The notes under the pieces were generated by a model. The model ran no database searches, had not been told where the DNA came from, and was given only the letters and a program-made list of their open reading frames with translations. A program made the position numbers and the translations under genes. A DNA stretch of 64,000 nucleotides from Patiria pectinifera. Its lineage: Eukaryota; Echinodermata; Asteroidea; Valvatida; Asterinidae. Positions 1 through 64,000 of this stretch are shown one piece after another (the stretch's first letter is position 1; each line of letters starts with the position of its first letter). The DNA lies in NCBI GenBank assembly GCA_029964075.1, contig CM057149.1, forward strand, positions 10,798,465-10,862,464, given 5' to 3'.

Positions 1-204
1 AGCTAGTATGGGTGGGGCCCTATAGTTGGCCGGCCACGCCAATCTTTGAATTTTGCAAAATGTTGCTGGACTAAAAAAAAACAGCTGGACAACTCATCCA
101 ATTAGGCAAAGCCACGTGGCAGGCCGGCCCTGTATGCAACACACATGCACGACGAATACATGGTGCCAGCATGCACCATCATGACCATGGAACTCCAGTC
201 CTAG

Positions 205-330
205 CTATAGTTGGGTTCGTATCGCACTATAGTTGGGACAGACCCAACTATAGTTGGGCCGACCCAACTGCCGCACTATAGTTGGGACAGTCCCAACTAT
301 AGTTGGGACTGATGCGATAGTTGGGGCGTA
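205..330. repeat. Cluster of CCAACTATAGTTGG palindromes
   Basis: The motif CCAACTATAGTTGG, itself a perfect palindrome, and partial versions of it recur about six times in 125 bp, spaced by short GC-rich linkers (GACAGAC, GCCGAC). Each copy could form a hairpin or bind a symmetric dimer. It directly precedes the foldback element at 364-911 and may be part of the same mobile unit. No coding content is seen. Confidence 0.7.
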
Positions 331-363
331 ACAGCGCGGCGCTGGCGAACCTCAAGGTTTGCG

Positions 364-911
364 GGTCCTACTAAAGCGCGTCAACAAGCGTCAACAAGCC
401 TCAACGGTCGTCAACGAGCGTCAACAAATTTTGTATAGGCTTTTGAACATTAAAAACAGCTTTATATGGTAGAAAAAGTAATAAAAAACATCTTCTGCAT
501 ATCAATTAAAGTTAAAATTATTTTAAAACTTGGTTTTTTGAACGCGAAATGTACGACGAATTTGTCGATAAAATTGGCCGCCATCTTGTTTGGATGGCGC
601 TGTAGACTTCACGCATGTGTAGTATGGCTCTGTACACTTCACGCATGCGTAGTACGGCTATAGCTACACATGAACAAGATGGCGGCCAACTTTTATCGAC
701 AAATTCGCCAAACATTTCGCGTTCAAAAAACCAAGTTTTAAAATAATTTGAACTTTAATTGATATGCAGAAGATGTTCTTTATCGCTTTTTCTACCATAT
801 AAAGCTGTTTTTAATGTTCAAAAGCCTTTACAAAATTTGTTGACGCTCGTTGACGACCGTTGAGGCATTGTTGACGCTTGTTGACGCTTGTTGACGCGCT
901 TTAGTAGGACC
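364..911. mobile_element. Foldback MITE with ~220-240-bp inverted arms
   Basis: Left arm 364-585 and right arm 672-911 are near-perfect reverse complements; both ends read TCCTACTAAAGCGCG inwards, followed by tandem GTCAACAAGC-type repeats. The loop is about 85 bp. The small open frames on both strands (466-663 and 518-715) are mirror images of the arms, not genes. Each arm carries AAGATGGCGGC next to the loop, a match to the YY1 consensus. No transposase is present, so this is a non-autonomous element. Confidence 0.85.
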
Positions 912-1126
912 GAGGTTTGCTGATGCATGCCATTGATGCCTCCTCCACAGATCAGCTGATCGAGACCAGGAGTGCAGGTAGGATGGGTTGCCCTATTATT
1001 AAATATTATTATCGTGGTACCTATCACGTTTCTCGTTCGGAATAGAGATTGCCCACTATTCACTAACCTTGAATTGTCCTGTCTTTTGTGTAGTGTACTG
1101 TGTGGTAATGGTATATTGTTGATGTA

Positions 1127-1735
1127 CCCTAACGTGGCGCGGCCCCTAACGTGGCGCACTTTTATTTTTCGCCTGTAGCGCCTAACTAGAGCAAAAGTTT
1201 TAACTGAAATTTCACAGAAAGTGAAATTTCATCAAGTTCTAAACACTCCTGTTCATAAATCGCGAGTTTATTTACCCGTTACAAAGTTAAAAGAAAAAAT
1301 TATTTTGGCGTGATTTTCCGATTTTATTTTCAAGTGCAAAGTGAACCCTTTGAAAATGCCCCGAAAAATAAGAAAATAATTTTCTGACAAACATCTGGCT
1401 GGGTATGTAAGTAAAGATAATAATGATTTATCAGAATTTATCAAGTTTACAGAAATTCTTAAATGTTAATTTGGAATTTTCCGAGATTTATTCAAGTGCG
1501 CCACGTTAGGGAACACTCCGCCAATTTGTGCCCAATTTCCGGTCGCGACCGTTTTTACATTTCGGATTAAATTTTATGAAACCGAAATTGTTCACAGAGG
1601 TTAAATAGCAAGCATTAAACAGGTAAAAGTACCAGTATTTCACTGCATGAATTTGAGGTTTATCAACAAAGAGGTTTGGCAACACTACACGAGGAAAGTT
1701 GGGTAAGTTTCGAAGTGCGCCACGTTAGGGAACAC
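1127..1735. mobile_element. Inverted-repeat element with CCCTAACGTGGCGC ends
   Basis: CCCTAACGTGGCGC occurs at 1128 (and again at about 1145), and its reverse complement GCGCCACGTTAGGG occurs near 1498 and at 1717-1730. The outer pair delimits a roughly 600-bp AT-rich segment without a long open frame. It looks like a MITE with repeated ends. The superfamily is not assigned. Confidence 0.6.
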
Positions 1736-1884
1736 GACTATACCTAAAAACGCAGTGGCTATTGTTACGGCAGCCGTAAACGTAATAACAATGGGATTTT
1801 CATTTGTCAATGTCAGTATTAGTAGTTCTTTGATACAAGTTCACAAGTTTCATGTGGGTATCTGTTGTCATTAATTTGTTTTAG

Positions 1885-2096
1885 AACGTGTCTCCACCTT
1901 GCGTGTGTTCAAAGCCCATACTGTTGTACGGCGCGGATCGGAGCACGTATTACTATTATTACACAAAACAGTCGTTGATAAAGTGCGACTTGTTTTTCTT
2001 CTTCGATCGAGCAACAACGGTGACATCACGTCAGACGCCCTCATTCGGCAAGTCGGTGCAAGGATTGAGCTTTGCCGCGCGGCGAACACATTGAGC
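1885..2096 (+). CDS. Possible exon, unidentified product
   Basis: A CpG-rich 212-bp block sits between a good acceptor (TTTGTTTTAG) and a good donor (GTAAGT at 2097). One frame stays open throughout and reads as a plausible protein of about 70 residues (..RVFKAHTVVRRG.., ..DALIRQVGARIELC..). No family is recognised. It has no in-frame Met, and its end phase would create a stop codon if it were joined directly to the ankyrin exons at 13090 or 13352, so it is not the missing N-terminus of that gene in this frame. It may equally be an untranslated exon or a CpG-rich promoter piece. Confidence 0.2.
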
Positions 2097-2099
2097 TGT

Positions 2100-2540
2100 A
2101 AGTTTTCAGAATATTTTGCTGTTTCTCTTCAAAATTTTTGCTGTAACTTCGCTGGAACAATGTAAGGGGTCTGATGGAATGTCATGAATGTGTAGATCAA
2201 TCCAGGGTAACTGTCTCTCTCATTTGTATTCTCTTTACCGGGTTTTTGGGGGTCTTTTTGTCCTCGCGCGGGTATGTGACTATGCTACTGTGAAGCCGTC
2301 ACCAAAGTATGCCAAATCGGTGGAGCGTTTGTATGAAAGGGTACCCGTAATTCAACGCTCCACTCAGTAGAGCTAGGCCTACTGCAACTTTTATAAAAAC
2401 ATGAGAAGAAAATATAAAATTAGAAGGAAAAAAAGTGGATTTGAACGTGATGAAATTCAGACTTTAGGTTTTATTTGCCTTTTAAAAAAATCCTCCAAAG
2501 CCTCAGGTTAAAATTAAAAAGGAAAAAAATGTGAGTGCAA
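2100..2540. other. No recognisable feature
   Basis: Unique-looking, moderately AT-rich sequence with short frames only. I see no repeat pair, RNA gene or supported exon here. Confidence 0.5.
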
Positions 2541-2544
2541 AACT

Positions 2545-2612
2545 GTGATGCGAACCCGCAACCTCGCGGTGCAAAATCCTACCCTCTATCGACTGAGCTG
2601 TCGCACTGCTTG
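2545..2612 (-). repeat. tRNA-like sequence (tRNA pseudogene or SINE head)
   Basis: Read on the - strand there is an A-box-like GACAGCTCAGTCGATAGAGG and, about 30 bases later, a B-box-like GGTTGCGGGTTCGCATC. These are the internal RNA polymerase III promoter boxes of tRNAs. The acceptor stem does not pair convincingly, so this is more likely a tRNA-derived repeat than a working tRNA gene. Confidence 0.4.
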
Positions 2613-2764
2613 CTAACACGCGGGGAAACAAATAATTATATGCCTGCGTGCGTATCAAAAAAGTATCGTAGAGGGCACTAAACAACGGCTGCCGTAAGGA
2701 TAGCCACTTCGAATTCAAAAGGCAGTGGATATTTTGCCGGAGACGGCAAACCTTTAGTAAACGT

Positions 2765-2950
2765 TAGAGTAGGGAGATGGGGGAGTACTATTCCAAGTCC
2801 CATTATCTCCCTCTCTTCCAATATCTCTCCCCCTCCCTTCCCAATATCTTTCCCTCCCTCTCCCAATATCTCCCCCTCCCAATATATACATATCTCTCTC
2901 CCCAAATATATCTCCCTCCCAATATATCTCTCCCCCAATATCTCAGTCTC
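2765..2950. repeat. CT-rich low-complexity tract
   Basis: Imperfect tandem CCCAATATCTCTCCC-type units, almost purely pyrimidine plus A, span this stretch. The open frames on both strands (prolyl/leucyl-rich or glycine/glutamate-rich) are by-products of the repeat. Confidence 0.8.
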
Positions 2951-3232
2951 AGAATCAGGCCAGGCTCTTAATATTTACAGTCGCCCTCTTGGAGATCTCA
3001 ACACAGACTCACAGCGACTGGTGCGCCCTCTATCAATACTTACAAATAAAAAAAAAAACCAGCGTTTTCTTAGGTTTACAAAACAAAGTTTTAACTTTAT
3101 TAAAACACATGTAACTTTAACAAAATATAATTTATAAACCAGAGATTTAAAAGAGGCGAAGTGCACTTTTCCTATGACATCATGTTACTGTATTTAAAAG
3201 AGGCAAAGGACACTTCTCCTACATGACATCAT

Positions 3233-3547
3233 ATCGTTTCGGTTTGCGGTAACACCATGTGGTAATAACTACTGCTTAGAAGATATTAGTTCTGAAAAGA
3301 ACTTGTCCTGCTTATTATCAACTTTGCTAAGTAGTTTTTTGTTCTGATAACTTATAAGAACAGTCCTGCTGTAAGTTCTAAACGAACTTGTCTTTGGTCT
3401 CTTACAGAACTTACAGCAGGACTGTTCTTATCAGAACAAAAAACTACTTAGGAAAGTTGATAATAAGCAGGACAAGTTCTTTTCAGAACTAATATCTTCT
3501 AAGCAGTAGTTATTACCACATGGTGTTACCGCAAACCGAAACGATAA
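3233..3547. mobile_element. Near-perfect foldback hairpin (~145-bp arms)
   Basis: The ends ATCGTTTCGGTTTGCGG and CCGCAAACCGAAACGAT are reverse complements, and the pairing continues inward for about 145 bp on each side to a loop of roughly 20-30 bp around 3385-3410. No coding capacity. It sits inside a tandem satellite (fragments on both sides share TGACATCAT and AGAGGAGAAGC-like words), so it probably inserted into that array. Confidence 0.85.
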
Positions 3548-3607
3548 CGATACCCCACCATGCAAAGCCTCAAATCGTATACATGACATCATGTTACTGT
3601 ATTTAAA

Positions 3608-3786
3608 AGAGGAGAAGCACGCTTCCCTTTGCTAATAATATTTATGACATCATTTTTATCGATGAAACTTAATTTACAGTTAGAGGAGAAGCACGCTTCC
3701 CTTTGCTAATAATATTTATGACATCATTCTTATCAATGAAACTTAATTTACAGTTAGAGGAGAAGCACGCTTCCCTTTGCTAATAA
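3608..3786. repeat. 74-bp tandem repeat, about 2.4 copies
   Basis: AGAGGAGAAGCACGCTTCCC starts at 3608, 3682 and 3756, an exact 74-bp period. The two full units differ by only about two bases. Diverged pieces of the same unit precede the foldback element (about 3145-3235) and follow it (about 3575-3607). Confidence 0.9.
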
Positions 3787-3905
3787 GGGAATAACAGTGT
3801 GAGGAGCCGGTCTTCACTGCGTGATAATGACCGGGTGTGGGGGTGACCTCCCACACCCGGTCATTATCATGCAGTGAAGACCGGATCCTCACATTGTTAT
3901 TCCCA
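3787..3905. repeat. 119-bp hairpin (GGGAATAACA...TGTTATTCCC)
   Basis: The two halves pair over nearly their whole length around a short loop near 3840-3850 (GGGTGTGGGGGTGACCTCCCACACCC). It interrupts the third unit of the 74-bp tandem repeat, so it is a foldback element inserted into that array. Confidence 0.8.
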
Positions 3906-3999
3906 TTAATAATTACCTTTATAACGAAATAAACAGTTAAAATGCTCCAATTTTGTGACTTTCTTTCGGCGATATTTCCAGACTTTTTTGTGTTAATGT

Positions 4000-4660
4000 T
4001 CATGGGCCATGTTTTAGCTTAACAGCTATAATGATGTTAACTCAACAGAAACTGCTGCCGTAGCGAAACAAATTACAACAATGGTTATATAACCAATAGA
4101 AAAATCACTGAAGCCTGTACATCCAAGACATACATGTAGGTGCGTGTACAGCTTCACTGATAGTTGTGCCTGCATAAAGACAACAGCCCACTGTCCACTC
4201 ACAAGATAGTTATTACAGTCAGCATCACCCAGGGTAGGAGTTCTTAAGCAGTTAACAAGATTTAGATTTATATCAAGTAGCAAAGGAGGGAGATGAAAGA
4301 TTAGAAAGATTACAGTTAATTAATTGAGTAGCATTAAGTATGAGATTTAAATGAATGATGGATAAAGGTTAACTAAATATTGTAAATAAAACTAACGACA
4401 ATAATTAATTGAATTAAACCGTTTGGGCAGTTGACAAAACATAACGTCAATACATGTAGGTCTTAAACCAATTAAACTGGTCATCTGATATTTTCTAACT
4501 ATTGAGGTGGTAGTAAACAAGAGACACTTGACCAATCAACAAAGGCCAATAATTTTATAAATCAGATAAAATTATGTATTTTTTCTATGTATTAAAAAAG
4601 CTAAAGCAATAGATGGGATTAATAAACTTTAATTTATTAATATAGTAATAAAAGTTTTTA
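4000..4660. other. AT-rich intergenic DNA
   Basis: AT-rich sequence with no convincing exon. The words TTTTCGGCGATATTTCCAG and GTTCATGGGC at about 3960-4010 recur near 50665-50700, so the left end belongs to a dispersed repeat. Confidence 0.5.
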
Positions 4661-4891
4661 TTGAAGAATTCGTCACCGTTTTCACGAAGAGGCAAATTTA
4701 GTATTTCACTGTCTGAACAAACATTTGAGATAATCGCGTTTAAAGTTGGCCCTTTTTTTCATAACAATTTGAAACTTAAAGATGCATAAAATATGCAAGA
4801 TTTATGTATCAGAGGAAAGAAGAGCTTCTAATCTTCCCAAACGTAGCAAACATTAAGAAAAATAGGTGATTAGTTTTGCAGAATTAATCAA

Positions 4892-5412
4892 TTAAAGGGA
4901 ATATACATCATTTGCTTTTGCTGTAATTTTCAGAAATGGATGGAATTGGGGGGTTGGAAATATATAGCAAATATAGTTACACTGACTTTTTTGAGGTTTT
5001 GGGTTCAAAAATGCCATAAAAACCAAGAAAAACAATCATTTTCCTGTAGTCTGGTTCCCTGACTCCATATAAGAAGAAACAGAGCAGTTTACATACATTG
5101 GGGAATTGTAAGGTCAGGGAACCAGTCTAGCTGGCTTGTACCCGTTCATAGGTGTGTAATCGATTGCAAACAAGTGCGATGGTCAATTGGGGCCAGTATT
5201 TGAAAAAAGCCAGTTTTTTCCAACGCTGGTCGGCCGACCAGCGTTGGAAATTGATACAAAAATACCACTTTTCTTGAAAATGACAGTATACCAGGTGCCA
5301 TGATTTTACAGGATGCTTTACACTGTCATTCACTAACAGTCCAGCAAGGTATTTGGAAATGATTTGGTAGTTTTATTTTTTGATGTTTGCAAATGTTGTA
5401 TTTTCCCTTTAA
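4892..5412 (+). mobile_element. TTAA-flanked MITE, subfamily A
   Basis: Bounded by TTAA on both sides. Terminal inverted repeats are AGGGAATATACATCATTTGC and GCAAATGTTGTATTTTCCCT. Inside are a second inverted pair (AGTCTGGTTCCCTGAC near 5050, GTCAGGGAACCAGTCT near 5114-5129) and a perfect 32-bp palindrome at 5218-5249 built on CGGCCG. It has no coding frame. The TTAA target fits a piggyBac-type transposase supplied in trans. Nearly identical copies elsewhere in the window point to recent activity. Confidence 0.85.
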
Positions 5413-5573
5413 GAGAAGTGGCTGTTCGTGAAACAAACAAAAAAGACCAATTAGCAAATTCGCCCCTTTGTGAAAATGCTAAAGTGGCTACGCGCAGATT
5501 TCGCCCTTCTGCGGTCTTGAGTAGACAATGCATTTTTTGTACAGCACGCGCAGATTCTGCCCCACTGCGCATG

Positions 5574-6014
5574 TGTGGCAGTGCCAAGTTTTACTCTTTT
5601 TTTTGATAGTGTATTAAATAGGAGTAGCTCCCCTTAGAAAAAGAAAATCATTTTAGTTGAAGTTTAGGTGTCCCCCCCCCCCTTTGTTGGTAGTGTGACC
5701 CCCTGTTTGTTTATTTAAGCCCACATGTTCCCCCTATAAAAGCTGCCACATGGTCAAGTCACACTTCAGTTCAGCCAGCAGACCAGCAGACACTAGACAT
5801 ACATGCATATATTTTCCTCCTAACTGGAGTGCCTGTTCTGCTTGAAGTTAGTCTGTTGCCGAGTCATTTGCTTTGACTTTATTCCTGCTTGAGTGTTCTT
5901 TGAAAGATCCACTATTCACACTGTGTTGGTTTTTGGTTTTAGTCTTTGGTTTTTAGGTTTTATTCTTTGCTTTTAGTGTGTTGTTTTTCCAGGTTACATT
6001 TTTTTTACTATTTT
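5574..6014 (+). repeat. 5' LTR of the gypsy-like element
   Basis: Starts TGTGGCAGTGCCAAG and matches 7346-7650 and then 8294-8395 of the 3' LTR closely. It contains a poly-C tract near 5672 and a TATAAA-like CCCCTATAAAAGC at about 5732, a plausible promoter. The primer-binding-like site follows directly. Confidence 0.7.
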
Positions 6015-7345
6015 TGGTGGAGAATCCGGGTAGGGAATATGTTTTTTAGAACTTAGCCAGGAATTGTTTTAATAGGGACTAGGCATTTTTGTTCAAAGGT
6101 TTTTTTGTTTGGTCATTGGCGGTCTTTAATTAGCTAGTTAAACCAACACAGTGCTGTTTTAGTGGATCCAAGGAGTTCACAATGGCAGCTGACGTCCTGA
6201 CTCCCCTTCAGCTGTGTGGGCTTGACCCACTGCCCACCAGCTCTGATCGAGTTAGCCAAGCGCCAAGGGCAGTAGTTGAGCCGCAGTTGCAGATGATGGA
6301 GCTGCTGCAGCATCAAGCTCAAATGCAACAAGTCATCCTTCAACAGTTTCAACAAATGGACATGTTGAAGGCTGTCATCTCGCGAGTTGTTGGAGAACAG
6401 CAAAGACAACATCTGTACATCCAGAGCCTGGAGTCTGCCCTACATCAAACGAAGTCAGCCAAAGATGTCCCTGTAGCCCCAGTCCCCATCGATGAACCAG
6501 ACCACAAGAGCAGAGAAGAGACCCCTCATCCCCTCTAGCAGACCATCAGAAGTAATCGCTACCACAGTCCCGACCAGTGGCCGAGTAAGCCAAGGTGATG
6601 AGGACATGATGAGACGTAGCCAAAGTCTGCGCCGAGCACAGCAACAGGATCCAGCCATCAGAAGGGTAGTGGACCTGAAGCTTGTAAATCCGAAGAGGAT
6701 GAGCCAGAGTAAGATGGCGCGTCAGCCGAAGATGGTACGGCGATTACTACATGTTTGGGAGAACCTAGAGGTCAGAGATGGTTTTCTGTTCTTTAGAAGA
6801 GGACATAAAGTGGTGCCAGTACTTCCCAGAGGAATGAGGGTGAAGTTCTTCACAACCTTACATCAAAGCATGGAGACATTTAGCTTTGGACTAGGTGCTG
6901 AATCTCGTCCGCCAACAGTACTTCTGGCCCAGTCTCCACAACGAGACGATGCAATACATGCGGCATCATCGAAGGCAGGTTCTGCAGAACGAGAGAGTCC
7001 TCCCGCCAGTCAAGTCTGAAGATGCGTGCAAGAACACAGCCTCGGTAGAAGTTTGTATCATCCGCCAGTCGCCTGAGTATGACAACGCGGTGTCTTCATC
7101 CAACGATGAACCCCAGCAACGAGAACAGACAGGCTCAAGTTCTGATCCTGAAGATTCAGCTGATGAAGACTGTCGCTCCAGCTCTGACGAGTCAGTGGAA
7201 ATTTCCACCTGGCCTAGATATATAATCAAATCCTCAGTCCAATTCCGAAGTTAATAATTTTGTATGTACACAACGTATATAAGTATTTTTGTATGGAATT
7301 TTTTTTGTGTTGTCAGGAGCCAACATTTTAAAGATGGCATAGGGG

Positions 7346-8611
7346 TGGCAGTGCCAAGTTTTACTTATGTATTTTGATAGTGTATTAAATAGGAGTAGCT
7401 CCCCTTAGAAAAAGAAAATCATTTTAGTTGAAGTTTGGATGTCCCCCCCCCCCTTTGTTGGTAGTGTGACCCCCCTGTTTGTTTACTTTAGCCCACATGT
7501 TCCCCCTATAAAAGCTACCACATGGTCAAGTCACACTTCAGTTCAGCCAGCAGACCAGCAGACACTGGACATACATGCATATATTTTCCTCCTAACTAGA
7601 GTGCCTGTTCTGCTTGAAGTTTATAGTCTGTTGCCAAGTCATTTGCTTTGGTGAGTTTTCTTTAGTATATTGTCTACTTTTCATTTATCATGTATAATTA
7701 TTTTTGAACTTTATTTCAGTTTTCATTTGGAAGTTTGTTATAGGAAAAGGTGATTTTTATCAGCTTTAATCTTTGAAGAAATGCCAGTTCTGAAGTGACC
7801 CTTTTCATATTATTTGGCTTAAGACTTAAGTATTTTTACTTCTTTTGATGATAGTTGTTTTTATCCTTTCTGTTTTAATGATGAAGGTTAAAGTTTTGTA
7901 TGAAAGTCTCATTTTGATTCCTTAAGAGAAAAGTTTCTAGTTGTTCTCGGCTGTTTGACTGCAACCTTGGTTTTACTGAAGATAGATTTTGCCTTGTTTC
8001 ATTCAGTAAGGTTTAGATTTCACTTTGATTTTCGATTTTCTCATTTTCTTTTTGCATATTTTTTAAAGTATACATGTAGATGATCTCAACCATGTGCTTT
8101 AGCTTTTCATAGAATTGTCTTTGTACTCATTTAACTCACATGGCCTGTGTATAGGATGGTGCCACTGGACTTGTTTTATTACCTGCTAATCCTTCACTTT
8201 GGGGATTAGAACTTGTTTATTACATCATGAATATTCATTAGATCATTTCCTTATACATGTATGTTTTTCCTTTTTGTATTTTCTTGTTTACAGACTTTAT
8301 TCCTGCTTGAGTGTTCTTTGAAAGATCCACTATTCACACTGTGTTGGTTTTTGGTTTTAGTCTTTGGTTTTTAGGTTTTATTCTTTGCTTTTAGTTTCTG
8401 GTTTTTGGTTTAAGGTTCTTGTGAATAAATTATTTTTGGTCCTTTTTTTGTTCGAAATCTAGAATTTGTCTCTGGTCTCTATTAATTCAATTTCCTCGCG
8501 ACTTTTCCCATCAAAGATCCTGAGTTTAGTTTAGTTTTGTTAGTTAATCCCCATTGAGTAATAGTCTTTATTACTCGAGTTCCCCGAAGTGTGTCATTTT
8601 TTACGGTTACA
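7346..8611 (+). repeat. 3' LTR with an intron-like block
   Basis: Begins TGGCAGTGCCAAG after a purine-rich tract and carries the same TATA-like box (about 7506). An AATAAA lies at about 8425. The block 7651-8293 begins GTGAGT, ends TTGTTTACAG and is absent from the 5' LTR at the matching point. About 200 bp at the right end also have no counterpart in the 5' LTR. Confidence 0.65.
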
Positions 8612-8964
8612 CATGCACCTTGAAATTCACCTCTTCGTGAAAACATTTTAATGCACGCGCATGGAATTCGCCCCTTCGTGATATACGCGCCATTGTATTA
8701 CATTTACAATTTATTTATTTACTGAACATTTAATTCCATAGATTGTGAAAATTCGCCCCCTTGTGAAAACGCAAAACGGCACTTTTGGCAAATTCGCCCA
8801 TTCTTTAATTAGGTTAATTAAGATTTTTAATTAATTGTTTGAAAGTATAGCCTAACCAGGTTGTAGATATTGATATAGTTATTCATTTTCACCAAAAATT
8901 TTTTTCCTGTAAAACACGATTTTCATGAAATTCGCCCCTTTGTGAAAACGGTGACGAATTATAC

Positions 8965-9400
8965 GATACTGAAACGGACTCCTAGACCCCAAGGCCATGC
9001 TGTAATTCAAAAGTACTTATTTGGTATTAAATGGCCAAGAAAAACATAAATATATCACAGAGGCACATGTAGGAAACATTCTGGTTGTTTATACTCGGGC
9101 CTCCGTGCAAAAGGGTATTTTCGTGCATTTTGTCAATAGGAGTGATTATCAAAATTGCCCTTTGGGTATTTGCCCTTTGGGTAATTTATATGAAGGCGCT
9201 TTATGGGCAATATCGTCCCTATCCACAATACTGTTTGGCCATTGTGCAATTCTATGCTGTATGAATTGTCCACTTAGTTTTGATAAAATTGATACGTGCT
9301 AGATAATAACTGCTCCTACATTATTCATCTGAGGAAGTTTGAAATCCTGACACACTTTGTGGATTTTCAATAAGAGTAAATATACCCCCCCCCCTCCTCC
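8965..9400. other. Intergenic, no supported feature
   Basis: Contains a 93-codon open frame (9021-9302) that resembles no family and has low-complexity repeats (CCCTTTGGGTA twice). I regard it as chance. Confidence 0.4.
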
Positions 9401-9409
9401 AAAACCCCC

Positions 9410-10100
9410 TTAGTCTGGTTCCCAGACCAAAAGATTCTGAATATTTCCGATGAATCTTAGGTCAGGTAGCCGCTAGTAATACATTGAAATACAAAAAGTC
9501 ATGTGACTAGAATGGGAGGAATGCCTCCTTTTGCCGAAAATAACCGAAGTTTGCCGAATGTATTTCGTCGAAATCTCAGATAGCGACTGGGTATTTCTGG
9601 GTATAAAATAGGTTATATTTTATAACTACCTTGCTAAAAATGTAAAAACAAAGAAATTGCATCAACAAACTTAAACTTCAGTGATGATTTTATGCATCAA
9701 TTATGCACTTCTAAGGATCGTACGAGGGGCAAGCTTTGCTGTGTATTTTAATCTGGTGACGGTTACCGGGATTCTCGTAAACTCAGCGTGGTCTCCATTT
9801 TGGCTTTGCCCGCTAAGATGATATTAGGGTCCCTAACTTTTAAGATTACGGGTCAACCTTCGTAAATTTTTCTTACAGAAATATCAAACTGTATTTGAAG
9901 CAGGTAATAATAGTTTTTAAAAATGACCGTAACATTTAAAGCAATAGGCCTAAGTGATAAGGTGAATTCGGAAACAAAGCCGAGCTTTGAAAAAGGGCTG
10001 TCAATGTTGTCATGTTTGTATTTAGCCCCGGAGGCTGCCTAACCTACCGTTTAGACGTCTGGGCGTCAGGGGAAATTGTCAGGTCAGGGATCCAGACTAA
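9410..10100. mobile_element. Inverted-repeat element, TTAGTCTGG ends
   Basis: Left end TTAGTCTGGTTCCCAGACC and right end GGTCAGGGATCCAGACTAA are imperfect reverse complements, each flanked by AAAACCCCC-like sequence that may be the target duplication. The end motif resembles the inner inverted pair of the TTAA MITEs (AGTCTGGTTCCCTGAC), so the families may share ancestry. No transposase frame is seen in the roughly 690 bp. Confidence 0.6.
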
Positions 10101-10342
10101 AACCCCCTCCCCCCCCTAAAAAAAAAAACACACCAAAGATTACCTTCGTATCCGGTCTTACTTTGTCATACAGATAGCACAATGACGTGGTTTCAACAAG
10201 GCAAGCACCCTTACGTCAGAGACCAAGGTAAAACATTCATCATTTGTTTCCATCTTTGAAAGAATCTTTTCATATATTCCACTCCCCAGCCACTCCCATG
10301 CCCACCTTACCTTGTGATTGTAATCAGTATATTTCTTTAATA

Positions 10343-10710
10343 AAGCCCTTTTCACACTAGACAAATCTCTGGGTTGACACTAGGTTGACGCAGGGTTCAA
10401 AACATGCATCGTTTCACACTTGAAGAATTTCAACCCTGCGTCAACCCTGCTTCAACTCCGAGATTGATTTCGCCCCGGGTTAAACTTAACCCTGCTCCAG
10501 ACCAGGTTTGAGATTTTCAACCCGGGTTGAAATTCTTGCCAGGGTTCAAAACGGTAGTGACTGAGCATGGTAAGCTTGATTTGCATGAAACAAGTGTGAA
10601 ACGATGCGGGGTTGAACGCAGGGTTGAAAAATAAAAAACTCAACCCGAGGGGGCACTGGGGTTCACCCAGGGTTGAGTTCAACCCGGGTTGAAAAGGGTG
10701 AAAAGGGCTT
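10343..10710. mobile_element. MITE with AAGCCCTTTTCAC ends
   Basis: AAGCCCTTTTCAC at 10343 and GTGAAAAGGGCTT ending at 10710 are exact reverse complements. The interior is full of CAACCCTGCGTCAACCC / GGGTTGAACGCAGGGTTG-type inverted motifs. No coding capacity: the 95-codon - strand frame follows the repeat. Confidence 0.75.
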
Positions 10711-11490
10711 ATGTTATACATGTATATGTATCTGATCACTGCACTCTGGGATGGGTTAACTTTGATTTCATGGGAGGGTCAATTCACTGAGATGAGATCT
10801 TGGCCCAAAACTTACAGTGTAGACTATACATGTACATAAGAAGTGTGTGTTACATGTACATCATGGTTACATGTAGCTGTGGTGCATTGGATTTCTCCCT
10901 ACATTGGACATTACAATTGTCGACTGCTGTGATGTGGGATATGACGTTTTGAGAAAAAAAATGATTGTTTTGTTATGCTCGTGCCAATAAGTCAAAAAGA
11001 TATACACTGTATGGTTGAAACTAAATGTGTGAGAAATATTTTAATCCAGTGTGATCTAACCTTTGATATAACAAAAGGTTCTGTTGGCTTTTCTGCTTCT
11101 GTGAAAAGAGAAAGGTGATGGACATTTTTCAGCAGCCTGAGTTAAGTCTGCCTTTCAAAAGCAGAAAATGGAAACATCAACAATGTCCGATCTGATTTTC
11201 TGCACTCTGACAAAAGAAAAGCAGATTCCATGTTTCGTCCACCAGCAAAAGGAAGAAAAGTAACATCTGCTTTTCTGTATTACCGGTATCAGAAAAATAG
11301 ATTTAAGCATATTTAACAAAAATATCCAATCATCTTTTCTTGTAATAGAAAAGCAGAAGAAGTGTAAACTGGAATCTTAGGAGCATTCAATCTGCTTTTA
11401 AACTTAAAACGTTTCATCCTCCGTAAATGCCTGTTCCTGGTATACAGTAATATTTCCTCTAGTGTCTCTTTGACCGTGCTCCCCCTACGA
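10711..11490. other. Intergenic, no supported feature
   Basis: Simple AT-rich sequence with TACATGTA-type motifs (10715, 10828) and no open frame of note. The missing first exon of the SOCS-box gene could lie in this stretch or further left, but I cannot point to it. Confidence 0.4.
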
Positions 11491-11493
11491 AAT

Positions 11494-11880
11494 ACTCTTA
11501 TAAGAATCTTATAAGAATCTTACAAGAATCTTATAAGAATCTTATAAGAATCTTATAAGAATTTTGTAAGAATCTTATAACAATCTGAGAACCTTCTTAT
11601 AAGAATCTTGTAAGAATCTTATAAGAATCTTATAAGAATCTTATAAGATTCTTATAAGTATTTTATATGCAAATTAGTAAGATCTTATAAGATTCTTATA
11701 AGATTCTTATAAGATTCTTATAAGAATCCTGGCGTTGCCTACAAAATACTCTTATAAGAATCTTATAGAAATCTTGTCAGAATCTTATAACAATCTTATA
11801 AGAATAGTCACAGAATCTTATAAAAATCTTTTAAAATTTTTAAAATCTTACAAGATGATTTTAAACATCTTATAAAATTT
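11494..11880. repeat. Tandem array of ~10-11-bp CTTATAAGAAT units
   Basis: About 30 variants of AATCTTATAAG follow one another, first in one orientation (11494-11640), then inverted as AAGATTCTTAT (11640-11720), then back again (11750-11880). The core CTTATAAG is palindromic, so the array can pair with itself in many registers. Confidence 0.9.
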
Positions 11881-12386
11881 TTAAAATATTGTAATACTTT
11901 TCTTATAAACCTTGCAAATCTCATGCTTCATTCCAAGACTTACAAATCTGCTTGTTTTCCCGTCTTCTTTTTTTTTTGGCAACATCTTCTGGATTTAACT
12001 TTTGTCCTCACTTTTCTTTTCCACCTTGGTGCCATTCATTCATTCATTCAAGGGTGATAATATTTTTCCCCAAAACATTCCCAATCCCATTCTGCCTGCT
12101 GTGTTTTCTTTCGAAGCTGACCCTGTTTGAAAAAAAAAAGTTGGTTTTGTTGTTCACTGACATGACTTTTACAAATACTATACTCAGTGTTGCCCTAGAG
12201 TCTGCGAGAAACAAAATGAACTAGAACACAATATTGAATTTACACCCCACTGAAGCAGAAATTCCATTGCTTGGTTTGAACATGCACCAAATTTTGATCC
12301 TGTGCTGCCATATTTTGATACAGCTTGTCATTGGAAGGAGTCCAACTTTTGTTTGTCCTCTTCATTTTCCACATTTTCCTAAAAAT

Positions 12387-12887
12387 ACAGGGTGAGTCAA
12401 AAAAAGCGAAACCTAAATGTCGGGACCATTTTTGTAGTGAAGTTCTGCATGTAGCACTTTCAAAATCTAGGATATGAAAGCTCAATTCATAAGCTTTCGT
12501 TTAGTACAAGAATCATTCAAATCACTTATGTACTTTTCAAGTTGCGGAGTTTTAAACACAGCCGCCGTTTTAAGGTTCTGTCCACGGATCACAAAAAAGT
12601 TCAGTGTTCTCTCAGCAACACGAAAACAAATCACATACGGATGTGTGTGAATTGTTTTCGTTTTGCTAAAAGAACACACATCTTTTGTGCGATCCGTGGA
12701 CAGAACTTTAAAATGGTGGTTGTGTTTAAAACTCTGTAACTTGAAAAGGACATGAGTGATTTGAATGATTCTTGTTCTAAAAGAAAGCTTATGAACTTGG
12801 CTTTCATATCCTACTTACTAGGTATGCAGAACTTCACTAAAACAATTGTCCCGACATTTAAGTTTCGTTTTTTTTTCTCGGCCTGTA
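12387..12887. mobile_element. ~500-bp foldback MITE, copy 1
   Basis: The ends ACAGGGTGAGTCAAAAA and TTTTTTCTCGGCCTGT and about 240 bp on each side are reverse complements (for example TAAGCTTTCGTTTAG against CTAAAAGAAAGCTTA). The pairs of similar open frames on both strands come from the arms. A second copy lies at 23067-23588. Confidence 0.85.
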
Positions 12888-13089
12888 GAGTAGAAATAGG
12901 ACACAATACATGTATGTGTGATTCAAGAATTCTATCAAAGGGTCCTTTCACTTTTCAGAGCTTAGAGCCATATCCTAAGCAAAAAGCCGATAACCAAAGC
13001 TAATACGTTTTGCACGCTTTGCTTTGCTTTGCACTATAACGCTAACCACCCAAACACCGCCTTGTTTTTCACCCTCCCCCATTGCACAG

Positions 13090-13295
13090 AATCTGACCAG
13101 CGTGTAACATTAGGTCATGACCGCTCCAGACTTCACCAAGCAGCTCAAATGGGTCGTCTCTTCATGTTGCACACGCTTATTGAAGACGGTGCTCGTGTTA
13201 ACGTCACAACCTATAATGGTGTGACGCCGTTACATGACGCGTGCAGTTCCGGCCATCTTCACTGTGCCAAGAAACTTATAAATGCCGGCGGAAAG
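13090..13295 (+). CDS. ASB: ASB exon, ankyrin repeats 1-2, version a
   Basis: Acceptor CCCATTGCACAG, donor AAG|GTAGAT. Starts with two bases of a split Glu codon and encodes SD..DRSRLHQAAQMGRL...GVTPLHDACSSGHLHCAKK, ending AGGK in phase 0. The length is 206, not a multiple of 3. It is homologous to the exon 57 bp downstream (about 54% identical from DRS on), and both join the exon at 14448 in frame. Confidence 0.88.
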
Positions 13296-16200
13296 GTAGA
13301 TTAATGGTTGTTCTTTCGCCCACCTCCTGTCCTATCAACCTATCTTCCCAGAGTCGGATGTCTTTGATAGATCCAGTCTGCACCAAGCAGCAAGTAATGG
13401 TCGCCTACTGCTCCTTCAGTCCCTTATAGATCAGGGTGTATGTGTTAATAGAGCCAACAGCAGTGGCGTGACAGCATTACATGATGCATGTCAGACAGGG
13501 CACTCTATTTGTGCAGGCAGGATCATCAATGAAGACGCTAAGGTACATTTTGTTCAAATTATGGGCAGTCTTTCCATACATACATGTAAATGTACATTGT
13601 ACTATTGGTGTGTACACACCAAATGTGCACTCAAACTGCACCAACCAAAGAGGTGTACACCCCAATTGGGAGATGTGAGCCCTACCAATTGACCAATTGT
13701 ACTACAGACTAATGCTATAATCAAACTTAGAAATCATTACTGTGATGGCACCATGGTTGCGCGCAGGTGGTATGCGCACACGCAGTGCACCCTTGACCAA
13801 AAGTGTTTTCAAAATTACATGCGCGCCTCAAATTCAGAATGCGTGTGGCATGCACTTGAGAGTGTTGTTACCTCAGTAACAGATTTATCTGCACTAGTCT
13901 ATACCTCAGGGGCGGATCCAGGAATTTTTGCAGGGGGGGTGTCATAGGCAAAAAAAATTTGAAATGTAGACACGTTTTTTTCTCACACTTTGCCTCCGTA
14001 AAGGAGGGGGTTGGGGTTATACCGATACCATACTTTCAATGGGGGCGCCGTTCAAATCCGACAATTATTAGCACTATTTCACGGAATAATGTACATATAC
14101 CCCCTAACAAGCTGGCTCTGTACGTATTTTGTCCAAGGTGGACATTATACCTAACAATATATTTTTGGTGGGGGGGGGTGCATTTTTTTCATGAATTTCT
14201 ATGAAAAACTTTTTGGACAGAGCTGGGGTTCCCCCCCTCTGGATCCATACCTGTACCTACATGTACATGTAGAGTACGATCCTCAGAAAAAAAATCAGCG
14301 TCGAACTTCAAGTTGCACTGGCTTTGACTCGACTTGAAAAATGTGTGGCTTGAACTAGGTGATGTACTCAAGGCTCACATTTGGACCAATGGCCTTGAAT
14401 TCAAACACAGTTGATTTAATGGCCTTTTTTTTTCTTTTTGACCGTAGTTGAATGCAATGGACATTGACTGGCATACGCCAATGACCCGTGCTTGTGCAGA
14501 AGGCAAGAAAGATTGCGTGCAGCTTCTTGTGCAGTCTGGTGCAAAGCTGAACATCAACGGCGAGAAGTTCTCACCGTTACATTGTGCTGTTGCAAAAGGT
14601 AAATGAAAAGAAAATTAGGAGTTGTTTTACCATAATCCTTGAGTGATCATTGTTTATTCTGCAAAATTATCAATTTGATTGTTTATTTCTGACAGTCGGC
14701 AGGGTTCGACCTTAATTTTTTTGTTTACTAGCCAGCCGGGCTACTGAAACGGACTCTTAACTACCCCGCAGGCATTTTCACTAGCCCGCATATTTTTTCT
14801 TATCTCAAATACAAAATGGCGTATTTTCAGGCTAAATTCTGAGGCAATTTTGTCAGGGTTTTTGATTAACAGATCTAATCATTTAACCCTTTAAAAACAG
14901 TTGATAAAATTAGACACAAATTGATGGGGTTTTCTTTCTGAATTTAATGATTTATTTCTTCCTGTACGTTCATCTTTGCCGTATCCCAATAATTTTTCAC
15001 TCGCCAGCCGGGCTAGTTAAGGAATAGTTTGACTAGCCCGCCGCTGTTTTGACTAGCATTTGGCTAGCAGGCTACCGCTAATTTCGAACCCTGCAGTCAG
15101 CTTTTAGTACAAGCTTACTATGCAAGCACATTGTAAAATGGTAGCTCTATGAGGAGGAAAAGCATGGATTACTATTTCCATTTTCATTTATTTAATTTGT
15201 TGTTTTTTTGAGAAGAAAAGAATTGTTGCGGGTAAAACATGCAGAATCATCAAGTAGGGGCAAATCCATCCTGGCATGTGAATAGTTTATCAGAGGTCAG
15301 CAACAAATGTTACAAGTTTACTGTAATTTTAGATTATGGTTGATTTTATGTGGACGTGATTAAGTTTCTGCATAATTCAAACACGCACAACATAAAAGCA
15401 AAAGCTCGTCTGTGGTCTAGATTGTATTGTGATCTCTATGGTAGGAGTATCTTGCACATGATTGTGGGGTAGTTTGCAACAGCAGGATATGCTATGGGTT
15501 CAATTACACGGCAAGATCGCAATTCTTTATAATAATAATAATAATACTGAAGTCTTATATAGCGCAGATATCTACCAACAATTAGGTACTCAAGGCGCTG
15601 GAGATTATGTCTATTATTAAAGACGGGTAAATGAAGTACATGAGAAATATGAGAACCATGATATAGCACCTTAATAATGGTTTACATGGTGCTGCGGCGC
15701 ATTAAGCAGCCACTGCCAGAAACACCGGGGCAAACCCCTTCTCTTAGCGATAAGTGTTAGGGTAAACTGGGGTAAAAACGCCCGATTTTTAGGTTTTTGT
15801 TAAATATCTCAGTACTACTTGGGGACACCAGGAAATAAATGTGTGGTTTTATGCAATACATGTCTCCTCTATCAGGTGCAAATATAATATCATGGTCATT
15901 ATATTGATAAGGGGGAATTTTCCCCCCTTTTCGGGAGGAAGTTTGGCGGGCGTTTTTACCCGGGCCTCGGGGTAAAAACGCCCGCCCACATTTAAAAAAA
16001 AAAAAATTGCTTTACCACAGGTTTCCCTATAGTATAGTCACATTTTTGTAATTAATTTAATATGGAGGGATTCTTCATCAAATACAAATAACTTTTCAAA
16101 CACAACTGGTTAATTATAACTACAAACTTGATCATTTAAAACAGGTATTTTTATGTGGAAGGAAGTGGAACATTAGCGTACATAATTCGCCCATAACAAA

Positions 16201-19200
16201 CTTGTAGGTTATGATAAGACCTGCCAATATTGAAAAATCTATTTCAATCTCGTTTAGTCAAATCATAGTTCCATGTTACACGTATTAGGCATTTTTGTAT
16301 GTGTGCTTCTAGCCTACTGCTGTTAACCTAAGGCTTTATCAAAGCAGAACTACGGTACTAAGATGCGCACATTTCTGTGACAAGACATATTTCTTAGAGA
16401 AAAGAAATGCGTTCATGGAGAAACTTCTACTCTGTAACCACAAGAATTTGAAATCTGTGAGCAATACATCATGAATGAAACACGACCAAAAGAACCACCT
16501 CTAGTCTTCAAGATAATCTACACACCACACATCAAAACCCAGCAGCTAACAAAAGTATTGCTGAAAGACTGGCATTTAATTCCGGAGCACCTGAAATTAC
16601 ATGCAATCTGTTTCCCAGCGAACCAATTCCTGCCTATAAAAGGCCAAAAATCTTAAAGGTGTACTTGTCAAATCAAGGTTTATCAATAACCGGGAATTGG
16701 ACTCATTACAAGGTGCACACAAAATGTTATTAGATGCACTTATGTGTATTTATGCACCCTAACATTTGACACGACTACTTTAGCCGAATATAAAATACTG
16801 GATATGGCTTACTACGGATGAAGCTCTGCTATTATAGCATGAGAGCGGAAACCGGTCCAGTTGGGTGTTAGAGCCATTTCTAGTCATTTTTCTTATTAAA
16901 AGTACACTCAATTCACCCTGGAGGTGTTATTTTTTTTTCTTAAGAAAATGCCATGAGCTCATGATTTCTCGAGCATTCCCTAATAAATGCTAGTCTGAGT
17001 ATCACCCGTTATCCACAGAGCCTAGACTCCTGTCTGACGTCTGATATATCAAAGCATGCAGATTTTTGCGATCTCGCGCCTCAGCTAATCGGAGTCGACT
17101 TTACTAAATCGTGACGTCATTTCATTCCCAAATCAGGACTAAACGTTTGATTGGTCAATTTAAATGCAGTGTTTTGTTATGCAACAACAGCTGGGCGCGT
17201 TATCGCGAAACATGGGGGGGGGGCCTGGTACCATATTTCAATAGGGGGCACTGTTCAAATTTGACGACTATTAACACTAGATTACAGAATGATGTACCGT
17301 ATTTCGAACAGGCGGACATTATAGCAGTTTAATTTTTGTTTGGGTGTCACAGCAGGGGGGGGGGTTTCGACTTATTTTTTAGAAATTTGTGTGATAATGT
17401 GGGTTTTTTTACAGAGCTGGGGGGGGGGTTTGACCCCCAAAACCCCCCCCCCCTCTGGATCCGCGCCTGACTGTTTAAAATTGATGTACATGTAGTGGGA
17501 CTCTTATAGCTAATACTTACTCATACAACAAACATAATGCTGTAGAAAGTTCTAACAGTGAGGTTTTTGAAGATAAATGAGGCTGCAATAGAGTTTGATA
17601 TCAAGGAAAGTACTGGGCGTTTTTACCCCGAGACCCCTGATTTTGCCCGGGGTAAAAACGCCCACTCAAAAAACATTATTAAGCAAATATTAAAATAGAT
17701 TTTAATATTGTAATCATTTATAATTATGTTATTAACCCTTCTTAATATATATCAACTAAAGAATAATAAAAATATAAGATACTTTTTTTTATAAAATAAT
17801 TTTAAGCGATATAGGCTAAACTTTCGACGGCCATTTTGTAAAACTTTTTTTTAAATATTTTTTTCAACAGCACCTACATACCCTTCAAATATGTTAATGA
17901 ATTTAATTCTTGTTATTATTAGTTTTTATCTACATTGTACTAATTAAAAATATATTCCATTGAACAATTCATCTTGTCATTTTTTACTAGCAGTGGAAAC
18001 AAGTCAAGTGGGCGTTTTTACCCCATGGGCGTTTTTACCCCAGTTTACCCTACTGGGTTCTTTAACGTGCATCACACAACACACGGGACCTACGGCTTTA
18101 CGTCCCATCCGAAGGACGAAGCAATAATGGTAAAGTGCCTTGCTCAAGTGCACAAGCACCATGTTCCCACCATGGGTAGTTATCGGTGGTATTGGGTAGG
18201 AGCGGAGAGAGTAGACAGAAGTGAACCACAACCCTAAACTGCTGGAAAAAAAGGCCTAGGATCCTTCCTCACTCTTGCAAAATCCAACACCATATGGCAA
18301 CTGACATCCAAACTGATTACAGTGGTATGCTTGACCCCATGAAAAGCATAGTGCAGTCCTCGCTCCAACCGAATCAAACAAAACATGCAGTTGGATTTTG
18401 AAAGATTGGGGTGGGTAGGGCTAATAAGCCAGTTCGGTACCTCGATGAAGTAGTCCAGGTCAAAGGTCATTCGGTATAAAATCACTGGGGTGATAATATG
18501 TTACGCGGACGCCCATTCTGATTTTAATTATCGTACGAGCATCGTGGGCCCGTCTCCACGTGCGTTCATACGCCTTCGATTATCCCGAATGACCCGTGAC
18601 CCATATCATTGTGCACATGCGCAGTTGAAATACTGAACTGGCTTATTGTGTTGATAGGATTTTGTTGCTTCGGCAGGTTTTACACTTTGCTGTTGTTACA
18701 TTCTGTCAAATTTCAGAATTGTGCTTAGAAATTTCATTTAGTCACACCAATAGCCACCCTACAAAGAAGCAATGCAAGCTACATTGCCACCTCCTCCCCT
18801 TCCTTCATCTCCCGTAACTCCTCCCCCTCGGTAATCATCTTACCCATGTGCTTTGTTCCACCTTCTAGGGTGTTCAGACTCGACCAACATTCTTCTGAAT
18901 GCAGGAGCCGAGGTGGATAAATTGGACCACAACAGACTGGGGACACCTCTACATGCAGCCGCCCATTGCCACCAGACAGAATGTGCCAGAATACTGCTTC
19001 AAGCAGGTATGTATATTGCACACTCAGGAGTCAAGGTACCCAACCGCCTCAGATTTTGCAGTGTGAAAGCAAACGCGCGCCAGCAAGTTTTCACGCCATG
19101 AACTCGCAAAAGTTGAACACCTTTCAACTCTGCAGAATTTCGCAGCGAATGTTTTGGAATGTCGAATTCGCATTTGCATTCGCATGAAGTACGAACCGGT

Positions 19201-21960
19201 TTTTAATGTGGAATGCTTTAAAGGTAGAATTTTTTTTTAATTGTCACTTGTGCATTTGTTTCGTTTGAAACAACAAAAGAGCTTAAAATCTAAAGAAGGA
19301 TGCTGAACAACTAACCTGATGAAGTTTCAACTCGGTGAATGCAGTATATTCTGAGACAACAATATTCTAGGATCTCAATTTCATCTCAAAAGTTGCAGAG
19401 TCATGTTTTGAATTGCGACCAAAATCATCATCGTGACACGTTCTCGTTCAGCCGATAGCAGCTACGTGATATCACACACTGAACCGATGTATAGTAGCAA
19501 CCGTATGCGTTGTGTCAAGGTTTACAAGTGCGCACCAAAGAAAGTTGGAGGAAAAAAAATCTGTTTTCAAAATGGCGGTTGGAGGTGACTCAACTGTTTT
19601 GTGTCCTAACAGAAATCATACATAAATAGCCATCATATATATTCGTTGTCCTGGTCCAAAGTGTTTAAATTATGTAAAACATTGCGAAGCTTCGCCCAGT
19701 TTCGTGAAATTGATCGTAAGTTTATTGCGCATTTTTTACTGGGCAACTAATTTGTTGTGTAAAGCCTGCGCATGACGTAAGCTATGTACTTTTTGATGAA
19801 ATCTGTTGCTGTTCTCTTGCCATTGGTCACAAAGCCCTAAGTGGTGGTCATGCACAGTCTGTTGTCATTTTGTAATCCAAAGGCAACTTGTGTCTCTGGT
19901 TTGGGTCACATTTTCTTTATCTTGTCTAACCCTAACCCGCTCGGGTGTTTTAGCTAGAAACCCTGCTGAACGCAGCCATATGCAACATTTGTCAAAATTA
20001 CAAGCCTACTGAGTGTAGCAAGATCCATCAGGTCAAAAGTCTCAAAGCCAAAACTGCCTCATCAGAATCTGTGGGCTCCAACTGCAGCAAGATACAACTG
20101 TAGCATCATTCAATGGGAGTAGCTCACATTGTCTAAGAATTAGTTATGTACTAATGTTGCTGTCTCAATTTAGCATGGTCCCACAGACTGTTTACACGTG
20201 AGTCACTGCGTTGCGTCCGGCAGGTTTCGGGCTAATATGTGATCTGTTCTGTCAAAATCAGACTTTTCTGGGCATAAGGTCAAAAATGAGATTTTTGCAT
20301 ATTGTTAAAATATGTTCTGTTTCCTTTTAATAGGTGGTTTAATTTTTGAAACCGGTCATTCCTGGGCAGAGTTATGCTATTTTGAAGTTCATTGTGTCGA
20401 AAAGTAGAAAACAGAGAAAATGGCCACGAACGTCACAAAACAGTAATTTCTTTAACTGATATACCTTAACAAATCATCAAAAATACTATAATTAGAGATC
20501 AAATTAGGGTTTCAAACTTTTATAGTATATTTTAGACATGCTCAGGATTACAAATATGCAAAATTAGAAAATGGAAAAAAATCACCCCCACAGCATTTTT
20601 TGGCCCTATCTCAATTTCAACCTCTGCCCAGAAGCGTCTGCTTTTGACAGAACAGGTCACATATGAGGTCAATACCAACATTCTCAATTTCTCATTGTTG
20701 TCTTGTAGGAGCCAGTTCAAATGCTACCAGGCCAGACGATGAACAGACAGCCTTACATGTGGCAGCATCGACATCAGCGCCTGCAGAAACAATCACCTTG
20801 CTGTTACAACACGGCAGCAAGTTACATGCCAAGGATAAAGATGGCAAAACTGCTCTTGAGTTGGCACCGGTGGATAGCGAGGCTTATGGTGTACTCAAGC
20901 ATTATCATGGTACTCATCTTTTTTTTCCCACACCATTTTTCGTAGTAGCCATTTGCATTTGTGGTTGGTTTATGAAATTATGTAGCACACATTGTTCCAC
21001 TGACCAGCTCAATGTTTTGTGTCCATCAGTGATGGAAAAACGCTGTTCATTTTTAACTTGTTCAAAGAAAAGAATTCTAATGTATACTGCACAACGCACA
21101 CATGTGTAAAAACAAAATTAAAAACTGCCAAGTTCTTATTAAAGGGAATAGACAACATGTGCAAACATTAAAAAAGGGAGCAAATGTTGTATGTACATCA
21201 TTGGCTTTTGCTATAATTTTCAGAAATGAACTATTTGAGGGGTTAGTATAATAGATCAAATATTGTTTAACTGACATGTTTGAAGTTTTGTGTTCGAAAA
21301 TGCTGGAAAAACCAAGAAAAACAAAAGTGTTCAAGCAATCTGGTTCCCTGACTCCACTAAAGATGAAATGGATCAATTTATAGATGCCAAAAAATTGTAA
21401 TGTAAGGGAACCAGTCTAGCTGGCCTGCACCCGTTCATGAACATGTAACCAATAGCAAACAAAGTTTGGACTGGGGAAAAAATGGTAAATTTGGAGCAGT
21501 AGTTAAAAGATAGTTTGGTTTTTCCAACAATGGTCGGTTGACCACCGTTGGGAATTTATACAAAAATAACCTTTTCTTGAAAATGACTTCACACCAGGTG
21601 CCATAATTTTACAGGATGCTTTAAACTGTCATTTACTAACATCCTAGTAAGATTTTTTTTAAAATTTGGTAGCTTTGTTTTTCGATGTTTGCAAATGTTG
21701 TATTTTCTCTTTAAGTGGTGTAATTGAATATTGCTTTTAAAAGTCTACATGTGGATGTCATTGTTTCTCCACATTGCACTTCCAACAACAACTTGGCTTA
21801 ATTTGCATGTTTTGTTGCCCCTATCCCTTCAGAAAATGTGCCTTTACTGTCTGAGCTGAGTCGTGAGTCGGTCAACAAGTGTCTCATCGATCAGAACAAC
21901 GCTATCGAGTTTCTACCTCTCCCAGAAAAACTCAAGGCCTTCTTGGGCTTCGAAAAGTGA
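13090..21960 (+). CDS. ASB: Ankyrin repeat and SOCS box protein, ASB9/ASB11/ASB5 group (N-terminus not found)
   Basis: Substrate receptor of an Elongin BC-CUL5-RBX2 ubiquitin ligase, by family knowledge. Coding exons seen: 13090-13295 or 13352-13542 (alternatives), 14448-14598, 18869-19006, 20709-20909, 21833-21960. All junctions keep the frame and use GT-AG. The chain gives about 270 residues: roughly six ankyrin repeats (DRSxLHQAA..GRL.., GVTxLHDAC..GH.., DWHTPMTRACAEGKKDCVQLL, FSPLHCAVAKG, GTPLHAAAHCHQTECARILL, QTALHVAAS) and a 40-residue C-terminal SOCS box with LPLPEKLKAFL as Cul5 box. The length fits ASB9/11 (about 290-320). The first exon must end with one codon base and encode a short N-terminus; I could not locate it upstream. 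Introns carry several MITEs. The ASB group is inferred from motif resemblance (DRSPLHEAA..GRL, DWHTPL.., LxLPExLKxFL). Confidence 0.9.
13352..13542 (+). CDS. ASB: ASB exon, ankyrin repeats 1-2, version b
   Basis: Acceptor CTATCTTCCCAG, donor AAG|GTACAT. Encodes SDVFDRSSLHQAASNGRL...GVTALHDACQTGH, ending EDAK in phase 0. The length is 191. It has the same start phase (1) and end phase (0) as version a, so using both would break the frame unless the second AG of CAGAG is used. The intron between the two exons is only 56 nt. Version b loses the usual GA turn at the end of its second repeat, so its fold may differ slightly. Confidence 0.85.
13907..14253. mobile_element. hAT-like MITE, CAGGGGCGGATCC ends
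   Basis: CAGGGGCGGATCCAGG at the left and CTGGATCCATACCTG at the right are imperfect inverted ends with G-rich / C-rich subterminal tracts. A related copy lies at 17212-17469. It sits in the intron between exons 13542 and 14448. Confidence 0.65.
14448..14598 (+). CDS. ASB: ASB exon, ankyrin repeats 3-4
   Basis: Preceded by a long T-rich tract and GACCGTAG; donor G|GTAAAT. Encodes LNAMDIDWHTPMTRACAEGKKDCVQLLVQSGAKLN and FSPLHCAVAKG. The DWHTP + DCVxLL pattern closely resembles the third repeat of vertebrate ASB9. Starts in phase 0, ends in phase 1. Confidence 0.9.
14700..15093. mobile_element. hAT-like MITE, CAGGGTTCGA ends
   Basis: CAGGGTTCGACC at the left and ATTTCGAACCCTG at the right, with repeated GCCAGCCGGGCTA / ACTAGCCCGC motifs just inside. 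Flanking GACAGTCGG / CAGTCAGC may be a decayed 8-bp duplication. No coding frame. It is intronic. Confidence 0.65.
15100..15525. other. Intron sequence, no further feature
   Basis: AT-rich intron of the ASB gene. No exon, repeat pair or RNA gene recognised. Confidence 0.5.
15526..15758. repeat. Dispersed SINE-like repeat, left part
   Basis: An AATAATAAT tract is followed by TTATATAGCGCAGA and GGTACTCAAGGCGCTGGAG, a tail shared by many invertebrate tRNA-derived SINEs. The repeat is split: its continuation (TGGGTTCTTTAACGTGCATC, then CTACGGCTTTACGTCCCATC) resumes at 18053 after the insertion. Confidence 0.55.
16471..16655 (+). pseudogene. Penelope-like (or LINE) coding relic
   Basis: An open stretch of 61 codons with the pattern PPLVFKIIYTPH...LKDWHLIPEHLKLHAICFP resembles the region after the reverse transcriptase of Penelope-like elements (TYxPxL..ILxxHWxLL...LxxIFxxPP). 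It is only a fragment, without the RT core or GIY-YIG nuclease nearby. The assignment rests on motif memory. Confidence 0.4.
16985..17200 (+). repeat. Dispersed repeat, copy 1
   Basis: Shares long stretches with 54670-54871 in the other orientation (CAGACGTCTGATATATC, GACTTTACTAAATCGTGACG, CAAATCAGGACTAAACG, all with small differences). The terminal word TAGTCTGAGTATCACC appears in both. It is probably one end of a DNA element. Confidence 0.65.
17212..17469. mobile_element. hAT-like MITE, CAGGGGCGGATCC family, copy 2
   Basis: Matches 13980-14253 (ATAGGGGGCACTGTTCAAAT, GAGCTGGGG, TCTGGATCCGCGCCTGA). The left end is missing. Confidence 0.6.
18053..18240. repeat. Dispersed SINE-like repeat, right part
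   Basis: Continues the repeat interrupted at 15758: GGTTCTTTAACGTGCATCAC, GACCTACGGCTTTACGTCCC, GCCTTGCTCAAGTGCACAAG. The words are typical of a widespread invertebrate repeat. Confidence 0.55.
18241..18868. other. Intron sequence, no further feature
   Basis: Intron before the exon at 18869. Small frames only. A pyrimidine-rich tract (18787-18868) leads into the acceptor CCTTCTAG. Confidence 0.5.
18869..19006 (+). CDS. ASB: ASB exon, ankyrin repeats 4-5
   Basis: Acceptor CACCTTCTAG, donor CAG|GTATGT. Encodes GCSDSTNILLNAGAEVDKLD, then LGTPLHAAAHCHQTECARILLQAG. It starts and ends in phase 1, so it could be skipped without loss of frame. The LGTPLH.A pattern is shared with ASB5/9/11 at this position. 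Confidence 0.9.
19007..20708. other. Intron with a decayed TTAA-MITE
   Basis: 19220-19530 is a diverged copy of the GATGGACTATAT family (see 45291 and 57018): it shares TTGTGCATTTGTTTCGTTTG, CAACTAACCTGATGAAG and TAGGATCTCAATTTC. The rest shows no supported feature. Confidence 0.55.
20709..20909 (+). CDS. ASB: ASB exon, ankyrin repeat 6 and linker
   Basis: Acceptor GTTGTCTTGTAG, donor G|GTACTC. Encodes GASSNATRPDDEQTALHVAAS...ETITLLLQHGSKLHAKDKDGKTALELAPVDS...LKHYH. DKDGKTALELAP matches the last ankyrin repeat of ASB9/11 (NAEGKxPxELxPPES). It starts and ends in phase 1 and has 201 bases. Confidence 0.9.
21139..21714 (+). mobile_element. TTAA-flanked MITE, subfamily B, intronic
   Basis: TTAA on both sides. 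Same plan as 4892-5412 but with subfamily B words (ACTATTTGAGGGGTTAGTAT). It lies in the intron before the last ASB exon. Its central palindrome is decayed. Confidence 0.8.
21833..21960 (+). CDS. ASB: ASB last exon, SOCS box
   Basis: Acceptor CTATCCCTTCAG. Encodes ENVPLLSELSRESVNKCL...AIEFLPLPEKLKAFLGFEK and ends in TGA at 21958-21960. The BC box aligns with ASB9 SLMQLCRLRIRKC, but the usual Cys is Ser here (LLSELSRESVNKC). The Cul5 box LPLP is intact. Elongin C binding may therefore be weaker or may rest on the other contacts. Confidence 0.9.
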
Positions 21961-22021
21961 GCCTGTCGTCGGCCATCTTGACTCTTTCACAGTGCAACTC
22001 AGGGTTGGTGATGTGTGTGAC

Positions 22022-22376
22022 GGGGCCGTATCATAAGTCCGACGCCTCATAGGTCCGACGCCTCATAAGTCCGAAATTTCGGACTTATGAGGCGTCGGAC
22101 TTGTGAGGCATAAAATTTATTTATTCCGCCTCATAGGTCCGACGCCTCATAAGTCCGACGCCTCAAAAGTCCGACAACGGAAAAACGAGGCATTTAATTT
22201 GTCGGACTTACGAGGCGTCGGAGCTATGAGGCGTCGGAGCTATGAGGCGTCGGACTTATGAGGCGTCGGACCTATGAGGCGTCGGACTTATGGGCCTTTA
22301 TTTGGTTAGGGGATGCGATTTTGTCGGACTTATGAGGCGTCGGACCTATGAGGCGTCGGACTTATGAGCGGACCCC
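22022..22376. repeat. Inverted/tandem array of CATAAGTCCGACGCCT units
   Basis: About 15 copies of a 15-16-bp unit alternate strand: GTCCGACGCCTCATAA runs first (22035-22075, 22125-22175), then its reverse complement TTATGAGGCGTCGGAC (22075-22100, 22200-22290, 22325-22370). The ends (GGGGCCGTATCATAAGTCCG / CGGACTTATGAGCGGACCCC) are also inverted. It begins about 60 bp after the ASB stop codon, so it probably lies in the 3' UTR. It is not a CRISPR array: there are no regular unique spacers, and this is animal DNA. Confidence 0.85.
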
Positions 22377-22379
22377 TGT

Positions 22380-23065
22380 GTGACCATTGATAACCAGTTT
22401 TACTCCTCGAATCAGGGATTATGTAATTGAAAGTCAGTTTTATGATGTAGTAGTTTTGAGGGAATCAGTATTTTTATTTGAAATACGCGCACAGATTAGC
22501 GTGAGCCACATGTGTATTCATTCTTAACACTCAATCAGCATTGTTTGTGTTTTTGCACAGCCGTAAAAAGGAGTGGATTGAAAAAAAAGTAAGGCTTTAA
22601 TTCTATATATAATTTTATTAAAGAAAAAACATTAAACAGTTTTAATTATTTGTTTTCTGAATGTTGCACTTTTTTGGCACACTCGGTTGTCTCTTTTTAA
22701 AAAATGTGTCCATTGTGAATGCCCTTACAATTGTTTTTCATGAGAGGTGCTGGTTTTTACTAGTCACGCAGATCTTGTAGTTTCATGAGCCTCCTAAAAC
22801 TTATTGGTGCCAAAATAACAAGATCCAAGTAACGTTAACCCGTAGGGTAGGTAATCCTTTCTCTGTGCTTGAACGCTGTCTTTTTAGAACAGATTGATCC
22901 AACATTTTGTGTACCGTATGTAGAGACATTTCCTGCTTTCAACTCTCACATTTGTAGCAGTGGCGCACCTAAAATAGGAGGGGCCGGGTGTGGCATGGAG
23001 GGACTTGGAGCCTTCAAAACAAAACTAAAGGTGAAAGCTGTATTCAAATTTTCCATGACAGTAAA
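22380..23065. other. Intergenic / 3' flank of the ASB gene
   Basis: AT-rich with an ATTAAA at about 22617 that could serve as a poly(A) signal. No exon recognised. Confidence 0.4.
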
Positions 23066-23066
23066 T

Positions 23067-23588
23067 ACAGGGTGAGTAAAAAACAAAACAAAAAACAAAA
23101 AAACGTCGGGACTTTTGTTTTAGTGAAGTTCTGCATGTAGCACTTTCAAAATCTAGGATATGAAAGCCCAATTCATAAGCTTTCTTTTAGTACAAGAATC
23201 ATTCAAATCACTCATGTACTATTAAAGTTACAGAGTTTTAAACGCAACCACCGTTTTAAAGTTCTGTCCACGAGATCACAAGAAGGTAAGTGTTCTCTCA
23301 GCAAAACGAAAACCAATGACATAGGGATGTGTGTGAATTGTTTTCGTTTTGCTGAAAGAAAGCACACTTTTTTTGTGATCCGTGGACAGAACTTTAAAAC
23401 GATGGTTGTGTTTAAAATTCCGTAACTTAAATATTACATGAGTGAAGTGAACGATTCTTGTACTAAAAGAAAGCTTATGGATTGGGCTTTCATGTTCTAA
23501 ATTTGGAAAGTGCTACATGTACATGCAGAACTTCACTAAAACAATGGTCCCGACATTTGGGTTTCGTGGTTTTTTTTACTCACCCTGC
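23067..23588. mobile_element. ~500-bp foldback MITE, copy 2
   Basis: Same family as 12387-12887: ends ACAGGGTGAGTAAAAAA and TTTTTACTCACCCTG, with long inverted arms (CATAAGCTTTCTTTTAGTAC against ACTAAAAGAAAGCTTATG). The copies differ at many points, so both are old. Confidence 0.85.
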
Positions 23589-24265
23589 ATTGATAAGCCA
23601 CACCAAGGACAATTCATGGGTGCATTAATGGTAAGTAGTGGTCAGGGTCATTTGTCTGTGCAATTCGTAAAAAATACTAAAACGTTATTCAAAATTGTCC
23701 ATCTCCGTGATAGTGCGTGAAGTTTTCAGCCATGCAGGGTATTTCTGTGTTGTTCTTTCTCATGGAGGAGCATAGATCTCACTCATGAGGTAGCCATTTT
23801 CGATCATGTTCCCTGAATCTATTTTATAAATTGTAAACTGTTGAATTGGATGGTGCCAGACTATTTATGCGTTCCAAGCCTCACTTTTCATTTTATTTTT
23901 TTAAAAATATGGCTTAAAACGGTAAGGTATGTTTAATCACAAATTTTAAATTATTCGTCAGAGCAGACGGGAGTTTAATGTAAAGAACTTCAGATTCATT
24001 GCTTTAATTTCTACTCTCAAATTCCAAAAATGAAGAGTTTTCCTCACTTTCAATTGAATATGGTAGACTCATTAATAAAGTCTATTGCATGGTGGGAGGC
24101 CAGCATGTAATAGCTACCATTAGCAATGCTACCATTGATCTCTATTCAGACTGGTTAGCGTGTGCACAAACTTTTGGAAAGTCATGTTGGAGAGAAAATG
24201 AGAAAAAGGTTTTGGATATTATTTAAATAAATGTTGATATACTAAACTGTATTTTTGTGTAGACA

Positions 24266-24771
24266 TTAAAGGGAAAATACAACATTTGCAAACATCACAA
24301 AATAAAACTAGCAAATTATTTTGAAATACCTTGCTGGACTGTTAGTGAATGAGAGTCTAAATCATCCTGTGAAATCATGGCACTTGATATACTGTCATTT
24401 TCAAGAAAAGTGGTATTTTCGTATCAATTTGGAAAAAACTGGCTTTTTTTCAAATACTAGCCCCAATTGACCATATTTAGTTAGTCCGCATTTGTTTGCA
24501 ATCGATCACACACCTATGAACGGGTACAAGCCAGCTAGACTGGTTCCCTGACCTTATAATTCCCCAACATCTATGAATTGCTCCGTTTCATCTTAAATGG
24601 AGCCAGGGAACCAGACTACAGGAAATGATTGTTTTTCTTGGTTTTATAGTATCTATGAACCCAAAATGTCAAAAAAGTCAGTGTAACAATATTTGCTATA
24701 TATTACCAACCCCCCAAATCCATCCATTTCTGAAAATTACAGCAAAAGCAAATGATATATATTCCCTTTAA
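24266..24771 (-). mobile_element. TTAA-flanked MITE, subfamily A, in unit 1 only
   Basis: Inverted copy of 4892-5412. The sister unit reads TATTAACAGACAAT at the matching point (about 28189), an empty site with a single TTAA. The insertion therefore came after the duplication, or the sister lost it precisely. Confidence 0.88.
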
Positions 24772-25941
24772 CAGACAACTACTGCCTTGATGAAGTACAC
24801 ATGCAAGTATTAATTCCAATCATGATATGACATCCAGTAAAATTTTTCTTAAATAAATATATTAAGAGTAGAGGCTTCTAAACTAATCATGTTTTATGGT
24901 AATTTAAAGGTACGTAAGATTATATTTTTTGCACATCTCTTGTTTTGTTTAAAGCAACAAAATTAAAGCTCAAAGGAAGCTTAACAATCTGTTGAATTTA
25001 GGCTCTGCAGGTACTGTACATTCCGAGAAAACATATGCACAATTGTTTGGTCTCGTAACTGGCTTTGATTATTAAAACATAAAAAAAGTCTGCCTGCGGG
25101 CACACTGTTTTGAAAACTTTACCACTTCAGGTGGAATATGTCACAGGGTATTTGATACCAGTCCTATCTTCACTTTATTAAGCAGTGTTTCTGTCATTAA
25201 ATCGGTGGGTACTTTTCTGGGTAATTGCAAATAATCCTACCGGTACATGTCTCTGCCTTCAGACATAACATGTCTGAAAGTAGTACATGTAATTTTACAA
25301 TAAGATTAGATTCATACATGTACATGTACATGTACGTGTACTTACTATTTTTTGTATGTTTGTGGAAAAATTGAGTTGTATGCAAAACTGATGTTTTCCT
25401 AAAATGCAAAATAACGAAGGTAATTTGTATATTTATATATATTTTGTGACTATCTTCACACCACTAACAAAATCTTGAACAAATACTAAGATGTGTATAG
25501 TTTACAGACATGTATTTATATGAAATGTGTGTCATAACGTTTGCCATTTTGCCTTATTAAACAGCTCTTTCGATATTTTTACTCAACGTTCCTTGTTTTA
25601 AAGGATAAATCATGATACATCTCAACGGTTTTGTACCCATTGCTTTACATGTCTTTGATACTACAATCATGAATTTATGATCCTCAGAGTAAGTTATATA
25701 TTTTTTATACAGGAGAGCCTGTCACATTAAGTTTGTACATGTGTGATATTTAACTACTTTTGTACAGTGCAAAGGTGAACATTAAGGTTTTCAGTACATT
25801 TCAGCAAGTACCACAGAAACCTCCTTTTTATGCAATAATAAATGCCTTATTAAACCGACAAATGTCGTTGCAGACTTTCAAAGATGCTTTTCATTCAGCA
25901 CTCGGCCGCCATCTTAAAGCGCCTTTTGGTATTTTAATTTA

Positions 25942-26140
25942 GGGTGCCGTGGCCTCTGGAGCATTGAATTTGTGGTCTGTGGGTAATTCTGCAGGTTGTG
26001 GGTTCAAGTCAAGCCTGGGGTCATGGTGCGTGTGCCCTTGGGCAAGACACTTTGTCACTCATTGCTTCTCTCCACCCAGGAGTATGATATTGGGTACCTG
26101 TGAGGGCAAAAAAGATGGTTATTGTGGTTGATTTTAGCTG
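25942..26140 (+). repeat. tRNA-derived SINE, head and body (split)
   Basis: A-box-like GTGGCCTCTGGAGCATTG, B box GGTTGTGGGTTCAAGTC, then CCCTTGGGCAAGACACTTTG and TCTCCACCCAGGAGTATGAT, the body shared by many invertebrate SINEs. Its tail (GTAGCGCCTTGAGCACC, then TATAAAA) is found at 26545-26590, separated by an inserted repeat. Confidence 0.7.
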
Positions 26141-26149
26141 CCATGCATC

Positions 26150-26500
26150 GAAATGGCAGTATCGAGCTGTATCCGCTCCGTTCACAAGTACCCCCTCACC
26201 GGCAAAGCAAGTACAGTTGGGTGTGACCGAACGACGCCATCTTGCCTGACTGCAGTATTTTGCCGCGGAGCGCGGGCACTGCGTGTACTAATGGAGATCA
26301 ATGTTGTACACTACATAGTACAAATCCCCTTGTGTACGTGCATCACCGTTCCTTGTGTGTGACGCACCGTTGTACTATGTACATGCGCGCGTTTACCAGC
26401 AAAATGCATGTGTCCCACCCATGGGACGTCATTGCTAGGTAATAGGGCACCCTCTTTTGTTGGTGCACAGAGCCCATACTCCCCAAGGAGCTGATATTAT
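26150..26500. repeat. Dispersed repeat with CTCCGTTCACAAGTACCCCC end
   Basis: Sits between the SINE body and tail. Related words lie at 30085-30550 (sister unit), 45222-45293 (CTCCGTGCACAAGTACCCCC) and 52510-52795 (reverse orientation, GGGGGTACTTGTGCACGGAG). It is GC-rich with CpGs, probably a MITE. The frames 26153-26362 and 30086-30340 fall here and are not supported as genes. Confidence 0.55.
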
Positions 26501-27280
26501 CTTTGGAATGTTTCATTGGCCAAATGAGCAGGGTAAAAATAATGTAGCGCCTTGAGCACCAATACTGGTGGACAGTACATGCACTTTATAAAAAAAAAAC
26601 AAATGTATTATTAGTAGTAGTAGTAGATGTTATTAAAGATTCCTGCAATACATAATACAATATTTCCCGTGGACTTCCTCAGATAACTCTCCACCGTGTC
26701 TTTGTTAACAAATGACTTATTTCAAACATGGAACCTATTTTGTAGTGATTAACCAAGTGTAATTCTAGTGGCAATAACTAGTGTTGAGCTTACATTATTT
26801 ACTTTCACTTCAAGTTTACATTGAAAACTTTCATTTCTAGAAAGGTTCTCTGTGATTTTAAGAAAAGCAACTTTCAATGTGGGGGATTCACAATGCAGTG
26901 CACCAACAAGAGTTTGCCATGGAGAGTCCATTTTTAAAGTTTACTGTCCACAAAACATGGCCCATTTGAATGAGTAGACAACTTGAACTAATGTTATAGA
27001 TTGGGGCATGGCGTTCTGCTGTCTTACAAAAAAACACCATTTTGATAAAAAGAAAAGAAAAGGGCAAACAGATGCTTGAATCATACGCTTACAAAACTAC
27101 TGACCAGAAAAACGAATGACTGAAAATGTCCTGCGATGCGAATTTGTCGACCATCTCCCACAATGCACTGGGGAAAATGAACGTGGCAAACTCTTGGTGG
27201 CGCACTGTATTGCCCGAATTCATCCAATTGTTGCAAAGAAGAGAGTACTCAGTGTATTTACATGTAAGAATTAAAGGTTT

Positions 27281-27615
27281 CTAGATATGGGTAGAATTGC
27301 TAGAGAAAACCAGTGTGGTATTCCAACGTAGCATGTGTGAACAAGATTTGCATATGGTTGATCTGCCAGAGTTAAGATAAATTTTGCAGGAGCTGCAGAT
27401 ATTTGTTGCATATTGTTGGCCACAGTCGGTGCAGTAGCTTTTATGATCACTGAACATGTACATGTATCAGAATATAATTTTTCATGGAGACAAATAAAAC
27501 AAACTTGAAGATTGGAAGCATTTCTGTCTGTGTGATGTATATTCACAATTCCTTTTATTTTGTCAATCTCATGCCCATCCGCAAACATGTCATTATTCAC
27601 AACATCATGATACAA
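27281..27615 (-). pseudogene. RING-finger-like remnant, copy 1
   Basis: On the - strand one frame gives CFICLHEKLYSDTCTC, and the next frame gives SDHKSYCTDCGQQYATNICSSCKIY. Together the Cys/His spacing (CxxC, C, H, CxxC, CxxC) resembles a C3HC4 RING finger or zinc ribbon, but the two halves are in different frames around an ACATGTACATG tract. The downstream frame continues with CKSC. The same arrangement is kept in the sister unit. It may be a decayed host gene or chance; no family is recognised. Confidence 0.3.
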
Positions 27616-28602
27616 AACTTGGAAGGAAGTTTACAACACCACAAATATCTGTTTGCAAATAATAAGAGGGCAATTTTTTTGGGTTTTGGGGGATTCACGA
27701 CCCCATGGATGTGTTCCTGAATTGAAAATAGATTCCCTGAATCTATTTTATAAATTGTAAACTGTTGAATTGGATGGTGCCAGACTATTTATGCGTTCCA
27801 AGCCTCACTTCCCATTATATTTTTTTTTTTAAATATGGCTTAAAACAGTAAGGTATGTTTAATCACAAATTTTAAATTATTCGTCAGAGCAGACGGGTGT
27901 TTATTGTAAAGAACTTTAGATTCATTGCTTTGATTTCTACTCTCAAATTGAAAAAATGAAGAGTTTTCCTCGCTTTCAATTGAATATGGCAGACTCATAA
28001 ATAAAGTCTATTGCACGGTGGGAGGCCAGCATGTAATAGCTACCATTGGCAATGCTACCATTGATCTCTATTCAGACTGGTTAGCGTGTGCACAAACTTT
28101 TGGAAAGTCATGTTGGAGAGAAAATGAGGAAATTTTCGGACATTATTTAAATAAATTTTGATTGACTAAACTGTATTTTTGTGTGGGTATTAACAGACAA
28201 TCGCTGCCTTGATGAAGTACACATGCAAGTATTAATTCCAATCATGGTATGACATCCAGTAAAAATTTTCTTAAATATATATTAAGATTAGAGGCTTCTT
28301 AACTAATCATGTTGTATGGTAATTTAAAGGTACGTAAAGATTATATTTTTTGCACATCTCTTGTTTTGTTTAAAGCAACCAAATAAATTGCTCAAAGGGT
28401 GCTCAACAACTAATCTGTAGAATTTAGGCTCAGTGGGTACTGTACATTCCGAGAAAACATATGCACAATTGTTTGGTCTCGTAACTGGCTTTGATTATTA
28501 AAACATAAAAAAGTCTGCCTGCGGGCACACTGTTTTGAAAACTTTACCACTTCAGGTGGAATATGTCACAGGGTATTTGATGCCAGTCCTATCTTCACTT
28601 TA

Positions 28603-29080
28603 TTAAAGGGAATATACATCATTTGCTTTTGCTGTAATTTTCAGAAATGGATGGAATTGGGGGGTTGGAAATATATAGCAAATATAGTTACACTGACTTT
28701 TTTGAGGTTTTGGGTTCGAAAATGCTCTAAAAACCAAGAAAAACAATCATTTTCCTGTAGTCTGGTTCCCTGACTCCATTTAAGAAGAAACAGAGCAGTT
28801 TACATACATTGGGGAATTGTAAGGTCAGGGAACCAGTCTAGCTGGCTTGTACCCGTTCATAGGTGTGTAATCGATTGCAAACAAGTGCGATGGTCAACTG
28901 GGGCCAGTATTTGGGGAAAAAAGCCAGTTTTTTCCAACGCTGGTCGGCCAATCAGCGTTGGAAATTGATACAAAAATACCACTTTTCTTGAAAATGACAG
29001 TATACCAGGTGCCATGATTTTACAGGATGCTTTACACTGTCATTCACTAACAGTCCAGCAAAGTATTTCAAAATGATTTT
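28603..29080 (+). mobile_element. TTAA-flanked MITE, subfamily A, in unit 2 only (3' truncated)
   Basis: Begins at TTAAAGGGAATATACATC and lacks the last roughly 40 bp. Unit 1 has TTTATTAAGCAGTGTTTCTG at the matching site (about 25174), an empty TTAA. The inserted sequence is very close to the copies at 4892 and 57843, which indicates recent movement. Confidence 0.85.
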
Positions 29081-29876
29081 GTTTCTGTCATTAAATCGGT
29101 AGGTACTTTTCTGGGTAATTGCAAATGTTCCTACATGTCTCTGCCTTCAGACATAACATGTCTGAAAGTAGTACATGTAATTTTACAATAAGAGTAGATT
29201 CATACATGTACATGTACATGTACGTGTACTTAGTATTTTTTTGTATGTTTTGTGGGAAAATTGAGTTTTATGCAAAACTGATGTTTTCCTAAAATGCAAA
29301 ATAACAAAGGTAATTTGTATAATTATATATATATCTTGTGACTATCTTCACACCACTAACAAAATCTTGAACAAATACTAAGATGTGTATAGTTTACAGA
29401 CATGTATTTATATGAAATGTGTGTGATAACGTTTGCCATTTTGCCTTATTAAACAGCTCTTTCGATATTTGTTTACCGTACTTTGAAGAAAGCAAACATT
29501 TTATGCAACGTTCCTTGTTTTAAAGGATAAATCATGATACATCTCAACGGTTTTGTACCCATTGCTTTACATGTCTTTGATACTACAATCATGAATTTAT
29601 GATCCTCAGAGTAAGTTATATATTTTTATACAGGAGAGCCTGTCACATTAAAGTTTGTACATGTGTGATATTTAACTACTTTTGTACAGTGCAAAGGACT
29701 TGTAAAGGTGAACATTAAGGTTTTCAGTACATTTCAGCAAGTACCACAGAAACCTCCTTTTTATGCAATAATAAATGCCTTAACCGACAAATGTCGTTGC
29801 AGACTTTCAAAGATGCTTTTCATTCAGCACTTGGCAGCCATCTTTGAACTTGAAGCGCCTTTTGGTATTTTAATTT

Positions 29877-30078
29877 AGGGTGCCGTGGCCTCTGGAGTAT
29901 TGAATTTGTGGTCTGCGGGTAATTCTGCAGGTTGTGGGTTCGAGTCCAGCCTGGGGTCATGGTGCATGTGCTCTTGAGCAAGGCACTTTGTCACTCATTG
30001 CTTCTCTCCACCCAGGAGTATAATATTGGGTACCTGTGAGGGCAGAGATGGTTATTGTGGTTGATTTTAGCTGCCATG
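29877..30078 (+). repeat. tRNA-derived SINE in unit 2 (split)
   Basis: Paralogue of 25942-26140. Its B box reads GGTTCGAGTCC, closer to a consensus tRNA than the unit 1 copy. The tail is at about 30610-30665. Confidence 0.7.
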
Positions 30079-30297
30079 CATCGAAATGGCAGTATCGAGC
30101 TGTATCCGCTCCGTTCACAAGTACCCCCTCATCGGCAAAGCAAGTACAGTTGGGTGTGACCGAACGACGCCATCTTGCCTGACTGCAGTATTTTGCCGCG
30201 GAGCGCGGGCACTGCGTGTACTAATGGAGATCAATGTTGTACACTACATAGTACAAATCCCCTTGTGTACGTGCATCACACAAGGAACCGCACTGTT

Positions 30298-30450
30298 GTA
30301 CTATAATAATAATAATAATAATAAGTTAAAATTTATATAGCGCCCGTCCATGAAGAAAATCATGCTCCAAGACGCTTTCTATATAAAAAGTTAAGACACA
30401 GGATAAAATTACAATGAAATGTATACTTAAGAAGATAAGTACTATGTACA
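30298..30450. repeat. SINE-like insertion with (AAT)n start
   Basis: Present only in unit 2 and flanked by GTACTAT on both sides (target duplication). It contains (ATA)n, TTTATATAGCGCCCGTCCAT and CATGCTCCAAGACGCTTTC, the same tail type as 15526-15758. Confidence 0.75.
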
Positions 30451-31352
30451 TTTACACACGCGCGTTTACCAGCAAAATGCATGTGTCCCACCCATGGGAC
30501 GTCATTGCTAGGTAATAGGGCACCCTCTTTTGTTGGTGCACAGAGCCCATACTCCCCAAGGAGCTGATATTATCTTTGGAATGTTTCATTTGCCAAATGA
30601 GCAGGGTAAATATAGTGTAGCGCCTTGAGCACCAATACTGGTGGACAGTACATGCACTTTATAAAAAAACAAATGTATTATTATTAGTAGTAGTAGTATT
30701 GGTATTAAAGATTCCTGCAATACATAATACAATATTTCCTGTGGACTTCCTCAGATAACTCTCCACTGTCTTTCTTTATAACAAATGACTTATTTCAAAC
30801 ATGGAACCTATTTTATAGTGATTAACCAAGTGTAATTCTAGTGGCTATAACTAGTGTTGAGCTTGCGTTATTTACTTTCACTTCAGGTTTACATTGAAAA
30901 CTTTCATTTCTAGAAAGGTTCTCTGTGATTTCAAGAAAAGCAACATTCAATGTGGGGGATTCACAGTGCAGTGCGCCACCAAGAGTTTGCCATGGAGAGT
31001 CCATTTTTAAAGTTTACTGTCCACAAAACATGGCCCATTTGAATGAGTGTCAGTAGACAACTTGAGCTAATGTTATAGATTGGGGCACGGCGTTCTGCTG
31101 TCTTACAAAAAACACCATTTTGATAAAAAGAAAAGAAAAGGGCAAACAGATGTTCGAATCATACGCTTACAAAACTACTGACCAGAAAAACGAACGATTG
31201 AAAATGTCCTGCGATGCGAATTTGTCGACCATCTCCCACAATGCACTGGGGAAAATGAACGTGGCAAACTCTTGGTGGTGCACTGTATTGCCCGAATTCA
31301 ACCAATTGTTGCAAAGAAGAGAGTACTCAGTGTATTTAAGAATTAAAGGGTT

Positions 31353-31663
31353 CTAGATATGGGTAGAATTGCTTGAGAAAACCAGTGTGGTATTCCAACG
31401 TAGCATGTGTGAACGAGATTTGCATATGGTTGACGTGCCAGAGTTAAGATAAATTTTGCAGGAGCTGCAGATATTTGTTGCATATTGTTGGCCACAGTCG
31501 GTACAGTAGCTTTGATGATCACTGAACATGTACATGTATCAGAATATAATTTTTCATGGAGACAAATAAAACAAAGTTGAAGATTGGAAGCATTTCTGTC
31601 TCTGTGATGTATATTCACAATTCCTTTTATTTTGTCAATCTTGTGCCCATCCGCACACGTCAT
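31353..31663 (-). pseudogene. RING-finger-like remnant, copy 2
   Basis: Sister of the 27281-27615 remnant, with the same split between frames (CFICLHEKLYSDTCTC in one, SDHQSYCTDCGQQYATNICSSC in the next). One of the later Cys residues has changed (CKSR). Any frame break therefore predates the duplication. Confidence 0.3.
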
Positions 31664-32089
31664 TATTCACAACATAATGATACAAAACTTGGAAGGAAGT
31701 TTACAACACCACAAATATCTGTTTGCAAACATAAGAGTGCAACTTTTTGGGTTTTGGGGGATTCACGACCCCATGGATGTGTTCCACATAACAAAAGACA
31801 CTTTTATTTTACAGTTTTTACAACTACAGGACAACAAAGTGAACGATCACTCATTGGCAAACTGGTCATGAATAAGTTCCATTGCGATTCTCCTTGTCTT
31901 TTTAATTCATCCATTTAATGAAAAGGTACAAAAACATCTAAAAGTAACAATTACATAAGACGACATAAAACAATGGGTTTGCTATTTTGCTGTACAAACA
32001 AATGAGAAATTAAACCATATAAGTTATGAATATGTTTTAGGTGCAGCATAATTCTTCATTGTTTTATGCACCAAATAACATAACACCTA

Positions 32090-32290
32090 TTTCAGACTGG
32101 CGTTAGAGAGTTGCACTGAACCAAGTTATTTCTAAGATTTGACTAAATCTTTAGTTAAGACGTGGAAAGAGTTGACTTATGCATTCATTGATGTCAACAG
32201 ATAATAAATACATGAAGTTTGCCGGTCTGAAACCAAAGTCACTCGTAATACTATTCGGTTTGGTGTGACTCTGGGGTGCCAGTCTGAAAC
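32090..32290. mobile_element. Small MITE, TTTCAGACTGGC ends
   Basis: TTTCAGACTGGC (32090) and GCCAGTCTGAAA (to about 32289) are reverse complements around 175 bp of AT-rich DNA. A related piece with GGATTGGCATTCTGAAACGA lies near 37215-37240. Confidence 0.5.
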
Positions 32291-34283
32291 GGGTGTAGTA
32301 AAATGGCAAGAATACAATACGCTTTTTTTGTGACTCTACACATAACTTAACATTCAACACTCAAAGACAAAAAGTAAGTGTTTTTGGATCGACTGAAACA
32401 AAGCTGATTTGGTGCAAATTAAATTCCATGAATACAAGATAGTTTAATGAACTGCACGCGACAGCATCCTTACCAGTTCTTGCATTATTTACATGATTTA
32501 TCAGACTATATATAGTCAGGATCCCTCAACAATGCAAAATGAAGAATGCCACACATAAATGAATACAAAAACAATCAAACATATTACAATCAATCTGAGG
32601 TGAATGATGTTGGCAAGATTGCCAATAGAGGGCAGTATATTACTGCTGCTTTCACCCATGTGACAACAGTAGGGCACACTGCCAATTTATTTCACACACA
32701 TTGTCCATTGAGAGCAAATTCTCCATGCATGAGCACCACTCTGACGAGGAAAGTCAAACTTGTCATCTGAAAATTGGTGCTTTTACGCTTCCACAGATTG
32801 GAAAACAAGAATGATAAGGACACCAGCGAATATTGTGACAAATGACAACGTTGAACAATTCTTCAGATCAGAACAGTATAACGTGTACACGATCATAAAG
32901 CAACTGCTCTGCTTAATATATCAAGTGCCAGGTTCTCAATGAACAATTCCCAAGTTTCTTTCCTTCTGTGTGAGTTGAGAGGTCAGTAGTACTGCATGTC
33001 ATTGTTTGATGCAGTTGAGAATTCTGACGCAACCATCTTCGACAATCAAAGAGTTAATTTTTTGCTTTGGAATGTTACTTTTTCTATTTTACCATGTTAG
33101 TCCAAATAACTTCATGTGACTTTAAGACAAGTTGGTTATTTCAGATACAACATCAGAAAGTCGACCCTTTTTTCAAACAGAAGCAACCTTTTTAAACACA
33201 CAGTACATGTCCCTATTTCATTTTATATTTCAACCTGCAGCAGTTTATTTAGAAGAGCTTGGTAATATGCTCCGTAGAAATAATTGCCAAAACAATTTCA
33301 GGATTTCCTTTGCCAAAAAAACTAAAAAAATCTGCTCAACATTTCTATGAATGTGCCCAAAGTTATGCAAATTGCATTACCATGGTAACAAACAGCTGAT
33401 CCACAGCTGTTTTCACATGAAAGCCGGCAACATGTGTTATCGATCACAGGAAGTGAACCAGCCAGAATCCCTGATCATGTAATGTGTAAATTGCCTACTT
33501 CCAAATATTCCCAGATTTCACTGTTTATTTTGGCAGCATACATAGTAGGTGTACGGTACATGTACTTTGCAATCACACTTGTTTAAAATGCATCAATGCA
33601 GTGGCACATCATTGTTTATACATTTCCGATGCTTGCTTAAATGTTCTGCTTAAACTGAATAATGATTAGCTTTATAGAAGGGGTAAAGTAGATACGTACA
33701 TGCACAATGGGATGGACCAAACCGTTTATGCACTTTTTTTTCACATTTAATTCGTAACTGTTTTAAACAGGAATTGTTTTGTTTTGAGAGGGTAGGTTAG
33801 TTTGTAAATATAACATAACCACTCGTTTCCCAGTGCTGTGGTTTACCACAAACTGTCTGAGATTATTGCCAAATTCCTCCAAGTTTGTATCCGCTTTTAA
33901 AATGGCAGAATCTGTTAGAGGCAATCCACGTCAACAACTCACTCATTTCTGCACCAGAATTTTTTTTTTTAAAGTGCCTGGTATGTTGGACCAATTGCCT
34001 TTTTGTTCTGATTACAGTCCACTCCGCCATGGCGCAGTTGCGATTGTGTGCCCTTGCCAACTCCTTGACCAGATTCCACGCTGGTGATTCCCGGCTGAAT
34101 TCCCCACCGAAGATCCCTCGGCAGACCGTCAGCTTCCAGCTTGACTTCCAAGACAAACTAGCGTTGTCAGAATTCACTGGAAGAGAGATGGCTGCCGTGT
34201 TGCGATCGTGTTGGTGTGCTACCGCCCGTCCAACTCGTTTCTCGCGAGTGTTCTAGGCTGCGTGAGGAGAGACCTCTCACTCG

Positions 34284-34291
34284 TGACGTCA
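34284..34291. promoter_or_regulatory. CRE-like TGACGTCA site
   Basis: A perfect palindromic cAMP response element (CREB/ATF site) in a GC-richer stretch (34190-34320) just beyond the RhoGEF stop codon. It could belong to an unannotated start site or be chance; TGACGTCA also occurs in a repeat at about 17111. Confidence 0.25.
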
Positions 34292-34338
34292 TCAGTTATC
34301 GCTCCGCTCAAAACGCAGAGTCACTTTCAAAGTTTTGT

Positions 34339-34487
34339 CTAAACCTCTGTGGCATCACTAGATGCAGTTCTTACTGCTCGGCTGAACAGTTGTACCCACT
34401 GTTTCTTGTCGTGTTCGTCCGCGGCAAAGAACGTGAAGGACTGATTGGCATTGGGGTCCGTGGATTGGACTCTGAATGCGTGCCTCA
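34339..34487 (-). CDS. ARHGEF3: RhoGEF last exon, PH domain end and PDZ ligand
   Basis: Acceptor TTTGTCTCTGCAG. Encodes RHAFRVQSTDP...SFTFFAADEHDKKQWVQLFSRAVRTASSDATEV and a TAG stop. KKQW is the conserved Trp of the PH C-terminal helix. The end -TEV is a class I PDZ-binding motif, comparable to NET1 -TLV. A strong alternative donor GTAAGA lies inside at 34374 (after SRA); its use would remove the PDZ ligand. Confidence 0.9.
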
Positions 34488-37400
34488 CTGCAGAGACAAA
34501 AAAATAAGGAGAGAAAAAAAAATATATAAAATTTCTTATCCAATGTGGCAAATGGCTTAGATGAAAATAGAGTTTTAGATGACACATGACCGAAAGTAAA
34601 AGTTTTTTGGAGATGTGCCACGGAAGTGGATGTAACCAACTAAGTGATAAATCAATCATTTCTTCCTGACCTTCAACTCAAACCAGCTCATAATGAAACA
34701 AATTGACTGGAATTTCAGACTAAAGACCAGTAAGCCCTTGCTTCAATTTGTCAGGACACAAAAACATGCTTGACCATCACAGAGTTGGTCTTGGCCACTG
34801 ACTGACCGATGACCGATGTGCCCCTGACCTCAGTTTTAGAACACCCCCCCCCTCACCTCTGCCTCTGGTGTGGTTAAGGTCACATACTGGGTCAATTAAA
34901 AACTCCCTTGCAGGGGTATTCACAAATTACTTTGGCTTCTACATGTAGGATTAGCATATGGTACAGAGCTAGTGCACAGTGAGATCAGCAAGTCAATGAT
35001 CAATAACATTTCATTTAAATTGAGTACTATACAGAATGCAAAACATCTTCAGTCGACTCTCGTTAATACAAACTCAGCCGGACCTAGCCAACATGTTTGT
35101 TATATCAGAATGTTGTACTAAGTGGAGTGCCGGTCCCATTCATTGTGCACATAAATGCACATTCGGGACCAAGGCTGTATGTTTGCTATAACCAGAATTT
35201 GTATTAACAGTGTTTGTATTAACAGGAGACGACTGTAAATGCTTCTAAACAGTGATTGTAGTCAGTGATTGTATTGCAATAAATGTCACACCGGAGAAAG
35301 TCCCAACCAAAAAACAACAGTGTATGAATCCATATGTTTGTACAGGCATTATTTCCACTGGCGAAGTTTTTTTCAACAACATACCAGGAGTGTAAGTGTA
35401 AGGTTTAACAACAAACAAAACACGCCAGCTGAGTTCATCCAAACTTGTTTTGGCAATGTTAAAATAACCGCATCGGCCTCCCCTACACACTGCCATGCAA
35501 CCCACGGATCGTATTGCCTAGAAGACCCACTGAATGAGTATCATTACTCCTACATCTGGGTTTAGGGTTACCCATATTTGGTCAAGGTAAACACTCCCCT
35601 GGACAGGGCTACCTCCCTATGTGGGCGTAAGGGATACGTTTGACATGACGTGTTTCAGGAGTTCAAGAAAATGGCAGGTCATAGGTCACCTTGTAAAACA
35701 GGTGCATTATCTCAGTAGCAAGCTGGATGCAATTCGGGAACTGTGGTTTGACAAAATTATTTTTTTGTAACATTTAAACCAGATCGTGGAATTGGTCATC
35801 AGTGACACAGTCTGAACTAATAATTTGTGGTTTTGTGGTCACGGAGCAGACTAGGGAAAAGATAGCCAATCTGTTCGATATGAAAGATGCAAGAATTTGG
35901 CCGATTTGTCTGTGTCACGGAGACCGTGAGCAGTGAGCCTAGCATGATTCAGAGGAAAAACATGGGATCATCTTGTGGATTATGAATTGCTCTTACCTGT
36001 CTGACCGCCGGTCAAGCTTCTGAATGAACCTGCTAGTTTGACTTCTCCGTCGTCCAGGTCATCTAGCTGCATACTCTGGACAGGGATGGGGTTCTCATAA
36101 ACCTGGTACATCTTCTCGTCGTTTCGCGTGGCTATTCTGGTCACTACCAGGATCTCCTCAAACAGGAAGACATGCAACTTCTATAGACAAAAAAATAAGA
36201 ATAATAAATATAATGAAGTAAAATAAAATAACAGTAACAAGACAGTTATTAAATCAACTTCAGGAAGAAATTTAGAACATGTATGAATCACTGCAAACTG
36301 CAGGACCATCTGATAATGAATTCTCCACAAGATTTTTTTCAAGACTGAATTTTTTTTTTTTTAATTTAACAAAAACTGGGCCTGATTGAATGAGTGATGC
36401 ACCCAAAATGTTCCAAATCATTCCCCTCCACTTATGTGTGGAATAACTTACATGTACTTTGTTCATGAAAAAAAAAAGGTTCTGGCACTGTGAAATTAAA
36501 ATTGCTAAAAGCCCATTACCCAGAAACAACTAACCTTAAATTTGTTTTCTTTGATTATACACACAGACAGGATTGTACGTTTTATGACCTGATAAATAAC
36601 ACCCTTCATTGTAACATTCTGCCTTGAAAATCTGTATGAACTGCTGTTATTGATATATGACAACTCATTATCTCTGGAAATTCTTTCGCAAATGAACGGC
36701 CATTCAGAAAACATGTCTGGAATGCCGCGCTGCAATGCCAGGTATTCCTCAGGTAACCTTGCCCGAATTGATGACTTGCAATAAGTCCCTGTAGGGGACT
36801 GTCAGTGGCAAATATGCTGGGCTCTTGTGTCCAATCTCATCACTCAGACTCTTTGAGTTGAGCCAGGCACAGCGAGCCACATTCACCCTGGCTGCTTTGG
36901 CACGCACCGTAATGCTACGCGACTGATTTAAACCACGCACAGCGTGATTCTTCGAACTGGGCAGACTCACACCTGGTTCAGAGAGGCTTCCGCATTCCAC
37001 AGGCGCGCTAAACTATATCACTCCATCAATTTGAGTTGCAACGTTTGAAACAAATAAGAGCAACTACACGCAAACTACGGACTGCTGCAACTGTTCAAAG
37101 TTACTGCAGGGTCTAGTCAATGGAAACTTAATACACCAAGTTTGCCTGTTTGAATCCAAAATCTATTAGGATCGACTCGAGTCGGTCCTTATACTTTTTT
37201 TTTTTGGCGGGACCCTGGATTGGCATTCTGAAACGAGTGTACATCTTTGAATTATATTTGAATTCATTTACATACAAAGGTGTTTTCTTTCGTTCAGAAT
37301 GAGTAGATGTGGACAAAATTGAGAAAGAGTGGATGGAGAAATCATTTCTTTTTTGTGAAGTGCATACTGCCACCGTGATTGTTCAGTCAAGTCTGTTTGT

Positions 37401-40400
37401 TCATAGTGAGTGTCTGTCTGTTTTGTTTGTTCTTCTTACCATTCCTCTGCCTTTGGTGTTTCGTAGCACTCCGCTGCATAGTAGTTTCTTCTGTTGACTG
37501 ATGAGAGGATTTTCTTGACTGTCTCTCAGATAGACCAGATGATCGATGTAGTGTCGGCATTTCATCTCCCCCGTCCGCCGATCCACCTCCTGGCTCACTC
37601 CCTCTGCTGCTTTGGTCTAAGGGTCAAACGTGACAGATTCATAAAATGAATGAGGAATCAATCATTACAAAGAAGACATAACTGACAAAACCCAGCATTA
37701 CTGGTTAATTGATCGATATCCATTAATGCTTTTCTTATTATCAACTTTGATGACTTCAACTCATGTTGACAAAAACATCAATAAATTTATCAAACGATGC
37801 ACAACATGTGGTTAACAAGTCTAGAAGTGCTTAGGGTTTGAGGTTAAAGGAAATGGGAACCAGGGAAACAATTTTACAACGACAATGCTTGTGGCTTTTG
37901 TCATGTTTTCCTTGAAGTGGGCAACCACCTCACAGAACAGACTACACAACTGGGTAAATATGCTTACTTAGAAACTGGCTTGAGAATAAAAGAGTTGACA
38001 ATGGATGTTACTCACTGCTTTGGCAAGGTAGGGCTTGTCCGGATGCTCGTTGGGCGTCATTTCCAGAATCTTCTGAATCAAGAGAGGATACTTGATCAGT
38101 CTCCGCCTGGGCACGTCCAGGAAGTTCCACAGGTCCAGGCGCCGACTGAACGGCGACTCCTGGCAGCGTTCCAAGAAATCCCGGACCTTCTTGTTTTGGC
38201 GTTTCTCGTCCAGGAGAACCTTGGCTGCCAGGAGGTTGGTGCAGTAAGCGGTGTAGATGTTGGTTAGCGTAGGCAGCTGCATGATAAAAATAAAGACACA
38301 TTTCGTTATATTCGTGCATACACTGTCAGCTCTGAGAAATGTTACTTAGAATTGCCGTGTCTCGTGCTAGGAAAAGAATCGGATGATCAGCTGTTTTACA
38401 TACCCATTTGAGTAGAACATTTCCAACGGAGTCTGTCGTTCCGTCTGCCCCCCTCTGTTTGATCAGCGTGTTAATCAAATCTGCAAGCAGAAAAACAAAA
38501 GACGAATGGTAATTTGAACACATTCAGCAGAATTAGTAGACAATTTAGGGTAAACGTGAAAAAAACTGTTCAAGAATGAAGGAGTCGAAAACATGCATCT
38601 CTGTTGAATTCTCCTGTAGGAGAAAAAATGAGAGAAACTTGATTTATTTTCTCTACGGCCAACGGCTGATTTGCCTTATTTTTTTCATCTTTCCTAGCAG
38701 GGGGCCTGGCAATGATCTGGTTGAGCTACGTGTGTGATTTTATGACAGCACTTTGTTAACACAACACCCCCCCCCCCCAAAAAAAAACCTCCAACATCTA
38801 CCAGATTTATAATAAATGATACACTGAGACAAAACTAGGACAGTGTCCAAGAAGTCCGGAAACATAAAACCGTGATGTGTCTTCTAGGAACACAACCACG
38901 GCACAAAGAGCCTGAATAAATCTGCAAGAGAAATGAGACACTTGGGAACAATGAAGCGTCCGATTCCCGGGAAGAATCCCTCATCCAGACATCACCTAAT
39001 ACCCACAATAGTTCATCCTATTATCACGTTCCGATTCAATTATCTCCCACGAACTGGTACTAGTCAAATATTCAGCTGCCAGGTCTGAATTTCTCTGAAA
39101 CAAGCCTAAAAATATTACCACTTTACCAGGAGTTAATGTTCCATGACGGCAATCAATCTAAATGCATGCACCAATCTACATGCAGGTGCTGGCTTATCAC
39201 AGCGTTTCTCTCCTAGGGGAAATTAATTGTGAGGGAAGTGTCTATGAAGGCACAGAACCCAAGTGTGTTGTATAGACGGTGGAATTGACTTGTTTACAAA
39301 ATGCTGCACACATCGCACCAGCAAGATGACGTCAAAGTGTCATTGCTTTCCATAGGTGGTAGATGTTTAGGGATACACAAAGGTTTCTTGTGAAAATAGT
39401 TAAAGATAACAAAAAATGAACATGTCGACAGCCATTCTTTCTTGTAAAAAAAACCCACACAATTACGTCAAAGAAACAACAATTTTCCCCTTACTTTGAT
39501 GCAAGTGCTGCAAGTCCTCGAGTCCTCCGAATATCGTCTGCAGCTCCTGCTCACTGAGCATGCCCAGGTACCTCATGGAATCGCGATACGTCTTCATGAT
39601 GAGCCTCAGGTCGTCCACCATATCTAACTCCCCACGGAACAGCTCGTAGATAACCTGTGGAGACGTTCGACCAGAAATACATTGTTAGGTCCGTGAAAAA
39701 CAAATCTTCGAACTCTGGAGCGTACATAGGGACCACAAAGACACTCAAGAAAACTGTTTTTGATTTTTCTGCAGCTAAATTTGTTCATGAGCGACTTTTT
39801 AACTTTTTTTTTTCAGGTTACATACATGTAAAAGACTTTCTAACAAATGTTTTTACCATCTTCTTGTTTTTATTCGTCGAAAATAATTAATACGATCTTA
39901 AAATTCTAATGATACCTCAAAATGAATAACTGTTTTTCTCCAAAGATAACCTTTTCATTTTTACTTGCGTCGGTAAAGTTCATGTTTTTTTTCCGAAATT
40001 TGATTTCCTAGATGAAAATCTTAATGACACAGTTAATCCGGAATACGTGGCATGTCAAATTAATCTCCCTTCATAAATTTACAACTTTTTAATTACTGCC
40101 TGCAGCTTTTTTGTGTCAATGACTGAATTCTACGGATTTTCTTATCATTTCATCTTACTTCCTGTCCTGTCAATCAGTTGATGTGCCCCTAGGAAAATCC
40201 TTTCATTTTCCTAATTCCTACCTCTTGTCTCTTGATCTGTCGCTTGGTCAGTCCTTCGTTGATGTTTCCCTGCACCGTCTCTGACCACAGCATGCTGTCC
40301 CTCCTCTTTGTGGGCGTGGCGGTTGGCTTACAGTAAGGCTTGATATCGAAGGGTGGAGAGTGGTTGGTCCGAAAGCTCATGGACCGCTGCCAAAGAAGAA

Positions 40401-43400
40401 AAAATAGAAATGATAAAGTATTGAAGTAACAGCAGTTTTGTAGTCGAGTCCCCCAGAAGTCCACCACGAGTCCTGTCATTATATCACAAGTCCTTTTACA
40501 AGTCCTGTCACCAGAAACAGGAAAATGAACAATAACAAAGTAATGCCTTTGGCTCAAATCGTTGGAAAAGCTTCTGACTTGAATGAGACTTGTGATGGAC
40601 TTGGGATTGACACGATGACAACACCGAGTTTCACAGCTCCAGATTCCACAACACTGCAGCGTCCAAATATAAAGTGAGGCGGACACTAGTTGCTTCGCAC
40701 TTTAACTGATCAAAATTTGAAGTCGAATGTACAAACAACAAAACCATTCCACCAAAACTAACCAAGCTTCCTGACGGAGTGTGCTCAGAGCCCAGGACCA
40801 TTACGAGACTGGATTTTCAGACAACCGAGCCGACAGCAAAAATGAGACTTCACAGCGACTGCCCAAAGACGCTAGCCACAGTGTTGCTCAGCTGAGATCA
40901 AGTTACTGAATGTACATGAAAATGTAATTGCCAATGCTTTTTATACCACCGATACTGTGCAGGACGGTGACTACGTTCATATGCCTTCCTTATTAAAAAA
41001 AAAAAAGTAATTTATTCACCCGAGCGTAGTACGGTGCTACCTGGAATCATTAAGTATATGAGCACGTAGCACACACTGATGAACCGAGAAAAAAAACACT
41101 GTAATCACGTAGGTGGTGCTAGACTTGCCAGAAATGCACACTGCTTTTCTCCTTTTTTTTCTGAATAAGACACTTGTGTTGACGTCAGTCGAGTGTATGG
41201 TACACTGTAAGTGACATGCATGGTTCTGGCGCCATCAAATGCTGGGTATTGTGGGAATAACCAAGGAAAACATGACACAGATGGGTCCATGGGAGATACG
41301 CGTACCTCTAAGTGCGTGGTAAAATCTCACAATAAGGAGTTACATGTAATCACCATAAGGGGGGGGGGGTGTTAATGTCCCGTTGAAAGCAATGTCAGAT
41401 AGCGGACAGAAAAACATCCTCCGTGAAGATTTCAGTGTGGATTTGTTTTGCTGTGGCAATGTTACGTATATTAAAACACGTAACTCAATGGCTCGCCAAT
41501 CAACACACTGAAAAGATTGCAAAAAGATAAAAGACGAGGATATACTGATGAGTGAACACATTGTGGACGTGTTTGTTCAGAAAATTTATACCTTGAGACA
41601 GACGTGGGTTCTGATGTCATTTCAATTTCGATATGATCTTCAACACTGCAATGACCATAGAGCAACAAGTACACCATTAGACAGTGCAAGGAAAACTTAC
41701 ATGTATGATGTACATGCTTTCTCTGCACGCTTAATAACAAGACCAAAAATTATGCAACACCAGTCCACCACAGTATGTTGTCAATGGAGGACAAATGTAG
41801 AATTTTATGGTTGGAGTCTGTGAACTTAACCTGCATATTAACCCTAACTCCCTAGCCTTTTTTGCTAGGATGCAGCCTCGCAATCCTGCAAATCCTCCAA
41901 TTTGCCTCATGGAAAATTAGCATATATACAGTATAGCCTCAGTCCTGCAAATTCCTCCATTATTTCTTGAATATGGTCCGTGGAGGAGTGACCACTGCCT
42001 GAATCCTGCAAAAATCCTGCAGCAGTGACTGTCGATACCTTGAGGCTTGGCCAGTGACATCCTGGAGCAGCACGGAGGATTTCAAGCATAATCCAGGCCT
42101 ACCGGTATATTTATGCGTGGCTGAGCAAAAACAACCCAAGGTCCAGCCCAAAACTTGACAAAGTGCATCCTACGAAATCAGTAATGCATTTTTACCAGTA
42201 ACCTTAATCCTCCAAATTCCTCCACTTTGGCAAAGCGGATTTTTAAGGATGCAGGGTGGTTAGGGTTAACATGCAATTTCTGGTGACATTAGGAACAGAA
42301 CCTTCTTGCAAATATTTTCAGTTTTGAGAGGAAAGAACTTAAGACAAAATACCAATTGCTGAAACTTGCGCATGTACCCGCACGTGTATCTTCAAGAAAA
42401 CAACGTGCCTTTTTGTTGTCAGGTGTGTGAACACGTGCTTTCAGTTTGTTTTTAATCTTGTAAAGTTGCCACTGTGGGATTTCATGACGATTTTAATTGA
42501 GAAAAGATTTGCTTAATCTCCTTGATATTTGAATGCTGGTCGGTCTAACAATCTTGTGTCACTGCAATTGTATGCAATTTTAAATGTTTAATAATGCTCG
42601 GATTGTTTGGAACTAATACTGTGACCTTTTGAAATGTCAACTGAGCAGCTGAGGCAAAACCACACTTTTTTAACGGAAAAAACTGTCTTGAAATTGAACA
42701 GTCTTGAGTAGTCATGAGGTGGATGCACGTGGGGAATAATAACTTGTAACTCCTACCGGGAGTGACGCTAAAATCACGGTAAATCTACAGCAAAATTGGT
42801 TGGGCATGAAATGCCATCAACATTTGCAACGCAAATTCGTACCGTGACGTCACAAATCTGCGTTCGGTTCAATTTCATGCTGAGCATGTAACAGCCTTTA
42901 TGAATCTTTGCAACAAAAACTTAACATTTTGAGAAAAAAAAGTGATAATATACCAATGAAACATAGTATGAGGTTTGATACTTGATACTAGCTCCCTGAA
43001 TGATTGGAACTTCGTCTCAGAAACTGTCTGTCAACTTCCAATACCGAGGGGAGCTAATATCGACTATCGACCCTCAAACCATATTTTATTTGTTTACAAT
43101 ACTGCATGCATATTCACAAAGACATGTAGATTTTAGCTCGTAAAGAGTTTCTGAGACGTCTTGTTCTAAGCTGTATCAAGAAAATCCCGCTTGCAAAAAC
43201 AATACAGTGTCACCTACAGATTCCTCTGAAGCAGCTAAGTGCATAAATCTGCATTTTAAAAAGACTAATTGTAATAAATCACACAAATTTAAAAAGAGAA
43301 GACAAGTTTTCATGGCAGTCTGATTCCTGGAGACACACCGATGGGCGTCGCCAGGATTTTTTCTAGAGGGGGGCAAAAAAAATTTTGCCAAAAAATGCTT

Positions 43401-46400
43401 GTATTTCTCAACACATTCTCGATTAATCAGTTTTAGAGGGGGGCAGGGACATTTTGCCCCCCCCCATTATATTATTTACACTACTTTGTCTTCTTCTTTC
43501 TTTTTCTTTTTTTTTTTTCTTCCTTTTTTTTTTTTTTTTTTTGCTTTTCCAGGGGGGGGGGGCAAGTGCCCCCCCTTGCCCCCCCCCTCGCGACGCCCAT
43601 GGACACACCGATCAACCAATCAATGCGTCATTTTCTGGGACAAGAACACAGTCCAATCAGGGTCTTAGATCACTCCGTAAACCCCTTCCCAAATCCCTGC
43701 CGTCACCCTGACATATTGAACAGCTTGGCTGGATCTGCACACACAACAGTGTCGCAGTTATGCTGGTTCAGGGAATATATCCTGAAGGGATTGACCCAAG
43801 GGGTAATATCCAGGACTAGTTGGGCTATAATTTGATAGTAATGCCCTGCTACTGTTACATGTATATAGTCAAGTGAGGCAACTTTGTGATTTAACTGAGA
43901 AAACAGGGATTTTCTCACTGATACCGCTGATAATGGGACGCGAAATGGCCTTTTCAAGAATAAAGATCTTTTTACGTTGTGACTCAATCACAGGTACACT
44001 AGTATTTCTTCGTTTGTAGTTGGGTTCAAATTACTTGGCTACAATTTGCAATTACAAATGCGCCTTCAGAAGTGGCTGTTAAGGGCATAACGGATCATTT
44101 GCATTTATCACAAAAGTAGCCTATCAAATTATTATCCAAAAGCTTACTTGGATTAAAGATTGTACTGGTACTAAACACCCCGTGAAATTATTCCGTCTGG
44201 CTTGCTGTCATTTAGAAGAAATCAAGAAATGTTGGTGATTTCCAACAATCAGTCAAATGACTGATTTTTTTTAAATAAAGAGTGCTATCGACGAACTCGC
44301 ATTTCGTGATCAAAAGGTTGTGCATGGTTTTTCACTATTCACTCGAAAAGTGTAATATCCACTGAGCTGAAACTTTAACATGTTGAACCCTCTTGGTTGG
44401 AGTTTGAGTTGTGTTATTTATAGTGGGAACGACCGAAATGCATGAAAAGCAAATGATCCACTTCCTATAAACACAGCTGTTCTTGCCAACCACAGCCAAG
44501 TCATTTTGACATGACTTAGACAGTGTCACTTGCAGTATATATACCCCAACTCCTTCCCAACTCCATGTAAAGAAACCACCACACAATAGTTCAGGGAAAC
44601 CAATTGTGGTTGATGGAAGATAACTTTGGAGGACTACTCTTCTATTGATGTCCTAAAGCCGAAAACAGTTCCTCAAATTCAAAAGTCACAGACCCATATC
44701 AATTCCTTGTGGTCTTAATTGACATCCCCCCCCCCCCACCCCCAGAAATTGATGTCAATCGAAACTGACAATGTGACTGACAGGATTTGATATGTAGCTC
44801 AGGGATATAATTCTTATTTTGGACATTCCTTAACTCAAGATGTACAGAATTTCCCAAAGTTGTCAGGGCAATTTTTCCCCCCCTTAACCTCCCCAGGCAA
44901 GTGTGGCTGGAATTCCTGGACATCACGGAGTGTAACAAACACGCAATATGTATTTTGACACTCCATAGTAAATGGAACCAGAGGATATTTGTGGTGAATT
45001 TCTTGGTAGAATATGCATGGTTTTACCTGTTATACAAAGTGTATAGTACCGGCATGTGTCAGCTTATGACACAAGGCATACATAACTGGGCCAATACTCG
45101 GCGGGAGGTCAATAATTACATGTTATTTAATACGCTTCTATATATACTGAGCCAATTTAATGAGCAGGTGATTCTATAAGTGTCCTCATTACCGGTAGGC
45201 CCTATATGTAGACAAAAATAGTCTCCGTGCACAAGTACCCCCTCGACCATAAGAAAGGGAGAGTTGGGGGAGACCACTGGGAGAGACATTTTAAAGCTAT
45301 AGTCCATCATTTGCAGCCATCCGAAAAGTAACTGGCGTAATTATTGTTGAAAAACAAACTTGGTTGAAAGATAGTAAGGGAACTAATCTCCCTGTGAAAT
45401 TATTCTTTCTGGGAAGCTGTCATTTTGAAGTAATCAACGAAAGAAGGCCTTTCCAACAGTGCGTCTTAAGACGCACCGTAGGAAAATTTAAATTAGTAGT
45501 TTGTTTTGTTATTCGGCGAAGTGTGCGCAAGCATTGGCACGACGCACTCTAATTCTATTTGCTATAATTCGTCGGATCAGTGCGCGACGTCGCATATAGC
45601 TGTAATTCAAAACAATTAAAAACATGATTCAGTAACTTTTGATTTGAAATTGAGATCCTAGAATGCTGTTTTTCTCGGAATATACAGCTGAAGCTTAGCT
45701 GAAACTTCATCAGGTTAGTTGTTCAGTATCCTTCATTAGGTTTTGAACACTTTTGTTGCTTCAAACGAACAAAATGCACAAATTAAAAATGATGGACTAT
45801 ATCTTTAACACACTGCCCACAACACCTGATGGTCACTTTTTGCTCTTTGCAGATTCAGAATAGAATTCTGTAATGCACTGGGCTCTCAAAAGTGGGGAAA
45901 AAACAAAGTGCCCTCTCTTGTCCACACGTACCCATACCTAAATGTATGTGGGAAAAACCTCAGGGAATCAAACCAGAAAGTTTGAAAGATTTTCCAGAGA
46001 CTGTTCAGCTCATTATGGAAGTGCAACTTTCTCAGCGAAGACGGTATGAAACAGCACTATTCACGGTGCAAACGAAAATGATGACAATAGATATTAGGCC
46101 TGGGCGAGTAGTGGATTTTTCCACTCCAGTACTCACAAAGAAATTACTCACGAGTTTATAGGTGAGTACTCACGAGTTGTTAACCAAATGAAGAAAAATG
46201 ACATATACCTTGGTATGACGGGAAGTAACTACAAGCAAATAGCGTGTAAAGCCGTGTCCGTGGTAAAATGAGAAATGGTCAAATGTGACCACTGTCCCGG
46301 TGAGAAAGAGAATTTCCGCAAATTAAGTCTCAGAACGTGATCTCTGCTCTGTGGTATATATTTGTGTTTTCCCTGCAAGTTGGAAGGGTTCCTGGTAGTA

Positions 46401-49400
46401 ACCGCTGGAAGAACTAAAGGAAAACGGAAAAGAAAATCCGAGAGGCTACTGTCTGGCTGGACTTGAAACTGGAAAATAAAAAATGGGAAAGTGAGTAAAA
46501 TTTCTCAAAAAGTCCAGTCGGAAAAGCTTAAGTCACACCACCTTCTTCAGCACCGAGATATCCTTACTGTGCGACATTTTGTGTCATTGACTTGATTTTT
46601 TTTGGGGGGGGGGGACAAATGGAATCCTAGGGAGAGAGAGGTGGAGTGAGTGATTCCCTGTTTGCAGGGGACGTATTAATTAAGCTGTGAACCCTTAACC
46701 CTAAATTTCTACTTGTGAGAACCTGCTTCTACTCGCACCAGGACGAGTACTCGAGACGATAAAAAACCACAAGTATCATTTCTTATAAACTACTCGCGAG
46801 CAATCAAGTAATCGAGCTACTCGCCCAGCGGAAATAGTTATGAATGTTTTCAAATTTTTCTATTTTTGTATGTATTTGTTTTTAGGAATAATGATTTTTT
46901 AATTTTGATGCAGCCTTCGAGTTGGTTTAAATTTAAATCACCAGTGCAATTTCATGAATTCCTGGAAAAGTACAGGGACAGATCCAGCTTTGGCCGTCAA
47001 GGGGGATTTGCTTCTCTTTTTGGTGTGATTTTCTATTTTTTGCAGCCCAAGGGAGGGTTTAGACCCCCTGGCCCCTACCCCCTCAGCCTTCAGTGCCTCA
47101 GCCCTCATTAGACTTAAATAAGGAAAACATGCAACTCTTAATTATTCTTTGAAGTATTCTGTTCTATTTACCTTGACATTTATATTTACATGTAGACAGG
47201 AAACATGCATTTGTCCTAATTAGTCCTAATGATGATCATTGATAAGAAATTTCGTAATGATTTTCGTAATTTTGCCTGCACGTGTATCTTCAAGAAAACA
47301 ACGTGCCTTTTTGTGGTCAGGAGTGAAAACGTGCTTTAAATTTGTTTTTAATCTTATAAAGTTGCCACTGTGGGATTTCTTGACGGTTTTAATTGAGAAA
47401 AGATTTGCTTAATCTCCTTGATATTTGAATGCTGGTCGGTCTAACAATCTTTTGTCGCTGCAATTGTATGCAATTTTAAATGTTTAATAATGCTAGGATT
47501 GTTTGGAACTACATGTAATACTGTGACCTTTTGAAATGTCAACTGAGCAGCTGAGGCAAAACCACACTTTTGCCTCAAAAATGTACCATCTTTACTTCAC
47601 TTCACTTTCTGTCTACTTAAAACCCACAAATGTGACACACTCCTGAGCAGTCCTCATTGCAGCTTAAAAAAGCCCATATAATGTTTTTTGGTTATAATCC
47701 TTGAAAAGCTCTTTTGTGTCCTTTTAAAGGGCATTTTGGCTTTTATGCTTATGCCAATTTCCATATTCATGAACAAAGGTGTGATTTCATTTCAGGCAGA
47801 AACCTCAATGTTACAGCTTATTTCAGCACCAAAATTTGCCAGAATGTTGGATATTTTGCTATCGTTAATTTTCTTTTCTTTGGTGATTTGTTGTTGTTTC
47901 ACTACATGTCATGATAGTAAGCCAATGAGCAAAGTTTGCTCACAAATGTTTTCAAGGGGCAGATTCTGGGTTGACAATTTGAAGAGAAAACCCCTTTAAG
48001 TGAGCAGTGTCTCCCTAAAATGACATCACAACAACAGCGCCCTCAACATGTCAGGAAAAGCATGGACAATTTTAAATTTAAAAAAAATGACACTTTTCAA
48101 TAACATTTACAAAAAAGGGATGTCACATAGTTTTCATACATTTAAGAGGAATAGAAAGTTGTACAAAATATGTGACCGAATCCACAAAATGAGTCTTAAA
48201 GACAATTTTTCACTCAGTAGTTTTGCACATGCAGTAGGGAGAGTGTACATTGCTCTTCATTTTGATTTATCCCTCAGTTTGAAATCTTGATATATTAGGA
48301 TATTTTGAGGATGAAAAGTTGAGCAATTTCTATTGACTTCCATATATGGTTAGATTCTTTTAAAAGAAAATTAATCTAAAGTACGGTAGCTCTGGCAACT
48401 TGTAACTCATTTTGTTGGGTAGGGTCACATACGTTCCCAAGTACATGTAAGATTCATGTCATGAACCCTTTAATTAATTAAGGGGGGGACGAACCTGCAT
48501 TCACAGGAACGGAGTGCCCATCTCTCTTTCGTTAGCGATTGGGCCAGACTCATATGCTGCTGTGGGGGGATCGTCACACCTCCTCCACAGCGAGTCTGTT
48601 ACCTTCCCAGCATTGAACAATGCCAGTACCCATTTAACAACTGGGTTGAGAGGAGTAATTGAGGTAAAGCGCCTTACTCAAGGGCACAACAAACGCATGT
48701 CCACGATGGGCTCGAACCCACAACCTCTCGATCACCAATCCTGTGCTCCACCGCTAGACCACACGTGCCCCACAATTAATTAATTAAGAGCTCTACAAAA
48801 ACAAGTTACATACATGAAGTGCGTTGTAGACTTTTCCCTCCAGTTGATTTGGGGAGGGGGGGGGGGAAGTAAAACAACTCACCCTGATGACTGGTTCATT
48901 GCACAGTTTGCTCTTTGTTCTAACTGGTGTAGATGCAAGCAAGTCCAGTATCTGCGTTGCTGTCATTCCAGAGTCTTGCTTTAACATCTTCACTAGATTC
49001 CACATTGTTCTCTCGCACGATTCAACCATACTGGTTCCACACAGCTTGCTATGCCACGCTCCCCGAGTGAAATGTTTGTCTGGCATTTAAACTGCCCCAA
49101 AACACCAACTAAGTCCAGTCCAAGGTTTTCAATTAATTCCAAAACACCCGGTCGAACCCTAACCCACCCACAGGTTTGCATGGTCTAGGGCAACCAACAT
49201 TCCATACCCATCATCAGAATTGAGCTGGCAAATCACCGGGACTTTGTGGTGACGTTGATGATGGGCCCGAGTCACGCAAAGGGGAAAAAAACAGAGGGCC
49301 AGTTATCACATAATGCGTTGGTGTATTTCCACCTAATCCAAGTCAAGGTTATCCCTCACTGGTATAACTACTCCCTCAGAAGTAAATGGACTCTCCCAAA

Positions 49401-52400
49401 CATTGCTGTGATTATCATTTTTTAGTTTTCCCATGTGACATCAAGTACTTTTTTTTACCCAATTTTTCAAAACTCTGGCGCCACTGACTAAATCCCCTAT
49501 TCCGACAACTAATCCGTTCAAACCTTGACTTTAAACATTAATCAAACTAAACTGCCTTTGTCTTGGCTTGATAAACAAATCGATCAAAGAAAATATCTTG
49601 AAGGAGTCTTTGACGTGTCGGATACACAAGGGGAAAACAAATCAACAATAGATAATTCCTGTTCAATTGATCAAAAGTGGGTTATTTCCAAACCAAAAAT
49701 TGGTTATCTGTAAACCGCAATGCAATTAAGCAGGTAGGAAGGAAGTTTGCACAGAAATAGCCGTCCTTGCAACAGACAAATGGTAGTCAAAACTGTCCAG
49801 AAGGTTACTTCTAGCGTAACGGAAATAACATCCAAATCCGGTTGCAATAATTATGGCCAGATATTCATCACAATATATAATTAGTAAGTACCTGTAGGAG
49901 CAAATACTGATACCAGGTAAAAAACAAAAGACAAAACCCACTTACCGCTAATAAACAAGCAATTATATAACTGTTTGGTACCCTGGTACTGTGGTTACCA
50001 GCACATAAACATTGATGCATCAAATGCAATAGATTAAGGCCTGATTACAAGAACAACAAATAAAAGAAATACCGGTAGAGTGTTTGTTAGGAGAAATGTC
50101 ATAGAAGAAGAAAATACATGTAGACTGTGTAAAATAACAAAAACAGTTGTTGTTGTTTTGAAATCAATGATACTCATGCAGTCATCCATAAAAAAAAGGG
50201 ATGTAGTTTTTTAACATTGTTACATCTTATAACCCATCTTTCATGGCTTAAAGGGAATGTACATCATTGGCTTTTGCTGTAATTTTCAGAAACAAACTAT
50301 TTGAGGGGTTAGTATAATAGATCAAAATATGGTTACAATGACATGTTTGAAGTTTTGTGTTCGAAAATGTTGGAAAAACCAAGAAAAAAACAAAAATGTT
50401 CAAGTAGTCTGGTTCCCTGACTCCACTAAAGATGAAATGGATCAATTTTAAGGGAACCAATCTAGTCAGGGCCATGCCCCTTAGACAACCCTATAAAATC
50501 TTTATGCGTTAAGTTTTGTTTGTCTCAGAAGTTGCGCCTTCCGCCTCCATTTGTATATCAAATAATTAGACAATATTTCACAAGCTGCGTTGACGTGATT
50601 CTAATGTGATTCTACCGCAATAGTTCCATTGGCTTGTGCTTGCTCCAATTTTGTGACTTTTTTTTCCGGTATTTTCAGACTTTTGTGTTCATGTTCATGG
50701 GCTAATATTTTAGCTTAACAGCATTAAGTAAGTACAACAAAAAATGCTGCTGCAGCAAAAACAAAACCCACTACAATGTTTTTGTATCTTTACCTGATGG
50801 AAGGAATCTGAACTTACACATTCCTTGTGTCCGAATTACAAAGATGCTTGGTTAAGGAAAGGTAAATATGTGTGCCAAGTGTTTAAGAAAAATATAAATA
50901 TATCGCTTGCTTTGTTTAAATCCGTAAACATCCAGCACTGCTGCACGCACTGCTGTACGATGTTTACAAAAACTCAAATGCCGGCGCCGCGTCCTAGCGA
51001 CTTGTCAACTGTGTTACGTCTGCTGCCACGTGATGGGGCGATCATGCCGAGCGCAGCTGGCCATTTAAATTGTTAAAAGTCACGCACTACTGTTACTATA
51101 TTTTGACCATTGGGACCTGTCATCATGGGGCTGAACGCTCATCTGGGCCTCAGGTATTTATTAATTAAGAATAATACTTTGCATACTGACAAGAGTAATG
51201 AATCTCATGAGAGACTAAGCAGAGCGCCCTCGACCGACAATGCACACAGGGGATACACTGTCGTCAATTGATCCTTGTAGTAATTAAGACTAATGATCAG
51301 TCTCACCTGCAATGCGATGCTGACCCTCTTGACGGAGGACACCGGTGACACTAAGCTTGCCAATGAACTGACCTTGACCAGGGTCCGGGACCGTCTGGTA
51401 CTGGTCCCCTGCAGCAATCAAACAAACAATGGACAAACATGAATATGCATGAGAACACCAGAAGAGGTGGAGTCGAGTTATTTTTCACCAAATCATGGGT
51501 ATGTATGTAAATGCTTTTCTCAAGCTGTTCTATACATTTTACATTTAAACAAGTTAAACTGCAACAAAACACCCTAAAATACTATCAAATAAACAGAACT
51601 TATACAAATACGAACCAATTCAAACACATGAGTGAAATGTCTTAACTGCTTGTTTTTCGGTATCCCCTGAGTTTGAATCAATGACCCTAGCAAGTTGTTA
51701 GGGAGTCATAAGATCAAATCCAACTTTGATTAATTAATATGCTGATATTGTACATAGTTTATTTACAGTCTTCTGGCAATAAAACCAAGGATTACACAAA
51801 AAGGCACGCACACATGTAGCTTGGAAGAAAATGAAGAAATATGAAGTTTTAGAGGTGGCAGGAAACCCCCCCCCCCAAAAAAAATAAGATAATTCCGCAT
51901 AAAACCAGAGGATCGGGCAGGAACTGAAAACCCAATCCACATATTGGCCGAGGCGTGATTTGAACCCGGCTCACTGTAGTAAAAGGTGATGAAAATAGCA
52001 TTTTGCTAGCATGACCCCACTAAAGAGTTATTTTCTGCTAAATTTCTTTAAAAGTCCATGCACTTTTGAAGGCTTCGGGAGTAGCATCAATCCAGGGTCA
52101 TATTGTCTGGGTCAATTTGTTAGAAATAAGCTGGTTGAAAGTTCCTCTAACAGCTAGCAGCTTTATAGGCCATATTTTGAGGCTGTTGCAGAACTTTGAT
52201 TTGATGCTAGTGACGCAACCACTGTCACAGTGAATTAACGGGTTAAAGGCACAGGCACGTATTAATACATGTGTATTTCTGTTAACTGTGGTTTAGAGTG
52301 ATGGCATTGACTGGATTAACCAAAGTATGGGCGGGGTGGGAATATGACAAAAGCTCTTGGATCAAGACATGACAAATGTCTATAACTGCAGATGTGTCAG

Positions 52401-55400
52401 TGGGGTTGACAAGGGTTCACCTTCCTGAATATGGGACTTGTTACATCCCGTTTTGTCAGCGTTTTGAAGTGCGGACATACAGCTACATGTAGCCAAATCA
52501 CTATATCAAAGTGAATGATGGGCCAACAGCAAAACCTTGCCTGGGCTCCATGCGCAAACAAGAGAGGGCGCTTTTTTACGACTTTTGAGAGCCCCGTGGA
52601 TGGGACACACTGCATGCGCGTGCTGGATTGCACGCCAAGTACGCACGACTATTTTATTCTGAATGTACACAAAGCCAGCTCTTTGCATGAGCATCAGACG
52701 ACGTCGTCGGTAATGCGTTCGAATGTCTCTCCCAGTGGTCTCCCCTAACTCTCCCTCTCTTGCCGTTGAGGGGGTACTTGTGCACGGAGCCCATTTCACC
52801 TATTGCAGCACCCTACTGCACACAGCCCATAGTAGAGACTTAATAATAACTTAATGAAAACTTGATAAAAAGAATACACAGCTAAAGAACAAAATAATAA
52901 TTTCGGATTACTTTTACAGCCCTTCGGTGATTTCCCAGAAACAACTCCAGGCTTTTTCCTGCCCAACACCCCACCATTGCTATGATGTGTATTCACGGAA
53001 TTCATGTCGCTCAAGATGAACTTGATAAAAAAAAATAATAATCCACGCACAACGTGCTCAGGCCTCAGCAGAACGTGCTTGTGCTGGAGTTCAACTATTC
53101 CAGGCAAGCTGGCAGGTATTCTAATACCATGTGACAGCTTGTTATTCACTCGGACACATTTCACCCTGTGGACAGCTATAGGCAGCACAGCAGTCCCCGT
53201 TACCAGCCTACATGGCTTTTATACAGCCCCCAGACTGTTATTTCCGAAATTCTTTCTGCCAGCTGACAATTCCTGAATAATTTTGTTTTCATTTTTTTCC
53301 TTTTTTAACCAGCTGGATGTGGCGTGTGCTGACTTTGAGTGGTGTGGTTTCATGCTGGTAAAAATTTCCATGTGCTTTTTCTAAGAACATTTTAATTCCT
53401 TCATTGCTTCATTATAGGTGCGTCCTCTGGAAATCACACCAATCAGGTAGTGGCGTATCTACCGGTAGGGTTAAAAAAAATGGTGGGGGGGAGACTTGGG
53501 GTGCATAACTATTTCAAGGGGGAGCAGTGAAGGCAAACGATATTGTTTTTGTTCAGTTCAAGATTTTAAATGGGTAGCACCAGGAGGTGGGGACAGGCAT
53601 AAGCTGGGGGGCACGTCCCCATCCCCATCCCCCTCCCCCATGTATTTAAAATTGCAATTTTTTTTAGCAATGCAAAAGAAATTCAATATTTAACACGACA
53701 TCAGCCAAAAAGTTGCCACATGTTATAATTATGAAATACTTTCTTCACAGATTTTGAATTGTTTACTGTCCAACAGTTCTGCGAGTTAGACTAGTTCCAG
53801 CCCCCTTTTAGTATCGATAACATAGAGGCCAGAAACCGGACTACTCAAAAAAGCAGATCTGTTACCAGCCTTTTATCAAAGGGTTGCAGATACTGGTACC
53901 CAAAATATAAACTTTTTTGGTTTAAATAATTGAATTTGTTGCAGAACCCTGACGGTACATCTTTGAAAATGGGACCTCATATTTACACACTCTGCCTTAC
54001 AGTTGTCTTTTCCAAAGAATTCTTGGTGTTTCTAAAATTGATTTACGATTAAAAAAAAATTAATATTGAATCATATCCAGAAAGTTTGCACATGTATACA
54101 ATGCACTATACATCCTACGCAAAGCTTGCTATTGCCCAGCACTTCTGCCTATAGGGCGTCAATAATCGCTTCTCAAAAGTGGAGGGGGGCATACCTTGAT
54201 CGGAACTAATGTGAGCGCAAAACCCTAACAGCATGGGGTTCAGGGCCTGCTTTAAGAGCCCTAAAAAATCTAACATGTAGATTCAAGATGCTCTGTGGTG
54301 CGATCAGAGGCAATTTCTGGCCACTTTAACCATTTTTTTAAAGCAAAAGATCGTCATTTAACCATCATTTTCGAGTTTGGAGTCACTGAATCAGCTATTC
54401 TGAGCTACAGAATCGTATGCAGGCTATTATCTTTATTCAGGGAAGGAAAAAGTTAGTCTATGTCATAGACCGTGGCCGAAAGCCATGGTCTATTACATAT
54501 GAACAGATTTGCTGGTCAATTATGCAAAGTACCGGTACTACCTCTTGATCTCTTAGATTTTGACCAATCAGCATGCGCTTTATATATAGGGTCTTCAGTC
54601 ATTCACCCGTTGCGTGTCATAGACATGGATAAAAACCTGTGTCACGCGCTCTGTATCATGTTATGCGATATGCGCCCGGCTGTTGTTGTATTACAAAACA
54701 CTGCATTCAAATTGACCAATCAAACCATTCGTCCTAATTTGGGAATGAAATGATGTCACGATTTAGTAAAGTTGACTCTGATTGGCTGGCGCACGGCTTG
54801 CATGTATTAGACATATCAGACGTCAGACAGGAGACTTGGCTCTGTGGATAACAGGTGATACTCGGACTAGAAAAAAAGTGGGGGGGGGTGGTAAACAATA
54901 TGATACCCCCACTTGAAATACCTTCCTCCCCCCCCCCCTCCCCCCCCACTTTAAAAAGTGGGTGGGGGGGCCCTTCTCCCCCACTAGTCCCCCACTGATT
55001 GACACCCATGGCTTCTGTATGCGACTACACAGATACTGTCTTTAGGGGTGAGTATTTCAAACAGCAAAAATAGTCAATAAAAAGTAACAGGATTTTGAGG
55101 AGGAAACGCTTGCCAACCGTTGGTTGTTAAACAGGCACAGGAGGGACTATGTCAAATCTAATTATATATGAGCAACACTGTACCATTATAAGGGTGAGAA
55201 AATACTGGAGAAATCTAACAGTTATGTATGTTAATAGCAGTTACCGTCAAAATACAGCTAAAAAATGTTGAGGCAGCATTACGAACATTTCACAATTCAC
55301 AAAAACTTTGCACATTCATACAAAACATGATCAAACACTTGCTCCATGATCAAACGAGACGCCGAGTTACATGTTTTACTGAAAATGAAAAGAAAGAAAA

Positions 55401-55494
55401 AACTTAACAAATTTAAAAAAAAAAAAATTCTGTGTTGAATGAAATAAATGAGTAATACACCTACCAGGAGAAAAGCCAGGACCAGCGAAAACAT
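34339..55494 (-). CDS. ARHGEF3: NET1/ARHGEF3-type RhoA guanine nucleotide exchange factor
   Basis: By family, a Dbl-homology GEF that loads GTP onto RhoA/B at the nucleus and cytosol. Exons on the - strand: [55465-55494 or 48883-49086], 51307-51408, 40222-40386, 39495-39654, 38404-38480, 38016-38276, 37440-37616, 35997-36180, 34339-34487. All eight core exons join in frame with GT-AG borders and give about 424 residues. Domains in order: conserved basic/hydrophobic stretch (RTLVKVSSLASLVSPV), KRRDSMLWSET, DH domain (IKRQEVIYELFRGE ... SPFSRRLDLWNFLDVPRRRLIKYPLLIQKIL), PH domain (KLHVFLFEEILVVTR, YENPIPV, WVQLFSRA), then a C-terminal PDZ ligand TEV. The match to vertebrate ARHGEF3 (TKRRDSKLWSET, RKLDLWNFLDIPRSRLVKYPLLL, KLHVFLFQEVLVITR) is strong. 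It is probably the single invertebrate co-orthologue of ARHGEF3 and NET1. Confidence 0.93.
35050..35235. mobile_element. pogo/Tigger-like MITE
   Basis: CAGTCGACTCTCGTTAATAC at the left and GTTTGTATTAACAGGAGACGACTG at the right are inverted ends of the type seen in pogo-clade elements. 186 bp, no coding frame. It lies in the RhoGEF intron between the last two exons. TA is visible only on the right side. Confidence 0.7.
35997..36180 (-). CDS. ARHGEF3: RhoGEF exon, PH domain core
   Basis: Acceptor TTTTGTCTATAG, donor CAG|GTAAGA. Encodes KLHVFLFEEILVVTRIATRNDEKMYQVYENPIPVQSMQLDDLDDGEVKLAGSFRS, the beta strands of the PH domain, nearly identical in pattern to ARHGEF3 and NET1 (QPIPVxxLxLEDLQDGxVRxGGS). 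Ends in phase 1 and joins 34487. Confidence 0.95.
36181..37439. other. RhoGEF intron
   Basis: An 83-codon - strand frame at 36749-37000 looks protein-like, but no family is recognised and the flanking exons already join in frame. No other feature apart from a fragment of the TTTCAGACTGGC family near 37140-37245. Confidence 0.45.
37440..37616 (-). CDS. ARHGEF3: RhoGEF exon, DH end to PH start
   Basis: Acceptor TTTGACCCTTAG, donor ATG|GTAAGA. 59 codons: TKAAEGVSQEVDRRTGEMKCRHYIDHLVYLRDSQENPLIS...LLCSGVLRNTKGRGM. It matches INTKTGESECRYYKERLLYLEEGQKDSLI...HGELKNNRG of ARHGEF3 with no length change, which fixes the splice sites. Confidence 0.93.
38016..38276 (-). CDS. ARHGEF3: RhoGEF exon, DH catalytic core
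   Basis: Acceptor TTTTATCATGCAG, donor GCA|GTGAGT. 87 codons: LPTLTNIYTAYCTNLLAAKVLLDEKRQNKKVRDFLERCQESPFSRRLDLWNFLDVPRRRLIKYPLLIQKILEMTPNEHPDKPYLAKA. It contains conserved region 3 of the DH fold (LDLWNFLDVPRRRLIKYPLLI), which forms the Rho-binding surface. This is the clearest exon in the window. Confidence 0.97.
38404..38480 (-). CDS. ARHGEF3: RhoGEF exon, DH helix linker
   Basis: Acceptor TTTTCTGCTTGCAG, donor TGG|GTATGT. 77 bases: two bases completing Asn, then LINTLIKQRGADGTTDSVGNVLLKW. It corresponds to LLxRIGEATKPDGTVEQIGHILVSW of NET1. The start phase fits the one base left by the previous exon. Confidence 0.92.
38481..39494. other. RhoGEF intron
   Basis: About 1 kb without a recognised exon. 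It contains a C/A homopolymer tract near 38764-38788. Confidence 0.5.
39495..39654 (-). CDS. ARHGEF3: RhoGEF exon, DH conserved region 1
   Basis: Acceptor CGTCTCCACAG, donor CAAA|GTAAGG. Encodes VIYELFRGELDMVDDLRLIMKTYRDSMRYLGMLSEQELQTIFGGLEDLQHLHQ, matching AIFELSQGEEDLIEDLKLAKKAYHDPMLKLSIMTEQELNQIFGTLDSLIPLH of ARHGEF3. Ends one base into the next codon. Confidence 0.95.
39655..40221. other. RhoGEF intron
   Basis: AT-rich with T-runs. No feature beyond the splice borders. Confidence 0.5.
40222..40386 (-). CDS. ARHGEF3: RhoGEF exon, pre-DH region
   Basis: Acceptor TTCTTCTTTGGCAG, donor GAG|GTAGGA. 55 codons: RSMSFRTNHSPPFDI...TPTKRRDSMLWSETVQGNINEGLTKRQIKRQE. It matches QRSISFRSESRPDI...STKRRDSKLWSETFDVCVNQMLTSKEIKRQE of ARHGEF3. 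Both its phases are 0, so it accepts either the 51307-51408 exon or the 48883-49086 exon upstream. Confidence 0.95.
41838..42269. mobile_element. MITE with TTAACCCTAAC ends, copy 1
   Basis: TTAACCCTAAC at the left and GTTAGGGTTAA at the right are exact inverted ends. The interior repeats ATCCTGCAAATTCCTCC-like words. A second copy, rearranged, is at 60789-61214. The ends resemble the telomere motif TTAGGG, but only one or two units are present. Confidence 0.7.
42376..42668 (+). repeat. Duplicated intronic segment, copy 1
   Basis: About 290 bp nearly identical to 47277-47575 in the same orientation (CACGTGTATCTTCAAGAAAA ... GCTGAGGCAAAACCACAC). No terminal repeats were seen; it could be a dispersed element or a local duplication. 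Confidence 0.85.
43341..43600. mobile_element. MITE with ATGGGCGTCGC ends and 9-bp target duplication
   Basis: ATGGGCGTCGCCAGG at the left and CTCGCGACGCCCAT at the right are inverted. GACACACCG occurs directly outside both ends (43332-43340 and 43602-43610). The interior is homopolymer-rich (G, C and T runs), which explains the glycine/proline/phenylalanine frames on both strands. A 9-bp duplication suggests a Mutator-like source; 8 bp would suggest hAT. Confidence 0.75.
45291..45808. mobile_element. TTAA-flanked MITE, GATGGACTATA family, copy 1
   Basis: TTAA on both sides, with ends AGCTATAGTCCATCATTT and AAATGATGGACTATATCT. The middle has a CAGTGCGTCTTAAGACGCAC palindrome. A near full-length inverted copy is at 57018-57536 and a decayed one at 19220-19530. 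It is a separate family from the AGGGAATATACATC one, but uses the same TTAA target. Confidence 0.85.
46099..46829. mobile_element. Element with CTGGGCGAGTA ends
   Basis: CCTGGGCGAGTAGTGGATTT at the left and GAGCTACTCGCCCAG at the right are inverted, with GAGTACTC motifs repeated near both ends. 730 bp with no long frame. The CAGGSCTGGGCG-like end resembles some hAT MITEs. Confidence 0.6.
47277..47575 (+). repeat. Duplicated intronic segment, copy 2
   Basis: Direct partner of 42376-42668, differing by scattered substitutions and an ACATGT insertion. Confidence 0.85.
48488..48773 (-). repeat. Full-length tRNA-derived SINE
   Basis: Read on the - strand: GTGGTCTAGCGGTGGAGCAC (A box), GGTTGTGGGTTCGAGCCC (B box), then TTGAGTAAGGCGCTTTACCT and CCTCTCAACCCAGTTGTTAA. 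Both sides have TTAATTAATTAA as target duplication. It lies just 3' of the alternative RhoGEF first exon. Confidence 0.8.
48883..49086 (-). CDS. ARHGEF3: Possible alternative first exon of the RhoGEF
   Basis: A 68-codon frame from an ATG at 49086 (a second ATG, MVESCERTMWNLV, in frame) to a strong donor AGG|GTGAGT, ending in phase 0 as needed by the exon at 40386. It lies between the 51307 exon and the 40386 exon, so it would replace the SSLASLVSPV stretch. Vertebrate NET1 and ARHGEF3 also have alternative N-termini. I know no homologue of this peptide. The alternative is that it is a chance frame. Confidence 0.45.
49087..51306. other. RhoGEF intron
   Basis: Contains a truncated subfamily B TTAA-MITE at 50248-50470. 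Words at 50640-50715 match the repeat near 3950-4020. If the exon above is a true first exon, its promoter should lie within 49090-49500; no TATA box is obvious. Confidence 0.45.
50248..50470 (+). mobile_element. TTAA-flanked MITE, subfamily B, truncated
   Basis: Begins TTAAAGGGAATGTACATC and matches 58960-59190 to just past the inner inverted pair; the right half is missing. Confidence 0.8.
51307..51408 (-). CDS. ARHGEF3: RhoGEF N-terminal conserved exon
   Basis: Acceptor TGATTGCTGCAG, donor CAG|GTGAGA. 34 codons: GTSTRRSRTLVKVSSLASLVSPVSSVKRVSIALQ, matching KRVRPLARVTSLANLISPVRNGAVRRFGQTIQ of NET1, which carries the nuclear-localising basic stretch. It starts and ends in phase 0. A second frame is also open across the exon (QFIGKLSVTGVLRQEGQ) and would join the first ATG of the candidate exon at 55465, but it hits a stop in the next exon. 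Confidence 0.88.
52510..52795 (-). repeat. Dispersed repeat, AAGTACCCCC family
   Basis: Its right end, GGGGGTACTTGTGCACGGAG with TCTCCCAGTGGTCTCCC, is the reverse complement of 45222-45290, and the family also occurs in the tandem duplication (26170, 30100). Confidence 0.55.
54453..54871 (-). mobile_element. Dispersed element sharing its end with 16985-17200
   Basis: The right half (54670-54871) is the reverse complement of 16985-17200 with modest divergence. The left part begins GTTAGTCTATGTCATAGAC. The right end reads GGTGATACTCGGACTAG. No coding frame supported. Confidence 0.55.
55465..55494 (-). CDS. ARHGEF3: Candidate first coding exon of the RhoGEF
   Basis: ATG at 55494 gives MFSLVLAFLL and ends at a good donor CTG|GTAGGT in phase 0, correct for the exon at 51408. 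An earlier ATG at 55504 (MDQYVFAGPGFSP) lies in another frame and would run into the second open frame of the next exon, so the true start is uncertain. The peptide has no recognised homologue. It may be mostly 5' UTR with the first conserved residues supplied from elsewhere. Confidence 0.35.
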
Positions 55495-57017
55495 ATTGAT
55501 CCATGGATTCCGTCAGTTTGTCATAGAAAACAAACCCCAAAACTGGGAATCATTCAAGAAGCTGTAACTCCATCATCTGCAGGACATCAGGTATACACTT
55601 TGACAGAGAGCTGTCGTACCATGCAGGTTGCTCTTCTAAAATAACTCCTGACAGTAGCCTACTCAGTTCCAGCTCTAGGCTTATTTACACATTTCTTCCT
55701 TTTTTTTTTAACAGCAAGAGGATGTCGGGGGTATTTTTATCCTTTCATGCTCCTTTTGAGTAATAATATTAGAAGTTAAGCTCCCCGCAACTACGTAGCA
55801 GGAAACAGCCAATAACACAGTGACGGTCCATGTCATCAATCGCTAGGGGCCACCTATTTATCCCGTGCTTGCAAACACAGGAATGTTTGCAACTTTCCAA
55901 ACCTACGTGATGAGAAATGTGCCGATGAAAGTTATATTGACAAATATTGAGTGCAGGTACCCGTTGATTACAGAAGTTTGAGACAATTTGGTGACTCGAT
56001 ATTGTTTGTACGTACCGGGTATTACTTGTTTGTTGATATTTGGCCACCACTTGCCATAATTGTGCACTAATTGAAAGCTGATGGGATACTCATTATAGCC
56101 ATGTACATTGTACCATACATATTCGGTATAGCAGTGTTCGACAGGTTGTCCCACAAAAAACAGTGGAATACGGCATGTTTTTCAGAAAAGTAGGGCAAGT
56201 TTTCAAAATCGTGCCCAATGTTTTGCCGAGTACATTAATTGATTGGTCTTCCAAATGCTTTTGAGTCGGTTTCATTAGGATGTTTTGTTCAAAAGATACA
56301 GCAATCACAATATGGGACTTGAAAAACCACTGGCGAGGGCCACTTTTTATATTTATCAAGCTTACAGATCAAAGCCAATTTAATAAGTCACACATTACTC
56401 TTTGTGTGTTTCTCAAACAGCGCTTTCTCACTTTCAAGGAATGTGGCCCAAGACGATTTTCAACCCTTGAGTTTGATGAAGCATAGTGTTTGTTCCAATG
56501 CATCGATTTGAATGAAATGAAGTTTGTATGGTAGACTGGTTATCTGACTTTAAGAGGTAATTTGAAAATAATCCAAAACTCACTTGCTACCTTTATTTAT
56601 TGGTTTTTGACTGTTGGGTTTTTGAGGGACAACCTGTAGCAGCTTTCTAACCCATTCATTCTATCACTCTAAATTATTGGAATAAAAAGGTGGCAATACA
56701 GCAAAAATTCTCCCGAGGACAGGCGGAGTACATACATAGATTAAATGTCAAGATCATTCTTAAACCTGTTCTTCTTTCAGAACCAACTCATCTGAACAGA
56801 ACAGATAAATTTCTTTTCAAAGTTCCACTATAAATTGTACTGTACATCCCTACCTAATTTACTATAAAAAAATATCCTCAAATCTTTTGCTCAACTAAAT
56901 CTAAGTAGAACGCACGGAATAGTGTTTGAATTCATTGTTTCTGTGACATTAACTTGTATCATTGTCTTTTACCCAATTAATCAAATACAAGCAATACTTA
57001 AAAAACAAATGCATCTT
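55495..57017. other. Upstream of the RhoGEF, no supported feature
   Basis: AT-rich; the short frames on both strands are not protein-like. If 55465-55494 is exon 1, the promoter lies in the first few hundred bases here. Confidence 0.4.
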
Positions 57018-57536
57018 TTAAAGATATAGTCCATCATTTGTAATTTGTGCATTTTGTTCGTTTGAAGCAACAAAAGTGCTCAAAATCTAATGAAGGACAC
57101 TGAACAACTAACCTGATGAAGTTTCAGCTCAGCTTCAGCTGTATATTCCGAGAAAAACAGCATTCTAGGATCTCAATTTCAAATCAAAAGTTGCTGAATC
57201 ATGTTTTGAATGGTTTTGAATTGCAGCTATACCCGATGTCGCGCACTGATCCGACGAATTATAGCAACCGCGCGCGCGGGTGCGTCGTGTCAATGCTTGG
57301 GCGCGCTGCGCCGAATAACAAAACGAACTACTAATTTAAATTTTCCTACGGTGCGTCTTAAGACGCACCGTTGGAAAGGCCTTCTTTCGTTGATTACTTC
57401 AAAATGATAGCTTGCCAGAAAGAATAATTTAACAGGGAGCTTAGTCCCCTTACTATCTTTCAACCAAGTGTGTTTTTCAACAATAATACGCCAGTTACTT
57501 TTTCGGATGGCTGCAAATGATGGACTATAGTTTTAA
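57018..57536. mobile_element. TTAA-flanked MITE, GATGGACTATA family, copy 2
   Basis: Inverted relative to 45291-45808, TTAA at both ends, sharing the GTGCGTCTTAAGACGCACCG palindrome. The CpG-rich middle (GCGCGCGCGGGTGCG) explains the small frame at 57116. Confidence 0.85.
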
Positions 57537-57842
57537 AACTAAACCGAACACTGTGATTTTAGGTCATTCCTACTTCAGTTGGCCTGAATCTTTACAGCTG
57601 ACCTGCCACCAATTAGCCGCAAGCCAAGGATGCCTGGGCGGTTGCGATCAAGTGCAAAACGTTCCTGAATGGGGATTAACCGCGCACCCTTGGCTCAAGC
57701 AATAGGGTCCAGTTGACGCCATGGTACGTATTGCTGGATTAACTCTAAACCCCCTGTACGTATTTGTCTGACTCTTCAGCTGAATCCAGCGAAATCTAAT
57801 GGCTCGCCTGGTGCTGTGGCCTCATAGAACTCAGCAGCATGG

Positions 57843-58362
57843 TTAAAGGGAATATACATCATTTGCTTTTGCTGTAATTTTCAGAAATGGATGGAATTGG
57901 GGGTTTTGAAATATATAGCAAATATAGTTACACTGACTTTTTTGAGGTTTTGGGTTCAAAAATGCTATAAAAACCAAGAAAAACGATCATTTTCCTGTAG
58001 TCTGGTTCCCTGACTCCATATAAGAAGAAACAGAGCAGTTTACATACATTGGGGAATTGTAAGGTCAGGGAACCAGTCTAGCTGGCTCGTACCCGTTCAT
58101 AGGTTTGTAATCGATTGCAAACAAGTGCAATGGTCAACTGGGGCCAGTATTTGAAAAAAAGCCAGTTGTTTCCAACGCTGATCGGCCGATCAGCGTTGGA
58201 AATTGATACAAAAATACCACTTTTCTTGAAAATGACAGTATACCAGGTGCCATAATTTTACAGGATGCTTTAGACTGTCATTTACCAACATCCTATTAAG
58301 GTATTTCGCAAAAACTTGGTAGTTTTATTTTTCGATGTTTGCAAATGTTCTATACCCTTTAA
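57843..58362 (+). mobile_element. TTAA-flanked MITE, subfamily A
   Basis: Nearly identical to 4892-5412, including the central palindrome (one CTG to CTGA-type change). Complete with TTAA at both ends. Confidence 0.88.
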
Positions 58363-58590
58363 CAAAACATATCTTTTGTTCAATTATTTTTTTTCTTCCG
58401 ATTCAGCAGATTTTGTGGTGAGGGCAATGACATGTACATTGTACTTTCAACCTACCTTTACCCATCATCCGCTCGTTATTTTTCTTGACTACATTTGGAT
58501 GACCGACGAGGCAATGACATTCAACATGATCATTACAGTAACTAAATGACATCCGTGGTTAACGCAATGTCACTGGAATGATGGCTTCAA

Positions 58591-58962
58591 ATGAAATTTG
58601 TGCTGAGTTTGTGCGGCACAGAGCCTAAGACTGCAGCTGCATATTGTATTTTAATGGCAATTACCGATGAAAGGCTTTTAACATCATTTGTGCAGAGTCT
58701 GACTACCTGCGACAGACAGTCTAAAGGAGGAAAAAAAGGCATCCAGGTGCTTTTAAATGCATTTTTAAACCATGCAGATTATTATTTATTATTATGTGCG
58801 CACTATTCACAATTCATCATAAATCTCTCCCTGGTTAAATTTAACAAATACGCCATTAGCAAAAATCAACATATGCCAAAATTAGACAGGAATATAATAG
58901 ACGTCTACTTGCCACAAACATTATCCAACACATCTCAGCTATTAACAAAAGAACAACTCTTA
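58591..58962 (+). CDS. Unidentified open frame
   Basis: About 124 codons open from ATG (MKFVLSLCGTEPKTAAAYC) until it runs into the MITE at 58960. Its composition is AT-rich but not repetitive. No family, no splice context and no conservation evidence, so it is probably chance. Confidence 0.15.
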
Positions 58963-59471
58963 AAGGGAATGTACATCATTGGCTTTTGCTGTAATTGTCA
59001 GAAATGAACTATTTGTGGGGTTAGTATAATAGATCAAATATTGTTACACTGACATGTTTGAAGTTTTGTGTTCGAAAATGCTGGAAAAACCAAGAAAAAC
59101 AAACATGTTCAAGTAGTCTGGTTCCTTGACTCCACTAAAGATAAAATGGATCAATTTATAGATGCCAGAAAATTTTAAGGTAAGGGAACCAGTCTAGCTG
59201 GCCTGCACCCGTTCATGAACATGTAACCAATAGCAAACAAAATTTGGACTGAAAAAAGTAAAGTTGGAGCAGTAGTTGAAAAATAGTTAGGTTTTTCCAA
59301 CGGTGGTCGGCCGACCACCATTGGAAATGTTCTTGAAAATGACTTCACACCAGGTACCATAATTTTACAGGATGCTTTAGACTGTCATTTACCAACATCC
59401 TTGTAAGGTTTTTCGTAAACACTTGGTAGTTTTATTTTTCGATGTTTGCAAATGTTGTATATTCCCTTTAA
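58960..59471 (+). mobile_element. TTAA-flanked MITE, subfamily B
   Basis: Complete, with TTAA at both ends and subfamily B internal words (ACTATTTGTGGGGTTAGTAT). The palindrome GGTGGTCGGCCGACCACC is intact at its core. Confidence 0.87.
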
Positions 59472-59980
59472 GGCTGGTTCATTTGTACGAAAGCATAAGG
59501 GAAGCAAAGTTCATGACGCCAACAACTGAAGTTTCTTTGTGTGTTCACAATGGAATTTGCATACGAAGTAATAACCACCCTTTTGGACACACAACTTCAC
59601 ATGACGTTCCACATCAGAGAACCCCTTTTGGCAAAGCCTTGTACTCTGATGTCTTGAAGAAACCGACTTGAAGTTTGAACAGCCACCTGAGATGTTGACG
59701 GTTTCCCGGCTATCCAAGTAGTTCTACCCGTACCCGTGTCAAAACTGGCGTAAAACCAATCAATATCAACCACAACACCCAATGGCTCAGACAAGAACTC
59801 CCCACACACATTATCGAGGCCAGGAATGGAACCAATTCCTCAAAATGGACAGAGAGCCGTTCAATTCACAGGACAAGGATCTAAAATAGGCCAGGCGGCG
59901 TTATCTGCAATCAAAGCTCCGGGGGTTTCTCATTCGCTCATCTTAATTTAAGAAGTCTAATTTTTAAAAAATTGACCATT

Positions 59981-60511
59981 TTAAAGGGAAAATACAACAT
60001 TTGCAAACATCAAAAAATAAAACTACCAAATCATTTTGAAATACCTTGCTGGACTGTTAGTGAATGACAGTGTAAAGCATCCTGTAAAGTCATGGCACCT
60101 GGTATACTGTCATTTTCAAGAAAAGTGGTATTTTTGTATCAATTTCCAACGCTGGTCAGCCGACCAGCGTTGGAAAAAACTGGCTTTTTTCAAATACTGG
60201 CCCCAATTGACCATCGCACTTGTTTGCAATCGATTACACACCTACATGTATGAACGGGTACAAGCCAGCTAGACTGGTTCCCTGACCTTACAATTCCCCA
60301 ATGTATGTAAAGTAACTGCTCTGTGTCTTCTTATATGGAGTCAGGGACCCAGACTACAGGAAAATGATTGTTTTTCTTGGTTTTTATAGCATTTTCGAAC
60401 CCAAAACCTAAAAAAAGTCAGTGTAACTATATTTGCTATATATTTCCAACCCCCCAATTCCATCCATTTCTGAAAATTACAGCAAAAGCAAATGATGTAT
60501 ATTCCCTTTAA
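59981..60511 (-). mobile_element. TTAA-flanked MITE, subfamily A, inverted
   Basis: Reverse-complement partner of 57843-58362, about 1.6 kb away, nearly identical and complete with TTAA ends. Transcription through both would allow a roughly 520-bp RNA duplex. Confidence 0.87.
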
Positions 60512-60788
60512 GATATTATTAATGACTACAAATCCATTTGATATCATCTGTTTATAAACATTTTCTGACGCTTCAATCTCTGACAATGAACATCCATAAT
60601 ACATGTACCGGTAAGTGTATTAATGTTTGTAGTCTGTTTTACCAAGGCAATGTTTCCTTGTGAATTTTACTTTATTTAATATAACATTTAACATTATTTA
60701 ATAATTTGCAATAAATGCAGGCCCCAATGGAAACCAGTTTTAAACTGTTTGGGCATACACTGGATAAAGCAAAGTAACAAACAAATAA

Positions 60789-61214
60789 TTAACCCTAACC
60801 TTCCAAAATCCTCCAGAATCCTCTTTGCAAAATGGAGGATTTTTCAGGATTGAGGCTACATGTACATGGCAAAAATGTGTGACTGATTTGGGAAGATGCA
60901 CTGTGTCAAGGTCTTGGGCCAGACCTTGTGTTGTTTATGCTCAGCTGGCATAAATTTAGGCCTAGATTATACTTGAAAACCTCCGCACTGCTCCAGGATA
61001 TTACTGACTCTGCCTCAAAATAATGACAGTGATTGCCGGAGGATTTTGCAGGATTGAGGCAGTGGTCACCCCTCCAAGGACCACATTCAAGAAATGTGGA
61101 TGATTTTTTAGGATTGAGGCTGTATGCAATTTTTACATACCGGTAGAGCAAGGCAAGTGGAGGATTTTTAACGATTGAGTTTGCATCCTAGCAAAAATGC
61201 CTCTAGGGAGTAAG
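60789..61214. mobile_element. TTAACCCTAAC MITE, copy 2
   Basis: Left end TTAACCCTAACCTTCC. Internal words AATCCTCCAGAATCC, GATTGAGGCAGTGGTCAC and TCAAGAAATGTGGA match 41838-42269 in part. The right end is decayed (GGGAGTAAGG). Confidence 0.6.
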
Positions 61215-61268
61215 GTAAGACATGTAATTATTAAAATAAATAATAAAAAGAAATGTACCGGTACATAT

Positions 61269-61905
61269 TCATACATTTATGCCTTCTACCTCAGTCAGAC
61301 TCTCCCAAATTAAGTCTCTGTCTACACACTTAGGAACTACATTGGGGTCGTCTTTCAGTTTGATGAGTGGCATGTCAGTTTCACCAGTGTTGAATTCAGC
61401 CTGAATGTAACACAAACCCCATTTGGAAGGACAGAGGAGGCTACACGAATGTTGTGTTGTTGTCATTGAAAATAAATGACAATAACCTTCAGTATTCAGG
61501 TCCCAAATGAACAGAAATACAAGGTTCGATCTGCTAGGTACCAAGGACAAAAGGTTCTCCCACACTGGACCCACAGACTTGAAGCTTATCCCAACAACCC
61601 TACCTTAAAAGGAAACTATTAACTAACATCCCAAAGTACCAAACCTCTCGAGAACTGTTAAAGGATGGGAACCTTGACAGTAACCTCTGGAAAAGTGCTG
61701 CAAACTCTGGCTGGGAACACAGGGCCCATTCTTCACTCTTTCCATTGTCAACTCTCCACACTGAGGCCTTGCATTGCCCAGCTCTGTTTACCGATTCCAA
61801 TTGTTCCCGCTGGCCCCAGCGGCAGCTTCCATGGGATTCAGAGAACTTCAACCACTGGTCTCATGAGAAAGTTTCTCTTGGATCCATTGTCACTTCTGAT
61901 TAGTC
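61269..61905. other. Unidentified coding-like region
   Basis: On the - strand, 61269-61574 encodes a 101-residue frame with a protein-like end (ETDMPLIKLKDDPNVVPKCVD). On the + strand, about 61591-61905 is open for about 105 codons without Met (LLKDGNLDSNLWKSAANSG, SENFNHWSHEKVSLGSIV). I recognise neither. It could be a decayed element or a lineage-specific gene. Confidence 0.2.
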
Positions 61906-62455
61906 ACCGACTTGAAGTGCAGACAGTCCCGCTTTCTCAATCGCTGAGAAGTCAAACAAGTAGCAAGCTGCAGAACAAACATGCTCTCCATTTTCCCCAG
62001 CAAGGTCTTTTCAAGACAGGGTATTCTTATTTTTTTTTTAATTGCACGTTTTCCCTGTCTCATTAGCCATGACCACAGATTATTTTTGTTTATATTTTCA
62101 CTTAACAGCTGGGATCACAATCATAGAGGGAACACTTTGCTGTGATAACAAACATCACCACCACTGGAAAGACAAATGGCAAGAAGTTTGCCTGGGTACA
62201 CGTTGTGTCCTTATTGTGTAAATCCTAATCCCTGTACAATGAATGTTTGTACAACATCAACACTTCCAGAAATGTACAATGTTCCTAGATTGTAGAGGGT
62301 CACCACAGAGGGACAGTGGTGAGGTCTGTTGGACCTTGTTGATTTGAATGGTAACAAAGAAAGTTTTGTTGAAACGGGTGTTAACTATTTAATTTAAGTT
62401 TTATATACAAGCTGGTAAAATCTGTAGTTGAACAGACAGTAATTGTTCCTCCATG

Positions 62456-62954
62456 TTAAAGGTAATATGTACAACATTTGCAAACAAAACTATGAAATAT
62501 CTTACTTGACTATATAAGTGAAAAATAGTCTTAAGCACCCTGGGAAATCATGGCACCTGGTGTGCTGTCGTTTTCAAGAAAAGGACATTTTTGCATCAAT
62601 CTCCAACCATGGACGGCCGACCAGCGTTGGGCAAAACTGACTTTTTTCAAATACTGCCCCCAATTTACCAAACTTAGCTAGTCCACATTTTGTTTGCAAT
62701 CCATGAACTGGTGCAAGCCACCCAGTCTGGTTCACTGATCTGACAACTCACTGACGTCTATAAATTGCTCTGTTTCGTCTGAAGTGAAGTCAGGGAACCA
62801 GACTACAACCGGAAAAAAAATGTTCTGTTTTTTGGGGATCTATGAGTATGAACACAAAACTTTAAACAGGTCGGTGTAACAATATTTGCCATAGAATACT
62901 AACCCCCAAATGACTTCTGTAAATTACAGCAAAGCAAATGTTGTATACATTTAA
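62456..62954 (-). mobile_element. TTAA-flanked MITE, old diverged copy
   Basis: TTAA ends, the GCAAATGTTGTATACATTTAA-type terminus, the inner inverted pair and the palindrome region are recognisable but have many changes. It is the oldest copy of the family in the window. Confidence 0.75.
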
Positions 62955-64000
62955 ATAAATTGATAAAGTGGTCATTTGACTTAATCAGGCATCATTCCTA
63001 GAATTGATGGCGAGTACCGGTAAGTCTGGATCGATGTACAACACCAGGTGTGCATTCGTAAACGTCCGAGTATGAAGGGACTATAATCAATAACCATACA
63101 TGTACAGTGCATTTATAAGGAAAATCAACAGTGAAAAATTACCCATTTTTTTCTCAGACCTCCCTACATAATATGCATTCAATTCTAGGAGAATTCTTTG
63201 TTGTGCATCAACATCTGATTTTTGTTTGTTTAAATGGCTTACAAATGTATTCGCGGAACTTTCTAGACATACAGTTTAGACACATGTGTGTACATGTACA
63301 TGGACAATTATACTTGCATAGATGCAGAAATTTTTTGATCCAGTCTTAATGGAAATGCAATGGAAGTTCTCGCATCCACAAAAAGTCCTCTACATGCAAA
63401 TCATCAATAGGGTCATTAGAAATGGTGCGCATTTATTTTCAAGTACATGTAAATCCTGGCCAGCCTATTCAACATCATCAATAGCTGCAGCATGCATGGA
63501 CTTGTCCTCCAACCCCCTCCCAAAATAATCAGGACTAGCCAAAATGAATATATTTTAAGTGTACATGTAATCCATATTTCATGTAATTATAAAATAACAC
63601 TCTGCCAATAGCTGACCAAAATGGGGTAGGCCGGTTAGTACCGTCCAAAATGTCTTCACATGTTTGGCCTGAAGCCATCTGTCTACCATTGGTAAAATCA
63701 TGCCGTCAACGAAAATTTCACAAGTACCGATACCGTATCAAATTCTTGGTCTTAACATTAGGCCAACAAATAAATTGTTTTTTGGGGGGGAGAGAGGTTG
63801 TTCCAGACTGGAAGCTTAAGTGCTAAAAATGATGCAAAAGAAGATCAGGCCAATTTTACTCACTCTTTAGAAAGCAAATTTCTCCGAAACTTTTTAAAGG
63901 AGAGTTTTTTCAATATTTGGCAGTGGCTTGCACATGAGAGGAAAGTCAAGTGATTCCAAATTGAGGCTAAAGACTAGACTTCTACATGTCCATCCACGTA
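62955..64000. other. No recognisable feature
   Basis: AT-rich sequence with TACATGTA-type motifs. No exon or repeat pair supported up to the window end. Confidence 0.45.

Follow-up and report, generated by a model that had tools for sequence, protein, structure and literature searches.

Gene organization at the locus

The window, a 64,000-nt stretch of the Patiria pectinifera genome, contains a gene in which two adjacent exons, a and b, encode homologous versions of ankyrin repeats 1-2 and are followed by exons 3 to 6, the last of which carries the SOCS box (Table 1). Neither exon a nor exon b has a usable start codon, and both were therefore taken as internal exons. The genome of this starfish is reported to comprise 22 chromosomes and 615 Mb, with an assembly base error rate of 0.00066 and a heterozygosity of 5.16% (PMC10511450). 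The genome-wide searches described here covered 613,548,705 bases.

Table 1. Features of the gene, its repeat 1-2 exons and its paralogue. Positions are those of the window unless preceded by C21; a slash marks a splice junction or sets off a dinucleotide.
Feature	Position	Strand	Description
Window	C21:10798465-10862464	+	Whole stretch analysed
Exon a	13090..13295	+	Version a of ankyrin repeats 1-2 (SDQRVTLGHDRS...NAGGK); 206 nt; donor AAG/GTAGAT
Intron between a and b	13296..13351	+	56 nt; GT...AG ends
Second AG	13352..13353	+	Directly 3' of the acceptor of b (CCCAG/AG/TCG); candidate acceptor
Exon b	13352..13542	+	Version b of ankyrin repeats 1-2 (SDVFDRSS...NEDAK); 191 nt; donor AAG/GTACAT
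Exon 3	14448..14598	+	Constant; keeps the 33-residue ankyrin spacing after a or b
Exon 4	18869..19006	+	Ankyrin repeats
Exon 5	20709..20909	+	Ankyrin repeats
Exon 6	21833..21960	+	SOCS box and stop codon (LSELSR...LPLPEKLKAFL)
Starfish paralogue	C21:9668463-9671664		Second ASB gene, 1.1 Mb away

Both spliced isoforms match human ASB9 (PDB 3zkj) in one stretch that runs from the first repeat through the SOCS box, covering query residues 10-270 for the isoform with a and 5-265 for the isoform with b. Exon b alone matches ASB11 in a single stretch of 64.7 bits. On the strength of the one-stretch match to ASB9 and the match of b to ASB11, the gene was taken to encode an ASB5/9/11-type receptor, and the earlier note had named the same family. 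The ASB family is recognized by a C-terminal SOCS box behind a series of ankyrin repeats and by an end-to-end match to ASB9. Ankyrins, designed repeat proteins and a channel rank higher than ASB9 among the PDB matches, and all of these sum many repeats. Among the human structures compared (ASB9, PDB 3zkj and 6v9h; ASB11, PDB 4uuc), the ankyrin repeats match in one stretch and the SOCS box is matched in ASB9. Exons a and b correspond to the first two repeats of ASB9 and ASB11, and the PDB chains carry one version of this segment.

The SOCS box is weak: its genome-scan score of 25.3 bits exceeds the cut-off of 23.5, but its score in the spliced query, 22.0 bits, falls below it. In ASB9 the BC box has the form LxxLCR, and a CUL5 box pattern is also given (PMC7280518). 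The BC box of the starfish gene, LSELSR, retains three of the four fixed residues of this form and has Ser for Cys, whereas the paralogue has kept LTQLCR. The CUL5 box, LPLPEKLKAFL, agrees by eye with the ASB9 pattern. A receptor carrying LSELSR may bind Elongin C weakly. Genome-wide, 28 of the 39 SOCS-box matches listed exceed the Pfam cut-off, some of them in duplicate pairs. Pairs of ankyrin or SOCS matches with identical scores, on opposite strands of one chromosome, were observed at C2:16349138 and C2:16646214, at C16:17182699 and C16:17522771, and at C3:1308353 and C3:1277630, as if these were inverted duplications or haplotypes left unmerged in the assembly.

A comparison of the 23 kb 5' of exon a with the 22 kb 5' of the corresponding paralogue exon, made for the first coding exon, gave short matches only; the best of these is repeated within the window, and none resembles an ASB N-terminus. 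A scan that combined near-consensus phase-1 donors with ASB N-terminal motifs, which we take to be those of vertebrate ASB5, ASB9 and ASB11, returned seven donors and no motif match. One of the six phase-1 donors listed has a Met in open frame. Neither approach located a convincing first coding exon.

The paralogue has the same exon order as the gene in the window, and its exon for the repeat 1-2 segment is 191 nt long and shares both length and phases with exon b. The two genes differ in that the paralogue has one version of this exon. Across exons 3-6 they share 79/198 aligned residues (about 40%, with boundaries typed by eye). No second version of the paralogue exon was found in the 50 kb around it. 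A tblastn search with a, b and the paralogue exon over the window, the 10 kb upstream and the 50 kb round the paralogue revealed no third exon copy: apart from the known exons, the matches were weak or fell in ordinary ankyrin repeats. Likewise, no third place of comparable score emerged when the whole genome was searched with a and with b.

Homology of exons a and b

In both a and b the first two bases complete a split codon and the 3' end falls on a codon boundary, and the length of each leaves a remainder of 2 on division by 3. Each is preceded by AG and followed by GT. From DRS onward the two exons align without gaps, with 32/59 identical residues and 104/177 identical bases. The score of their global alignment is 154, compared with a maximum of 41 among 2000 shuffles of b. 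In whole-genome searches, the best match besides self is b for exon a and a for exon b. Both exons exceed the cut-off of the Pfam ankyrin models, with a scoring higher than b. Mutually exclusive tandem-duplicated exons are recognized as adjacent, homologous internal exons that share their phases and keep their frames intact. The earlier note had described the pair as homologous versions of repeats 1-2 that begin in phase 1, end in phase 0 and are separated by a 56-nt intron, and its description is exact to the base.

An assembly artefact was considered as the origin of the pair and rejected, because a and b differ in 73/177 bases and 27/59 residues and because each exon has a full-identity match at one place only in the genome-wide searches.

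Predicted splice products

Four splice outcomes were assembled in silico, with residues counted from the start of exon a or b. Inclusion of a alone leaves the frame open to the SOCS-box stop over 273 residues, and inclusion of b alone does so over 268 residues. When both exons are included through the normal acceptor of b, the frame closes at codon 94, which is the 26th codon beyond the a-b joint, and skipping of both leads to a stop at codon 6. Retention of the intron after a results in an immediate stop, reading GTA GAT TAA. With normal splice sites, only single inclusion keeps the frame open in these assemblies, in line with what had been proposed; joint inclusion and joint skipping are both non-productive.

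The exception is created by the second AG. When it is used as the acceptor in silico, a joins b in frame and the product reads through to the SOCS stop over 336 residues. Double inclusion shifts the frame, as claimed, through the acceptor ending at 13351 but not through the second AG, a caveat absent from the earlier note. Repeat spacing into exon 3 is 33 residues from a and 33 from b, against 30 residues at the a-b joint of the second-AG product, so that the two exons fit the repeat ladder as alternatives.

Size of the intron between a and b

The last 40 nt of the 56-nt intron are 77.5% C+T. A single yTnAy motif resembling a branch point is present, with its A at +9, and the looser ynAy motif places the A at +9, +27, +39, +43 and +47. 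A branch point would have to lie within about 6 nt of the 3' end of the intron to be 50 nt or more away from the donor of a. For human exclusive exons, a donor-to-branch-point distance of less than 50 nt has been used as the criterion for potential steric interference; among 629 human exclusive-exon clusters, 57 (9%) show such a distance and 377 (60%) are frame-incompatible (PMC5740500). By its size, which is what bounds the branch-point position here, the starfish intron places nearly any branch point under this limit.

Introns from the same genome were sampled as the gaps between adjacent exons of other genes (n=106, comprising 21 from myosin heads, 35 from TCP1 and 50 from kinesins). All 75, 65 and 130 listed matches, respectively, were used, and the myosin and kinesin candidates were scored in part. 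Same-strand neighbours were kept only if their profile positions met to within 20 and they lay no more than 30 kb apart. The sampled sizes, which are estimates from profile matches, have a minimum of about 97 nt and a median of 754.5 nt, with three below 200 nt. Once placed on GT...AG with the protein reading through, the smallest sampled intron is 106 nt. The 56-nt intron is about half as long as the shortest of the 106.

Eight single profile matches have an excess of more than 30 nt in which short introns could be hidden. The four smallest excesses (36, 36, 60 and 90 nt) were read and give continuous protein, with a TAG at the end in C12:767337-767552; the remaining excesses of 147, 174, 216 and 219 nt lie outside this reading. 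A loose GT/AG search, with the 90-nt case left out, found pairs 35-67 nt apart in one match and 40-116 nt apart in another, and a short intron is unlikely to be hidden in these matches. Since single matches may conceal introns, the statement on intron size is based on the 106 adjacent-exon gaps. An intron far below these 106, in which nearly any branch point falls under the limit of about 50 nt, is compatible with blocked splicing from a to b, which had been suggested on the basis of its shortness.

Predicted position of the repeat 1-2 segment on the substrate face

Creatine kinase bound to human ASB9 protects peptides between residues 25 and 107, and the strongest protection is described for residues 50-59, in the second helix of repeat 1 (PMC7280518). 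According to the match with the cryo-EM chain, whose first 20 residues were inferred to be a tag, the D of DRS corresponds to about ASB9 residue 36. On this inferred numbering, a and b from DRS on correspond to about residues 36-94, within the protected stretch, and they differ at 6/10 residues in the equivalent of ASB9 50-59. The repeat 1-2 segment, which the earlier note had assigned to the substrate-binding face, appears by this analogy to lie where the substrate face of human ASB9 has been measured. Because a and b span the protected stretch and six of the ten residues differ there, an effect of the exchange on substrate binding is plausible.

Positions varied in designed ankyrins were also compared, both the positions and the repeat register being those we presume to apply. 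Exons a and b differ at 9/11 of these positions and at 18/48 elsewhere, a modest enrichment (p 0.016). At the same positions a differs from the paralogue at 8/11 and b at 9/11. Because both paralogue comparisons show a similar tendency, the enrichment between a and b does not prove that a new face was selected for.

Proposed exclusive use of exons a and b

We propose that a and b form a mutually exclusive exon pair in an ASB5/9/11-type receptor, enforced by a steric block and giving isoforms with different substrate binding; we estimate the probability of this reading at roughly 0.78. The exon for ankyrin repeats 1-2 would have been duplicated in tandem long ago, with both copies retained. The upstream exon would be joined to a or to b, and whichever of the two is chosen would be joined to exon 3. 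The 56-nt intron would prevent a from being spliced to b: its branch point would sit within about 50 nt of the donor of a, too near for donor and branch point to be engaged together. Transcripts formed with normal sites that contain both exons or neither would meet an early stop and probably be destroyed. Outside the first two repeats and the short peptide preceding them, the two proteins would be identical. Isoforms that differ where ASB9 grips its substrate could bind different targets, or one target at different strength. A more specific form of the proposal, in which a Cullin-5 receptor gene switches its substrate by a sterically exclusive exchange of repeats 1-2, with the remainder of the ligase unchanged, is put forward tentatively, at a little under even odds.

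The early stops that follow both joint skipping and double inclusion through the normal sites would also suit a role in dose control, in which the proteins made with a or b are equivalent and the non-productive RNAs, with both exons or with neither, lower the output of the gene. Equivalence, however, agrees poorly with 27/59 differing residues and with six differences among the ten residues opposite the most protected ASB9 peptide (numbering inferred), and dose control would give a poor account of the long retention of two such different versions. We consider this explanation unlikely.

The divergence of the two exons bears on whether both are in use. Identity between a and b by codon position 1, 2 and 3 is 41, 44 and 19 of 59, respectively, with pS 0.77 and pN 0.30 (Nei-Gojobori). 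Synonymous sites are saturated and replacement sites are not, indicating that both copies have long been kept by selection. The paralogue exon shows the same pattern of saturated synonymous sites and conserved protein against a and against b. The alignment and the pS and pN values agree with the view that a and b are intact, same-phase homologues that diverged under constraint. Neutral simulations at a branch length of 0.5 left the frame open in 663 to 726 of 3000 runs, and the mean identity to the start dropped to about 22/59. An open frame survives often under neutrality and is therefore weak evidence by itself; the codon-position pattern carries the argument.

These results speak against exon b being dead or dying, never or rarely used, with a as the only working version. 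Such decay would fit the lower Ank_4 score of b (34.9 bits vs 46.9 bits for a) and its departures from both a and the paralogue at a Pro and a Gly of repeat 2. Against it, the 63-codon frame of b is intact and flanked by AG upstream and GT downstream, its codon positions 1 and 2 are conserved despite synonymous saturation in comparison with both a and the paralogue, and neutral change in the simulations lowered mean identity to the start to about 22/59. Private changes, counted with the paralogue as the third sequence, number 6 in b, 3 in a and 9 in the paralogue. Six changes against three are no marked excess and do not mark b as decaying. Loss of b is regarded as quite improbable.

The identity between a and b (32/59) is slightly above that between a and the paralogue or between b and the paralogue. 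Since these identities are close, the exon duplication may date from around the time of the gene duplication or from somewhat later, a dating that rests on three sequences, too few to settle the order.

Tandem inclusion, with a and b spliced in series through the second AG to give two extra repeats, is the least probable of the explanations considered: ankyrin solenoids tolerate extra repeats, and the AG is placed exactly for frame restoration with its 336-residue product open to the SOCS stop, but the a-b joint would have a spacing of 30 residues in place of the 33 from either exon into exon 3, a GAG right behind a CAG is a weaker acceptor, the intron would measure 58 nt, far below the 106 sampled introns, and the same acceptor joined to the upstream exon alone would shift the frame of b.

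Comparison with known exclusive exons

Exclusive use of a and b by steric interference would have precedents in other proteins. Exons 2/3 of alpha-tropomyosin, an unrelated protein, are the classical case of exclusive splicing in which the branch point is too near the upstream donor. In OGDH, exons 4a/4b are likewise a mutually exclusive tandem pair separated by a short intron, and the choice between them is enforced by branch points within the steric limit of about 50 nt from the upstream donor (PMC7969005). The OGDH branch points were mapped experimentally, those in human lying 25-41 nt from the donor, whereas here the position is bounded by intron size; the OGDH product is a metabolic enzyme, an unrelated protein (PMC7969005). 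Exons Ab/3 of U2AF1 are duplicated homologous exons for which, as here, joint inclusion or joint skipping leads to stops (PMC5224494). Their control is attributed to branch-point and polypyrimidine-tract organization together with trans-acting factors, and the two exons differ at seven residues (PMC5224494), compared with 27/59 between the starfish exons.

The exon arrangement of the starfish gene is of a well-known kind. Its place, judged from sequence, is what sets it apart, in a ligase receptor whose forms would differ only at the grip on the substrate. Among the papers listed on exclusive exons in connection with ankyrin repeats, SOCS box proteins, sea urchins, Patiria or ubiquitin-ligase substrate receptors, in one listing the best 12 of 164, no ASB case appeared. 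Few ASB receptors have known substrates according to the account in PMC7280518. As a natural isoform pair, the two predicted proteins would be informative in this respect, because any difference in binding must come from the exchanged 63 to 68 residues. The locus would also be a conveniently small setting for testing the steric model, in a starfish with sampled introns close to double this length or more.

Sequences surrounding the exon pair

Several other sequences were noted in the window. Positions 6134-7251 contain overlapping open frames that have the appearance of retroelement remains, including a stretch that we take, by eye, to be integrase-like and zinc-binding. A search of the region for phage gave no match. 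Degenerate TCTTATAAGAA-type repeats, A+T-rich and satellite-like by eye, occupy 11480-11880, 5' of exon a. A palindromic foldback element at 12399-12875 ends about 215 nt 5' of exon a; one pair of its arms measures 171 nt at 87% identity with 4 nt between, and another measures 52 nt at 90%. Related sequence is present near 23141-23580. If transcribed, the foldback at 12399-12875 would form a long hairpin ahead of the exon pair.
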